From a virus: a stretch of 46,287 nt of DNA. The position numbers were made by a program, and so were the translations under genes. How positions within the stretch are numbered: position 1 is the stretch's first letter; each line of letters begins with the position of its first letter. The stretch is taken from positions 1-46,287 of the IMG/VR virus record IMGVR_UViG_3300043449_000651; one strand, given 5' to 3'. A model generated the notes under the pieces. The model did no database searches. It was given only the letters and a program-made list of their open reading frames with translations, and was not told where the DNA came from. This document shows positions 1-46,287 of this stretch, piece by piece.

Positions 1-295
1 TGCAATAATGCAGAATCTCTCTTTTAAATTTATCTGGGCCTAGTTGAGCTAAGTCTGCCAAAAGTTCTACGGATGAGCCATAATATGTTTGCCAGTCGGA
101 TTCAATCTTGCTTTTGATCTTCTTCCGCTTTTTTGTACCGTTCTTTAGTTTAACAACCCGGTATGTGGTTTTAGAAAACTTTGATAGCTTCTTACCCACA
201 TACTTTCGGTTGTTAGTTAGGTTTGTTATAAGGTACACAAACCCAACGCAGTCATCGGGTAATGTGTCTACAACTTGATCGTTGTAAAACCACAT
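1..295 (-). CDS. GIY-YIG nuclease-like protein (3' part outside window)
   Basis: This frame is open from an ATG at 295 leftward to the window edge, so only the first 98 or so residues are visible. It shows the GIY-YIG hallmark: GFVYLI at residues 18-23 and KYVGKK at 31-36, followed by a basic stretch and a W-x-x-YYGSS segment. This arrangement is usual in phage GIY-YIG homing-type endonucleases and T4 Seg-like proteins. Its ATG overlaps the stop of the upstream gene (TAATG), so it is translationally coupled to it. Such nucleases cut DNA and often spread themselves, but a repair or host-DNA-degrading role is equally possible. The family call is seen in the sequence; the biological role is inferred. 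The missing C-terminal part would hold any DNA-binding module. Confidence 0.7.
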   Translation of the reverse strand, partial: MWFYNDQVVDTLPDDCVGFVYLITNLTNNRKYVGKKLSKFSKTTYRVVKLKNGTKKRKKIKSKIESDWQTYYGSSVELLADLAQLGPDKFKREILHYC

Positions 296-480
296 TACTT
301 GGCTGCTAACGCTTCTTTCTCCGCTGTAATCTCTTTACGGCGTTCCTTGATAGCTTTAGACATTTCCTGTAGTGCCTTACGAGCGCGAGCGGCAGCGGCC
401 TTAACGCCTTTACCTGCAAATTTTTCGTTCTCGGCTTTGTATGCTTCAAACTGTTCTAGTAAAATTTCATGATTTGTCAT
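295..480 (-). CDS. Histone H1-like (Hc1-type) small basic protein
   Basis: A 61-residue Lys/Ala-rich helical protein. It has the pattern F-x-KGxKAAAARARKAL around residues 21-37, which closely resembles the Hc1/histone-H1-like family of small bacterial and viral nucleoid proteins. These bind DNA non-specifically and compact it. The start is an ATG preceded by AAGGAA, and its stop overlaps the ATG of the GIY-YIG gene. It follows gp46 in the same leftward operon, so it would be made together with recombination proteins. The likely role is coating phage or host DNA early in infection; this is inference. The sequence is of low complexity, so a spurious resemblance cannot be excluded, but position, RBS and coupling support a real gene. 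Confidence 0.65.
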   Translation of the reverse strand: MTNHEILLEQFEAYKAENEKFAGKGVKAAAARARKALQEMSKAIKERRKEITAEKEALAAK

Positions 481-488
481 AATGTTCC

Positions 489-2264
489 TTAATTTTCAAT
501 GACTTGCGTATCTGCTTCAAGCATAGTGAATCCATTTTCCTTAACTACCATAAGCACATTATTAACACGGCTTGCTAGTTCATCTCTGTGTGAGATTAAG
601 AAAATGTTACGATTCATCTCACGACCCATTGACTTTAGAACTGACATGGAGTGTTCGATACCCACACTATCCATTCCAGAATCAACAAGTTCGTCAATGA
701 ACATCAAGTTCATTGGCTCAGTGAAGCTTTCATACACATCTCTAAAACTCCAGCTCAATGCCAGAATTAAACGATTTCGTTCTCCTCGACTTAGGTTATC
801 AAAGTCAAAACTTTGTCCTAGTTGGCTAATATCTACTTCCAGGTCACTTTTGAATGTAACTTGGTGTGGTAGCTGTAGTTTGTCCAAATAGTAACTTAGT
901 CTATGATTCAGGTAAGCCAAGTTTTGCTCAATAATACGCTTTCGTACAAATGAGTCTTTGCTTGTAAGCAACTTTAGCAAAAACTCTTGATGCTCAAGTA
1001 GCTTACTTACTCTGTTAATTTCATCCCAGCTGACCAGAGCTAGTGCAGTATTACGCATGGCTTCGATTTGTTCTTGATAAGGATCTTCTTCTTGGACCTT
1101 TGCATCAAGTTGCTTGCGGATGTTTTCTAAGTTGTTTTTGTGAGCAGCCGCATCAGCTACATCTTGATATTTGGTACGCGGGCGATCGCCCAAGTTGCCA
1201 ATAGTTCGGACAGCCATATCAGCTTGCGCCAAATAGCCATGTTCTTCACGAAGTGCGTTAACAGTTAGATCCACAGCGGCTTGTGCATCTGTAGCCATTT
1301 GATCATGCTTCTCATCATGCACATCCTGACCGCAAGATGGACATTGGTGAGCCTTGATAGATTCCAAACTCTTTTGTGCAACTGCTAAGGCATCCTGCAA
1401 CTTCTTAACGTTGCTTTGGCGAGTGGCTAATTCTTTGTTGGCTAACTTAAGGCGACTTTCGTTATCCTTGTAAAGAGCCACAGCACGATGAGCCTCTAAC
1501 TCAGCTTCAATGTCTGTGTTTTCTAATTCTGTAATAGCCGCTTCAAATGCCGCTACATCTGTTTCTTTCTTGCTAGTCCAAACGCGACTGCGGCGCTCTA
1601 AGTCATCAATAGCTGATTGAACACGAGCATTGCTTTCTTGAAGAGCCTTGATGCGTGACTCTTCGTCTTTGATGTCATCCTTGCTTTTCTTAATAAACTC
1701 GCGAAGGATTTCAGCTTTCTCACTTAGTTGAGTAATGCCCAGCAGTTCTTCAATGATGTCACGTTGCTCACCACTTTTCAAACTCAAGAAAGGCTGAGTG
1801 TAAGTGTTTAGTGCAACAAGGTGCTTGAACATTTCTGCACTCATACCAACAACTTTTTCAATCGCTTCTTGAGTTACACGGTTTTCACCAGCACCTTCGT
1901 CTGTACCCGATTCATTGACTTCGTGATCGTCAACTAAGAATCGTAATACGTTAGGCTTGCGCCCACGTTCGATAGTGTACTTGGCACCATTCTTTTCAAA
2001 CTCAACTGTAACCAACATGCCTTTGGTGTTAGTTTTGTTGATAAGGTTCTCTTTACGAATGTTTGTAAGTGCATTGCCATAGATAGCATAAGACAGCGCA
2101 TTGACCATTGTAGTTTTACCTACGCCGTTACGAGCACCATCGCCACCTAAGTCTAAGTTGTTACCTAACACAAGAGTCAACCCATGTTGATTCATGCGGA
2201 GTCCTTGGGTAACATTACCCACACTCATAAAGTTTTTAATTGTTAGATTGTTAAACTTAATCAA
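489..2264 (-). CDS. 46: gp46-like recombination endonuclease subunit (SbcC/Rad50 family)
   Basis: A 591-residue SMC-like ATPase. Residues 43-52 form the Walker A (GARNGVGKTT). A long coiled-coil region carries a zinc-hook CPSCG at 308-312. LSRGER at 491-496 is the ABC signature and NLMFIDEL at 519-526 is Walker B. Length is close to T4 gp46 (560). With gp47 it forms the Rad50/Mre11-type complex that resects DNA ends for recombination-dependent replication and takes part in host DNA degradation. The start appears to be TTG inside a TTGA overlap with the gp47 stop. The N-terminus read from there (IKFNNLTIKNFMSVGN) fits the family, whereas the first ATG (residue 13) would remove the first beta strand. 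Translation is therefore probably coupled to gp47. Confidence 0.95.
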   Translation of the reverse strand: MIKFNNLTIKNFMSVGNVTQGLRMNQHGLTLVLGNNLDLGGDGARNGVGKTTMVNALSYAIYGNALTNIRKENLINKTNTKGMLVTVEFEKNGAKYTIERGRKPNVLRFLVDDHEVNESGTDEGAGENRVTQEAIEKVVGMSAEMFKHLVALNTYTQPFLSLKSGEQRDIIEELLGITQLSEKAEILREFIKKSKDDIKDEESRIKALQESNARVQSAIDDLERRSRVWTSKKETDVAAFEAAITELENTDIEAELEAHRAVALYKDNESRLKLANKELATRQSNVKKLQDALAVAQKSLESIKAHQCPSCGQDVHDEKHDQMATDAQAAVDLTVNALREEHGYLAQADMAVRTIGNLGDRPRTKYQDVADAAAHKNNLENIRKQLDAKVQEEDPYQEQIEAMRNTALALVSWDEINRVSKLLEHQEFLLKLLTSKDSFVRKRIIEQNLAYLNHRLSYYLDKLQLPHQVTFKSDLEVDISQLGQSFDFDNLSRGERNRLILALSWSFRDVYESFTEPMNLMFIDELVDSGMDSVGIEHSMSVLKSMGREMNRNIFLISHRDELASRVNNVLMVVKENGFTMLEADTQVIEN

Positions 2265-3283
2265 ACTGTCAGTCCTTGGTAAATTTGCACAAGAATTTGT
2301 CTATCGATAACATCAGAGTCAATTGCTTGAATCTGATTCAGAACAATTGCGTCAACAGATTCAAATTGAATCTCTCCGCCTTGCCATTCGGTTGCGTGTT
2401 CTTCTTTCTTGCCAGGAATAAGCGACAGCTCACGCATGTTATACGTTTCAGCCCACTGTTCTTTAATATACGTTGCTTCTTCGTAGCTAATGTCTACGTC
2501 GATTGTAATACGAGCAAACGTTTGTTCATCAAACAGTTCGGCATGACGATCAATGGCTTGTGTTAGTGTAAGTGTTTTAAATTTAGGAGCACCTGGCCAT
2601 GTACGGAAGTCTGGCTCACCACCATACTCCAAGAACATGCAACCACGTTCGTCATCCCAGGCATCTGCATAGTTGTGCGGGAAACAATTTCCCATATACA
2701 CAATGTTGCCTTTGCGCTGACGCTTGTGAAAGTGCCCGCTAAACACTAACTCTTGATTGGGAAAGTGTCCTGCATTAAGTCCACCATGATCTGGCATTTC
2801 TACCATGGCGTTCATTTTAAAGTGTGGAAGCTCAAAGTGACCAAATACATAACGACTTTTGAGCTTCTTCATAGTCTCCCATTCGTTGCCAACAAGCCAA
2901 GGGATAATAGTCATGTCGCCAACAGTAAGTGGCTCATCAACTAACACTACATTGTCTAAGTGTTTGGCAAACGGCAGTGAGTTAATCTCACGTTTTTCAC
3001 GATACGCTAAATCGTGATTGCCCATAATCAAGTATACCTTTTCAAAGTGCTCTGACAGGTACTTGACGTTGGACGTTGTATAGTTTAGTGTGCTTACGTT
3101 AACAGTGGATCTGTTGTTGTGCCAGTCACCAAGAAAGATGCATGTTTCAGCACCTTCTCGCTTGGCTTCTTCAACCATCCACTTGATAAAGTTTTCACAG
3201 TCATTGTTGTGGCTACGACTATTATTACGTAGTCCAAAGTGAATGTCTGTGAAGCAAACAGCTTTCTTGAAAGATTGAGTCAT
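2261..3283 (-). CDS. 47: gp47-like recombination endonuclease subunit (SbcD/Mre11 family)
   Basis: A metallophosphoesterase of 340 residues if it starts at the ATG at 3283. A TTG two codons upstream is the only in-frame alternative. Metal-binding motifs occur in order: D-x-H at 13-15, GDWHNN at 52-57, GNHD at 88-91 and a later FSGHFHKR. This is the nuclease partner of gp46; the two genes overlap by four bases, as expected for subunits made in equal amounts. The size matches T4 gp47 (339). It acts on DNA ends in the phage recombination-replication pathway. It lies six bases downstream of a DUF465-like gene in the same operon. Confidence 0.95.
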   Translation of the reverse strand: MTQSFKKAVCFTDIHFGLRNNSRSHNNDCENFIKWMVEEAKREGAETCIFLGDWHNNRSTVNVSTLNYTTSNVKYLSEHFEKVYLIMGNHDLAYREKREINSLPFAKHLDNVVLVDEPLTVGDMTIIPWLVGNEWETMKKLKSRYVFGHFELPHFKMNAMVEMPDHGGLNAGHFPNQELVFSGHFHKRQRKGNIVYMGNCFPHNYADAWDDERGCMFLEYGGEPDFRTWPGAPKFKTLTLTQAIDRHAELFDEQTFARITIDVDISYEEATYIKEQWAETYNMRELSLIPGKKEEHATEWQGGEIQFESVDAIVLNQIQAIDSDVIDRQILVQIYQGLTV

Positions 3284-3289
3284 CAGCAA

Positions 3290-3484
3290 TTATAGCATTT
3301 CTGCAAGTGTATGTCTACAACGAACGAGCTCGTCCTTAAGGAAAAGTTTTCGTTTCTTAAGAGTTTGGGCAACAGGAGTATCGTTCTGGTGCTGTTGTTC
3401 AAGGATCAACAATTGCTTTTCAAGACTCTCGTGATGAATTTCTAAATGATCAATGTGTCGTTTCAAACTATCTGGGTGTTTCAT
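3290..3484 (-). CDS. DUF465/YdcH-like small helical protein
   Basis: A 64-residue, His/Lys/Glu-rich protein predicted to be two helices. The C-terminal LKKRKLFLKDEL closely resembles the conserved end of the bacterial DUF465 (YdcH, SlyX-like) family, whose function is unknown. The start is an ATG two bases after the stop of the MazG-like gene, and the stop lies just before the gp47 ATG, so it is embedded in the recombination operon. It may be a small accessory or regulatory peptide, but nothing in the sequence shows a target. The family resemblance was seen by eye and needs a profile search. Confidence 0.65.
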   Translation of the reverse strand: MKHPDSLKRHIDHLEIHHESLEKQLLILEQQHQNDTPVAQTLKKRKLFLKDELVRCRHTLAEML

Positions 3485-3486
3485 GA

Positions 3487-3861
3487 TTACTCCTTTTTTA
3501 AGAATGGTTTTAAGTCAGGTGGTGCCCAGCCTAGTGGTTTAAGAACCTTGCCATCTTCGCGCTTTCGTACTTTGCCAGTTTCCTTGTCGATCTTAGCAAA
3601 GTTTGTTTTCATAACTTCTTTCCAAGCACCATCACCATCAAATCCTGCAGAGTGGATAGCACCGATAGTAACAACTAGAATGTCAATTAGTGCATCTAGC
3701 GTTTCTACTTTGTCATGCGCCGCAATAGCATCTGCCAGCTCACCTGATTCTTCTTCAATCAGTTTCAAGTACATGTTAAATTGATCTGCGTTAAAGCCTT
3801 CGACGCTTTGATCGCAGGCTCTCATAAACTTTTCTTGATCGCGAAATGGATTAGTCATCAT
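3487..3861 (-). CDS. MazG/HisE-like nucleotide pyrophosphohydrolase
   Basis: A 124-residue all-alpha protein. It contains the metal-binding helix EEESGELADAI (around residues 36-46) and a downstream ALIDILVVTIGA helix (around 56-67), as in MazG-like and phosphoribosyl-ATP pyrophosphohydrolase-like proteins. The C-terminal KVLKPLGWAPPDL is a phrase seen in many phage members. Such enzymes hydrolyse nucleoside triphosphates or related nucleotides to monophosphates, either cleaning the dNTP pool or lowering alarmone levels; which substrate applies here is unknown. The ATG overlaps the gp55-like stop (ATGATGA) and there is a second ATG one codon on. It is the second gene of the leftward operon. 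Confidence 0.8.
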   Translation of the reverse strand: MMTNPFRDQEKFMRACDQSVEGFNADQFNMYLKLIEEESGELADAIAAHDKVETLDALIDILVVTIGAIHSAGFDGDGAWKEVMKTNFAKIDKETGKVRKREDGKVLKPLGWAPPDLKPFLKKE

Positions 3862-4865
3862 GCTTCCTCACTATCCTCTAAAATAATTTCAGTAACTTCG
3901 ATGTCTGCATCGATATCAATGTCTGTTTCTAAATCAACATTGGCAGGTAATTCTTCACCTGGTTCAACAGCAGCCACCGGATCTTTAAGTGCATTGTATC
4001 TTTCAATACCTTCAAGGTGCGCCTGCTGGCTTTCCATCTGGCGTGTCCAGCTTGGCATTTGGCCCGAGTCTTGTAGCATGTCATCACGGATATCACGTTG
4101 ACGCTTTTCTACGTTTAGAACACGGGTAAAGGAGTTAGTAACTGCGGCAGTATAATAAGCAAACGGGTTTTGTGATTTGCCTTCGTCAAACTGTAATGCA
4201 ATTTGTGTAAGCTGAATAAGTGCTTGCCCGCGCATTTCATCGACATAACTATAGCCACGCCAGTTGCTTCGCAAGCTGTAACGTTCGCATAGCTTTAAGA
4301 ACATTGCGCCTAAGCGATTTGTAATTTGTCCATGGGTCACACAAAACTCGCCTGTTTCTAAGTCGCCCTTCCAATGACTGCGAAGTACTTCGCGCCAAGT
4401 ACCATCTTCATTTTGAACAAAATGTTTGAATGGAGGAAAGTTTACTTTAGAGCGATGATCAGCAATACTCTTGGGATTATTTTTACGTCCAGGCTCGAGA
4501 GGAATATGCTCAAACGTCATCATGCGAACAACAAGATCAGTTACTGGAATCTTTTTAGGATTAACTTCAAATTGATCTTGTTTTGGTTTAGTACTTGCTT
4601 TGCCCTTTGCGGCTTCCCATTCTGCAATGGCGGCTTGGTATGCTTGTTGTTGTAACCTAGCCGCGCGAGCTTCACGTGCTAAGTTGATAGCACCTTCAGG
4701 ACAGGCTTTGGTTTTACGATTATGAAAGCTCTTTAATTCGGTTACAATATAATCATACTGTTCAAATTCTTTGCTTTCTTTCCAGCAATAGCTCATCTTA
4801 CTTGCATGGATGGCTGCTAGAATATCTTTATTCTTTAGGTAAATGGTTGTTGTTTTCTCTGACAC
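3858..4865 (-). CDS. 55: gp55-like late-transcription sigma factor with long N-terminal extension
   Basis: A 335-residue protein. Residues about 192-262 match the sigma region-2-like core of T4 gp55: ERYSLRSNWRGYSYVDEM, then FDEGKSQNPFAYYT and a basic NVEKRQRDIRDDML. This core pairs with host RNA polymerase and recognises the TAAATA-type late promoter. T4 gp55 is only 185 residues. Here about 190 extra residues precede the core, including an Ala/Lys-rich helix at 60-95. The C-terminus is very acidic (EVTEIILEDSEEA) and could hold the sliding-clamp-binding tail known in T4 gp55; that is inference. The start is GTG with AAGGAG seven bases upstream. The gene lies just downstream of a TTGACA-N18-TATACT promoter. 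Confidence 0.85.
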   Translation of the reverse strand: MSEKTTTIYLKNKDILAAIHASKMSYCWKESKEFEQYDYIVTELKSFHNRKTKACPEGAINLAREARAARLQQQAYQAAIAEWEAAKGKASTKPKQDQFEVNPKKIPVTDLVVRMMTFEHIPLEPGRKNNPKSIADHRSKVNFPPFKHFVQNEDGTWREVLRSHWKGDLETGEFCVTHGQITNRLGAMFLKLCERYSLRSNWRGYSYVDEMRGQALIQLTQIALQFDEGKSQNPFAYYTAAVTNSFTRVLNVEKRQRDIRDDMLQDSGQMPSWTRQMESQQAHLEGIERYNALKDPVAAVEPGEELPANVDLETDIDIDADIEVTEIILEDSEEA

Positions 4866-4872
4866 TAGTAGT

Positions 4873-4914
4873 CTCCTTGTATCAAGTATAGCATAAAGTT
4901 ATAGGCATTGTCAA
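4873..4914 (-). promoter_or_regulatory. Sigma-70-type promoter and RBS of the gp55-gp46 operon
   Basis: Read leftward, TTGACA (4909-4914) and TATACT (4885-4890) are separated by 18 bases, a near-consensus host promoter. AAGGAG at 4873-4878 serves the GTG start at 4865. This would switch on gp55 and the recombination genes by host polymerase before late transcription begins. Confidence 0.75.
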
Positions 4915-4940
4915 CGGTAATATACCTACTTTACGAAAAC

Positions 4941-4954
4941 GGTAAATAGGTATG
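4941..4954 (+). promoter_or_regulatory. Late promoter (GTAAATA) for the rightward structural operon
   Basis: TAAATA at 4943-4948 matches the core of the T4 late promoter (TATAAATA). It faces the nucleotidyltransferase and baseplate genes. With the T4 spacing, transcription would start near 4954, which rules out the ATG at 4952 as start codon and favours the one at 4967. Confidence 0.65.
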
Positions 4955-4966
4955 GAGAAACTTTTA

Positions 4967-5614
4967 ATGAAGATCAATGAGCTAAATTCCCGCATTGTTG
5001 CCGTATACGCAGGACGCTTCCACCCGTTCCACCATGGACACGCTGAAGTGTTTCGTGAACTCGCGAACAAGTTTGGCATTAACAATACTTACATCACATC
5101 AAGTGGCAAGGTAGAGCCAGAAAAGAGCCCGTTTACGTTTGCAGAAAAGGCACTTATGATGCAGGCAGCAGGCGTACCAAAAAAGAATATTGTAGAAGAA
5201 ACAGTGCCATACGCACCAGTAAACTTGCCAAGCAAGTTGGGACTCGATCCAAACAAAGACGTTATGGTTTTTGGCGTGGGCCAAAAAGACATGGCCGAAG
5301 ATCCACGTTTTGCGTTCAAGCCATTAAAAGACGGCTCTCCAAGTTACTTCCAACCATACACTGGCAAGAATTTACAGCCATTCAGCAATGCTAAAAATGC
5401 TAATGGTACACGTGCCGGCCATGCTTACATTTACCCTGTGCGTGACGTACAGTTTAGCATAGCCGGACAAACAATCAACAGTGCAAGCCAAATTAGAAAC
5501 TTGTACAAAGCCGCAGATGACGAAGGCCGTGTAGCAATTTTACACGAGCTATATCCAAATGGTGGCGCACAAATTGATAAGATTAAACGCATCTTTGATG
5601 CCAAGTTAGGATAA
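4967..5614 (+). CDS. Cytidylyltransferase-like nucleotidyltransferase
   Basis: A 215-residue protein with GRFHPFHHGH at residues 16-25. This is the HxGH-type ATP-binding motif of the nucleotidylyltransferase superfamily (NMN adenylyltransferase, RfaE, glycerol-3-phosphate cytidylyltransferase). The late ISSAS-like motif is seen as NSASQIRNLY near residue 175. Such enzymes join an NMP to a phosphorylated substrate and release pyrophosphate; the substrate here cannot be told. The ATG at 4967 is chosen because GGAG lies eight bases upstream, and the ATG at 4952 sits at or before the predicted late transcription start. It stands first in the late baseplate operon, four bases before the next gene. 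That position suggests a job late in infection, or a virion-linked one, rather than early NAD synthesis. Confidence 0.8.
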   Translation: MKINELNSRIVAVYAGRFHPFHHGHAEVFRELANKFGINNTYITSSGKVEPEKSPFTFAEKALMMQAAGVPKKNIVEETVPYAPVNLPSKLGLDPNKDVMVFGVGQKDMAEDPRFAFKPLKDGSPSYFQPYTGKNLQPFSNAKNANGTRAGHAYIYPVRDVQFSIAGQTINSASQIRNLYKAADDEGRVAILHELYPNGGAQIDKIKRIFDAKLG

Positions 5615-5618
5615 TACA

Positions 5619-6257
5619 ATGGCTAATTTAGATAGTCGAGTTACACTTGAATTTAAAGCATTTGCTGAAATGGGCACCACAGATGAAAGTGGACGCAAGA
5701 CCGGTGAGAATGACATTCGTTCTAATACGTACAAGGAACCAGGTAAGAATCATATTTTAACATGGCCAAGTACTCCTAAGATTTCGCAATCCATCGAAGT
5801 AAATTACAGTACATGGGAATTGCAACACACTAACTATCAACCAAGCGCATTTGGTAATCGTTCAACTCCAGTAGTGACTATCAGTGGGCCTTGGTTTAGT
5901 CGTACCGAAGAAGAAGCAAAGAAAACACTAACCGCAATTCATTTGCTACGTTCAGCGACAAGTATGTTTTATGGTCGCTCGGATACAAAGAACAAAGGCG
6001 TGCCACCACCAATTGGGCGTTTAAGTGCTCACGGCTTGTACTCAAATACACCAGTAGTTGTAAAAACGTTTCAATACGATTACCCAAACGATGTTGATTA
6101 CATTACTGTTGATATGTTTAACGGCAGACAATCAGTACCAGTATTATTTGAAATGAGTGTTAGTTTGATTGTACAAATTAACGCAGTTGAAGCAGTTAAA
6201 GAATACACATTAGAAAATTTTTACACTGGCAAATTATTAGGAAACGGATACATTTAA
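5619..6257 (+). CDS. Baseplate tail-tube cap/initiator-like protein (gp48/gp54 type)
   Basis: A 212-residue protein directly ahead of gp53. The middle contains PPPIGRLSAHGLY followed by PVVVKTFQYDYPNDVDYI (around residues 127-165). This resembles the stretch in T4-like gp48/gp54 where a Pro-rich loop precedes a VPVVV strand and a D-x-DYI turn. The C-terminus has another beta-rich repeat ending in a hydrophobic segment. In T4 these proteins sit on the central hub and start tail-tube polymerisation. It begins with ATG four bases after the nucleotidyltransferase. It is shorter than T4 gp48/gp54 (364/320), so the exact equivalent is uncertain. A structural role in the baseplate is well supported by context; the individual name is inference. 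Confidence 0.65.
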   Translation: MANLDSRVTLEFKAFAEMGTTDESGRKTGENDIRSNTYKEPGKNHILTWPSTPKISQSIEVNYSTWELQHTNYQPSAFGNRSTPVVTISGPWFSRTEEEAKKTLTAIHLLRSATSMFYGRSDTKNKGVPPPIGRLSAHGLYSNTPVVVKTFQYDYPNDVDYITVDMFNGRQSVPVLFEMSVSLIVQINAVEAVKEYTLENFYTGKLLGNGYI

Positions 6258-6258
6258 A

Positions 6259-6558
6259 ATGGCAACTACTGGAAAGAACCAATATGCTGATACACCAATT
6301 CAAGACTTTTATCTTGATTTGGCAAAGCTGCCAACAGCCGCAGATATTACAGACGGTAAAACAACAGAGACTATTGTAGTTAGTCCTAAGTATCAGCACC
6401 GCCCAGATTTACTAAGCTATTCTCTTTATGGTAACAGTAACTACTGGTGGGTAATTGTATTGCTTAACCGCAATCAGCTTCGTGATCCTATTAGAGATCT
6501 AAAAACAGGTATGGTACTTCGTGTGTTAAACAAAGCAGATATCGCTGGAGTAGTATAA
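6259..6558 (+). CDS. 53: Baseplate wedge protein gp53
   Basis: A 99-residue protein. The segment YQHRPDLLSYSLYGN, then YWWVIVLLNRNQLRDPI and a glycine-containing turn, is the typical gp53 signature (LysM-like region in T4 gp53). Gp53 joins neighbouring wedges of the baseplate. T4 gp53 is 196 residues, so this is a compact form as seen in other marine T4-like phages. It starts one base after the preceding stop, and its stop overlaps the next ATG (TAATG). It is part of the late structural operon. Confidence 0.85.
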   Translation: MATTGKNQYADTPIQDFYLDLAKLPTAADITDGKTTETIVVSPKYQHRPDLLSYSLYGNSNYWWVIVLLNRNQLRDPIRDLKTGMVLRVLNKADIAGVV

Positions 6559-8615
6559 TGGCTACTAAACCAACACACAATGATGATATCGGCTTGCCAG
6601 AGATTCATTATAATCCTTTACAAAACTATCGCAACGTAACTTACAATACTCGCCTGACTGCGATGCCAGTGTTTGAAGCAACACAGTCAAGACACGAGCG
6701 AAGCTATGATTACAAAAAAGGTATCATATTATGGGAAACTGGCGGGTCAGGTTCAGTATATCTTGAAGAAATGACAATGGAATGTACAGGCGCTGGTAAT
6801 AAGACAGGCAACTACATTACACAGATTCCAATCTCGTTTAAAGGCAAAGTAGTTGAGCCATTAGGTGGCCGATTCATGGAAGCAATTAGTTTAGCAAATT
6901 ACGACCTAGGCTATAAAAGCAATGATGGTGTGTACTTGTTTGAAATTACATTCTCAGGTTACAACACAGATTCTGATATGCCAGAAATCTGCAAAGGCTG
7001 GGAAGGCGAAGAACTAGTATTCCGCTGGTACATTAGAATTAACGAACTACAAATGAATCTAGACTACAAAGGTAGTACATACGATTTTGAATTTGTAACT
7101 TCGTCTGGCCAGTCTATGAATTCAGACTATACACAACTTGAAGAAGGTTTCCGCATGATTGGCAAACCAGAAACTGTTGGAACTTTTTGCAAAGAACTTG
7201 CAGAAGCACTAAACAAGCGAGAAGAAGAACATGTAAAAGATGGACTTCGTTGTATTCCGCACAAGTATGTTATTACTGCCCATAAGGATATTGTAAATTT
7301 AAAAATACAAAATGGTTTTTGGTCAAGAGCATCTGCACAATTTAACATTGGCCGCGGCGAAGTACAAAGCCAACCTGGACAAACAATTCAATCATTCATT
7401 CTGGGACAGTTGGCTAATAGTCAGGACATGATGAAGCATTTACATCGTATTCCCGAGAAAAAAGATTACAACAGCAATGATGTTAAACCGGGCAAGATAG
7501 ATATTGTGCCAAAGAACGTTGTAATTATTCCCGGTGCAAAAGATGTATCAGAAAACAAAGGGTATGCTTTTGATCCAAAGCTAGGAAGTTCTGCAAAAGA
7601 AATTCACTTCTTTATTACAACCAAAGAAGATCCACGTAACATCATTGCTCCACAAGAATATAAAGATGCACAAGATCCAGTGGAACGTAACAAGCGTGTT
7701 GATAACTGGATTAAAAAAGGACTATTGCGAAAAGTTTATAAGTGGATTTACACTGGAGAAAATTCTGAAGTTATTAATACCACTTTAAAACTAAACTACA
7801 TGTGGCGTAATGTACGACCAATGTGGGTTAATTCAGAGACTGGTAAGCAAATCGCACCGTCTGGTACATCAGCAACAGCCAAGAAAAAATCAGAAGCCGC
7901 AGGACCTAAGGCAATTAAATGTGACGATGCTAAGATGGTTGGAACTGAAACTCAACGTGTGGCTGCAACCTACGCTGAAGATGCAGAGTTTGATACTGTC
8001 ACTGGCAAGATCCGGCCTAAAGCAGGTTGGTACCCGCACATGCCGCAATTTTATCATATGAACTTTGGTGTGCAACAAAACTCACAACAAAGCGCATTGT
8101 CGCCGGAAAACGCAAATGAGTACAGCGTATATAGACAAATTGGTTCTAACCTGTCGGGCAGTGGCGAAATGGTAGAGTTAGATCTTGAAGTTGTTGGCGA
8201 TCCTTATTGGCTAATGCAAATTCCAGGAAGCCCAGGCAAGCCGCCATGGGAAGAAGATGTATGGGAATATGAAAAAGAACAATTAACTGAAGATCAAATG
8301 GCTGAAAAAAGAAAGAAAGCCGCAACACATACTTGGTTGCCGTTTATCTACTTTGAAGCACAAGTACCTTCACCTACTAATAATGGAATTACAGACACAA
8401 TGTTGTTACGCGAGTCTGACGCAATCAGTGGCGTATACTTTGCTGTTACATTAACAAATAAATTTACTAAAGGTAAGTTTACCACTAACTTAAAATGCGC
8501 TAGAGAATCGTTGTCTAATCCATGGACTGGTAAAGCAGCCAAGCCCAGCGCAACAAAAGGATCAACGCCTGGCAATGCCAACTCAGTTGGCCCAAACAAC
8601 TCAAGAAAACCGTAA
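6558..8615 (+). CDS. Baseplate hub-type virion structural protein
   Basis: A 685-residue protein between gp53 and the gp5 spike. Residues about 40-250 are beta-rich with repeated hub-like strands. Around residues 395-415 is the phrase KVYKWIYTGENSEVINTTLK, followed by MWRNV. A similar Y-x-YTG-x-N-x-x-V motif recurs in large hub proteins of T4-like cyanophages and pelagiphages that stand in for T4 gp27. The C-terminus is a low-complexity Ser/Asn/Lys tail. It is probably the gp27-equivalent that holds the central spike, because hub and spike genes are adjacent. I could not identify it by residues alone; the hub role comes from motif and position. Confidence 0.6.
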   Translation: MATKPTHNDDIGLPEIHYNPLQNYRNVTYNTRLTAMPVFEATQSRHERSYDYKKGIILWETGGSGSVYLEEMTMECTGAGNKTGNYITQIPISFKGKVVEPLGGRFMEAISLANYDLGYKSNDGVYLFEITFSGYNTDSDMPEICKGWEGEELVFRWYIRINELQMNLDYKGSTYDFEFVTSSGQSMNSDYTQLEEGFRMIGKPETVGTFCKELAEALNKREEEHVKDGLRCIPHKYVITAHKDIVNLKIQNGFWSRASAQFNIGRGEVQSQPGQTIQSFILGQLANSQDMMKHLHRIPEKKDYNSNDVKPGKIDIVPKNVVIIPGAKDVSENKGYAFDPKLGSSAKEIHFFITTKEDPRNIIAPQEYKDAQDPVERNKRVDNWIKKGLLRKVYKWIYTGENSEVINTTLKLNYMWRNVRPMWVNSETGKQIAPSGTSATAKKKSEAAGPKAIKCDDAKMVGTETQRVAATYAEDAEFDTVTGKIRPKAGWYPHMPQFYHMNFGVQQNSQQSALSPENANEYSVYRQIGSNLSGSGEMVELDLEVVGDPYWLMQIPGSPGKPPWEEDVWEYEKEQLTEDQMAEKRKKAATHTWLPFIYFEAQVPSPTNNGITDTMLLRESDAISGVYFAVTLTNKFTKGKFTTNLKCARESLSNPWTGKAAKPSATKGSTPGNANSVGPNNSRKP

Positions 8616-8623
8616 GGATATAA

Positions 8624-10780
8624 ATGCAAGCAAATAACAAAGGTATTAGCACAGGTGGTGTTGGCGCAGTTGGCAATAAAATGCAAGGCGTCTTCATTGG
8701 CAAAGTAAAAGACAACATTGATCCAGATGGCCTTGGCCGCCTACGAGTGTGGATTCCCCAGCTAAGTTCAGCAGCCGAATCAAATAAACAAAGTTGGTTT
8801 ACTGTACGCTACTGCCCGCCATTTGCTGGAGCAACAAATACCAAAGATGAGTCGCAGGCTAAAGACGCAACCAAATATGCACAGACAAATCAAAGCTATG
8901 GTATGTGGATGGTGCCCCCAGATAAAAACGTACAGGTTATTTGTAGCTTTATCAACGGAGAATTAAATCAAGGTATTTGGTGGGCATGCCTGCCGCATGA
9001 CGGCCATACACATGCGATACCAGCAGTTGCGTCAGGTACAACACATGATGGCGAAACAACGCCATTGGCTGAACGTAATCGTTTTAATACAGCTGATCCA
9101 GACGTAGAACGCAGACCTAAGCATCCTCTTAATAACGTTATTAGACGACAAGGTCTTGAAAAAGACAAACGTCGTGGACACATCAATGCTGGTCCATTTA
9201 GAAATAAAGAAAAACACACAGGACTAGGTTACGGTATTTTAACACCTGGTCAGCATCAGTTTGTAATGGACGATGGTGAGGAATTTAAAAACGGTCAAAT
9301 TAGATTGCGTACTGCATCAGGTAATACGTTTATCATGGACAACGACGAAGGCTTCATTTACTTTATCAACGCAACAGGCAATGCCTGGATGCAACTTGAC
9401 AAAGAAGGCAACGTTGATGTGTATGCTGGCGGCTCGTTTAGTGTCAATGCTGTTGACAGTATCAACCTTCGCGCTGGCAATAACATCAACATGGATGCAG
9501 GCGCAAACTTAAATGCAGTTGCGGCAAAGAATTGGAATCTGGAAGCATGTGAAGTGTTTAATGCTACTGGTACAACTGGCATGAAGTTAAGCACAAGCCA
9601 GAACATGAACATTCTTGCTGACAGCCAGTTTAAAATGACTGGTCAGCGCATCGACTTAAATGGTCCTCCTGCAGAACGTGCAACATTGCCTACGCCAAAC
9701 AGTTTAGTAACAAACTCGTCAGTTGGTAAAAGTGTTGCAGGCCGTGTTCCTGAAGCTGAACCTTATGGCGGCCACGTTAGTAAAGGCGGTGAGCAGCCTA
9801 CAGTAGTTCCAGGTACCGCTCCAATTGATGATCCTGTGATTACGCCAGCCCCAGAAAGCTACGAAGACAAACCAGCACCAGAGGATACTGATGCTATTGC
9901 TTGTGTGCCAGAAGTAACACAAAGCAAATTAAGCGACGAAGGATTTAAGATCCTAAAAAGTCGCGAAGCATACTGTGGTATCATGTACAGTGACTATCAA
10001 GGTTATAGCATTGGCTATGGTATCCGCCTAGACATTTTTGGTCCCGGTGGAGGCGGCAAGATTGACGAAAATCTAAAGCGAGCATTACTAGCTGGGCCAA
10101 GTGAGCCCGAAGCACGACTAGCAAGCCGTCAAATTATTGATCGCGAAAATACTCCGCGAGTTATGCGAGCACTTGAAAAGGCAAAAAGCGGAGCAGGCAA
10201 GCCAATTTGTATTACACAGGCACAAATTGATGCATTAATTATGGCATCTTATAGTAGCCCAGCAAGTGCTGATAGAATGGCACAAGAATTGGTACAAGCA
10301 GCCGCATCCACAGCAGATGGCAAGCCTACTAACGAAGCTATTGCTAAAATTTGGGCTAATTCTCCGTATAACAACAGTAGCAAAGTTCGCAACAGTGATG
10401 CAAAATATGCAATGACTGGGAAGCCAAACTCTGATACACGAGTAATGGAGCCAGAGCAATTGCAAGCAGAAGGTATCAAGCGAGATTTGTCACGTTTAAA
10501 GAACAACAAAGTTCAACTTCCCGACACAGCAGGCTGGCGTACCCCTTATGGCAATGGCGGGCAAACTGGAACTAAAGTTGAAAATACTTACGGAAAACCA
10601 ACTTCACAACACTTGGCTCAATGGGAAAGAAGTTACTATCTAAACACTGGAAATGTGCCATATGGTAGCAACTTAACTGTTGAACAACTCCGTGACAAGT
10701 ATGGTTCTCCACATACAGGAGGCAATAATCCTCCAGGTACTCCAACAGCCGGCACCGCAACCTCCAGTAATGTGGGTTAA
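8624..10780 (+). CDS. 5: Baseplate central spike with C-terminal lysozyme (gp5-like)
   Basis: A 718-residue protein. Residues about 20-160 form the gp5/VgrG OB-fold region (GKVKDNIDPDGLGRLRVWIP). Residues about 215-345 are short strands of the spike beta-helix. A Pro-rich linker (about 385-430) leads to a GH24/T4-lysozyme-like domain at about 434-600. E448 and D457 have the same nine-residue spacing as T4 lysozyme E11 and D20, and GYSIGYG aligns with the T4 Thr26 loop, with Ser in place of Thr. The protein punctures the outer membrane and digests peptidoglycan during injection. In T4 the lysozyme lies between OB-fold and helix; here it is at the C-terminus. AAGGA stands eight bases before the ATG. 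Confidence 0.85.
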   Translation: MQANNKGISTGGVGAVGNKMQGVFIGKVKDNIDPDGLGRLRVWIPQLSSAAESNKQSWFTVRYCPPFAGATNTKDESQAKDATKYAQTNQSYGMWMVPPDKNVQVICSFINGELNQGIWWACLPHDGHTHAIPAVASGTTHDGETTPLAERNRFNTADPDVERRPKHPLNNVIRRQGLEKDKRRGHINAGPFRNKEKHTGLGYGILTPGQHQFVMDDGEEFKNGQIRLRTASGNTFIMDNDEGFIYFINATGNAWMQLDKEGNVDVYAGGSFSVNAVDSINLRAGNNINMDAGANLNAVAAKNWNLEACEVFNATGTTGMKLSTSQNMNILADSQFKMTGQRIDLNGPPAERATLPTPNSLVTNSSVGKSVAGRVPEAEPYGGHVSKGGEQPTVVPGTAPIDDPVITPAPESYEDKPAPEDTDAIACVPEVTQSKLSDEGFKILKSREAYCGIMYSDYQGYSIGYGIRLDIFGPGGGGKIDENLKRALLAGPSEPEARLASRQIIDRENTPRVMRALEKAKSGAGKPICITQAQIDALIMASYSSPASADRMAQELVQAAASTADGKPTNEAIAKIWANSPYNNSSKVRNSDAKYAMTGKPNSDTRVMEPEQLQAEGIKRDLSRLKNNKVQLPDTAGWRTPYGNGGQTGTKVENTYGKPTSQHLAQWERSYYLNTGNVPYGSNLTVEQLRDKYGSPHTGGNNPPGTPTAGTATSSNVG

Positions 10781-10805
10781 AATAAAACCCAGCTTAATAA
10801 AACTT

Positions 10806-10821
10806 GGTAAATAGGTGTATG
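10806..10821 (+). promoter_or_regulatory. Late promoter fused to the gp25 start (TAAATA-N5-ATG)
   Basis: TAAATA at 10808-10813 is followed by exactly five bases and the ATG of gp25. With T4 late spacing the first transcribed base is the A of that ATG. Confidence 0.6.
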
Positions 10822-11199
10822 CCAAGTTACACATCAAAATTTCGCGGGTATAGCTCAATTGGAACTAGCTTTTTAAGTCCAGTCCTGTACGACCTTGCCC
10901 TTGCAAAACAAGACTTACTAAACCACTTTAATACTCGCAAAGGCGAGCGTATTATGATGCCAGAATTTGGCAGCATTGTATGGGATATGCTTTTTGAGCC
11001 ATTAGATGATTACACCATCAATTTAATTGATGCTGATGTGCGTTCGATCATTAAAGCAGATCCACGTTGGTTGTTGCAAAGTGTAGCTATCAGCGAAGGC
11101 CCTAATGCACTTAACATTGAAGTTACAGTGACATATTTGCCCACAGACGAAACAGTAGTACTACCATTGGTATACGATAAAGGAACGAACACATTATGA
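10819..11199 (+). CDS. 25: Baseplate wedge protein gp25
   Basis: A 126-residue protein of the gp25/lysozyme-like wedge family. It has FRGYSSIG near the N-terminus, KQDLLNHFNTRKGERIM in the first half, then PEFGSIVWDMLFEPLD, an arrangement found in almost all gp25 and type VI TssE proteins. It nucleates sheath assembly on the baseplate. The ATG at 10819 is preferred over a TTG at 10804, because the TTG would lie inside the late promoter. The stop overlaps the gp6 ATG (ATGA). It has no clear Shine-Dalgarno and may be translated from a leaderless mRNA. Confidence 0.92.
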   Translation: MPSYTSKFRGYSSIGTSFLSPVLYDLALAKQDLLNHFNTRKGERIMMPEFGSIVWDMLFEPLDDYTINLIDADVRSIIKADPRWLLQSVAISEGPNALNIEVTVTYLPTDETVVLPLVYDKGTNTL

Positions 11200-14100
11200 G
11201 CCAGACACGACGCCTAGGACAGTTAAACGCCGCTGAAAGCTGGCTTAACAATTACCGTTATCTAGTAAATGCAGATTTTAAAGCATACGACTTTGAAAGT
11301 CTACGTACTGCATTGCTAGATCACATTCAACTTAACTATCCAGAAGATTTTAACGACTTTATCAATTCAAGTGAGTATGTTGCACTTGTAGACTTAATGG
11401 CGTTTATGGGACAAAACTTGTCCTTCCGTGCAGATTTAAACTTGCGCGAAACGTTCTTGGAAACAGCAGAAGTTCGCGGCAACGTATTAAGTATTGCTCG
11501 TCAGTTGGGATACAAGCCGTTCCGTAACGGTTCTGCCAATGGCTTCTTAAAAATTACTTCTGTAACAACTACACAAGAATTATATGACAGCAAAGGTACA
11601 AACTTGGCTGGTAAAACAATCGTGTGGGCTGATCCACTGAACTTAGACTTTAATGAGCAGTTTTCGTTAATTCTAAATCAAGCACTAAACAAATCAAACC
11701 CAATTGGACGTCCGGTTAGTTCAATTTCTGCCAACGGCACTACTCGACAAATTTACGAACTTGATCAACCTGATACAAGAACAATGGTTGAGGCATTTTC
11801 ATTAACTGCAAGAAATAATAATAGCTACCCATGCGAGCTAGTCCCTGTTACAATTGATACAACTACAGAGCTTGCAAAAGAAAACACACCAAACCCTTAC
11901 GGTCGTCAGACTGTATTGTTTAATAATGACGGAACAGGCTTTGGCTCTGGTAGCAACGGCTGGTTCTTTATGTTCAAACAAGGAACATTAAAGTTTGAAG
12001 ACTTTATCTTAAACACACGAGTTGAAAACCGTGTGATTGATTTACAAGGTAGCAACATCAACGAAACTGATATTTGGGTACAAAGTATTGATTCTCAAGG
12101 ACAGATATTAGAGCAGTGGACTCCTGTACCAAATACAAACAATAAAAATATCGTATTCAATGCGGTTGCTAAGGACGTACGAAAAGTATACGAAGTAATT
12201 ACTCGCGAAAACGATTCAGTATCACTAAAGTTTGGTGACGATATTTTTGCAGACATTCCTACTGGTAACATTCGTGTATGGTATCGTGAAAGTGCAAACG
12301 AAACATTGTCTATCTCTCCTAACGATGTAGCAGGCTTAGAAATGTCAATACGTTTTGTTGACGGTACATCTACAGAGCAAGACTTAACAATCACGCTTGA
12401 ATTATCTACTCCAGCATCAAGCACTGCTGGCGAAACATTAGAACAAATTAAAAATCGTGCTGGCCGCACAAGTGCAAGTCAAGACCGCATGATCACTGCT
12501 TCTGACTACAACATCTATCCAGAAGGTAAAGTAAGCGGCGTTGACAAGATTAAAGCAGTAAACAGAACACATGCTGGTCAAAGTGTGTATGCAGACTTAT
12601 CTGACCCGACTGGTACATACCGTCCAGTAATTACATTTGCTGACGATGGTTATATCTACGAAACTGAGGTAGTTACATCTACTACAAAAGATTCGCTGTC
12701 GGGCCCGCAAGAAGTATTGTCTTGGGTAGAAAACAGTTTATTGAACAGACACTTGCACCAGCTGTATTACAAAAAGTATACTCCTATTACGCCAGATTCT
12801 GGTGTTAATGTCAAGTGGGTAACAGTAAGCTCAGGTAACGCAACTACTACAGGCCACTTTTCGATTGTGACAAATAATGCACCATTGCGTATTGGCCGCG
12901 GTAGCCCAGATATCAAATATAGAACCATTGGTAAGAACAGTTTGGTAAAAACCACTGGAGGCAAGTGGAGCCGTGTGCTGGACGTATATCGCGAAGGCTT
13001 GGGTGTTAGTGATAATGATGGCAACAACACTGGCTTGCGTGCTAACGGCCAAGGATCTGTGTTTTTGAATTCTATTTTAACATCTACAGGTGTTGAGGCA
13101 TGGTTCCCATCATTGCGTACAATTTTTACTCCTACAGAGCAACGTGAAATTCTTACTGAAATTCGTGCGGCACGTAGTTTTGGTTTGAAGTATGTAAACA
13201 CATCAACTCAACCTGACCGTTGGAAAATTATCCCAGTAGACGCAGTTGTAACAACAGGCGATCTAGTTCCGCCAACAGAACAAAACTCAAACTCTGGCGC
13301 AAGCTGGTTAGTGCGTTTAGAATATGATACAACAACAGGTTCTTGGACATTGTACACACGTAACGATCAAACAGTGTTTGGCAGTGTTGACCAATTGACA
13401 TTTCACAATCAACGTTTTGGCCAATCAATTGATTCGTCATCAAAGCGTGTGCTAAAAGATACTATTAAGTTTTTAAAACAAAACGGATTAGAGGCTGAGT
13501 TGTCACTTGATGTCAATGACTACTTTAAGCTAGACGATGGCCGCTTTGATTCAACTCGTGTAATGTTATTATTACCTGGCCTAAATGAAAACTTAGCACC
13601 AAATGATCCAGAAGTGATCAGCAAGCTAATCACAGGCAATGTAAAGTTTGAGCGTGTACCATTTGTTGATACTAAAGGTCAATATACACTAAAGCCAAGC
13701 AATACTACTGGCGTGATATTACCTGGCAGAAAAGATTTAAAAGTACAAAGCACACACGTTCCATTGCGAGATAACAGAGTTGATGCATCTACAACAAACA
13801 TTGTTGACATGTATGTATTAACATCAAACTATAACGATTCTTATCGTGCTTGGGTTAATGCTGGCGGCAATGAATCTACAAAGCCATTGCCATTAACTTC
13901 ATATGGTTTAGAAAAGCTAATGAGTTCTATTATTCCTTATAAGAGTATCAGTGATAGCATTATCTTCCATCCTGTCAATTATAAAGTTATCTTTGGTAAG
14001 AATGCCGACAGCAGAAATCAAGTTAAGATTCGTATTACCAAGAGTGATACTACACGAGTTAGTGATGCTGAAATTCGCAGTCGTGTTATTGCGGCAATCA

Positions 14101-14324
14101 ACCAATACTTCTCAGTGGATAATTGGGACTTTGGTGAAACGTTTTATTTCACTGACATGGCTGCTTGGATACATAAGTCGTTGGGCGGAATTATCAGTAG
14201 CATTGTGTTAGTACCAAAACAAAAACAGTTGTCAAGTAATGACCTGTTCCAGATCCCATGTGAGGATAATGAAATTTTTATCAGTAGCGCAACGGTAAAT
14301 GACGTTGAAGTTGTTTCAAATTAA
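11196..14324 (+). CDS. 6: Baseplate wedge protein gp6
   Basis: A 1042-residue protein, larger than T4 gp6 (660). The N-terminal region has AESWLNNYRYLVNADFKAYD, then LMAFMGQNLSFRADLNLRE and a GYKPFRNG loop, which is the conserved gp6/gpJ core; the C-terminal region holds YFSVDNWDFGETFYFTDM. Gp6 dimers form the inner ring of the baseplate that couples tip to sheath. The extra length lies in a beta-rich middle section (about residues 230-800). It is translationally coupled to gp25, matching the T4-like order gp25-gp6. Confidence 0.9.
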   Translation: MSQTRRLGQLNAAESWLNNYRYLVNADFKAYDFESLRTALLDHIQLNYPEDFNDFINSSEYVALVDLMAFMGQNLSFRADLNLRETFLETAEVRGNVLSIARQLGYKPFRNGSANGFLKITSVTTTQELYDSKGTNLAGKTIVWADPLNLDFNEQFSLILNQALNKSNPIGRPVSSISANGTTRQIYELDQPDTRTMVEAFSLTARNNNSYPCELVPVTIDTTTELAKENTPNPYGRQTVLFNNDGTGFGSGSNGWFFMFKQGTLKFEDFILNTRVENRVIDLQGSNINETDIWVQSIDSQGQILEQWTPVPNTNNKNIVFNAVAKDVRKVYEVITRENDSVSLKFGDDIFADIPTGNIRVWYRESANETLSISPNDVAGLEMSIRFVDGTSTEQDLTITLELSTPASSTAGETLEQIKNRAGRTSASQDRMITASDYNIYPEGKVSGVDKIKAVNRTHAGQSVYADLSDPTGTYRPVITFADDGYIYETEVVTSTTKDSLSGPQEVLSWVENSLLNRHLHQLYYKKYTPITPDSGVNVKWVTVSSGNATTTGHFSIVTNNAPLRIGRGSPDIKYRTIGKNSLVKTTGGKWSRVLDVYREGLGVSDNDGNNTGLRANGQGSVFLNSILTSTGVEAWFPSLRTIFTPTEQREILTEIRAARSFGLKYVNTSTQPDRWKIIPVDAVVTTGDLVPPTEQNSNSGASWLVRLEYDTTTGSWTLYTRNDQTVFGSVDQLTFHNQRFGQSIDSSSKRVLKDTIKFLKQNGLEAELSLDVNDYFKLDDGRFDSTRVMLLLPGLNENLAPNDPEVISKLITGNVKFERVPFVDTKGQYTLKPSNTTGVILPGRKDLKVQSTHVPLRDNRVDASTTNIVDMYVLTSNYNDSYRAWVNAGGNESTKPLPLTSYGLEKLMSSIIPYKSISDSIIFHPVNYKVIFGKNADSRNQVKIRITKSDTTRVSDAEIRSRVIAAINQYFSVDNWDFGETFYFTDMAAWIHKSLGGIISSIVLVPKQKQLSSNDLFQIPCEDNEIFISSATVNDVEVVSN

Positions 14325-14336
14325 TAAGGCAAAGTA

Positions 14337-17300
14337 ATGGCAAAAGATCCAAAAAAATTAAACCCTGAAAACCCATACAGCAAAACATATCCGGGTCAGG
14401 ATTTAAACACAGGCGTTTCACCTAAAACGACTGACTTACTACCTACGATTTTTAGAACTGAAACAAATAAGAAAGTTCTAAGTGCGGTAATGGAAGACTT
14501 GTTTCAACCAAGTTCAATCGAAACATTAAACTATGCGGTTGGCCGTAATAGAACAAAGTTTACTGGCTTAGACTATTTGCCACACCCTACTGCTCGCAGA
14601 CAATTAGAAACTGGCTTAGTGCTATTCAATGATGATAAGGTATCTGTATTAACAGCAGACGACATTGCAACAGCATGGGATCTAAATGATAGAACACGTG
14701 AAACAGTAGAACCAATTAGCATTTTAGATTTGCCAATTGACCCGGACAAGTTTTTAAACTGGGCAAACTACTACTGGATTGAAGAACGTATGCCAGTGGT
14801 GTTCTTGACTAGTGGCAACACTGACTTAAATGTACAAGCTGACATTGTTGGTAAGAAATATTACACATCACCTGTACAGCCAAACGGTCGTAGTTTAGAA
14901 TTTAAAAATGGCATGCGTGTAGTATTTCACCAACGTCCAGGTTTAACTGATATTAGCGGCGATTTGGATTTAGATTTGCTAACAGATGGTAATAGCCAGC
15001 TTCAAATGGATTATGAATTTATCAATTACGATAACAAGCTGATTGGCGTATCTGTTGATGGTGTTATTCTAACACAAGGTGTTGAGTACTATATCTCTGG
15101 CAACCACATTATGTGGTTAACCGAATTCCCGGCACAAAAGGCAGTGCATGTCCATGTACCAAACTTTTATATTACATTAGATGAAGAACTTAGATTACGT
15201 TCATGGTTAGTAACAGGTGTTGGTACTGAAGAAGGTATTCAGTTAATAGGCCTACACTCGCAGTTTACAAATACTGTATACAGCAAACTATCAAACGCAT
15301 TGTGGGACCAATCGGCAGTTCCTTGGGATCGTGTTGAGTGGGATGGTTTCATTCCTGGTATTAACCCCAAGGAATACATCTTACAAGAACCTGGCGCAAA
15401 AAATAGAAATGCACACAGCAGAACAAACTGCTGGTTCCATAAATCTACTATTCAAACAGCGGTTGATTTCTTGGGTATTGAATTTAGTGACATTGCGAAA
15501 AGCGACAGCCAGGCTATGCGTCCTATTGTTGAATTTGAAAACAGCCTCGAATTATACAACCACGGTACTCGCTACCGCGCCTGGCCTACGTTCTTGGTTA
15601 ATGAACTAAACATTGGCATTCCAGATTTCTTCAACTTGCCATTAGTTGATAGCAACACAACTATCTTAAATCCAAGATACATGTCTTTGTTGGCTAAACT
15701 TGATAGACAAGTTGATATTATTGTACAAACACAAATTGGAGCTAACTTTAAGTTAGCACTAAACGCATCGTCTATTCCGCAAGATGAGCTAATTAAAATC
15801 TTGGCTAACCTTGACAAAGATAATGCCGCAGGTAGAATTCCAAAGTATGCAGTTTATAAAATAACTGGCAACAGTATTACTTGGATTAAAAATCAACCAA
15901 CATCTAACTGGACAATTACCTACAGAATCTCTGGCGTACTATTGTCTGCTTTGCGTATTTTGTGGTTGGCTAAAGATTCAAATGTTAATACAATTTTAAA
16001 CATTAGACACGATGGTGTAGTAACAACAGGTGCTTCAAAGGAAGTAGCATACGATGGTGATGCAGTAGTAATCAACGTGACTTCATCAGCTGATCCACAT
16101 TACCTAAAAGAGTATCACTGGAAGAATGGTGTTGCTGTTCCAGCAACATTCCGCACTACTGCAATCCAACAACCAGTATTTGAAATTTACAGTCGCGATG
16201 GTGTTAAGCTAAGTTCAAACACAAGAACAAAGCCATCAGTAGTTAATAGCACAATTATTAAGATCAAATCTGGCGCATATTTTGACGACGAGTCAGGTTA
16301 TAACATTGACTTCTTGCCAACTCAATTTACGCAGTTAACTGCCGACAATACAGCAGTGAATAGCATGTACAACATCTTGTTTGAACACACGCTTCAAACA
16401 ACAGCATTGTATATCGACAGCACTGGTACTCAACAGCCAGTGCCGGGCCCATACTCATTCCGTAGATTTAATGGCGGTGATACGGTAGCTGAACTAAGCA
16501 ATGGCTATCGTCGTGCATGGTTCAAGTTGAAAAGCTGGGCACTTCGCTCACAAAACATTGACGGCCCAACAACTATTCAATTAGACAGTTCAATGTGGCC
16601 AGAGTACAATTGGGCAGTTAAGATTGCCAATGGTGTAGGCACAGTATTGCACACTGACGACTTTAAAACAGTTGTAGATAATGTAGCAGTTGCCGCACGC
16701 GGCCACGCAGTCTCGTTCAAAGTATATCACAATGGATTACAAACCGTAGCAACAGTACGAGGCCAAGGGTTTGAAGCATTTGATGTTCCAGTAGTAGATG
16801 GCGTAGTATCATTTGTTGTTCCAACAACAGCAGTTGATACGCTAACTGTTTCTGTTGGCTTTATTAGCTTTACTACTCGTTTAATCGAACTTAAAAATGA
16901 TCCACGATTTGTAAAAATTAAGTTGAACGGTCTTCCTGTAGATTACACAATTGACTCTACTGCTTATACAGTTACACTAAATGACACTGGCGTTGTTGAA
17001 ATTCAGCACCAAGGTAACGACATTAACGGAGACCACTTAACTGCTATTCCTGGTATTGATTATAATCCAGAGCAATTTGAAAATTTTGGCGAGATTAGCG
17101 TGGCACGAATTGTCAAAGGCTTGTCAAAGAACATTGCAGTAAACACAGCAGGCAAGCGTGAATGGATTGATAGTCCAAAGTTTAAAACACTTGACGGCAT
17201 TTACATGGCTGACAATAGTGCAATTCGTTCTTCATGGGCAAACTTTGCATTGCAACCTGGACTACAAGATGTTGTAGTTGCACGTTCAATGAGCGCCTGG

Positions 17301-20300
17301 AGATGGTACCGTAAGTTTATTTCCAAGTTAGAAGAAAGCAATATCGTTTATAATATCAGCGAGTACGGCATTAACAATACACTTGACCGTATATTAGGCG
17401 AGATGCTTCTGGGAGTAACTTATAGCTCCGTTGATGCAGTGTCTGGTATGGCATTTACTCGCGATGGTATGCAATTGAATACATTAACAGCCAATGGCAG
17501 CGATACATTTGCTATAGGTTCAGTTGACTTGTTTACTCTACCATATGCAGCCGATCACGTTTACGTTTATGTAAACGATAATTTACAATTGCGTGGCGTT
17601 GACTATACAATCAGTGGACAGCAAGTTGTTTTTGATACTGCACCTGCAATTGACAGCGTCATTGAGATTTACTTTGCTGGACAAACAGAAGTGTATTCTG
17701 GTATCCCAGCAAGCCCTGCTAAACTTGGCTTAGGCGGTGTTTATGTTCCACAGCTAGTAACAGAAACTTGGGGCACACACTCTAAGACGTTTATTCAACG
17801 TCACGATGGTTCACGCATTACTGCATACGCAGATCCAGAAACAGGAGAGGTTACTGATAGCAATCCACTGAATGCAATTATTTTAGAATTGGAAAAACGA
17901 ATCTACAATGCTTGTATCAACACTGTTGGTGAAGCAAATAGACAGTACGCATTTAGAAACTATTCTTCGGAAGAAGTAACAGAGTCGCAGTCTCGCTCAC
18001 AGTTAGAGTGGTACTCTATCAATGGCATTGATTACAGAAGTCGTAGCGACTTTGATGCTAACGATGCATGGACTTGGAACTATGGTGGTGCAAGCTGGAG
18101 AAAGTTATACTTAGATTTTTACGGCACATATCATTTACATGATGCTCCGTGGGAAGCACTAGGCTACGACAGCAAACCAACATGGTGGGATACTCATTAC
18201 TCATGGACTGACGCAACAAAGCGTCAAGCACTGGAACTGGCATTATACTTTGGTATTTTAAATGAACCAGGCGGTGCGGCCTTTACAGATCCAAAGTTTG
18301 CACACCCACACGCAACGTACCCAGTTGATGCCAACGGTAATTTACTAAGCCCATTTGATGCTGGTATTGCTTCTCCAACAGTTGATGAAGCACAACAGCC
18401 ATGGGAAATTGGTGCAATGGGTCCAGCTGAAATGGCATGGAGACGAAGCATAAGCGGAACATGGAGTAATGTACTTCATGCATTGGATCGTTACGACTTA
18501 GCAAACGAGTTCTTTGACAGTTCAATTAACCCGTTCATCCAGACAGTACATAACAACAGTACAGCACCTAAAGGAACAGGCAGCATTGCACCTGACCAAT
18601 TCTTATACGCACGTACCTTAATTGGTATTGGTGCAGTGTTGTTTGAAGGCTACCGCGAATTTAATTTATTAGGCGAGTCACCATTGGACGACCTGTTGGC
18701 CATTGGTACAAAGTTAGAGTTTAGTGTTGGCGGCTTCACCGACGGTGTTATCACATTGAAAATGCCGTACTCTAAATTCCAAGACAACGAATATGTACCT
18801 GACAATGACTTTGGTTTAACATTAAGCCGCGGTATTCCAAAAGAACAGTTGCGTTATACTTCTGTGCGAGTTGAAAAGGATGATGTTGGATTCCGTGTGT
18901 ATGGCTTTGATCCAAAGAACAGATTTTTCAAAGTTCTAGCACCAACAGCAAATGCGCTGTCAACTGGGTACCCTACAACTCGTCGTCAGCTAGTTACTAG
19001 CTATGGTACATTTGTTGAGTATTTGCAATGGGACACTACCCCAGTGTCGGTGCCTTATGGATCATATGTTGCAAACAAGCAAGACTTGATTACATTACTA
19101 ATGGGACTTGGAGAATATCAAAAGCAAAAAGGACTTGTGTTTGATGCTATAAACAGTCGTGGCACTATAACAGACTGGAAACAAGCGGCAATTGATGCTA
19201 TCTCCTGGAGCGAAGAACAATGGGGAGAAGAACACTTCTGTATCGTAGGTGTTGCAACCACTGATGGCTTAAAAATTCATCACCCAATGGGCGCACTAAG
19301 CAGACTTGATGCTGACCTTGGACGCACTGGTAAAGTGTTGTATGCCAATGGACGTTCGGCTACTGCCGCAGAGTTGTTAATTACTCGCGACTTTGAGCCA
19401 AGCACAGATAAAATCACTCCATTGACCAATGATCAAATTGTATTTGTAAATTTTGAAACACAATATTACGATCACGTTTTCTTTATCAGTAACAAGACTA
19501 AGTTTGGCGATTTGATTGCCGACTTACAAACAGATAATAGATTACAAGACTTGACAATTGCCGGCCGTAGAACTTATAACTGGACAGGTCGTCCATCTGC
19601 ACTTGGTATATTGCCACAGCAGTACAGCACCTTGCCTGGTTTTGACACACTTGTAAATGATATTGTTGCAAGTCACATGCCAGAACGTGTTGCTTTTGAT
19701 ACACTTAAAACTGACATTGCTCGCGGAAACGTAGTACCTTCAAAGAAAAGTGTTATTGCTGACATTGTACAAGACAGCACAAGTGCATATCTATATCGCC
19801 AAGGCTTACAAAGTGCTGTTGGTACAAACTTGGCCATTGATGCATTGTTTAGAAACAGAAACATTGACATTCCAGGTAACGAACAAGACGTAGGTGTTAA
19901 TGAACAGTGGATGTTTAACACCGGCGAGTTTGGTAATTTGTCAAACAAGAAAACTTGGGAAATTGAACTTCGTAAAAAGGATCTAACAAGCAATCGACAA
20001 ATCGTAAGATTCCGCGATGATGCACTTGGTGTTACAGATTTGCGAAGCGACAACATTATTGATATCGTTGGTAAGGCTGATCCACGTTGGGTTTCTCGTC
20101 CAAGCGACTACTTGTTTAAAACAATTAACAGAGATGCTATTGACAAGAACTATAGCAAGTCACAGAATTGGTTGCCAAGTGCTGGTTTGGCTGACGTTGT
20201 TACAACTGACGTAGAAATCATGCGCCTAAGCGATCTTACATTTGATAAGTTGCTTAACGTAGAAGATTCTGCAATACTATTTGAAACACAGTCATTTAGC

Positions 20301-23039
20301 AGATACAACGATTACAATACAGGTGATTACGTTTGGAACCAGGGTAAGTTGTACAGAGCAACAGTACGTATCATTGGTTCTGATGTTAGCGCATTTGATA
20401 ACACACTATGGGCCGAAGTACTAATAACTGGCACAATGCTTCCATCTATTTGGATTAGTGACTACATCTTTACAAATCCACAAGGTTATGGCTGGAACGT
20501 TCTGCAGGCATTCGCCCCTGCATACATCGAAGAAATTTGTCCAAATGCAATCAACACTGGCTTAAACGAAAGTAAGGCTTCGTTTGCTAGCCCACACAGA
20601 TTAGCAAAAGGTGACTCGTTTATTGTTGCTGGAACAAATGACGGAAACTATAACGGAGTTCATCAAGTTAAAGAAGTAGTTGATGACTATAACGTATTGA
20701 TTCAAGCACGTAGTACCAGCAATGAAGTTGTGTATAACGCAGTTGGATTTAAATTAAGTTCTGTTAAATTTACTACAGATGAAGAATTCTTAGAATCAGC
20801 GTTGCTGTTTAGCGCAGGTATGACAGCGTATGTTGATTACGGTGATATTGAAGGCACCTACAAGATTTACACCTTCACTGGTAACGGACAAGTAAGCTCA
20901 CAGCAGTACAACACTGAACACTATAGCAATACAATGATTGATAGTGGATCAATTTATCAAGTGCAGTTGTTTGATTACGATACTGAAAACTTAATTCAAA
21001 CTCTTGAAGTATATGATCCATACAAGGGCTTGACCATTGATGACGTTGCTCAATATATTGACTTTAAGCAATTGCCAGATCCTGCAAATTACAACGTTAA
21101 TGAGTTAGGCTTACCTGACGAATACAACTCAACACCTTGGGGCGCCGAACAAGTTGGCAAACTATGGTGGGACCTAGACAAAGTACGTTACATCGAATAC
21201 GAACAGTCGGGTAATTTACAGTACCGTGCCAACCATTGGGGCGAACGCTTTGCTGACAGTGAAGTTGCTATCTACGAATGGGTAGGTAGTACAGAACTAC
21301 CATCTACAGACGTTGCACCAGACGCATACTTAGACACTAGCGGTAATGCCGACGGTCAAATTAGATACAGTGAAATTGTAACAACTGACCCGGATTCCGG
21401 CGCAAGCACAACAACATACTATTACTGGAAGCGTAGCCCTTCAGTGGTACCAGCAGGCGGCAACAGAGCATATTCTGCGGCAGCAATTGAGTCAGTGTTA
21501 AACAACCCAGATGTAAATGGCGTTGCTTGGTTAGCACCTATTGATACTAATGCATTTATCGTTGCTAACATTTCCGGTGTGTTTGGAAACAAAGACAAAG
21601 TTATCCTACGCATCGAGCAAAATATAAATCCAGAGCAAGTGCATAACAACAGCGTATTAGTAACAGAAAACGTAGATGTAATTGATGACTTCTTGTATCA
21701 ACGATTGTCGTCAAGTATTGTTGGCCGTGACAACTACAGAGAAGCATACAAGCTGAACGAGTATGTTGTTGGTCAACAATATCGCAAAGGCGATTACGTG
21801 TACATCAAAAACAACGGCATTGATGTTGCTACTACCACATACGGTGGTAGTGATTATCCAATCCTTCAAAGTCTTGATGATACTCGTTACGACATTCATA
21901 CCGTTCGTCGTGCAACGTCAGCAGACCATAAAATTTATGTAACTATCAACGACTTTGTTGCAAGTGGTTTGGCTAAAGACATTAAGAAGCGTGTTATCAT
22001 TAAGAGTGCTGCCGGCGCATTGATTAAAGATCCTTACGAAAATACAGAAGGATACTATGCAGTAGTCAATACTCGACGCAAAGTACCAGATGCTAGCTTA
22101 CACCCATTACGCCGTTACGGCAATGCGTATGCACCTCGACCACAATCCTGGTTTAAAGATGTTATTGCGGCCCGCAGAACTCTTATCACAGCAGCCAACG
22201 ATTACTTGCTAAACATTGACACAATTAGCAAGTCAGCCTGGGACCGATACTTGATAAAGTATCAGCCGCTGAACGGATTATATGAAAAGGATCTAACTCA
22301 GTATTGGTATTATGTTGATTACATTGTGCCTGGATATACAGTTGGCAACGAACAGGTACGAATCCGTTCTGAAGAGATTGGCATACTTGATAGCACAATA
22401 ACAAATTTTGGTATTGTTGATGCTTATGGTAATATCATCGAGGCATATACAAAGTCTGGCAATAACTTAACGCTGATGTATCGTAAAAATGGTACAATAC
22501 AATTCTCAAATGCAATTTGGGACGGTAGCTTAAATGATGCATGGGACAAGTTGCCTTGGGATAGAACATATTGGGACGAAGATATTAGCGAAGTAGTTGA
22601 GAGTATCCTACGTGCCCTACGCAAGAATATCTTCATAGGCGAAGACATCAATTACTTTAACAAGTTATTCTTTGCATTGGTCAAGGAAAGTTTGTCACAG
22701 ATTCCAAACGCAGATTGGGTAGTAAAAACAACATATCTTGATGTGTTCCAAACCAGCGAGCGCGAGTTGGAAAAGGTAGGTACATACTACAATAAGAAAG
22801 ATAAGTTAATTATCAAGTACATTGACGAAGTTAAACCTTTCCACAGTAAAATTGTTGAAGCAAACAAGCTAAACAATGCCCAGCAAGATATTGCGGTTTC
22901 TATCGGGGAATCAATTACATTAAATTGGACCATTAGAACTATGATAACTGATGAAAATGAAAACCCAATCACCACTGAAGACGGCAGAAAACTGGCACCA
23001 ATCTCTGAGACTCTTGTACAAGATTTGCAAGAGGAATAA
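14337..23039 (+). CDS. Giant 2900-residue baseplate/tail structural protein (gp7-position)
   Basis: An uninterrupted 2900-residue frame follows gp6 by 12 bases, with AAGG before the ATG. Its position is that of T4 gp7 (1032 residues) and gp8. The N-terminal region contains PTIFRTETNKKVLSAVMEDL. Near residues 320-345 is a Trp-rich phrase WDQSAVPWDRVEWDG, echoed near the C-terminus as AWDKLPWDRTYWDE. The last 130 residues carry KYIDEVKPFHSKIVE, a phrase typical of very large structural proteins of T4-like marine phages. Many beta-rich repeats lie between. It probably forms an enlarged wedge or peripheral baseplate arm. No enzymatic motif was seen. The exact T4 equivalent is inferred from gene order only. 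Confidence 0.75.
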   Translation: MAKDPKKLNPENPYSKTYPGQDLNTGVSPKTTDLLPTIFRTETNKKVLSAVMEDLFQPSSIETLNYAVGRNRTKFTGLDYLPHPTARRQLETGLVLFNDDKVSVLTADDIATAWDLNDRTRETVEPISILDLPIDPDKFLNWANYYWIEERMPVVFLTSGNTDLNVQADIVGKKYYTSPVQPNGRSLEFKNGMRVVFHQRPGLTDISGDLDLDLLTDGNSQLQMDYEFINYDNKLIGVSVDGVILTQGVEYYISGNHIMWLTEFPAQKAVHVHVPNFYITLDEELRLRSWLVTGVGTEEGIQLIGLHSQFTNTVYSKLSNALWDQSAVPWDRVEWDGFIPGINPKEYILQEPGAKNRNAHSRTNCWFHKSTIQTAVDFLGIEFSDIAKSDSQAMRPIVEFENSLELYNHGTRYRAWPTFLVNELNIGIPDFFNLPLVDSNTTILNPRYMSLLAKLDRQVDIIVQTQIGANFKLALNASSIPQDELIKILANLDKDNAAGRIPKYAVYKITGNSITWIKNQPTSNWTITYRISGVLLSALRILWLAKDSNVNTILNIRHDGVVTTGASKEVAYDGDAVVINVTSSADPHYLKEYHWKNGVAVPATFRTTAIQQPVFEIYSRDGVKLSSNTRTKPSVVNSTIIKIKSGAYFDDESGYNIDFLPTQFTQLTADNTAVNSMYNILFEHTLQTTALYIDSTGTQQPVPGPYSFRRFNGGDTVAELSNGYRRAWFKLKSWALRSQNIDGPTTIQLDSSMWPEYNWAVKIANGVGTVLHTDDFKTVVDNVAVAARGHAVSFKVYHNGLQTVATVRGQGFEAFDVPVVDGVVSFVVPTTAVDTLTVSVGFISFTTRLIELKNDPRFVKIKLNGLPVDYTIDSTAYTVTLNDTGVVEIQHQGNDINGDHLTAIPGIDYNPEQFENFGEISVARIVKGLSKNIAVNTAGKREWIDSPKFKTLDGIYMADNSAIRSSWANFALQPGLQDVVVARSMSAWRWYRKFISKLEESNIVYNISEYGINNTLDRILGEMLLGVTYSSVDAVSGMAFTRDGMQLNTLTANGSDTFAIGSVDLFTLPYAADHVYVYVNDNLQLRGVDYTISGQQVVFDTAPAIDSVIEIYFAGQTEVYSGIPASPAKLGLGGVYVPQLVTETWGTHSKTFIQRHDGSRITAYADPETGEVTDSNPLNAIILELEKRIYNACINTVGEANRQYAFRNYSSEEVTESQSRSQLEWYSINGIDYRSRSDFDANDAWTWNYGGASWRKLYLDFYGTYHLHDAPWEALGYDSKPTWWDTHYSWTDATKRQALELALYFGILNEPGGAAFTDPKFAHPHATYPVDANGNLLSPFDAGIASPTVDEAQQPWEIGAMGPAEMAWRRSISGTWSNVLHALDRYDLANEFFDSSINPFIQTVHNNSTAPKGTGSIAPDQFLYARTLIGIGAVLFEGYREFNLLGESPLDDLLAIGTKLEFSVGGFTDGVITLKMPYSKFQDNEYVPDNDFGLTLSRGIPKEQLRYTSVRVEKDDVGFRVYGFDPKNRFFKVLAPTANALSTGYPTTRRQLVTSYGTFVEYLQWDTTPVSVPYGSYVANKQDLITLLMGLGEYQKQKGLVFDAINSRGTITDWKQAAIDAISWSEEQWGEEHFCIVGVATTDGLKIHHPMGALSRLDADLGRTGKVLYANGRSATAAELLITRDFEPSTDKITPLTNDQIVFVNFETQYYDHVFFISNKTKFGDLIADLQTDNRLQDLTIAGRRTYNWTGRPSALGILPQQYSTLPGFDTLVNDIVASHMPERVAFDTLKTDIARGNVVPSKKSVIADIVQDSTSAYLYRQGLQSAVGTNLAIDALFRNRNIDIPGNEQDVGVNEQWMFNTGEFGNLSNKKTWEIELRKKDLTSNRQIVRFRDDALGVTDLRSDNIIDIVGKADPRWVSRPSDYLFKTINRDAIDKNYSKSQNWLPSAGLADVVTTDVEIMRLSDLTFDKLLNVEDSAILFETQSFSRYNDYNTGDYVWNQGKLYRATVRIIGSDVSAFDNTLWAEVLITGTMLPSIWISDYIFTNPQGYGWNVLQAFAPAYIEEICPNAINTGLNESKASFASPHRLAKGDSFIVAGTNDGNYNGVHQVKEVVDDYNVLIQARSTSNEVVYNAVGFKLSSVKFTTDEEFLESALLFSAGMTAYVDYGDIEGTYKIYTFTGNGQVSSQQYNTEHYSNTMIDSGSIYQVQLFDYDTENLIQTLEVYDPYKGLTIDDVAQYIDFKQLPDPANYNVNELGLPDEYNSTPWGAEQVGKLWWDLDKVRYIEYEQSGNLQYRANHWGERFADSEVAIYEWVGSTELPSTDVAPDAYLDTSGNADGQIRYSEIVTTDPDSGASTTTYYYWKRSPSVVPAGGNRAYSAAAIESVLNNPDVNGVAWLAPIDTNAFIVANISGVFGNKDKVILRIEQNINPEQVHNNSVLVTENVDVIDDFLYQRLSSSIVGRDNYREAYKLNEYVVGQQYRKGDYVYIKNNGIDVATTTYGGSDYPILQSLDDTRYDIHTVRRATSADHKIYVTINDFVASGLAKDIKKRVIIKSAAGALIKDPYENTEGYYAVVNTRRKVPDASLHPLRRYGNAYAPRPQSWFKDVIAARRTLITAANDYLLNIDTISKSAWDRYLIKYQPLNGLYEKDLTQYWYYVDYIVPGYTVGNEQVRIRSEEIGILDSTITNFGIVDAYGNIIEAYTKSGNNLTLMYRKNGTIQFSNAIWDGSLNDAWDKLPWDRTYWDEDISEVVESILRALRKNIFIGEDINYFNKLFFALVKESLSQIPNADWVVKTTYLDVFQTSERELEKVGTYYNKKDKLIIKYIDEVKPFHSKIVEANKLNNAQQDIAVSIGESITLNWTIRTMITDENENPITTEDGRKLAPISETLVQDLQEE

Positions 23040-23059
23040 AGTGGGTTATAAAATAACTA

Positions 23060-23075
23060 ACTAAATATCATTATG
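23060..23075 (+). promoter_or_regulatory. Late promoter fused to the next start (TAAATA-N5-ATG)
   Basis: TAAATA at 23062-23067 is followed by five bases and the ATG at 23073, with no Shine-Dalgarno in the 33-base gap. It restarts transcription after the giant gene. Confidence 0.6.
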
Positions 23076-23699
23076 AACATAACATCTTTACCAGTTAAAA
23101 TTACAACTCACATTGTGATTACAGATGCTGATACCGGGGAAGTATTGCGAGAAGGCGAAAACGCCATTCACCAGGAAAACATGAGTCAAGTGTTGGCAAC
23201 AGCACTTGCCCGCGGAACAAACAGCTTTATCAGTGAAATGCACTTTGGTAAAGGTGCTAGTGTAACTGCAATTGACGGTTCTATTTCATATAGAACTCCA
23301 AACGTTTTTGGATCAAATTCAGAACTGTACAATCCAACGTACTTTACAGTAGTTGATGCACAGGATCTAAACAATCCAGACTCTGCTAATAACAACCTAA
23401 CAGTAACACATACTACAGGAACAACTTACAGCAGTACAGTAGTAACAGCAACACTGGACTACAATGATCCTGTTGCAAGTGACAGCGTTTTTAACATTGT
23501 TAACAGCACCGAAGATAGCCTAAATGCAACTACAAGCGTAGATGGCGAAATGGTATTTGACGAGATTGCACTAAAAACAAAAGGGACAGCAGGTTTAAAT
23601 TCTGGTAATTTGCTTACACACTTTATCTTCCACCCGGTTGAGAAGAGTCACAATCAGCGTATACAGATTGTATACACGCTAAAAGTTCAAGCTGGTTAA
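23073..23699 (+). CDS. Tail/baseplate virion structural protein
   Basis: A 208-residue, Thr/Asn/Ser-rich, beta-predicted protein. Residues around 55-80 read FGKGASVTAIDGSISYRTPN, and the end reads LLTHFIFHPVEKSHNQRIQIVYT. Both are phrases met in tail-associated proteins of large myoviruses, where FHPVEK-like motifs lie at the C-terminus. It sits between the giant protein and a fibre-like protein and has its own late promoter. I cannot assign a T4 number; a peripheral baseplate or fibre-attachment role is likely from context. Confidence 0.65.
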   Translation: MNITSLPVKITTHIVITDADTGEVLREGENAIHQENMSQVLATALARGTNSFISEMHFGKGASVTAIDGSISYRTPNVFGSNSELYNPTYFTVVDAQDLNNPDSANNNLTVTHTTGTTYSSTVVTATLDYNDPVASDSVFNIVNSTEDSLNATTSVDGEMVFDEIALKTKGTAGLNSGNLLTHFIFHPVEKSHNQRIQIVYTLKVQAG

Positions 23700-23710
23700 T
23701 CCAAATTTAA

Positions 23711-23724
23711 ACTAAATATACAAA
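23711..23724 (+). promoter_or_regulatory. Late promoter (CTAAATA) with conventional leader
   Basis: TAAATA at 23713-23718 predicts a start near 23724 and a leader of about 28 bases. The leader holds AAAGGA before the ATG at 23752, so this late gene has a normal RBS. Confidence 0.6.
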
Positions 23725-23751
23725 GGCATTAAGCCAAAAGGACGAGAAGAA

Positions 23752-24825
23752 ATGGCATACGAAGTAAACAAAGCAAACGGTGAAGTGTTAGTTAACCTAA
23801 TTGACGGGGAAATTGACAACACATCAACTAGTTTAAATTTATTAGGCAAGAACTATCTTGGCTACGGCGAGTTGATCGCTGAAAACTTTGTTCATTTGCT
23901 AGAAAACTTTGCAAGTAGCATTGAACCAATTAGCCCAGTAACTGGCCAACAATGGTTTGATACGGGCGAGCGCAGACTAAAGCTAAACGCAGATAATTCT
24001 AACTGGAAAACTATTGCGTTCTTAGCCGCACAAAACTATGTACCAGCAGTTGGTACGTCAATCCGCGGCGACTTTTGGTACGACACAGCAAACAATGCTA
24101 TTAAAATTTACACAGCCGATCCAGCATTACCGGGGACAAACGGCAACGGTTGGATGAACATTGGGGCGTTCCAGGGCAATCGAGAAACTGCAACAGGTAT
24201 GGCGTTCTTGGACTTGTTAGATACTAACAGTAGCCTACACAAAGTTGTTGGATTATATGCAATGGGTGTGTGCGTTATGATTATTAGTTCTGACGCCGAC
24301 TTTACTATTGCTAACTCACATGCTGTACCAGGCTTTGACGTAATTGGCAAAGGTATTAACATGAATACAAGCGGACGCGATTCAACTGGCTTTGATACAA
24401 ACGCATTTAAGTTGCGTGGTATTTCTGTAGAAGCTGAATTTGCTGACGTTGCTGAAATTTACACAGCTGACGCAAGCTACGAGCCAGGCACATTAGTTGC
24501 ATTAGGCGGTACTGCTGAAGTAACACAAACAACAGGATCAGCTGATACAAACATTTTTGGTATTGTTTCAACTCGCCCAGCTTACTTGATGAACGCAAAA
24601 CAAAAGCGTGAAAAGAATGCATTACCAATTGCAGTTGCAGGCCGTATTCCAGTTAAAGTTACTGGTACAGTTAAGCGTGGCGATCGTTTAGTATCAAGTG
24701 ATATTCCAGGTGTAGCAAGAGTTGCTACGTCAGACGATCCAGCGTGGAGCATTATTGGCCGTAGCTTAGGACAGCACAGCGGAGAAGGCATCGGCAAAGT
24801 AGAAGCCACAGTCGGAGCACGATAA
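23752..24825 (+). CDS. Tail fibre-like structural protein
   Basis: A 357-residue protein. The N-terminal half has two copies of a short module, GQQWFDTGERRLKLN...NWKTIA (about 64-90) and GDFWYDTANNAIKIYT...GWMNIGA (about 104-138). These W(Y/F)DT-x-N modules are common in tail fibres and other virion proteins of marine T4-like phages. The C-terminal part (around 225-357) has FADVAEIYTADASYEPGTLV followed by a G-rich beta region, as in the C-terminal domains of receptor-binding fibres. It probably takes part in host recognition. A good RBS and a late promoter stand upstream, and the stop overlaps the next ATG (TAATG). Confidence 0.7.
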   Translation: MAYEVNKANGEVLVNLIDGEIDNTSTSLNLLGKNYLGYGELIAENFVHLLENFASSIEPISPVTGQQWFDTGERRLKLNADNSNWKTIAFLAAQNYVPAVGTSIRGDFWYDTANNAIKIYTADPALPGTNGNGWMNIGAFQGNRETATGMAFLDLLDTNSSLHKVVGLYAMGVCVMIISSDADFTIANSHAVPGFDVIGKGINMNTSGRDSTGFDTNAFKLRGISVEAEFADVAEIYTADASYEPGTLVALGGTAEVTQTTGSADTNIFGIVSTRPAYLMNAKQKREKNALPIAVAGRIPVKVTGTVKRGDRLVSSDIPGVARVATSDDPAWSIIGRSLGQHSGEGIGKVEATVGAR

Positions 24826-25886
24826 TGGCTATTCAGCGTAAAAAAATTACCGCTGAAGACCTAAACAAATTGGCATCTGATGTCAATGAATTGTTTGGTG
24901 ATACACATGCAGGTGAAGGCCCTTCCATTGACCCACAAACTCAGGACGATATTCGTTGGGGTTGGGGCGGCGAGAATGTCCAATACGTACAGCCAAAACA
25001 AAAGCTAACAGCGGCCTTTACAAACGAGTTAGTCAATCGCATTAACTTGAGCACATATAGAACCAATAGTACGGACCAGGAGCTTGTTATCGTTTCGCAA
25101 GGTGAAAAGGTAACAGCAGAATTTTTTAATACTGCGGCTAGCTTATTAGACTCTGCACGAAATTCTCGTAACGAAGTTGACCCAGCTTTAACTACACTAT
25201 CAACAATTCGAACAGTTGTAAGTGATGGCGCTACCTGGAGACACCAGTTAGAAAACGTAGTTGAACTCGACTTTGAAGGGTACGAAAGTGCCCGTCATTT
25301 TTTCAATGCCGGCGGTGATATTCGTTTAGCATTTTCAATCGCCGAAGGTTATAATGCCGGTTACCATACCTGGCGCGGTATTTTTATGGACCAAGGCACA
25401 CTAAGACTAAACGTTGAAACAATGTCTAGCTTAAACAACCGTGGTATCAGCCAGGATGTTGGGTTTGCAGAACTGGTTCTTGGCGAACAATTACTATACA
25501 CCAGCCCATCTGGCGGCGGCGGCGAGTATGGTGGTTACGGAGGCTATGGCGGATATGGTGGTTACGGAGGCTATGGCGGTTACGGGGGCTATGGTGGTTA
25601 CGGAGGCTATGGTGGTTACGGAGGCTATGGTGGCTATGGTGGTTACGGAGGCTATGGTGGCTATGGGGGTTACGCTTCAAGCAGAGTAAAGATCTATGGC
25701 AACATCGAAAACAACCGTTTGCGCCTACGCACTTTGCTTGACCACGCTGGTTTAGGTACTAAAGTAACAGGTACAATTACAATGGCTGTATCTGTTTCTC
25801 AACCATCAACAGTAACAGAAAATGGGGTAACATTGGACCTTCCAACCCCTATTATTTCAGTAACCACACCTTGGCAAGAAATCTAA
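24825..25886 (+). CDS. Tail protein with a Tyr-Gly-Gly repeat
   Basis: A 353-residue protein. Residues 1-230 include HFFNAGGDIRLAFSI, a phrase met in tail-fibre-like proteins. Residues 235-283 are 16 YGG units ending in Tyr. The C-terminal 70 residues (from SRVKIYGN) end in VSVSQPST and alternating beta strands, as in fibre adhesin ends. The repeat splits a normal structural protein, so it is probably a flexible, sticky linker that exposes the C-terminal domain; this is inference. It is coupled to the preceding fibre-like gene. Function unknown beyond being a probable virion component. Confidence 0.7.
   Translation: MAIQRKKITAEDLNKLASDVNELFGDTHAGEGPSIDPQTQDDIRWGWGGENVQYVQPKQKLTAAFTNELVNRINLSTYRTNSTDQELVIVSQGEKVTAEFFNTAASLLDSARNSRNEVDPALTTLSTIRTVVSDGATWRHQLENVVELDFEGYESARHFFNAGGDIRLAFSIAEGYNAGYHTWRGIFMDQGTLRLNVETMSSLNNRGISQDVGFAELVLGEQLLYTSPSGGGGEYGGYGGYGGYGGYGGYGGYGGYGGYGGYGGYGGYGGYGGYGGYGGYGGYASSRVKIYGNIENNRLRLRTLLDHAGLGTKVTGTITMAVSVSQPSTVTENGVTLDLPTPIISVTTPWQEI
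25527..25673 (+). repeat. In-frame Tyr-Gly-Gly tandem repeat (16 units)
   Basis: A 147-base minisatellite encoding 16 YGG units plus a final Tyr. Tyr codons mostly alternate TAT/TAC, so the DNA unit is largely 18 bases (TAT-GGT-GGT-TAC-GGA-GGC) with 9-base slips. It lies in frame inside the tail gene and is likely prone to length change by slippage. Confidence 0.95.
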
Positions 25887-25911
25887 TTGGTTAAACCAGG
25901 ATTTGTACGTT

Positions 25912-25925
25912 GGTAAATAACAACG
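25912..25925 (+). promoter_or_regulatory. Late promoter (GTAAATA) before the accessory operon
   Basis: TAAATA at 25914-25919 predicts a start near 25925, 23 bases before the ATG at 25948, with GGAA as a weak RBS. It lies at the head of the long coupled gene series ending near 36409. Confidence 0.6.
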
Positions 25926-25947
25926 TACATAATAATTCTGGAACCAA

Positions 25948-26292
25948 ATGGATACACGCCTAAATGATGCATTGGCCTTTGCCAACTATAGACTAACGCT
26001 ACAAGTTCAGCGTCAAAACATTGAAGCACGAGTGAATGCGGCTTTGATCGTGTCTTACCAAAATGCAATTTTCAAATCCACCCAAACACTAATTACGTTT
26101 GTTGGGCTTAGAGCCATGCGATCGGACAAGCTGTTGGTTGAAGATAACAGCGGCAACGTTATCCATATTGAAAATCCAAATGAGTTCCTAACAGAGTTGC
26201 TAACAGCATATGATGCTGCCATGGAACTAAAGCAACAAGAACTACAAAAACTAAAGTCAGCACGTAGTACTGCTAAAATCGTAGGGCTGTAA
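25948..26292 (+). CDS. Small helical phage protein of unknown function
   Basis: A 114-residue, mostly helical protein. It starts DTRLNDALAFANYRLTLQ and ends with a Lys/Gln-rich helix (ELKQQELQKLKSARST). Proteins with the same start and layout occur in T4-like marine phages near the tail genes; their function is not known to me. It has no signal peptide or membrane segment. It is the first gene behind the late promoter at 25914, and the next gene starts one base after its stop. It may be an assembly factor or minor virion protein, but this is a guess. Confidence 0.65.
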   Translation: MDTRLNDALAFANYRLTLQVQRQNIEARVNAALIVSYQNAIFKSTQTLITFVGLRAMRSDKLLVEDNSGNVIHIENPNEFLTELLTAYDAAMELKQQELQKLKSARSTAKIVGL

Positions 26293-26293
26293 T

Positions 26294-27172
26294 ATGAGCA
26301 CCAAGGGCTTTATGATGTTCGCTTACAACAACGAACAGTTGGACTACACTCAGCTGGCCCTTGTTGCGGCGTATGCATGTAAAAAGTATATGCCCGATAT
26401 CCCGGTTGTGCTTGTAACTAATCAAGCAAGTTTGGAGCAATGTAAAAATACACACGGCCAAGCAATTATGAATGCTGCCTGGGACGACATTATCCTAACC
26501 AATCCCGAATACGAACGTAATATGCGCTTACATCACGATGGCGCATACCACAGCTTCAACGCACAATTTACAAACACTAACAAGCATGACATTTACAATC
26601 TAAGTCCATTTGATGAAACTATTCTAATTGACACTGACTATCTATGCGGCAATGACAACTTGTCAAAACTATTTGGTAGCCAGTATGATGTTGCAATGTA
26701 TCGTGACGCTCGTAACTTGCAAATGCAAGAGCCATATACTACAGAACGCTGGTTGCACTATGCTGGTATTCGCATGTGGTGGAGTACTGTAGTTTATTGG
26801 CGAAAGAGCGAAGAAGCAGAGCACTTCTTTAATGTATGGACCGCAGTTAAAAAGAACTGGGAATACTATCGATTCTTGTACAAGTTTCCGGGTACATTAT
26901 ATCGCACAGACTACTCTGCTAGTATCGCCGCGCACATGGTTAATGGCTGGCAGGATGGTGGCTTCATCGGAGAGATTCCAAATTATATGCGCTACCAAGA
27001 CCAGCGTGATGACATTGTAGAAGTTAAGGGTCCTAACCATTGGGTAATGTTAAGCAACTTGCCTGAAGAATGGAAAAATATTGTAGTTGAAGTTCGCGGG
27101 GAAGATGTTCACATGATGAATAAGAAAAGTATTCTTCGTAACTACGAAAAGATCATGGAAGAACTAGCATGA
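26294..27172 (+). CDS. GT-A-like glycosyltransferase
   Basis: A 292-residue protein. It starts with a Rossmann-like strand (KGFMMFAYNNEQLDY), continues with IPVVLVTN and has ETILIDTDYL with a DTD motif at 113-115. This layout is that of GT-A-fold glycosyltransferases (GT8-like), where DxD binds the metal-nucleotide sugar. A Trp/Tyr-rich second half could form the acceptor site. The donor and acceptor cannot be told. It starts one base after the preceding gene, and its stop overlaps the next ATG (ATGA). As a late gene it may add sugar to virion proteins, DNA or the host envelope. Confidence 0.7.
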   Translation: MSTKGFMMFAYNNEQLDYTQLALVAAYACKKYMPDIPVVLVTNQASLEQCKNTHGQAIMNAAWDDIILTNPEYERNMRLHHDGAYHSFNAQFTNTNKHDIYNLSPFDETILIDTDYLCGNDNLSKLFGSQYDVAMYRDARNLQMQEPYTTERWLHYAGIRMWWSTVVYWRKSEEAEHFFNVWTAVKKNWEYYRFLYKFPGTLYRTDYSASIAAHMVNGWQDGGFIGEIPNYMRYQDQRDDIVEVKGPNHWVMLSNLPEEWKNIVVEVRGEDVHMMNKKSILRNYEKIMEELA

Positions 27173-27867
27173 CACTACACATTATTACGCCACAGGATTA
27201 CGATGACCATGCTAAAATTACATCAATGGATGCAAAGTTTGTCAATGCCTCTGTTGAAATTAACATTGTCAATGTAGAAAAAGATCCATACAGTCAGATT
27301 AAGCAACTTGCTACCCTTGATTTGAAAGCTGGAGACATTATTTGTTTAGCTGGAACATGCACACGCCAATCAACTGTGGCAGTTGCTGAACTTGCTGCCG
27401 CAAAGAAAATAAATCTCATGCCCGGAACAGGTACAGATCATCGCGGCGTTCCTATTGAGCCTCATAAAATAAATGCTCGTGCCGCAATTGAAAAAAATGA
27501 TATTACAGCTTGGCCCTATTTAATGGTCATTGGAGATCCGGAGTTGGCTAAAAAGAGTTTTGAGATCTTACCTGATTTAGATAGCACATTATACTGGCCT
27601 AACTATGTGCCGGAACCAGATCAAGTGCGGATTGAGCATTTGCTGGCCGTAGTAGCCGCAACAGGATTATGGGAAACTCCTGAATGGTTTAAAATTGTTG
27701 ATTTGTCTGTACGTGATCTAGAGCTTGCTCCGGTTATGTATGCAAGCCACATGTGGCATGATTGGATTGCCTTCTATCCTGCCAATGGAAACTTCAAACT
27801 TGAAAATCATTCACAGCTACACCCAGTCTGGTTAGCTGGTAGTACCAAGCCATTGGAATATTGGTAA
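27169..27867 (+). CDS. Unknown protein in the glycosyltransferase operon
   Basis: A 232-residue soluble protein with alternating strands and helices in the first half (DIICLAGTCTRQSTVAVAELAAAKKINL) and a Trp-rich second half (TLYWPNYVP, MWHDWIAFYP). No family was recognised. It overlaps the glycosyltransferase by four bases and is followed two bases later by another unknown gene. This suggests it works with, or on the product of, the enzyme before it. The Trp/Tyr-rich segments might bind carbohydrate, but no catalytic motif is evident. Confidence 0.6.
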   Translation: MTLHIITPQDYDDHAKITSMDAKFVNASVEINIVNVEKDPYSQIKQLATLDLKAGDIICLAGTCTRQSTVAVAELAAAKKINLMPGTGTDHRGVPIEPHKINARAAIEKNDITAWPYLMVIGDPELAKKSFEILPDLDSTLYWPNYVPEPDQVRIEHLLAVVAATGLWETPEWFKIVDLSVRDLELAPVMYASHMWHDWIAFYPANGNFKLENHSQLHPVWLAGSTKPLEYW

Positions 27868-27869
27868 TC

Positions 27870-28844
27870 ATGTCAGAGTTAAAGTTTGAAGTACGACGAC
27901 GGGAAAAGAAACGAGCAGAGTTTTGGTGTGTCAATTACGACGAGCATACAGGTAAGATAAAATCAATTGAGCCTGGCGATAGGCAAGTTGCTGGTGTGCT
28001 TATAGTTAACTATGCCCGCGTAAAGAAGATTCTTGCAGGTGAAAGTAATCAAAACGATTACAGAGTATCTCTCAATGAGAATCTTGGCGTACTTGATTTA
28101 GTAGATATAAGACGTCCGCTTGAGTATAAAAAGAAACAAGTGTACCGTGGATGGTTATCTGCGGCAGAATCAGAAACCTATACGCCAGCTTCGTTACGTG
28201 CGACACTTTTTGCAGACACTGGGCACATTCGATTTGAAGCAAGTCGAACTTGGACTACAAGAGTAAAAGATGGACTAGACAGAAACACAATGGCCGACAG
28301 TATTCCGTTTTTCATTAGCGATGCACAAGACCCGCATAACTTATTTGGTTTTGATTCAATTAACCTGGCTGAAGTCATCGAGCGCGGATTTTGGGAAAAG
28401 CGTCTATGGGCATTTATGGATCACGATATCATTCAAAAAATATTGTACCACGGTCAAGAAGTACGTATTAACATGCAACCTGTTGCAGACAGTTTTAACT
28501 TTGTGCGAGCTCAACAGCACTCTGAGTTTTCTGAAATCATTGACGAGCGCACGATCCTTAGTAGGACAGGTCCCGGAAAGCATCTTAGCGTATATTCCAA
28601 GAATGGTTCATTGTGGGTGCAAAGTCATTACTCAAAGGGTTGTGCAATTGATCAGATAACTGGTAATTTGTCAGTAGCAGTGCTATCAAGACCTGATCCA
28701 GATTTCTTTGTAGCATGGGCAGAACTTCCAGCACTAATGTTGCGCCAAGAACATCCGTTTGAATTGATTTCAAATTGGCCAGACCATGTGGTCCCAAGTT
28801 TGTTATATAAAGCTAACAACATAGATATCGGAGTACTCCAATGA
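27870..28844 (+). CDS. Unknown protein, possible virion or assembly component
   Basis: A 324-residue protein when started at the ATG at 27870; a TTG three codons upstream overlaps the previous gene and is less likely. The first 100 residues contain FWCVNYDEHTGKIKSIEPG and a beta-rich region, which resembles the start of some phage structural proteins. The rest mixes strands and helices. No enzyme motif was seen. The stop overlaps the next ATG (ATGA). It lies between glycosyltransferase-like genes, so it may be the protein they modify; that is speculation. Confidence 0.55.
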   Translation: MSELKFEVRRREKKRAEFWCVNYDEHTGKIKSIEPGDRQVAGVLIVNYARVKKILAGESNQNDYRVSLNENLGVLDLVDIRRPLEYKKKQVYRGWLSAAESETYTPASLRATLFADTGHIRFEASRTWTTRVKDGLDRNTMADSIPFFISDAQDPHNLFGFDSINLAEVIERGFWEKRLWAFMDHDIIQKILYHGQEVRINMQPVADSFNFVRAQQHSEFSEIIDERTILSRTGPGKHLSVYSKNGSLWVQSHYSKGCAIDQITGNLSVAVLSRPDPDFFVAWAELPALMLRQEHPFELISNWPDHVVPSLLYKANNIDIGVLQ

Positions 28845-29812
28845 AAACCCCAATTACAGAATTTGACGTAGTGTTTATTAGCTACGACGAACCAAATGCA
28901 GATGAGAATTATGCAGACTTGCTAGAAAAGTGTCCGTGGGCCAAACGCAGTCATGGCGTGTATGGTAGCGATGCTTGCCATAAGGCGGCTGCAAAACTAG
29001 CCGAAACAGAACGCTTTATCACAATCGACGCTGATAACAAAGTCCGTCCAGACTTCTTTGAAATGGAGTTGGATCTAACTAAGTTTGATCGCAGTGACGT
29101 ATTAAGCTGGAGTGGTAAGAACGTTATCAATGGACTTGTGTATGGCAATGGTGGTGTAAAACTTTGGCCCAAAAAAGTTGTGGAACAAATGCGTACACAC
29201 GAAGCAGTTGATAGCGGCGCAGGTGCAGTTGACTTTTGTTGGGATATTCACTACCATCAACTAAACAACATTTATTCAGACGTTTACAATAACTCTACTC
29301 CATATCAAGCATATCGTGCTGGTTTTCGTGAAGGTGTCAAGTTAGCATTGCACGATGGTAAGCCAATGGACTGGCGCCAGATTGCCTCCCGCAATAACTT
29401 TAAGAATCATCGCAGACTGTTAGTCTGGATGAGTGCTGGCCAAGACGTTCAAAATGGATTGTGGGCCATGTATGGTGCTCGACTAGGTTGCTATCTAACT
29501 AACCTACGCAAAGATTGGGATTACAAGTTGGTGGCAGACTTTGAATGGCACAATCAATACTGGGCAGAAACAGTTATGCCAATGTTTGCTGGTAACGAAG
29601 AAACATGCCCAGTGTCAAAGTACCACTGGAGCAAAACAGCACTTATGGCTGAAACTGTAAAGTTGGGCAAACTACTTCGTCAAGAATTAAAATTAGATAT
29701 TGCCGAACTTGATGAAGCTGGTAGCAGATTCTTTAAGGCAAGTTTCTTTAATCCACATCGTTTAGCACCACACATTAAAGAAAGTGATGTTGAACAGTTT
29801 ATCGCTGAGTAA
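28841..29812 (+). CDS. DADN-motif glycosyltransferase-like protein, copy 1 of 3
   Basis: A 323-residue protein. The N-terminal part resembles a GT-A fold: VVFISYDEPNADENY at about 10-24, HGVYGSDACHKAA at 38-50 and TIDADN at 61-66, the place of the metal-binding DxD. Then come NGLVYGNGGVKLW and FREGVKLAL. Two following genes share these landmarks, so the three arose by duplication. The phrase SYDEPNAD with a DADN motif is found in phage GT2-like proteins. The probable role is sugar transfer using a nucleotide sugar; the substrate is unknown. It overlaps both neighbours by a start/stop. Confidence 0.65.
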   Translation: MKTPITEFDVVFISYDEPNADENYADLLEKCPWAKRSHGVYGSDACHKAAAKLAETERFITIDADNKVRPDFFEMELDLTKFDRSDVLSWSGKNVINGLVYGNGGVKLWPKKVVEQMRTHEAVDSGAGAVDFCWDIHYHQLNNIYSDVYNNSTPYQAYRAGFREGVKLALHDGKPMDWRQIASRNNFKNHRRLLVWMSAGQDVQNGLWAMYGARLGCYLTNLRKDWDYKLVADFEWHNQYWAETVMPMFAGNEETCPVSKYHWSKTALMAETVKLGKLLRQELKLDIAELDEAGSRFFKASFFNPHRLAPHIKESDVEQFIAE

Positions 29813-30687
29813 TGTTAGATATCTTTTTCATCTCAATGGGCGAAGAAGGCAGCGAAGCCAATTGGCAACGCTTGCTTCAACTTGCGCCTACAGCAAAGCG
29901 TGTTGATAACGTAAAAGGCATTTACGAAGTACATCGTGCGTGTGCTCAGTTAAGCACAACAAAAAACTTTTATGTAGTTGATGCTGATGCATGGGTTCTT
30001 GATGGATTTAAATTCCATTGGGAGCCAGACGCCAATACGTTACATTGGGGAATTCCAGAACCCGAGTGTGTATTAGTTTGGCCAAGTCGTAATGCAGTGA
30101 ATGGTCTGGAGTATGGCTATGGTGGCATCAAGATGTTCCCACAAGCACCATTCTTAGAAGATAAGCAATGGCGCATTGACCTATCTACAACAATTGGCCG
30201 CGCCACAGTTAGCAAAGAACAAGTCAGTTGCGAAACACGGTTTAATGCTACGCCTGAAACAGCCTGGATAGGTGCATTCCGCGAATGCGCTAAACTTGCA
30301 TCATTGAACATGATTAAAAGCCGTGTTCGTAAAGCGGTTGCAAGTAGAAACGAAGAATTGCAAAAACTGTCAGATCATGTGGCGCAACAATCAGACTGGA
30401 CCCCAGAGAAACGTGCAACGTATCGTAAGGTGCAAACTGTATTGATTGCTGATCGCTACAATCATGAATCAAACATTTACTCTTACTGGGCAGAAATTGA
30501 CGAATGTAGTCGTCGTAGATTACATTGGGCCACAGTGGGCTGGGAAGCACACAATGGAAAATACAGCGTACTTGGCGCACAGGCTGGATCTCGATTTGGA
30601 CTACAGTACAGCGACGATCTAAGCATGCTTGATAAAATTAACGACTGGGACTGGTTGCAAGGAGAATTTAAAAATGTCAATGTTTAA
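29812..30687 (+). CDS. DADA-motif glycosyltransferase-like protein, copy 2 of 3 (divergent)
   Basis: A 291-residue paralogue of the preceding gene. Shared landmarks are FFISMGEEGSEANWQRLL, VKGIYEVHRACA and YVVDADAW (DADA at 57-60), followed by NAVNGLEYGYGGIKMFP. Asn of DADN is replaced by Ala, and the SYDEPNAD signature is changed to SMGEEGSE. It may therefore have altered or lost catalytic activity, or use another donor. The ATG overlaps the preceding stop by one base (TAATG). The trio order with overlaps implies joint expression. Confidence 0.65.
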   Translation: MLDIFFISMGEEGSEANWQRLLQLAPTAKRVDNVKGIYEVHRACAQLSTTKNFYVVDADAWVLDGFKFHWEPDANTLHWGIPEPECVLVWPSRNAVNGLEYGYGGIKMFPQAPFLEDKQWRIDLSTTIGRATVSKEQVSCETRFNATPETAWIGAFRECAKLASLNMIKSRVRKAVASRNEELQKLSDHVAQQSDWTPEKRATYRKVQTVLIADRYNHESNIYSYWAEIDECSRRRLHWATVGWEAHNGKYSVLGAQAGSRFGLQYSDDLSMLDKINDWDWLQGEFKNVNV

Positions 30688-31645
30688 TGTTAAACCAAAG
30701 AAACAAAATACAAGAACTACCTTTGCAGATATCCCTGTTGTATTTTTAAGTTTCGACGAACCAAATGCTGATGCACATTGGAACTTATTACAACAAGTAG
30801 TTCCGCATAAACGAATTGCTCGTGTGCATGGAGTAAAAGGATTTGATGCTTGCCATAAGGCGGCTGCTGATAGTTTTCCAGGTAGTGACTATGTTATTAC
30901 AGTAGATGCAGACAATCAAGTTGATCCAAAGTTTTTTACTAAATCACTGCCACAAAACATGAACGGGCAGGTCAGCTTCACATGGGGCGGCCGTCAAGTC
31001 ACAAACGGACTTATGTATGGTAATGGTGGTTTAAAGATGTGGAGCACTGAACACTTGTCTAACATGAAGAGTCACGAGCTTGCTGACGAAGAACGTGATG
31101 CAGTGGATTTTTGCTGGGACTTTCAACGCTACAAAGAACTACCAGGATGCTGGAGCAACGTACATACAAACGGTAGTGCTTATCAAGCATTTCGTGTAGG
31201 CTTTCGCGAAGGTGTAAAGCTGTCAATGGAGCAAGGTCGTTTGCTTGCATTTGATGAGTGGAGTACCACAATGCACGCCGCAAACTATCAACGCCTGCTA
31301 ACATGGATGACCATTGGTCGAGACATTGAGCACGGCATTTGGAGTATATACGGCGCACGTCTTGCTGTTAAGATGTTACAGTATGACAACTTTGACTTTG
31401 TAAACATTCGAGATTATGATTGGTTCCGCGACTTCTTTAACACACATAAAGATGCAGATCCAGTTAAGGGTAGCAAGAGCCTGGGCAAACGTATCAGCGA
31501 TGGATTAGGCTGGATACTGCCAGATTTTGACGCAGAGCAAAGTGCATTTATCAAGCAAACACAATTGCACCCCGACAAGCCATTGACATATGAAGATGTT
31601 GAATGGCGTACAAATTTAAGTTTATATGGATGGTTCCGTGGATAA
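30674..31645 (+). CDS. DADN-motif glycosyltransferase-like protein, copy 3 of 3
   Basis: A 323-residue paralogue. VVFLSFDEPNADAHW (22-36), VHGVKGFDACHKAA (51-64), TVDADN (76-81) and NGLMYGNGGLKMW follow the same order as in copy 1. The ATG at 30674 has GGAG ten bases upstream and is chosen over an ATG at 30629 that would overlap the previous gene by 59 bases. It keeps the DADN motif, so it is likely active. Copies 1 and 3 are the most alike. It overlaps the next gene by 20 bases. Confidence 0.65.
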   Translation: MSMFNVKPKKQNTRTTFADIPVVFLSFDEPNADAHWNLLQQVVPHKRIARVHGVKGFDACHKAAADSFPGSDYVITVDADNQVDPKFFTKSLPQNMNGQVSFTWGGRQVTNGLMYGNGGLKMWSTEHLSNMKSHELADEERDAVDFCWDFQRYKELPGCWSNVHTNGSAYQAFRVGFREGVKLSMEQGRLLAFDEWSTTMHAANYQRLLTWMTIGRDIEHGIWSIYGARLAVKMLQYDNFDFVNIRDYDWFRDFFNTHKDADPVKGSKSLGKRISDGLGWILPDFDAEQSAFIKQTQLHPDKPLTYEDVEWRTNLSLYGWFRG

Positions 31646-32804
31646 AAATGCAGAATTAAGATCAGCGTTATTGTACTTCACTGACGAAGCAATTGGATAC
31701 CGTCACAGTATTCATTTCCTGCATCGCTGGATTGAAACAGGCGAGCAAGCTGAGTTAGAGGGCTTGATCCTCGAAGTTGGTCGTGAAAACTTTGTCGATT
31801 TACAACCATTGCTTGACACAGTAAAGGATTCTGCTAATACAAACGGAATAGTAGCTTTACAAAATTTTATTAAAATCAATGGGATTTACAATTATGACAA
31901 TCCAGAAATAAAAATTGCACCTCCGCCTGATCTCGACAATAGTGTTGCACAATATGTTGAAGGCAACGCTTGGGTAATGCACGCCTGGGTTGAAGCGAAT
32001 ACACATAGAAATGTAACGCCGTATTATTCAATTGCTAAAGCATACGGGATTTTTCAAGAGGCTCGCGAAAACTTTATTAAGATTTTTGATCTATTAGAAC
32101 TTATGTTTGGTAAAAACGTTACATTGTTTTCAGCAGTACGAGATAACGATATAGTGTTGCTAGGCAACTTGTTGAGTAATTATTACCCTGGTTGCAGTAA
32201 GCATATCAATAGGCTTGCACAATCTGTTGCTGAGCACCCAGACTTAAATTGGAAAGACGCATTAAGCAGAAACCAAATTAAAAGTAAGATGTGGTTAATC
32301 GAACAATTGGATACACTTAAAGTATTGCCAAAGCCGCGCAAGTATGCAACTGACGAATCTTCTAATGTATTATTAGTAGGCGGTTGGGTTGGTATGTTAA
32401 GTTTCTTAGCCGATATGAAAGGCAAGTTTCTAGATGTAGTAACCAATATTGATATTGACGAGTCTGTGCATGGTGCATCATCTGATTTAAATTCCATTAC
32501 TAATTCGACATTTAGAACTAGCAACAGAGATGTAAGAAAATTAAACATTGCAAAGTATAACAAGCCATTGGTAATTGACACTATTGTTGAACACTTTACA
32601 GATCACGGGGAATGGGTTAAAACTCTGCCCAAGAAGGCTATGATTGTACTGCAAGGTAACGATATGTTTGATGTACCTGATCATGTGAATTGCCACAAAA
32701 CATTAGAAGAGTTTATTGCGTCATGTGGGTTAAATAACATTATCTGGTCTGGAGAATTGAATCTCTATAAATGTACCAGATATATGGCCATTGGTACTAC
32801 ATGA
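31626..32804 (+). CDS. Methyltransferase-like protein with unknown N-terminal domain
   Basis: A 392-residue protein. Residues about 247-392 resemble a class I SAM-dependent methyltransferase: NVLLVGGWVGML at 247-258 in the place of the glycine-rich motif I, NIDID at 274-278 as the acidic end of strand 2, NRDVRKL at 300-306 and IDTIVEHF at 317-324. The first 240 residues are helical with no recognised family. A target cannot be named; the neighbours suggest a sugar or small-molecule acceptor. It starts inside the preceding gene and its stop overlaps the following ATG (ATGA). Motif I is atypical (GGWVG rather than GxGxG), so the call is moderate. Confidence 0.55.
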   Translation: MDGSVDKNAELRSALLYFTDEAIGYRHSIHFLHRWIETGEQAELEGLILEVGRENFVDLQPLLDTVKDSANTNGIVALQNFIKINGIYNYDNPEIKIAPPPDLDNSVAQYVEGNAWVMHAWVEANTHRNVTPYYSIAKAYGIFQEARENFIKIFDLLELMFGKNVTLFSAVRDNDIVLLGNLLSNYYPGCSKHINRLAQSVAEHPDLNWKDALSRNQIKSKMWLIEQLDTLKVLPKPRKYATDESSNVLLVGGWVGMLSFLADMKGKFLDVVTNIDIDESVHGASSDLNSITNSTFRTSNRDVRKLNIAKYNKPLVIDTIVEHFTDHGEWVKTLPKKAMIVLQGNDMFDVPDHVNCHKTLEEFIASCGLNNIIWSGELNLYKCTRYMAIGTT

Positions 32805-33319
32805 TATCTGACAAACGATTTAAACGATACGATTTCCTTGTTGATTTGGTTAGATTAAAAGAGGAAGCATACACTCTAATGTATGACTATCCAAATGGAG
32901 TCTATCATACTCAGTGCTCATTGCAAACAGACGGATCAGATGACTGGGCTTCTGGAATTGGTTCAAAGCCGGACGTTGACGAATCTATTTGGGATAAACT
33001 GCACCCTAAATTAGTAGGCACCTGGTGGGAGGAGTTTTTTGCTACTCTTCCCTTTAAAGTATACCGAGCTCGTCTGCTGACTATTCAGCCGCGCACTTGC
33101 TACAGCTTGCACGTTGATCGAACACCGCGAATACATATTGCTATCGAAACCAACCCACAAGCACGTTTTATTTTTGTTAATCCTCCAGCAGTACGTTTTA
33201 TACCAGCAGACGGGCATATCTGGTGGGTTGATACTACCAAAGAACATTCAGCAATGAATGGCAGTATGAAGCCTAGAATTCATTTTGTTGCTTGCTTGGA
33301 TAACACGGACCCAGATTAA
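32801..33319 (+). CDS. 2-oxoglutarate/Fe(II) oxygenase-like protein
   Basis: A 172-residue protein from the ATG at 32801, which overlaps the methyltransferase-like stop (ATGA). SLHVD at 102-106 gives an HxD pair, and KEHSAMN at 147-153 followed by RIHFV at 159-163 gives the distal His (H149) and the Arg (R159) expected for 2-oxoglutarate binding. The IWWVDTTKEHSAMNG phrase resembles the aspartyl/asparaginyl hydroxylase-type cupins. It probably hydroxylates a protein, lipid or small molecule. The family is inferred from the spaced metal ligands. Confidence 0.65.
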   Translation: MISDKRFKRYDFLVDLVRLKEEAYTLMYDYPNGVYHTQCSLQTDGSDDWASGIGSKPDVDESIWDKLHPKLVGTWWEEFFATLPFKVYRARLLTIQPRTCYSLHVDRTPRIHIAIETNPQARFIFVNPPAVRFIPADGHIWWVDTTKEHSAMNGSMKPRIHFVACLDNTDPD

Positions 33320-33334
33320 GTCATACATACAGGT

Positions 33335-33949
33335 ATGACATTAGAAGTTATTCATACCTGCGCCGAACACTTTAGTAGTATAGAGTCACTATACCAAGAC
33401 TTCTTAGCAGAAATTGCCAACGATCCGTTGCCAGCAATGGTTAATATGGGTTATGATCTTCCTGCGGGCCTTGGGTACATTGTTAATAATAAAACCCGCT
33501 GGACAGAAAAAACAGGCCAAATTGACCTGTTGCTAGACGATGGTAAAATTGTAGGCATTAGTGCAGTTGAAACAAGCTCGCTTTCGGGAGCATTTGGCAG
33601 TGGCGGCAATCGTTGCTGGTTATTGCCAAAGTATCGTGTCCATAACGAAATTACAAAGTACCTATTAGCGTCAAACTTGCAATGGTGCAAAGAACGTGGT
33701 CATGTAGGTATGATTTTAACATTCAATGATTATAACAAGTGGATCTATACTACAATCAAGCGTCGAGTGCAAGGTCAAGCTGGAGCATTAGGTCCAGTCT
33801 GGAGTGCCTGGTGGAATGATTGTGTTCCTTTTGAACGCCAGTTAAATGTTTTTAACACACCTCAATGGGCAGTAGTAAAACCAATTGCCGGCATTGAAGC
33901 AGTACTTGATGGCATGAATAACATTGATCGAGAATTTGGGATAGCATGA
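33335..33949 (+). CDS. Possible GNAT-type acyltransferase
   Basis: A 204-residue protein. It has a beta-hairpin KIVGISAVETSSL (about 70-82), then LLPKYRVHNEITKYLLASNL and a strand GHVGMILTFN. This order resembles the acyl-CoA-binding core of GNAT acetyltransferases, though the usual Q/RxxGxG/A is not evident. The region upstream of the ATG has TACATA and five bases before ATG, a weak variant of the late motif. It overlaps the PP-loop gene by four bases, a pairing that suggests a two-step acyl or amide transfer. The family call is tentative. Confidence 0.45.
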   Translation: MTLEVIHTCAEHFSSIESLYQDFLAEIANDPLPAMVNMGYDLPAGLGYIVNNKTRWTEKTGQIDLLLDDGKIVGISAVETSSLSGAFGSGGNRCWLLPKYRVHNEITKYLLASNLQWCKERGHVGMILTFNDYNKWIYTTIKRRVQGQAGALGPVWSAWWNDCVPFERQLNVFNTPQWAVVKPIAGIEAVLDGMNNIDREFGIA

Positions 33950-34896
33950 TTATAAACACAGAACGTTCGCATTTAAAATATTGGTACGGTAATGACCGTA
34001 ACCAAATATGGCGCAAGGATAATTTAGAAACAACATCGATGAGCGTAGGTGGTTGTGTTCGCAAGCCAATGAGCTTTAAAGCAGAGCTGATTAGAACTGC
34101 CCGCATACTAAACAAAACGTATCCAGACTTAACTATTTTTCTAAGCGGCGGATTAGACAGCGAAATGGCACTGCAAAGTTTCTTATCAGCTGGCATTACT
34201 CCACGCATTGTTACTATTAGATTCCCTGACGATAAGAATATACATGACATTGGCCCAGCTATGCGAATGTTAGATCACATGGGATTGAAGTATACAGTCA
34301 TTGATGTAGACCCAGAAGAGTTTGTAATGAGCGGAGAAGCATTTGAAATTGGCGCTCGTTACCAAGGGTACAGTTTCTATCAACAACTTCTTATGAAGGT
34401 GGCACTTGATTACAATGCGCCAATGATTACAATTGATGAAATTGAATTAGAAAAGCTGCCTAGTATTAACTGGGAAACTGGCGAACATTATGACCGTTGG
34501 GCGTTCTTAAAGAAAGAAGACCAAGATGGCGTGTGGCGTAGATTTGCTGATGCAACTGGCATTCCAGCACTAAACAACTTTTACAGTTATAGTCCAGAAT
34601 CTATTTTATCATTCTTGCAACTGCCAACAGTGGATGATTTAGTAAATGATCAGATTCCGGGCAAGCTGGGATGGACAAGTAGTAAAATGAAAATTTATTC
34701 GCATCTTGGATACAACTTTAGAAAACGCCCAAAGTGGCATGGAGTTGAAAATTATATGCACTTGTGGGACTATGTACGATACAATGTCTATGCCAAGTCA
34801 AACCTAAACTTTGATGAGCGTAACTATGTTATGCCCATTGACGAACTAAGACAAAATTTAATTAACGGAGTAGAGACAGTATGCAATATAGCCTAA
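33946..34896 (+). CDS. PP-loop ATPase (asparagine synthase-like)
   Basis: A 316-residue protein with FLSGGLDSE (65-73), the pyrophosphate-binding PP-loop of the N-type ATP pyrophosphatase family (asparagine synthase, NAD synthase, tRNA thiolation enzymes). The loop is followed by a Rossmann-type strand (ITPRIVTIRFPD). It lacks the N-terminal glutaminase domain, so ammonia or another nucleophile would have to come from elsewhere. It activates a carboxylate or similar group by adenylation. It stands between two putative acyltransferases and ahead of a desaturase in the same coupled operon. Substrate unknown. Confidence 0.75.
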   Translation: MIINTERSHLKYWYGNDRNQIWRKDNLETTSMSVGGCVRKPMSFKAELIRTARILNKTYPDLTIFLSGGLDSEMALQSFLSAGITPRIVTIRFPDDKNIHDIGPAMRMLDHMGLKYTVIDVDPEEFVMSGEAFEIGARYQGYSFYQQLLMKVALDYNAPMITIDEIELEKLPSINWETGEHYDRWAFLKKEDQDGVWRRFADATGIPALNNFYSYSPESILSFLQLPTVDDLVNDQIPGKLGWTSSKMKIYSHLGYNFRKRPKWHGVENYMHLWDYVRYNVYAKSNLNFDERNYVMPIDELRQNLINGVETVCNIA

Positions 34897-35525
34897 TGCC
34901 GATGACATTTGATCATTTGCCAGGACTTGTGGAGTTTGCAGAGCATATCTATGCACATACAGATCCAGACAAGTACCCAGATTTTAAAATCTCAAACGAC
35001 ATCGACGATGCTGAAAAACGTAGAAAGTTCTTTTCAGCGTTTATGTTACCAAGCACGTTTAACAACTATAATATTAGGCAGTCATATGCTTTAGTTGATG
35101 AGCACGGAGTGTATCAAGCTGCCGTTGGTGTTAAGCGTTGGGCTCATATGCCAAGTTGGAGTTTAAGCTGGTTGCTAAGTCCTAGTATGGGAGTAAAGTT
35201 TATCCCAGTATTTAGAACGATTATTGCAGAGCTTTGTAAGGTACACGAAGCCGCAGGTATGAACGAGTTTTATGTGAGTTACCCGTCACATCGCGAAGCC
35301 GCATACAGTAAGATTATGTTACCCGTTCGCGAAAACTATTATAGTTTTGTAGAGTGTACTATTGAAGCAAACACACGAAGTCACTATAGTTTTATCCACG
35401 AACTAATGGGGCATGCGCTACATCCACACGATATGAACCTGCGAAGATATATACTACGCAGAGAAAACACATTACCGCCAAGCCAGGGAGGCACGGCAAT
35501 CCCTTTAAGTAAAGCTACTTCATGA
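34881..35525 (+). CDS. Possible GNAT-type acyltransferase
   Basis: A 214-residue protein whose start overlaps the PP-loop gene by 16 bases. It opens with a GNAT-like beta1-helix (YSLMPMTFDHLPGLVEFAEH), has a central hydrophobic strand-turn (QAAVGVKRW) and a later segment AAGMNEFYVSYPSHREAAY that fits the beta5-helix of GNAT enzymes. No canonical acetyl-CoA loop is visible, so it may be a distant or modified member. The stop overlaps the desaturase ATG. It is likely to transfer an acyl group to, or recognise, the product of the PP-loop enzyme. Confidence 0.45.
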   Translation: MQYSLMPMTFDHLPGLVEFAEHIYAHTDPDKYPDFKISNDIDDAEKRRKFFSAFMLPSTFNNYNIRQSYALVDEHGVYQAAVGVKRWAHMPSWSLSWLLSPSMGVKFIPVFRTIIAELCKVHEAAGMNEFYVSYPSHREAAYSKIMLPVRENYYSFVECTIEANTRSHYSFIHELMGHALHPHDMNLRRYILRRENTLPPSQGGTAIPLSKATS

Positions 35526-36409
35526 AAAATTGGTTGAACAAACAAGCTGAGTTGTATCGCAAGACACACCAGATCCCTTACATTCTTGCAATATGGTTGC
35601 CATATCATATTGCCGCAATCGCCACGATTGCATATACTGTTGCAACAGGCTGGTCATGGCATTACTTGCTACTTGCTGTACTTGGTTGGGTATTACTCGA
35701 CGGTGTTGGCAACAACTTGACACTACATCGTTGGTTAAGTCATAAGTCATGGACACCACACAAGTGGGCTGAACCTTTCTTATTATGGGCGGCAACATTA
35801 GTAGGCGAAGGCAGTCCTCTATGGTGGGCCGCATTGCATCGCGGGCATCATCACAAGGTAAGCGATCAACCAGGCAAAGACATTCATACGCCAGTTGGCA
35901 ATGGCTGGTGGTTCAGTTATATGGGATGGCAGTTTGGCATTGAACAAAACTCTGTTAGCTTCCGCTATGCAGTTGATTTACTTCGTGATCGCCGTGTTAC
36001 ATTTGTACATGAAAACTATAACAAGATCATTTACGGTACGTTGTTATTGAGCTTCTTGCTATTTGGTTGGCAAGCTACTATTTGGTTCTTTGTTGTAGGT
36101 GCCCTTATGAGTTTGCATGCCGACGGCCTTGTTAATACATTTGGACACGTACCAGCAGCCGGTTACCAAAACTTTGAAAACAAAGATGAGAGCACTAACG
36201 TATGGGCAATTGGTTACTTCCACTGGGGCTCAGGTTGGCACAACAATCATCACAAGCAAGCAAGCTCGTTTGACTTTGGCACAAGTGTAAGCGGACGCTG
36301 GCACGAATTTGATCCATGCTTGCTTCTTGTAATTCCGTTTGCTCCGCTTTCGGAGACTAAACGCTTGTGGAAACTTAGGGAAGATGCTATAATTGCTTAT
36401 AAACTTTAA
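35522..36409 (+). CDS. Membrane fatty-acid desaturase (acyl-CoA/lipid type)
   Basis: A 295-residue membrane protein. The three histidine boxes that bind the di-iron centre are present and intact: HRWLSH at 69-74, HRGHHH at 106-111 and HNNHH at 240-244. Hydrophobic segments lie at about 21-60, 84-100 and 172-200, as in delta-9-type desaturases. Such enzymes insert a cis double bond into acyl chains using O2 and an electron donor. In a phage it could fluidise the host membrane or tailor an acyl chain for the neighbouring enzymes. The ATG overlaps the preceding stop by four bases. Confidence 0.85.
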   Translation: MKNWLNKQAELYRKTHQIPYILAIWLPYHIAAIATIAYTVATGWSWHYLLLAVLGWVLLDGVGNNLTLHRWLSHKSWTPHKWAEPFLLWAATLVGEGSPLWWAALHRGHHHKVSDQPGKDIHTPVGNGWWFSYMGWQFGIEQNSVSFRYAVDLLRDRRVTFVHENYNKIIYGTLLLSFLLFGWQATIWFFVVGALMSLHADGLVNTFGHVPAAGYQNFENKDESTNVWAIGYFHWGSGWHNNHHKQASSFDFGTSVSGRWHEFDPCLLLVIPFAPLSETKRLWKLREDAIIAYKL

Positions 36410-36417
36410 GGATTATA

Positions 36418-37089
36418 ATGACAGTTCGCCTCGTATCATATTCTCAGCCAACTGAGGAATTTAGAAATGAAGGTATTGCGGATGCACAAGAGCTTATTGC
36501 TTTTTGTGCCCGCGTATCAAACCCCACTAACCAGTACAACACTGAAACTAGTGAAAAACTAATCAAGTATCTTGTTAAACATGCACACTGGTCGCCACTC
36601 GAAATGGCAAGTGCATGTGTAGAGATTACTACCACACGTGATATTGCACGACAAATTCTGCGTCACCGTAGTTTTGCGTTCCAAGAGTTCTCTCAGCGTT
36701 ATGCAAACCCAACAGAAGATTTAGGCTTTGTTATTCGCGAAGCACGTTTCCAAGATACAAAGAATCGTCAAAACTCTGTTGAGTTAGACTTAACTGATCC
36801 TGCTCAACGTGAGCTAAACAAAATTTGGATTGAGAAACAACAAGACATTATTCGCCTTGTTAAAGAAACATACGGCTGGGCAATTAGTAATGGCATTGCC
36901 AAAGAACAAGCACGTTCAGTACTACCTGAAGGTAACACAGTTAGTCGTTTGTATATGAATGGTACATTGCGTAGCTGGGTACACTTTATTGAATTGCGTA
37001 AAGAAAATGGCACACAAAAAGAGCATCAACTTGTTGCCCTTGCGTGTGCCAAAGCTATCTCGGCTATCTATCCGATGTTAAGCGTCTAA
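36418..37089 (+). CDS. thyX: Flavin-dependent thymidylate synthase ThyX
   Basis: A 223-residue protein with the ThyX signature RHRX7S at 82-92 (RHRSFAFQEFS), followed by QRY. It makes dTMP from dUMP using FAD, NADPH and methylenetetrahydrofolate, supplying dTTP for phage replication. AAGGA stands nine bases before the ATG, eight bases after the desaturase stop. It is common in aquatic phages. Its 3' end overlaps the convergent asparagine-synthase-like gene by 12 bases. The only gene of the island with a clear DNA-metabolism role. Confidence 0.93.
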   Translation: MTVRLVSYSQPTEEFRNEGIADAQELIAFCARVSNPTNQYNTETSEKLIKYLVKHAHWSPLEMASACVEITTTRDIARQILRHRSFAFQEFSQRYANPTEDLGFVIREARFQDTKNRQNSVELDLTDPAQRELNKIWIEKQQDIIRLVKETYGWAISNGIAKEQARSVLPEGNTVSRLYMNGTLRSWVHFIELRKENGTQKEHQLVALACAKAISAIYPMLSV

Positions 37090-38148
37090 CTCTTTTGTGG
37101 CAGTTAACGAACCATCTTCGTTCTGCCATAAAAATCCCCAAGCGTTATTATAACGTGTAATGGTCGGCAAGCTCGGCCATTTTGTTTTGTACTTTAGGTA
37201 TTTCTCGTTAGGCCAAATATCATTAATCAGTTGCTTTGCTGGCAACTTGTATGTGTTCCATTTGCCGCCTACCTTAGCTTCACTAGTATATAATGCCCAT
37301 TGCTGATATTGCTCGCTGTCAAAGAAGTTAATAACATTGCCAGCCATGTATTCAGCTTGTTTAGCAGTAGGTGCATGCATTGCCATCCGATACTTAACAG
37401 CTTGCCACTTCATAGCATAATTCAACCACCATAAGAAATCATGGTTGGTGTTAATAGGCACTGGACTTGCTCCAACAAGATCCCGCAACATTTGCTCGCG
37501 TTCTTCTCTGTATGGTTCCTTCTTGTCTAGCAACCAAGGAAGTGTTTCAGTTTCCCAATCACCATGAATAGCATCAAAGTTGTTGGTGTTATCCATGTAG
37601 CTCTTTAGTGTTAAGCTACCAAACAAGTTATCGGCACATTCACCAGTAACACATACATTACGTGGATCACTAACAATATCATAGAACTGATTGCTAGCCA
37701 ACAGCTTTGTGCCAAAGTAAGGAAGCACTACTTCGTTGAAGAACTCTGGATTCTCCATTTGACTATCTTCGTTAATAGCAAGCCACGTTACCTTTTGTAG
37801 CTCTGCCCAGTCCGGGTGACTAATAAGCAATGACACAATCAGTGTAGAATCAATGCCGCCACTTTGGAAAATAACAAGTCGTTCCTTACCTGGTTCTTTC
37901 AACTTGGCAATACAATCATCAATTCTGTTATAGCTTACTGCACTAAATGAAGGAACAATAGCAGGGCATTCAGGAATTGGGCTATTGTTGTATATCTCAA
38001 CTCCTGGCACATCAATAGTGCCTGTACGATCACTTAAACTGATCCAAGGGTTAAACATTTCAATGAATGTTTTTGTTACAGGATTGATATCAACTGCTAG
38101 CGGACTGCGATAAAGTCTGTGGGGAATATAGTATAATAATTTTTTCAT
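37078..38148 (-). CDS. Asparagine-synthase-like PP-loop protein
   Basis: A 356-residue protein. FQSGGIDST at 94-102 is the PP-loop and TGECADNLFG at 168-177 matches the xGxGADELFGGY motif of the asparagine synthase C domain, with Cys for the second Gly. There is no N-terminal glutamine amidotransferase nucleophile (Cys2), so it would use another amine donor, as do beta-lactam-synthetase-type relatives. It is the second PP-loop enzyme in the island and unlike the first (33946-34896). It follows a coiled-coil gene by one base on the minus strand. Substrate unknown. Confidence 0.75.
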   Translation of the reverse strand: MKKLLYYIPHRLYRSPLAVDINPVTKTFIEMFNPWISLSDRTGTIDVPGVEIYNNSPIPECPAIVPSFSAVSYNRIDDCIAKLKEPGKERLVIFQSGGIDSTLIVSLLISHPDWAELQKVTWLAINEDSQMENPEFFNEVVLPYFGTKLLASNQFYDIVSDPRNVCVTGECADNLFGSLTLKSYMDNTNNFDAIHGDWETETLPWLLDKKEPYREEREQMLRDLVGASPVPINTNHDFLWWLNYAMKWQAVKYRMAMHAPTAKQAEYMAGNVINFFDSEQYQQWALYTSEAKVGGKWNTYKLPAKQLINDIWPNEKYLKYKTKWPSLPTITRYNNAWGFLWQNEDGSLTATKELDA

Positions 38149-38149
38149 G

Positions 38150-38770
38150 TTACATCATCATTGATAAAAACGAATCTTCGTCCATTCGCGCACGTACAAC
38201 AGCAAATTCTTCTTTGTTCTTTGCGGCACGTATCATGTTTTGAAATCTAATACGCAGGCGTTCCAACTTGCGGATCAAAAACTTTCTATTGTGGTACTTG
38301 TTGACAATAAGTCCGGCCGCAACGTTTATGGTCAATCCAGTCTCTTCGGCATAGTCCTCGACCATACCAACATCTTCTGTCAAACCATTGACTACATCAT
38401 TAGCCTGACGATACTTTTCTTCGTATGCTTCATGTTGCCATTCAAACCTTTGTTCAAATCGCTTAAAGCCATGTGCTAGTCGTTGCTGTAGTTCTGTTAC
38501 TAGACTAACACGAGCTTGTAGTTGGTGACTTAAGATTGTAGATTCCATGCTTTTACGGTGTGCAATAAATTCTGTATTGCGTGGACCATCAAACTTGAGT
38601 TTGAAATCTAAATTACCCTGGCGAAGTTGCGAGGCATGTAAATCACTTACACCATAAATTCTACAAATTGCTTGGAACTCTCCTAAGCAGGCTGATTCTA
38701 AAACGGACATGTCAGTTGACCATGCCAATACTTCGTTTTCTGCTGTGCAAGCTAATGCTAACCAATGCAT
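38150..38770 (-). CDS. Unknown helical protein
   Basis: A 206-residue protein rich in Arg, Glu and Gln. Residues about 70-130 predict long amphipathic helices (LVTELQQRLAHGFKRFEQRF) and about 160-195 a basic helix (RKLERLRIRFQNMIRAAKNK). The N-terminal 40 residues (CTAENEVLAWSTDMSVLESA) could be a small folded domain. No family recognised. An AGGAG stands eight bases before the ATG. It sits directly ahead of the asparagine-synthase-like gene, so both are probably co-transcribed. Confidence 0.6.
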   Translation of the reverse strand: MHWLALACTAENEVLAWSTDMSVLESACLGEFQAICRIYGVSDLHASQLRQGNLDFKLKFDGPRNTEFIAHRKSMESTILSHQLQARVSLVTELQQRLAHGFKRFEQRFEWQHEAYEEKYRQANDVVNGLTEDVGMVEDYAEETGLTINVAAGLIVNKYHNRKFLIRKLERLRIRFQNMIRAAKNKEEFAVVRARMDEDSFLSMMM

Positions 38771-38800
38771 ATCAATAACTCCTATCGTTATTGTATGTAG

Positions 38801-39349
38801 TTAAGAAATTGACGGGATGTTCTCCAATAGGATGTCTTTAGTAAAGCGAATGCTTAACATCAATCTTGGACTATTGCTTTTATTTTCGATATGGTGCGGA
38901 ATGTTAATCTTAACAAACGTTGGTTTGTTGATAATTTTGGTAGCCGCTAGCGTTGGCTCATCTTGCCAATTAATCTTGAGATACTTGATAGTTTTAAATG
39001 GACTTTTAGTTAGTACAAAGTCGCCATCATACCAGTACATTGGCCCATTCTCGCAGTTTAGGATAGGAAGATTTAAGGCAGTATTAGATGCATTGATACG
39101 CTCGGGGTCAAATCCATCAACGTGTAAATCCTGCACAAAGTTAGGTTCATTGATAAACATGATGGCTGTTTTGATCTTAACTTCAATGCCAAGTACAGTC
39201 AGAATATCGTGCTCAACTAGCTTGCCAATGTATGCTAAATCAACTCCAGAGAATACAGTAGCAGTAGTAAATGCTCCATCCCACTTGCTACGGCAAAACT
39301 TTTGGACTAGCGGCCAACTTGGTAAATCTATTTCTTTAAAGTATTCCAT
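38801..39349 (-). CDS. 2-oxoglutarate/Fe(II) oxygenase-like protein
   Basis: A 182-residue protein. DLHVDGF around 74-80 gives the HxD pair (H76, D78). The end has INIPHHIENKSNSPRLMLSI, with H152/H153 as distal ligand and R162 or R168 for 2-oxoglutarate. This is the double-stranded beta-helix layout of Fe(II) oxygenases. The start at 39349 is preferred over an ATG at 39388, because a late-type TAAATA with five bases of spacing ends right at it and the longer form would include that promoter. It is transcribed away from the fatty-acid hydroxylase-type gene. Substrate unknown. Confidence 0.65.
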   Translation of the reverse strand: MEYFKEIDLPSWPLVQKFCRSKWDGAFTTATVFSGVDLAYIGKLVEHDILTVLGIEVKIKTAIMFINEPNFVQDLHVDGFDPERINASNTALNLPILNCENGPMYWYDGDFVLTKSPFKTIKYLKINWQDEPTLAATKIINKPTFVKINIPHHIENKSNSPRLMLSIRFTKDILLENIPSIS

Positions 39350-39360
39350 ACTAATATTTA
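39349..39360 (-). promoter_or_regulatory. Late promoter fused to the oxygenase start (TAAATA-N5-ATG)
   Basis: Leftward TAAATA at 39355-39360, preceded by AA, is followed by five bases and the ATG at 39349, with no Shine-Dalgarno. Confidence 0.6.
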
Positions 39361-39387
39361 TTGGCAACTTAGTACAGGGAAAATTCA

Positions 39388-39401
39388 TAAGTACTACTAT
39401 G
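39388..39401 (+). promoter_or_regulatory. Late-type promoter variant fused to a start (TAAGTA-N5-ATG)
   Basis: TAAGTA at 39388-39393 followed by five bases and the ATG at 39399. It is the same geometry as the TAAATA sites with one A-to-G change, in divergent orientation to the promoter at 39355-39360. Confidence 0.5.
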
Positions 39402-39857
39402 GAACATATACTTGTATTTTTAACTTGGACTCTATATCTTTACGTTATACACCGCATTATTCACGGTGTTGGCTTAAAGTTCTTCCCGGTAGCGTTTAAA
39501 GCGCATGCAGATCATCACAAGTATATCAATACACACGAGCAAACAAAGTGGCACTGGAATAACTTATTCTTATTCAACGATACTTGGATGAGCACACTTG
39601 ACTTGTGGATCACTGAAGTTATTCCAACTCTGGTGTTTAGTTGGATTACAGGTTACTGGTGGGTAAGCGTATTTTACTATCTATGGGCCGCACTAATTCA
39701 AGAAACAATTGAACACAATCCAAAGTTCAACTTTTATCCGTATCTCACAAGTGGAAAGTGGCACTTGATTCATCATCGTGCCACTAACTTCAATTACGGA
39801 TTGTTTTTCCCAATTTGGGATATTTTATTTAAAACTCACAAGCCACTGGCTAATTGA
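39399..39857 (+). CDS. Fatty-acid hydroxylase/sterol desaturase-family membrane protein
   Basis: A 152-residue protein with the histidine motifs of the FA_hydroxylase superfamily in order: HRIIH at about 18-22, HADHHK at about 36-41 and HLIHHR at about 127-132. A hydrophobic helix lies at 3-17 and another between 75 and 105. This di-iron family hydroxylates or desaturates lipids and carotenoids. It is short but complete in its histidines. The ATG at 39399 is chosen because a longer frame from 38817 would run antisense through the whole oxygenase gene. It overlaps the convergent ATP-grasp-like gene by 22 bases. Confidence 0.8.
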   Translation: MEHILVFLTWTLYLYVIHRIIHGVGLKFFPVAFKAHADHHKYINTHEQTKWHWNNLFLFNDTWMSTLDLWITEVIPTLVFSWITGYWWVSVFYYLWAALIQETIEHNPKFNFYPYLTSGKWHLIHHRATNFNYGLFFPIWDILFKTHKPLAN

Positions 39858-40522
39858 AATTTCTTAGCTGGGCCAGTCATCTCTATCCAATCATCAAATG
39901 CTATGCTAGCTTGCTTAGTATCTAATGCCAGTACCAATGGCCAAATATCTAAAAAATTTCTATTAGATACACTAACTGCGTCGATTGCCTTGGGCACTAA
40001 TCGTACAGAAATTTTACCGTCTGGCTCAATAAACACTTGACTTGGACCGTTTGCAATACCAACACGATCTAAGAACGCAAATGCACTTTCAACGCCATCA
40101 ACAAAAAATGGACGGTTTTGATCTTTTATCATACCCCATTTAGCATCCTTATACACAAACGCATCAATGATTACATGCTTACAGTTATAAGATATAATGT
40201 TAAACATTTTACCAAGTTCAATTTCAAACTTGTGTGATAGATAGTATGCTTTGCGATCAATTAATGGTCGATTGTGGAGTAAGACTTGATCATTGATAGT
40301 ATCGGCCCATCGTTGTCCACTTCCGCCCCATGCTAATACCGACTTGTATTGCGTTTCCCGATCCCACGCTGAGTTGTTTAAATTGAGAACTTCCATGTCC
40401 GGCGGGTACGCAAACATCTGACCGCTAGTTGTCACAACCAAGTAACTGAGATTGTTTGCAGACAAAGCACGGGTAAGTGCTATTGCCTGCGCCCCAGGAT
40501 TGATTAACAATAAGTCAGTCAT
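39836..40522 (-). CDS. Short ATP-grasp-like protein (tentative)
   Basis: A 228-residue protein. It begins with LLLINPGAQAIALTRAL, like the pre-ATP-grasp Rossmann domain of carboxylate-amine ligases. It ends with VGIANGPSQVFIEPDGKISVRL (about 166-187), which parallels the final ATP-grasp strands where an NGPxHxE phrase precedes the metal ligands. The middle ATP-binding part is shortened, so it may be a degenerate or mini form (typical length about 400). It would fit next to PP-loop enzymes as another amide- or ester-forming enzyme. Its ATG overlaps the upstream gene's stop by four bases. Confidence 0.4.
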   Translation of the reverse strand: MTDLLLINPGAQAIALTRALSANNLSYLVVTTSGQMFAYPPDMEVLNLNNSAWDRETQYKSVLAWGGSGQRWADTINDQVLLHNRPLIDRKAYYLSHKFEIELGKMFNIISYNCKHVIIDAFVYKDAKWGMIKDQNRPFFVDGVESAFAFLDRVGIANGPSQVFIEPDGKISVRLVPKAIDAVSVSNRNFLDIWPLVLALDTKQASIAFDDWIEMTGPAKKFQLASGL

Positions 40523-40818
40523 TGATTAAAGTGTGTTGCTAACAATGCACCAACAACTCGAGTCACACGAGTCTTAATAAGATCGCTATCCATCATAACT
40601 TCAAAATCTACAATCCTGTCCAGATATTGTTCTAGTTGCTTACTTGCTAGTAGCTCGTTGCTACTTTTAATATCAGACAAGTCTTCCTTCTTAAAGACTA
40701 CTTCAGTACCATCGTTAAGATACACTTTGATCCAGTCAATATATTCAACTGGAACTTCTTCTACATGTATCTCACGTAGCATTTCTTCAAAACTACGATC
40801 CTTTTTGCGGATGCTCAT
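40519..40818 (-). CDS. Small phage protein of unknown function
   Basis: A 99-residue acidic protein. It has a hydrophobic strand pair VEYIDWIKVYLNDGTEVVFKKEDL near 24-47 and a C-terminal helix. The layout (MSIRKK, a strand, DGTEV, a helix) is like a small conserved protein of T4-like marine phages with no known function. GGAG precedes the ATG. It overlaps the ATP-grasp-like gene by four bases and probably belongs to the same transcript as the two genes upstream. Confidence 0.65.
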   Translation of the reverse strand: MSIRKKDRSFEEMLREIHVEEVPVEYIDWIKVYLNDGTEVVFKKEDLSDIKSSNELLASKQLEQYLDRIVDFEVMMDSDLIKTRVTRVVGALLATHFNQ

Positions 40819-40861
40819 TAACTACTCCAAAATGATTTAATACGGTCAAACAATTTTGGTT

Positions 40862-41497
40862 TTAAACTGCTTGTGCTTTTGCTGGACGTCCTCGGCCCCG
40901 CTTGACTACTGTTGATGTCGCTGTTGATGACTGAGTCGGACTTACGGGGGCGACCGCGGCCGCGCCTTTTGGGTCGAGCTTCTCTGCCTCCTCACGTAGG
41001 CGTCTTGCTTCTAACTCAAACTGGTTGGCTTGAACACGATACTTGCTTGCAAGCATTTCATCGCTGATAACACCTGGTGGGTTATTAGCTGGTGCTGTAG
41101 TTGCAATGTCGCTTGAGCGTGTGCCTGCCGCAGTTTGTGCATTGACAATTTGTTTCAATTCACGATTCAAATCAACTAGGTTAATAGTAACACCTGGGCG
41201 TGGTGTCATTGCTACTGACTTTGTTGGGACCTTAACCATCCAACCTTTTTGGTGTAATGTGTTAAGCATATTTGTGCCATCATGAAATACTTGACGGAAC
41301 AAGTAATCACTTGTGTCCATTAAGTCTTGGCAGTTTGGATGTTGAATTACTTTGATAAGATCATCGTGGTATAACTGTGGTAGTGTTTCAGTTGGGATGA
41401 TCAATGCTGAATCAGGGTCACCGGGTAGTTCGCGAAATACCACAACGCATTTCTTCCCTTGTCCGTTGACTCCAACATGTTTAATGAATTGTGCCAT
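40862..41497 (-). CDS. Phage protein with C-terminal AT-hook-like tail
   Basis: A 211-residue protein. The folded part (1-110) opens MAQFIKHVGVNGQGKKCVVV and contains ALIIPTETLPQLYHDDLI. The part after 150 is a charged helix, then a Pro/Ser/Thr linker and KRGRGRPAKAQ. GRGRP is the core of the AT-hook that binds the minor groove of AT-rich DNA. A role on phage DNA is therefore possible; this is inference. AAGGAG stands before the ATG. It follows the 74-residue gene by 17 bases. Confidence 0.65.
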   Translation of the reverse strand: MAQFIKHVGVNGQGKKCVVVFRELPGDPDSALIIPTETLPQLYHDDLIKVIQHPNCQDLMDTSDYLFRQVFHDGTNMLNTLHQKGWMVKVPTKSVAMTPRPGVTINLVDLNRELKQIVNAQTAAGTRSSDIATTAPANNPPGVISDEMLASKYRVQANQFELEARRLREEAEKLDPKGAAAVAPVSPTQSSTATSTVVKRGRGRPAKAQAV

Positions 41498-41514
41498 GTG
41501 GTATCTCCTTAAAT

Positions 41515-41739
41515 TTACTCAGCAGCCGCGTCTGCGGTAACTTCTGCGCCTTCACCTTCAGCAGGTGCTGGCTCGTTTGCTTTTAGAAACTGTGCTAACT
41601 TGTTGTAAGTTGCGCCAATGATTTCCATTTCGCCTGCGCGGTATCCGCCACGCTGGCTTGCTAACTCAATTGCACCAGCAAGAATCTTCATGTCTTGTAG
41701 TGTTAAGCCGATTGGCTGTGCTTGTTCTTGTTGTTCCAT
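41515..41739 (-). CDS. Small conserved-type phage protein
   Basis: A 74-residue protein with a helical core (LTLQDMKILAGAIELASQRG, then a Glu-rich turn and YNKLAQFLKA) and an acidic Ala/Glu tail. Similar short proteins occur in T4-like cyanophages, function unknown. AGGAG precedes the ATG. A late-like TATAAGTA lies at 41780-41787 with a predicted leader of about 35 bases, so it may be a late gene. Confidence 0.6.
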   Translation of the reverse strand: MEQQEQAQPIGLTLQDMKILAGAIELASQRGGYRAGEMEIIGATYNKLAQFLKANEPAPAEGEGAEVTADAAAE

Positions 41740-41779
41740 TAATATCTCCTAGGTTAAAAAGATGGAAGTCTTCCGCAAA

Positions 41780-41787
41780 TACTTATA
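41780..41787 (-). promoter_or_regulatory. Possible late promoter (TATAAGTA)
   Basis: Leftward TATAAGTA, one base from the T4 late consensus TATAAATA, 41 bases before the ATG of the 74-residue gene and just past the terminator of the VWA gene. Confidence 0.45.
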
Positions 41788-41810
41788 GCGTCGATTACCC
41801 CTGTGTGTAG

Positions 41811-41840
41811 CCAAAAAAAAAACGCACCCTAAGGTGCGTT
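41811..41840 (-). terminator. Rho-independent terminator of the VWA gene
   Basis: Leftward, a hairpin with 8-bp arms (AACGCACC/GGTGCGTT, loop of four) at 41821-41840 runs into about ten T residues. It lies 20 bases after the VWA gene stop and separates the early MoxR-VWA unit from the small genes beyond. Confidence 0.9.
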
Positions 41841-41860
41841 AAAAGGAGCCCACTGCAAAA

Positions 41861-43063
41861 TTAGTGTTTAGGCGGCACGTAGTTAGCAGTAATGCCAAAC
41901 GGTGCTGTAATAGTATTGCTACCATGCACAACAAACAACGTATCGCAATAGTCTGGGTCGCCCCAGCTACCAAACGGATATCCGTCTGTGAATACTACAA
42001 GTTGATGCGGTTGAACATCGTTATGCTTCATCCATTGCCAGATGCAAGTAAAGTCAGTGCCACCACCACCTTGGATGTTGTATTCACCCATGCTTCGACC
42101 GTCATCACCTGTAAAGGTATCTTCGTTATAAACATCAGTGTCGAATGTAATTACTCGCACCTTGTAACTTGTGAACTGATCCAAGCTGCCTTGTACCATA
42201 CCCAAAAAGTCTGCCAGCATACGTTCGCAAATAGAACCAGAAGCGTCCAGTGCAACAACAATGTCCAGTTCCTCACCTGGCAATTGTCCAGGCATAACTG
42301 CACCAGTATGCCACGCCTTACGGTTAGGGCGCATCCAAGTGTAGTCGCTCTTGACAGAGCCGGAGAACTGAATACGCAACAAGTCTTTCAAGTCCATTAC
42401 TGGAGCAGTAATGTCTTTAACAAGACGCTCAATGTCACCAGGAGTGTTACCTGCACCTGCACTCTTTGCGGCTTGAATAACAGCTTCACGCCATTCGTCA
42501 CGCAAGGCTTTCTTTTCTTCTTCGCTCAGCTTCTTGAACTTGGGCTTGCCTTTGCCGTTGCCTTCTTGATCGCCATCGCCATCACCGGAGCCGTCACCAT
42601 CACCATCCATTTCCAAGTGATCATCAAACGGCATCTTGATAACTGTGGCATTGGCCATCAAGTCATCATATACTTCGTCGGCAGTCTTGCCTTCGTACTT
42701 GCGGTCTGCCAAGATGTCGACTACGGTGATGCGAGTACCAACGTTCTCGCGGATCAACATGTTATTGATAACAAAGTCGCCGGCCATGTTCCACACACCC
42801 GGCTCACGACTACCACGGCGTGTCATGTGATCAAAGATAATATGTCCAAGTTCGTGAGCAAAGCCAAACACCAACTCACCATCAGAACACTTTTGAACAA
42901 AGTCTTTATTGTAGTAGAACTTGCGACCGTCAGTTGCAATAGTCTTGCACCATTCAACTTCTTCCAGTTTCAGACGTGCCGCCAAAGGACCCCAAAAGGG
43001 ATACTTGAGCAACATACTAACACGGCTCTTAATTAAGCGATCTTTTGCGGGCATTTTAGACAT
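41861..43063 (-). CDS. Metallopeptidase-like/VWA domain protein (DUF2201 type)
   Basis: A 400-residue protein. HELGHIIFDH at 70-79 is a zincin-like HExGH motif, in the N-terminal domain of the DUF2201 family. Residues 152-175 are a Gly/Asp repeat linker. The VWA domain starts near 265 with the MIDAS motif DASGS at 273-277 and has GGGGTDF further on. Proteins of this type pair with MoxR AAA+ ATPases, as chaperone-like partners that bind a target and pull it apart. The MoxR gene stands two genes upstream. The gene has its own TTGACG-N17-TATAAT promoter and AGGAG. Target unknown. Confidence 0.85.
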   Translation of the reverse strand: MSKMPAKDRLIKSRVSMLLKYPFWGPLAARLKLEEVEWCKTIATDGRKFYYNKDFVQKCSDGELVFGFAHELGHIIFDHMTRRGSREPGVWNMAGDFVINNMLIRENVGTRITVVDILADRKYEGKTADEVYDDLMANATVIKMPFDDHLEMDGDGDGSGDGDGDQEGNGKGKPKFKKLSEEEKKALRDEWREAVIQAAKSAGAGNTPGDIERLVKDITAPVMDLKDLLRIQFSGSVKSDYTWMRPNRKAWHTGAVMPGQLPGEELDIVVALDASGSICERMLADFLGMVQGSLDQFTSYKVRVITFDTDVYNEDTFTGDDGRSMGEYNIQGGGGTDFTCIWQWMKHNDVQPHQLVVFTDGYPFGSWGDPDYCDTLFVVHGSNTITAPFGITANYVPPKH

Positions 43064-43095
43064 TGTGGCTCCTAAATTTCTTACTGTATGTGACT

Positions 43096-43130
43096 ATTAT
43101 ACTACGATTTTGGCTCTTCGTCAACCGGTT
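43096..43130 (-). promoter_or_regulatory. Sigma-70 promoter of the VWA gene
   Basis: Leftward TTGACG (43119-43124), 17 bases, TATAAT (43096-43101), preceded by AAAAACCGG, an extension shared with two other early promoters. It lies inside the 3' end of the gene upstream. Confidence 0.85.
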
Positions 43131-43434
43131 TTTCTGTTGTTTTTTTGCTACACATTAAGTCCCACAGCATAGCAACTTCGGGCTCTCTAAACCAGATTTT
43201 TTGCTTGGGAACAAAGTCCCAATCCAATCGTTTCAAACCTTGTTGCCTGCACCATGCGGTAACTTCATTAATTGTTGTGGCTCGATCAAGAGTGCGGACG
43301 GACCAACCTTGTCGTTGTTTGCGGAGCCACTCGCTAACATCGCCCGGTGAAGGGGGCTGGTCCGTCCAGACTGTCGTATAGTCCGGACCGTATAGCATTT
43401 CTGCTATTTGAACAGTCCGGGGTCTATCACTCAT
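43102..43434 (-). CDS. Unknown small protein between MoxR and VWA genes
   Basis: A 110-residue protein rich in Trp and Arg. It has VSEWLRKQRQGWSVRTL and a C-terminal WFREPEVAMLWDLM segment with a charged tail. No family recognised. Its start overlaps the MoxR stop by eight bases and its end contains the promoter of the VWA gene. Linked with the cassette by position, it could be an adaptor for the ATPase/VWA pair; this is inference. Confidence 0.6.
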   Translation of the reverse strand: MSDRPRTVQIAEMLYGPDYTTVWTDQPPSPGDVSEWLRKQRQGWSVRTLDRATTINEVTAWCRQQGLKRLDWDFVPKQKIWFREPEVAMLWDLMCSKKTTEKPVDEEPKS

Positions 43435-44524
43435 CTGTAAGCAGATTAGCGTAACGCTTGAAGAACTCTGGGAAGTTGGTCATCTTCTTGCGATCGAAAA
43501 CCACCTTGTAAGACTTCAACACTGTATGGGCACCCATGATAACCATTTCTGGTTCAAAGTTCGCCATCATAAAGCCAAGCCAGTTGTCGGCGTTCTTGTT
43601 GAACTCGTCCAACTTACCTTCACGCTTACCTGCTTCGTAACGAGTACGAAGTTCATAGCTCAAGCTAGTAACCAGAGCGTATGCGGCAGACACTTCCTTG
43701 CTCTTGAAGGTGGTAACTTTGCCACTCAACACATCTGATGGATCAGGCAAGTCTGCGGCGTGCTTACGGTGTGCCATAAACTTAATCGCCATACCTTCAC
43801 CAACCAAGCCCGACACCATGTCTGTGTTAGCAGAGTCCGGCATGTCGTCGTCGATCATATCGCTAACAAAGCTCCAGGTACGTGGAGTAGAGAAAGCACG
43901 ATCGTGTTGCGTAGGATCAAAGTTGTACAAGTCGCCTTTGAACTGCTTCAAGAAGCCCACCACGTGCGGATGGATCTCGTTCATGATAGCCCATTGTTCC
44001 CAGTCTTCAAAGTCCACACGGATTTCCAAGTGCATGAAGCGGTTAGCCAGTGGGCTAGGCATACGGTACGTAACACCTTTATCGCCCATTCGGTTACCTG
44101 CGGCAATCATAACCACGTTATCGGGCAAGGTGTACTGGCCCACTTTGCGGTTTAGAATCAGCTGGTAAGCCGCGGCCTGAACAGCAGGAGGAGCAGAGTT
44201 CAGTTCGTCCAAGAACAGGAACACCACATCGTGTTGTGCGGCAAACTCTGCGGTAGGCAGTTCGGAAGGAGTAGCCCACTTCATAGTGTTGTCGCCGGCA
44301 CTGTAATAAGGAACACCCTTAATGTCAGTAGGATCCATCAAAGCCATACGCAAGTCTACGACTGCGGAGTTGGGCCACTCTGCGGCAACTTGGTTCACCA
44401 TATCAGACTTACCTACGCCGGGAGGACCCCAAACGAATACTGGACGGCGTTTCTGTACGGCACGGCGCAAAATTGGCTTGCACTCGCTGATCTTAACTGT
44501 GCGGGTTTCTACTTGATTTCCCAT
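43427..44524 (-). CDS. MoxR-family AAA+ ATPase
   Basis: A 365-residue protein with Walker A GPPGVGKS at 33-40, Walker B LFLDELN at 103-109 and a sensor-1 Asn in AAGNRMGDKG at about 141-150. It belongs to the MoxR/CobS-like AAA+ class, which works with VWA proteins in metal insertion, complex activation or remodelling. The partner VWA/metallopeptidase gene lies just downstream. AGGAGCCACC precedes the ATG, the same leader phrase as in the VWA gene. A consensus early promoter stands 39 bases before it. Confidence 0.85.
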   Translation of the reverse strand: MGNQVETRTVKISECKPILRRAVQKRRPVFVWGPPGVGKSDMVNQVAAEWPNSAVVDLRMALMDPTDIKGVPYYSAGDNTMKWATPSELPTAEFAAQHDVVFLFLDELNSAPPAVQAAAYQLILNRKVGQYTLPDNVVMIAAGNRMGDKGVTYRMPSPLANRFMHLEIRVDFEDWEQWAIMNEIHPHVVGFLKQFKGDLYNFDPTQHDRAFSTPRTWSFVSDMIDDDMPDSANTDMVSGLVGEGMAIKFMAHRKHAADLPDPSDVLSGKVTTFKSKEVSAAYALVTSLSYELRTRYEAGKREGKLDEFNKNADNWLGFMMANFEPEMVIMGAHTVLKSYKVVFDRKKMTNFPEFFKRYANLLTDE

Positions 44525-44562
44525 TTGGTGGCTCCTACTTAGGGTTTGTTAAACATGTATGT

Positions 44563-44591
44563 ATTATAAGGCATTTAGTTGCGATTGTCAA
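44563..44591 (-). promoter_or_regulatory. Consensus sigma-70 promoter of the MoxR gene
   Basis: Leftward TTGACA (44586-44591), 17 bases, TATAAT (44563-44568). Both boxes match the consensus exactly. It is embedded in a 14-bp inverted repeat. Confidence 0.9.
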
Positions 44592-44605
44592 CAACTAAAT
44601 GCCTT
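44568..44605. repeat. 14-bp perfect inverted repeat over the MoxR promoter
   Basis: Arms 44568-44581 and 44592-44605 are exact reverse complements. The ten-base loop (44582-44591) contains the -35 box, and one arm forms the spacer to the -10. It may be an operator for a dimeric repressor. Read rightward it is followed by GTTGTTTTT and could also end antisense transcripts. Confidence 0.85.
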
Positions 44606-44612
44606 GTTGTTT

Positions 44613-44882
44613 TTATGCAACAGCTTGTTCTTGTGCTGGCATAACTTGTGCGATGAACTCGCTAGCAAGGATTGCTTCTTTAGTCATCGGGGCAGGCAGT
44701 TCTACGAACTTGACATCGGTACAACCTGCACGAACGAGCGTTTGAGTACGGCGCTTGTCATTAGTGTAGCGAAGTGCGCCACGACCCTTTTTATCAACGG
44801 CATAGCCGACAAAAGTAAAAGTCTCACCAGCGATAACTGATTCAACTGCGGCTTCAACTGCTCGGGCGGTAACTTTAGACAT
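44613..44882 (-). CDS. Unknown small early protein
   Basis: An 89-residue protein with helical N-terminus (VTARAVEAAVESVIAGETF), a basic KGRGALRYTNDKRRTQTLVR middle and a Pro/Ala/Glu end. It has no recognised family. AAAGGAAAA precedes the ATG. A consensus early promoter stands 59 bases upstream, with a 5'-terminal stem-loop in the leader. This points to strong, early expression, typical of host-takeover peptides; that role is inference. Confidence 0.65.
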   Translation of the reverse strand: MSKVTARAVEAAVESVIAGETFTFVGYAVDKKGRGALRYTNDKRRTQTLVRAGCTDVKFVELPAPMTKEAILASEFIAQVMPAQEQAVA

Positions 44883-44913
44883 AAATTTTCCTTTGAGTGT
44901 GTGTTAAGTGTTT

Positions 44914-44934
44914 ATTGCAGAACCGTTCCGCAAT
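44914..44934 (-). other. 5'-terminal stem-loop in an early leader
   Basis: The predicted transcript begins at 44934 with a 9-bp stem (one G-U pair) and a three-base loop, ending at 44914. A hairpin at the very 5' end often protects mRNA from decay. Confidence 0.55.
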
Positions 44935-44940
44935 GTTTAA

Positions 44941-44975
44941 ATTATACTATTGATCCAGATCCTTGTCAACCTGTT
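44941..44975 (-). promoter_or_regulatory. Consensus sigma-70 promoter of the 89-residue gene
   Basis: Leftward TTGACA (44964-44969), 17 bases, TATAAT (44941-44946), preceded by AAAAACAGG. Lies within the 3' end of the 54-residue gene, overlapping its stop. Confidence 0.9.
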
Positions 44976-45111
44976 TTTGATGCTTTTCGCGTCTTTTGTA
45001 GGCTTTTTTGCTTTCCTCTACCTTGCCCTTGAAAGGGCTGTCGGCATGGTACAGCTCAATAGCTCTACGCTTAGTACGCTCTAGCTTCAAAGTGATTGTA
45101 GTCCGTTTCAT
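44947..45111 (-). CDS. 54-residue basic peptide with a nearly leaderless start
   Basis: A short frame from the ATG at 45111 to a TAG at 44947. It encodes a Lys/Arg-rich helical peptide (MKRTTITLKLERTKRRAIEL, then HADSPFKGKVEESKKAYKRR). The predicted transcript of the promoter at 45121-45149 starts about three bases before the ATG, so there is no room for a Shine-Dalgarno. The next gene's promoter is nested in its last codons. It may bind nucleic acid or RNA polymerase; no family recognised. Too short for most gene finders. Confidence 0.55.
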   Translation of the reverse strand: MKRTTITLKLERTKRRAIELYHADSPFKGKVEESKKAYKRREKHQKQVDKDLDQ

Positions 45112-45120
45112 AGTGTTACT

Positions 45121-45163
45121 ATTATATGGTGGGTTGAGCCAAAGGTCAACCTGTTTTTGGCTC
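45121..45163 (-). promoter_or_regulatory. Sigma-70 promoter of the 54-residue gene with inverted repeat
   Basis: Leftward TTGACC (45144-45149), 17 bases, TATAAT (45121-45126), preceded by AAAAACAGG. An 8-bp inverted repeat (45136-45143 and 45156-45163) places the -35 box in its loop. Confidence 0.85.
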
Positions 45164-45225
45164 TTTTTACCAAAATTTCATGAAAAAAGTGTTGTATTTT
45201 TGCAACAAAAAGGTAATACTTAGGT

Positions 45226-45609
45226 TTAACCTTTTCCCTGTGCTCGCCTGCTTAATCCGTCGAGCCACAGCACAATATCATCGTTCACTAAACGGATTTC
45301 CATTGCATCCTGTTCACCAAAGATACGAAAGTAGCCGGCACCATGATAGTAAGGCCAATCTAAGTGTTGCTCAAGTCCAATCAAGTGTCCAGGTTTTGGG
45401 CTCCATCCTGGTGGGCATTGGTATGACCAATAGCGGAAGTGGGGCTTCATTAATTCCCAACCGAATGTAGTTAAGCGTAGACCTTTTTGCTTACCAGGTT
45501 GGTAGTTTTTAAAAACAGTGTACTCTGTTATCTTGGTGTTTTCCCAAATGTGCGGAATCGGGTACTGAGCCAAGTACTCAGTTATTTTTGTAGGAAGATC
45601 CTTGCTCAT
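45226..45609 (-). CDS. Unknown small protein
   Basis: A 127-residue protein rich in Trp, Tyr and Gly. A notable stretch is FRYWSYQCPPGWSPKPGHLIG, followed by YYHGAGYFRIFGE, and the end is basic. It looks like a compact soluble protein; no family recognised. Its ATG lies 32 bases inside the upstream gene, with a weak AGGGA before it. It was probably co-transcribed with that gene from the late promoter at 45895. Confidence 0.55.
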   Translation of the reverse strand: MSKDLPTKITEYLAQYPIPHIWENTKITEYTVFKNYQPGKQKGLRLTTFGWELMKPHFRYWSYQCPPGWSPKPGHLIGLEQHLDWPYYHGAGYFRIFGEQDAMEIRLVNDDIVLWLDGLSRRAQGKG

Positions 45610-45889
45610 TGATTTTGCGTCCCTGCTTTAATTCAACAACAGAGAAGTCATTGACCTTGAATAGCTTGTTTAACTTGTCGGCCAAGTTAAACGCATGTCC
45701 GGGATTGGAAAAGGATACCTTTTTATATTTTGGGCCTGGATAGCTGATTAAGCTATTCAGTGTGCGGAGATTAATTGGTTTGTCTTTGTAAAAAACAGCG
45801 TATATTGCATCAGCCGCAAGTACTTCTTCGCTCTTATAAGTTCTTGGGTTTGTATACGTTAATAGGATGTTGGGCTTTGGTCTACTCAT
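45578..45889 (-). CDS. Unknown small protein
   Basis: A 103-residue basic protein (MSRPKPNILLTYTNPRTYKS at the start, then LADKLNKLFKVNDFSVVELK). The ATG at 45889 is preferred over a TTG at 45904 inside the promoter. A late-type TAAATA lies exactly five bases before the ATG with no Shine-Dalgarno. No recognised family. It overlaps the next gene by 32 bases. Confidence 0.55.
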   Translation of the reverse strand: MSRPKPNILLTYTNPRTYKSEEVLAADAIYAVFYKDKPINLRTLNSLISYPGPKYKKVSFSNPGHAFNLADKLNKLFKVNDFSVVELKQGRKINEQGSSYKNN

Positions 45890-45917
45890 ACTTTTATTTA
45901 TCAAAAGTAGGTATTTA
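45889..45917 (-). promoter_or_regulatory. Late promoter fused to a start (TAAATA-N5-ATG), with a second TAAATA
   Basis: Leftward TAAATA at 45895-45900 followed by five bases and ATG; another TAAATA at 45912-45917 just upstream. Confidence 0.55.
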
Positions 45918-45926
45918 ATGAGCCAA

Positions 45927-46280
45927 CTACACCGTAGTTTTTGGTGCTAAAATAGACAGTTTGTCGCCGTGTATAATAATACAGCTCATTTCGGGATTTT
46001 TAGTTGGAGTACCAACTGCGGTAAAGGTACGAGTTTTAGAGTTGGCCCAAAGAGTGAATACAACAACACCATCAATAGAACCAACCATAACAACATCTTC
46101 TCCAGCGGCTTTAAGCTCAGTAGCTAAGTCTGTGGTTTTCCCGCAAGTCCATTGCGAGTCTAGCTTAAAGACTTCAGCATTAGCAGGCCACGCAAAAAAT
46201 GCAATGGCAAATGCCAGTAAGGAAACAATCCCTACTTTAGTTATAAGTGGCCGCCAGCCATTCTGTATGTTGTTGAGCAT
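45927..46280 (-). CDS. Secreted/periplasmic protein with signal peptide
   Basis: A 117-residue protein. Residues 15-31 form a hydrophobic helix (VGIVSLLAFAIAFFAWP) after basic residues, ending in ANA, a likely type I signal-peptidase site after residue 35. The mature part is small, with two Cys (TCGKTTD and MSCIII) that could form a disulphide. It would act in the periplasm or membrane of the host, for instance in superinfection exclusion or envelope change; this is inference. The ATG lies seven bases from the window edge, so the RBS cannot be fully seen. Confidence 0.6.
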   Translation of the reverse strand: MLNNIQNGWRPLITKVGIVSLLAFAIAFFAWPANAEVFKLDSQWTCGKTTDLATELKAAGEDVVMVGSIDGVVVFTLWANSKTRTFTAVGTPTKNPEMSCIIIHGDKLSILAPKTTV

Positions 46281-46287
46281 TATCTGA

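Follow-up and report, generated by a model that had tools for sequence, protein, structure and literature searches.

What does a late promoter do when it stands directly against a start codon? This question is raised by the gene for a gp25-like baseplate wedge subunit in the virus record IMGVR_UViG_3300043449_000651, the whole of which (46,287 nucleotides) was analysed and is called the window here. At this gene, TAAATA is followed by exactly five bases and ATG (the N5 spacing). The initial annotation had listed four TAAATA-N5-ATG sites and one TAAGTA-N5-ATG site and interpreted them as promoters of leaderless late transcripts. All five positions held, and the interpretation is supported with amendments, the transcription starts being inferred and not taken from RNA. 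We consider it likely (probability about 0.85), by inference from sequence alone, that N5 sites reflect leaderless transcription of a sizeable share of the genes of this giant T4-like phage and of several distant relatives, including those for portal, terminase, baseplate gp25 and tail proteins.

TAAATA occurs 12 times in the window, against 46.2 occurrences expected for the whole 46-kb record, and it is depleted in most relatives too, as would be expected if it functions as a promoter; the relative G032 is an exception. Gene starts in the window carry TAAATA-N5-ATG four times, against 0.80 expected, a number reached in none of 100 shuffles, and all four sites open ORFs of 103-208 amino acids. 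An ORF start lies no more than 40 bases downstream for 9 of the 12 TAAATA sites, although the site at 32731, counted among these nine, is likely to be coding sequence. The gene-associated sites that are not N5 stand 18-34 bases before the start, and several of the genes concerned have a Shine-Dalgarno (SD) sequence. As can be seen in Table 1, the window thus contains both layouts. The start of gp25 is firm, because no other start is available ahead of the conserved FRGY region, an in-frame TTG at 10804 not being kept in relatives. One label did not hold: the gene at 38801-39349, which had been called an oxygenase, gave no family match in PHROGs, Pfam or PDB sequence searches, and it is the divergent neighbor at 39399 that matches a fatty-acid hydroxylase.

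Table 1. Late-box sites and associated genes of the window; promoter function, leaders and leaderless starts are predictions.
Feature	Position	Strand	Basis
gp55-like late sigma factor, own gene with AAGGAG leader	3858..4865	-	phrog_12791, E 2.1e-88
TAAATA late promoter and predicted 13-nt leader (4954-4966) with GGAG	4943..4966	+	sequence
Cytidylyltransferase-like protein, leadered in window	4967..5614	+	PF01467; phrog_395
TAAATA-N5-ATG of gp25, N5 = GGTGT, predicted +1 = A at 10819	10808..10821	+	sequence
gp25-like baseplate wedge subunit, predicted leaderless	10819..11199	+	phrog_43, E 3.6e-18
TAAATA-N5-ATG of tail-region gene 23073-23699	23062..23075	+	sequence
phrog_11259 protein, function unknown, predicted leaderless	23073..23699	+	E 2e-51
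TAAATA late promoter and leader with AGGA, gene 23752, leadered class	23713..23751	+	sequence
TAAATA late promoter and 28-base spacing, gene 25948, leadered class	25914..25947	+	sequence
182-aa protein, predicted leaderless	38801..39349	-	ORF list, orthologs
TAAATA-N5-ATG of gene 38801-39349	39347..39360	-	sequence
TAAGTA-N5-ATG of gene 39399-39857	39388..39401	+	sequence
Fatty-acid hydroxylase-like protein, predicted leaderless	39399..39857	+	PF04116, E 1.7e-12
TAAGTA and leader with AGGAG, gene 41515-41739, leadered class	41740..41785	-	sequence
103-aa protein, predicted leaderless	45578..45889	-	ORF list, orthologs
TAAATA-N5-ATG of small gene 45578-45889	45887..45900	-	sequence
Second TAAATA near small gene 45578-45889	45912..45917	-	sequence

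Several observations were made around these loci. The genes 39399-39857(+) and 38801-39349(-) are divergent, both are predicted to be leaderless, and TAA[A/G]TA-N5 recurs in orthologs of both. A conserved block, GATAAAACCCNG...TTGG, lies upstream of the gp25 promoter (window 10776-10807, and orthologs), and another, GTGGGTTAT, is conserved upstream of the 23073 promoter (window 23040-23061, and orthologs); either might be a terminator or a regulator site. In a minus-strand region, a DUF2201 metallopeptidase/VWA protein adjoins a MoxR-type AAA ATPase (window 41861-43063(-) and 43427-44524(-)).

The initial annotation had proposed comparing the frequency of the N5 spacing in relatives with chance. 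This was done, on metagenomic contigs whose ORFs were called mechanically, and N5 proved to be strongly enriched in several lineages. Compared with permuted hexamers, TAAATA-N5-ATG was counted 20 times against 1.6 in G016, 20 against 3.0 in G015, 10 against 0.64 in G013, 12 against 1.9 in G025, 5 against 0.5 in G012 and 13 against 0.07 in G032, and a reversed-pattern control run as a whole-record search agreed with the peak. The pattern, its statistics, its conservation and its distribution among lineages are therefore shown. The genomes are partly A/T-rich, so that chance or base composition could be held responsible; this is all but excluded, since permuted hexamers, reversed patterns and shuffles give no such peak and the peak is strongest relative to expectation in G032, a genome of 58% GC. 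G032 (L271-L280) is also the genome in which TAAATA is commoner than expected (58 against 22.6) and in which the N5 signal is cleanest.

Besides radical-SAM proteins, the N5 genes of these phages encode virion proteins, among them gp25, the terminase large subunit, portal, head closure, tail tube, head-tail adaptor and baseplate hub/lysozyme; late-virion genes with an upstream TAA[A/G]TA likewise include gp25, portal, terminase, tail genes and others. Counts of box-to-ATG spacing revealed no N5 peak in T4, Syn9 or RaK2, where leaders are found and the spacing peaks near N28 (T4) or at about N20-29 (RaK2 and Syn9) instead, whereas N5 is the dominant short spacing in the window phage and its N5+ relatives. 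PA5oct has no clear peak at any spacing, N5 included, and none of five environmental relatives (G017, G018, G019, G023, G024) has an N5 peak. With these results the layout is ruled out as a general T4-like feature, and the original proposal is narrowed accordingly to particular lineages.

The box itself is specific. Among single-substitution variants, only TAAATA (101 genes; off-register mean 3.2) and TAAGTA (26; 2.4) showed a clear N5 peak, and TAAATA peaks at N5 only before ATG, other start codons remaining at background (GTG 3, TTG 1, CTG 3). A rival reading is that TAAATA at -11 to -6, the usual SD position, is a ribosome-binding or A/U-rich translation signal and not a promoter. We regard this as very unlikely, because this hexamer is already known as the T4-type late box, the same genomes carry it further upstream of genes with an SD, TAAATT, TAAAAA and other A/T-rich variants have no N5-specific peak, and sigma70 promoters in these phages show a parallel N6 layout (see below). 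The SD sequences themselves are less informative. Longer-leader genes had been said to possess them, and GGAG (4967), AGGA (23752) and AGGAG (41739) bear this out. N5 starts had been said to lack a convincing one, and SD sequences are indeed few at N5 and commoner at N17-45, but the comparison is biased: the box, fixed at -11 to -6, fills the SD slot, so the absence of an SD at N5 sites is not independent evidence.

Where would transcription begin if N5 sites are late promoters? The gp55-like sigma factor of the window is the presumed reader of TAAATA, an inference from its sequence. In T4 numbering the 8-bp late box begins at -13 (PMC2988020), and N5 would therefore put +1 on the A of ATG, a position carried over from T4 and inferred without RNA 5' ends. 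At leadered late promoters of these phages, the predicted +1 is the position with the strongest A (51%); positions -13/-12 (TA in T4, the leading TA of TATAAATA) are not conserved in their late boxes. At position -1, 98 of the 101 N5 genes (97%) have C or T, an initiator signature; the share is only 44% for background starts (p = 3e-29) and 55% downstream of permuted hexamers. Bacterial polymerases prefer to start on a purine that follows a pyrimidine, and given this preference the pyrimidine at -1 indicates that the start is held on the A.

Pooled over five long genomes, the box-to-ATG spacing is bimodal, with 20 sites at N4, 75 at N5, 37 at N6-8, 25 at N9-16 and 113 at N17-32. The scarce spacings N9-16 would give leaders of 4-11 nt, which are probably too short for an SD to work. 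A shoulder at N4 is seen in G025 and G032 and one at N7-8 in G015 and G016, and it is possible that the start position varies in some lineages. The N7-8 class in G015 and G016 (L105-L117, L085-L101) often has a purine at the T4 +1 position, from which leaders of 2-3 nt are inferred for these sites. Both shoulders, and these purines, favor the alternative that the promoters are real and that the polymerase starts one to several bases off, producing very short leaders and no truly leaderless mRNA. We judge this unlikely: the main peak falls at a single spacing, the 97% pyrimidine at -1 fits a start fixed on the A, and the sigma70 class peaks at N6, its canonical +1 register. A start on the A of the ATG thus remains the preferred reading for the main class.

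Host-type promoters of the form TTGACA-N17-TATAAT-N6-ATG occur in the same phages as the N5 late boxes. TAnnnT-N6-ATG with a -35 element at a spacer of 16-18 was found 7 times in G016, 7 times in G025 and 8 times in G015, against 0.0-0.6 off-spacing, and G025 has five further sigma70-type promoters at N5. The same N6 layout was found 0-1 times each in PA5oct, RaK2, T4 and Syn9, and the window, which holds mostly structural genes, has no clear example. Late-sigma boxes peak at N5 and sigma70 boxes at N6, each in its own canonical +1 register. Since both promoter classes are in the +1-on-ATG register, the layout would be a property of phage gene expression as a whole; tying it to the late sigma, as the initial annotation did, was too narrow, because the same phages also have predicted leaderless sigma70-type promoters. 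The late sigma genes of G015 and G022 themselves have a TTGAC-type -35, a TATA(A/T)T-type -10 and an ATG 5-6 bases later, and are predicted to be leaderless from a host-type promoter.

The spacing is kept in orthologs. Every distinct window-clade gp25 upstream that was read carries TAAATA-N5-ATG, while the five bases themselves vary (GGTGT, GGTGC, GGTTT, GGCTT, GAGTT). Orthologs of the 23073 gene in the window clade have N5 in 10 of 11 cases and N6 in one, all six orthologs examined of gene 39399-39857 have TAA[A/G]TA-N5, and those of the small gene 45578-45889 have N5 in three of five, N8 in one and a leader in one. These data bear on the possibility that a leaderless start exists and that read-through from upstream late genes nevertheless makes most of the protein, leaving the layout with little functional weight. 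The late regions are operon-like, with upstream genes close by on the same strand, which speaks for it. It seems unlikely to us, however, because a read-through message has little room for an SD at N5 starts, where the box fills the slot, and because exact spacing kept in orthologs suggests selection.

Promoter and start codon had been described as locked together, which held only in part, as one and the same gene may have an N5 start in some lineages and an SD-bearing leader in others. The cytidylyltransferase gene beside the sigma gene has TAAATAGGAGTATGAAG (N5) in L212 and L213, and N5 also in L257, L284 and others; these sister lineages have the N5 form without an SD, whereas the window's own subclade has TAAATAGGTATGGAGAAACTTTTAATGAAG (N18 with GGAG, predicted 13-nt leader). 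For terminase, G015 and G016 have N5, whereas G012 and G025 have a leader with GGAGG; portal has TAAATA-N5 in G015 and TAAGTA-N5 in G013, G025, G027 and G028; the neck gene has N5 in G016, N8 in G015 and a leader in G012, G013 and G025. On a tree of the late sigma, at least four changes between N5+ and N5- are needed, and well-supported branches force two of these; G016 (N5+) is sister to four N5- phages (support 99/97) and is nested in a larger, mostly N5- group. Long branches leave the deeper placements unsure. The scatter, inferred from the sigma tree only, fits repeated gain or loss, as would be expected if host translation habits drive the layout, the hosts of these phages being unidentified.

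How does this arrangement compare with known systems? T4 late promoters, which depend on gp55/gp33/gp45, share the box family (TATAAATA in T4, NATAAATA in S-PM2; PMC2988020, PMC2984593), a gp55-like sigma encoded nearby and a box upstream of virion genes, and differ in the spacing described above. Leaderless genes of Actinobacteria and Deinococcus-Thermus resemble the N5 genes in having a -10 element fixed beside the start codon, about 5-7 bases upstream, and no leader (PMC3160421, PMC12340547), but there the cell's housekeeping sigma is used, whereas here late-sigma N5 and sigma70 N6 promoters are found in jumbo phages. In phiKZ, also a giant phage, late transcription starts inside a TATG motif (PMC7598289); that phage, however, uses its own multisubunit RNA polymerase, +1 is the G of TATG, and there is no -10 box at a fixed spacing. 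Lambda cI is the classic leaderless phage mRNA (PMC9031893, where leaderless translation is reviewed; lambda also in PMC3160421), but it is a single gene without a late-gene layout or a late sigma. Two criteria of leaderless genes, a -10 element at a fixed short distance (N5 late, N6 sigma70) and a strong preference for ATG, are seen here. No leaderless transcripts from T4-type late promoters were found in the searchable literature, so that the initial statement that no such pattern was known in T4-like phages held within it; most subscription papers, including any on cyanophage start mapping, were outside coverage.

The hosts could not be identified. Searching bacterial genomes with gp6 and with gp25 yielded nothing informative, no tRNAs were found in the window, and WhiB, a marker of actinobacterial hosts, was absent from every genome tested. 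Judged by sigma and gp25, which are 35-45% identical, the nearest cultured relatives include the jumbo T4-like phages PA5oct, Phosso, 121Q, RaK2 and GAP32; for each N5+ lineage, even the closest phages in culture are distant. A phage-encoded translation factor as explanation is unsupported: IF3 was found in RaK2, 121Q, Atu_ph07 and G015 and not in the N5+ genomes G025, G016 and G032, bS21 is scattered (G015, PA5oct, Atu_ph07), and neither was found in the N5+ genomes tested other than G015.

In our model, TAA[A/G]TA-N5-ATG is a T4-type late promoter, and its reader would be RNA polymerase with the gp55-like sigma of the phage. The first transcribed base would be the A of the ATG, and the resulting leaderless mRNA would be translated by recognition of its 5'-terminal AUG, without an SD. 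Other late genes of the same phage would have an SD within a leader of at least about 12 nt, intermediate lengths being rare, and host-type sigma70 promoters would occupy the corresponding register, TATAAT-N6-ATG. There being no RNA 5' ends or protein N-termini, the start of transcription, the leaderless mode of translation and the part played by the host are inferred and not shown. The layout would probably be an adaptation to hosts with ribosomes that are efficient at translating leaderless mRNA, a step that we infer and consider likely, with the hosts unidentified. A bolder reading is that, in entire lineages of T4-like jumbo phages, a large share of both the early and the late genes, those for portal, terminase and baseplate included, is expressed leaderless, that the layout is gained and lost as phages move between hosts that differ in their translation habits, and that promoter-to-ATG spacing reports how the host initiates translation; taken as a joint claim, we lean slightly against it.

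In the textbook system of T4, late messages carry a leader and an SD; here, a T4-type promoter apparently adjoins the ATG of many virion genes in several distantly related lineages known only from metagenomes. For gene calling, finders that demand an SD may misplace N5 starts. The spacing is a marker readable without experiment, and might help to identify the hosts of uncultured giant phages. Alternation of the same gene between layouts provides a natural series in which to study the conditions that favor leaderless expression and the reasons for it.
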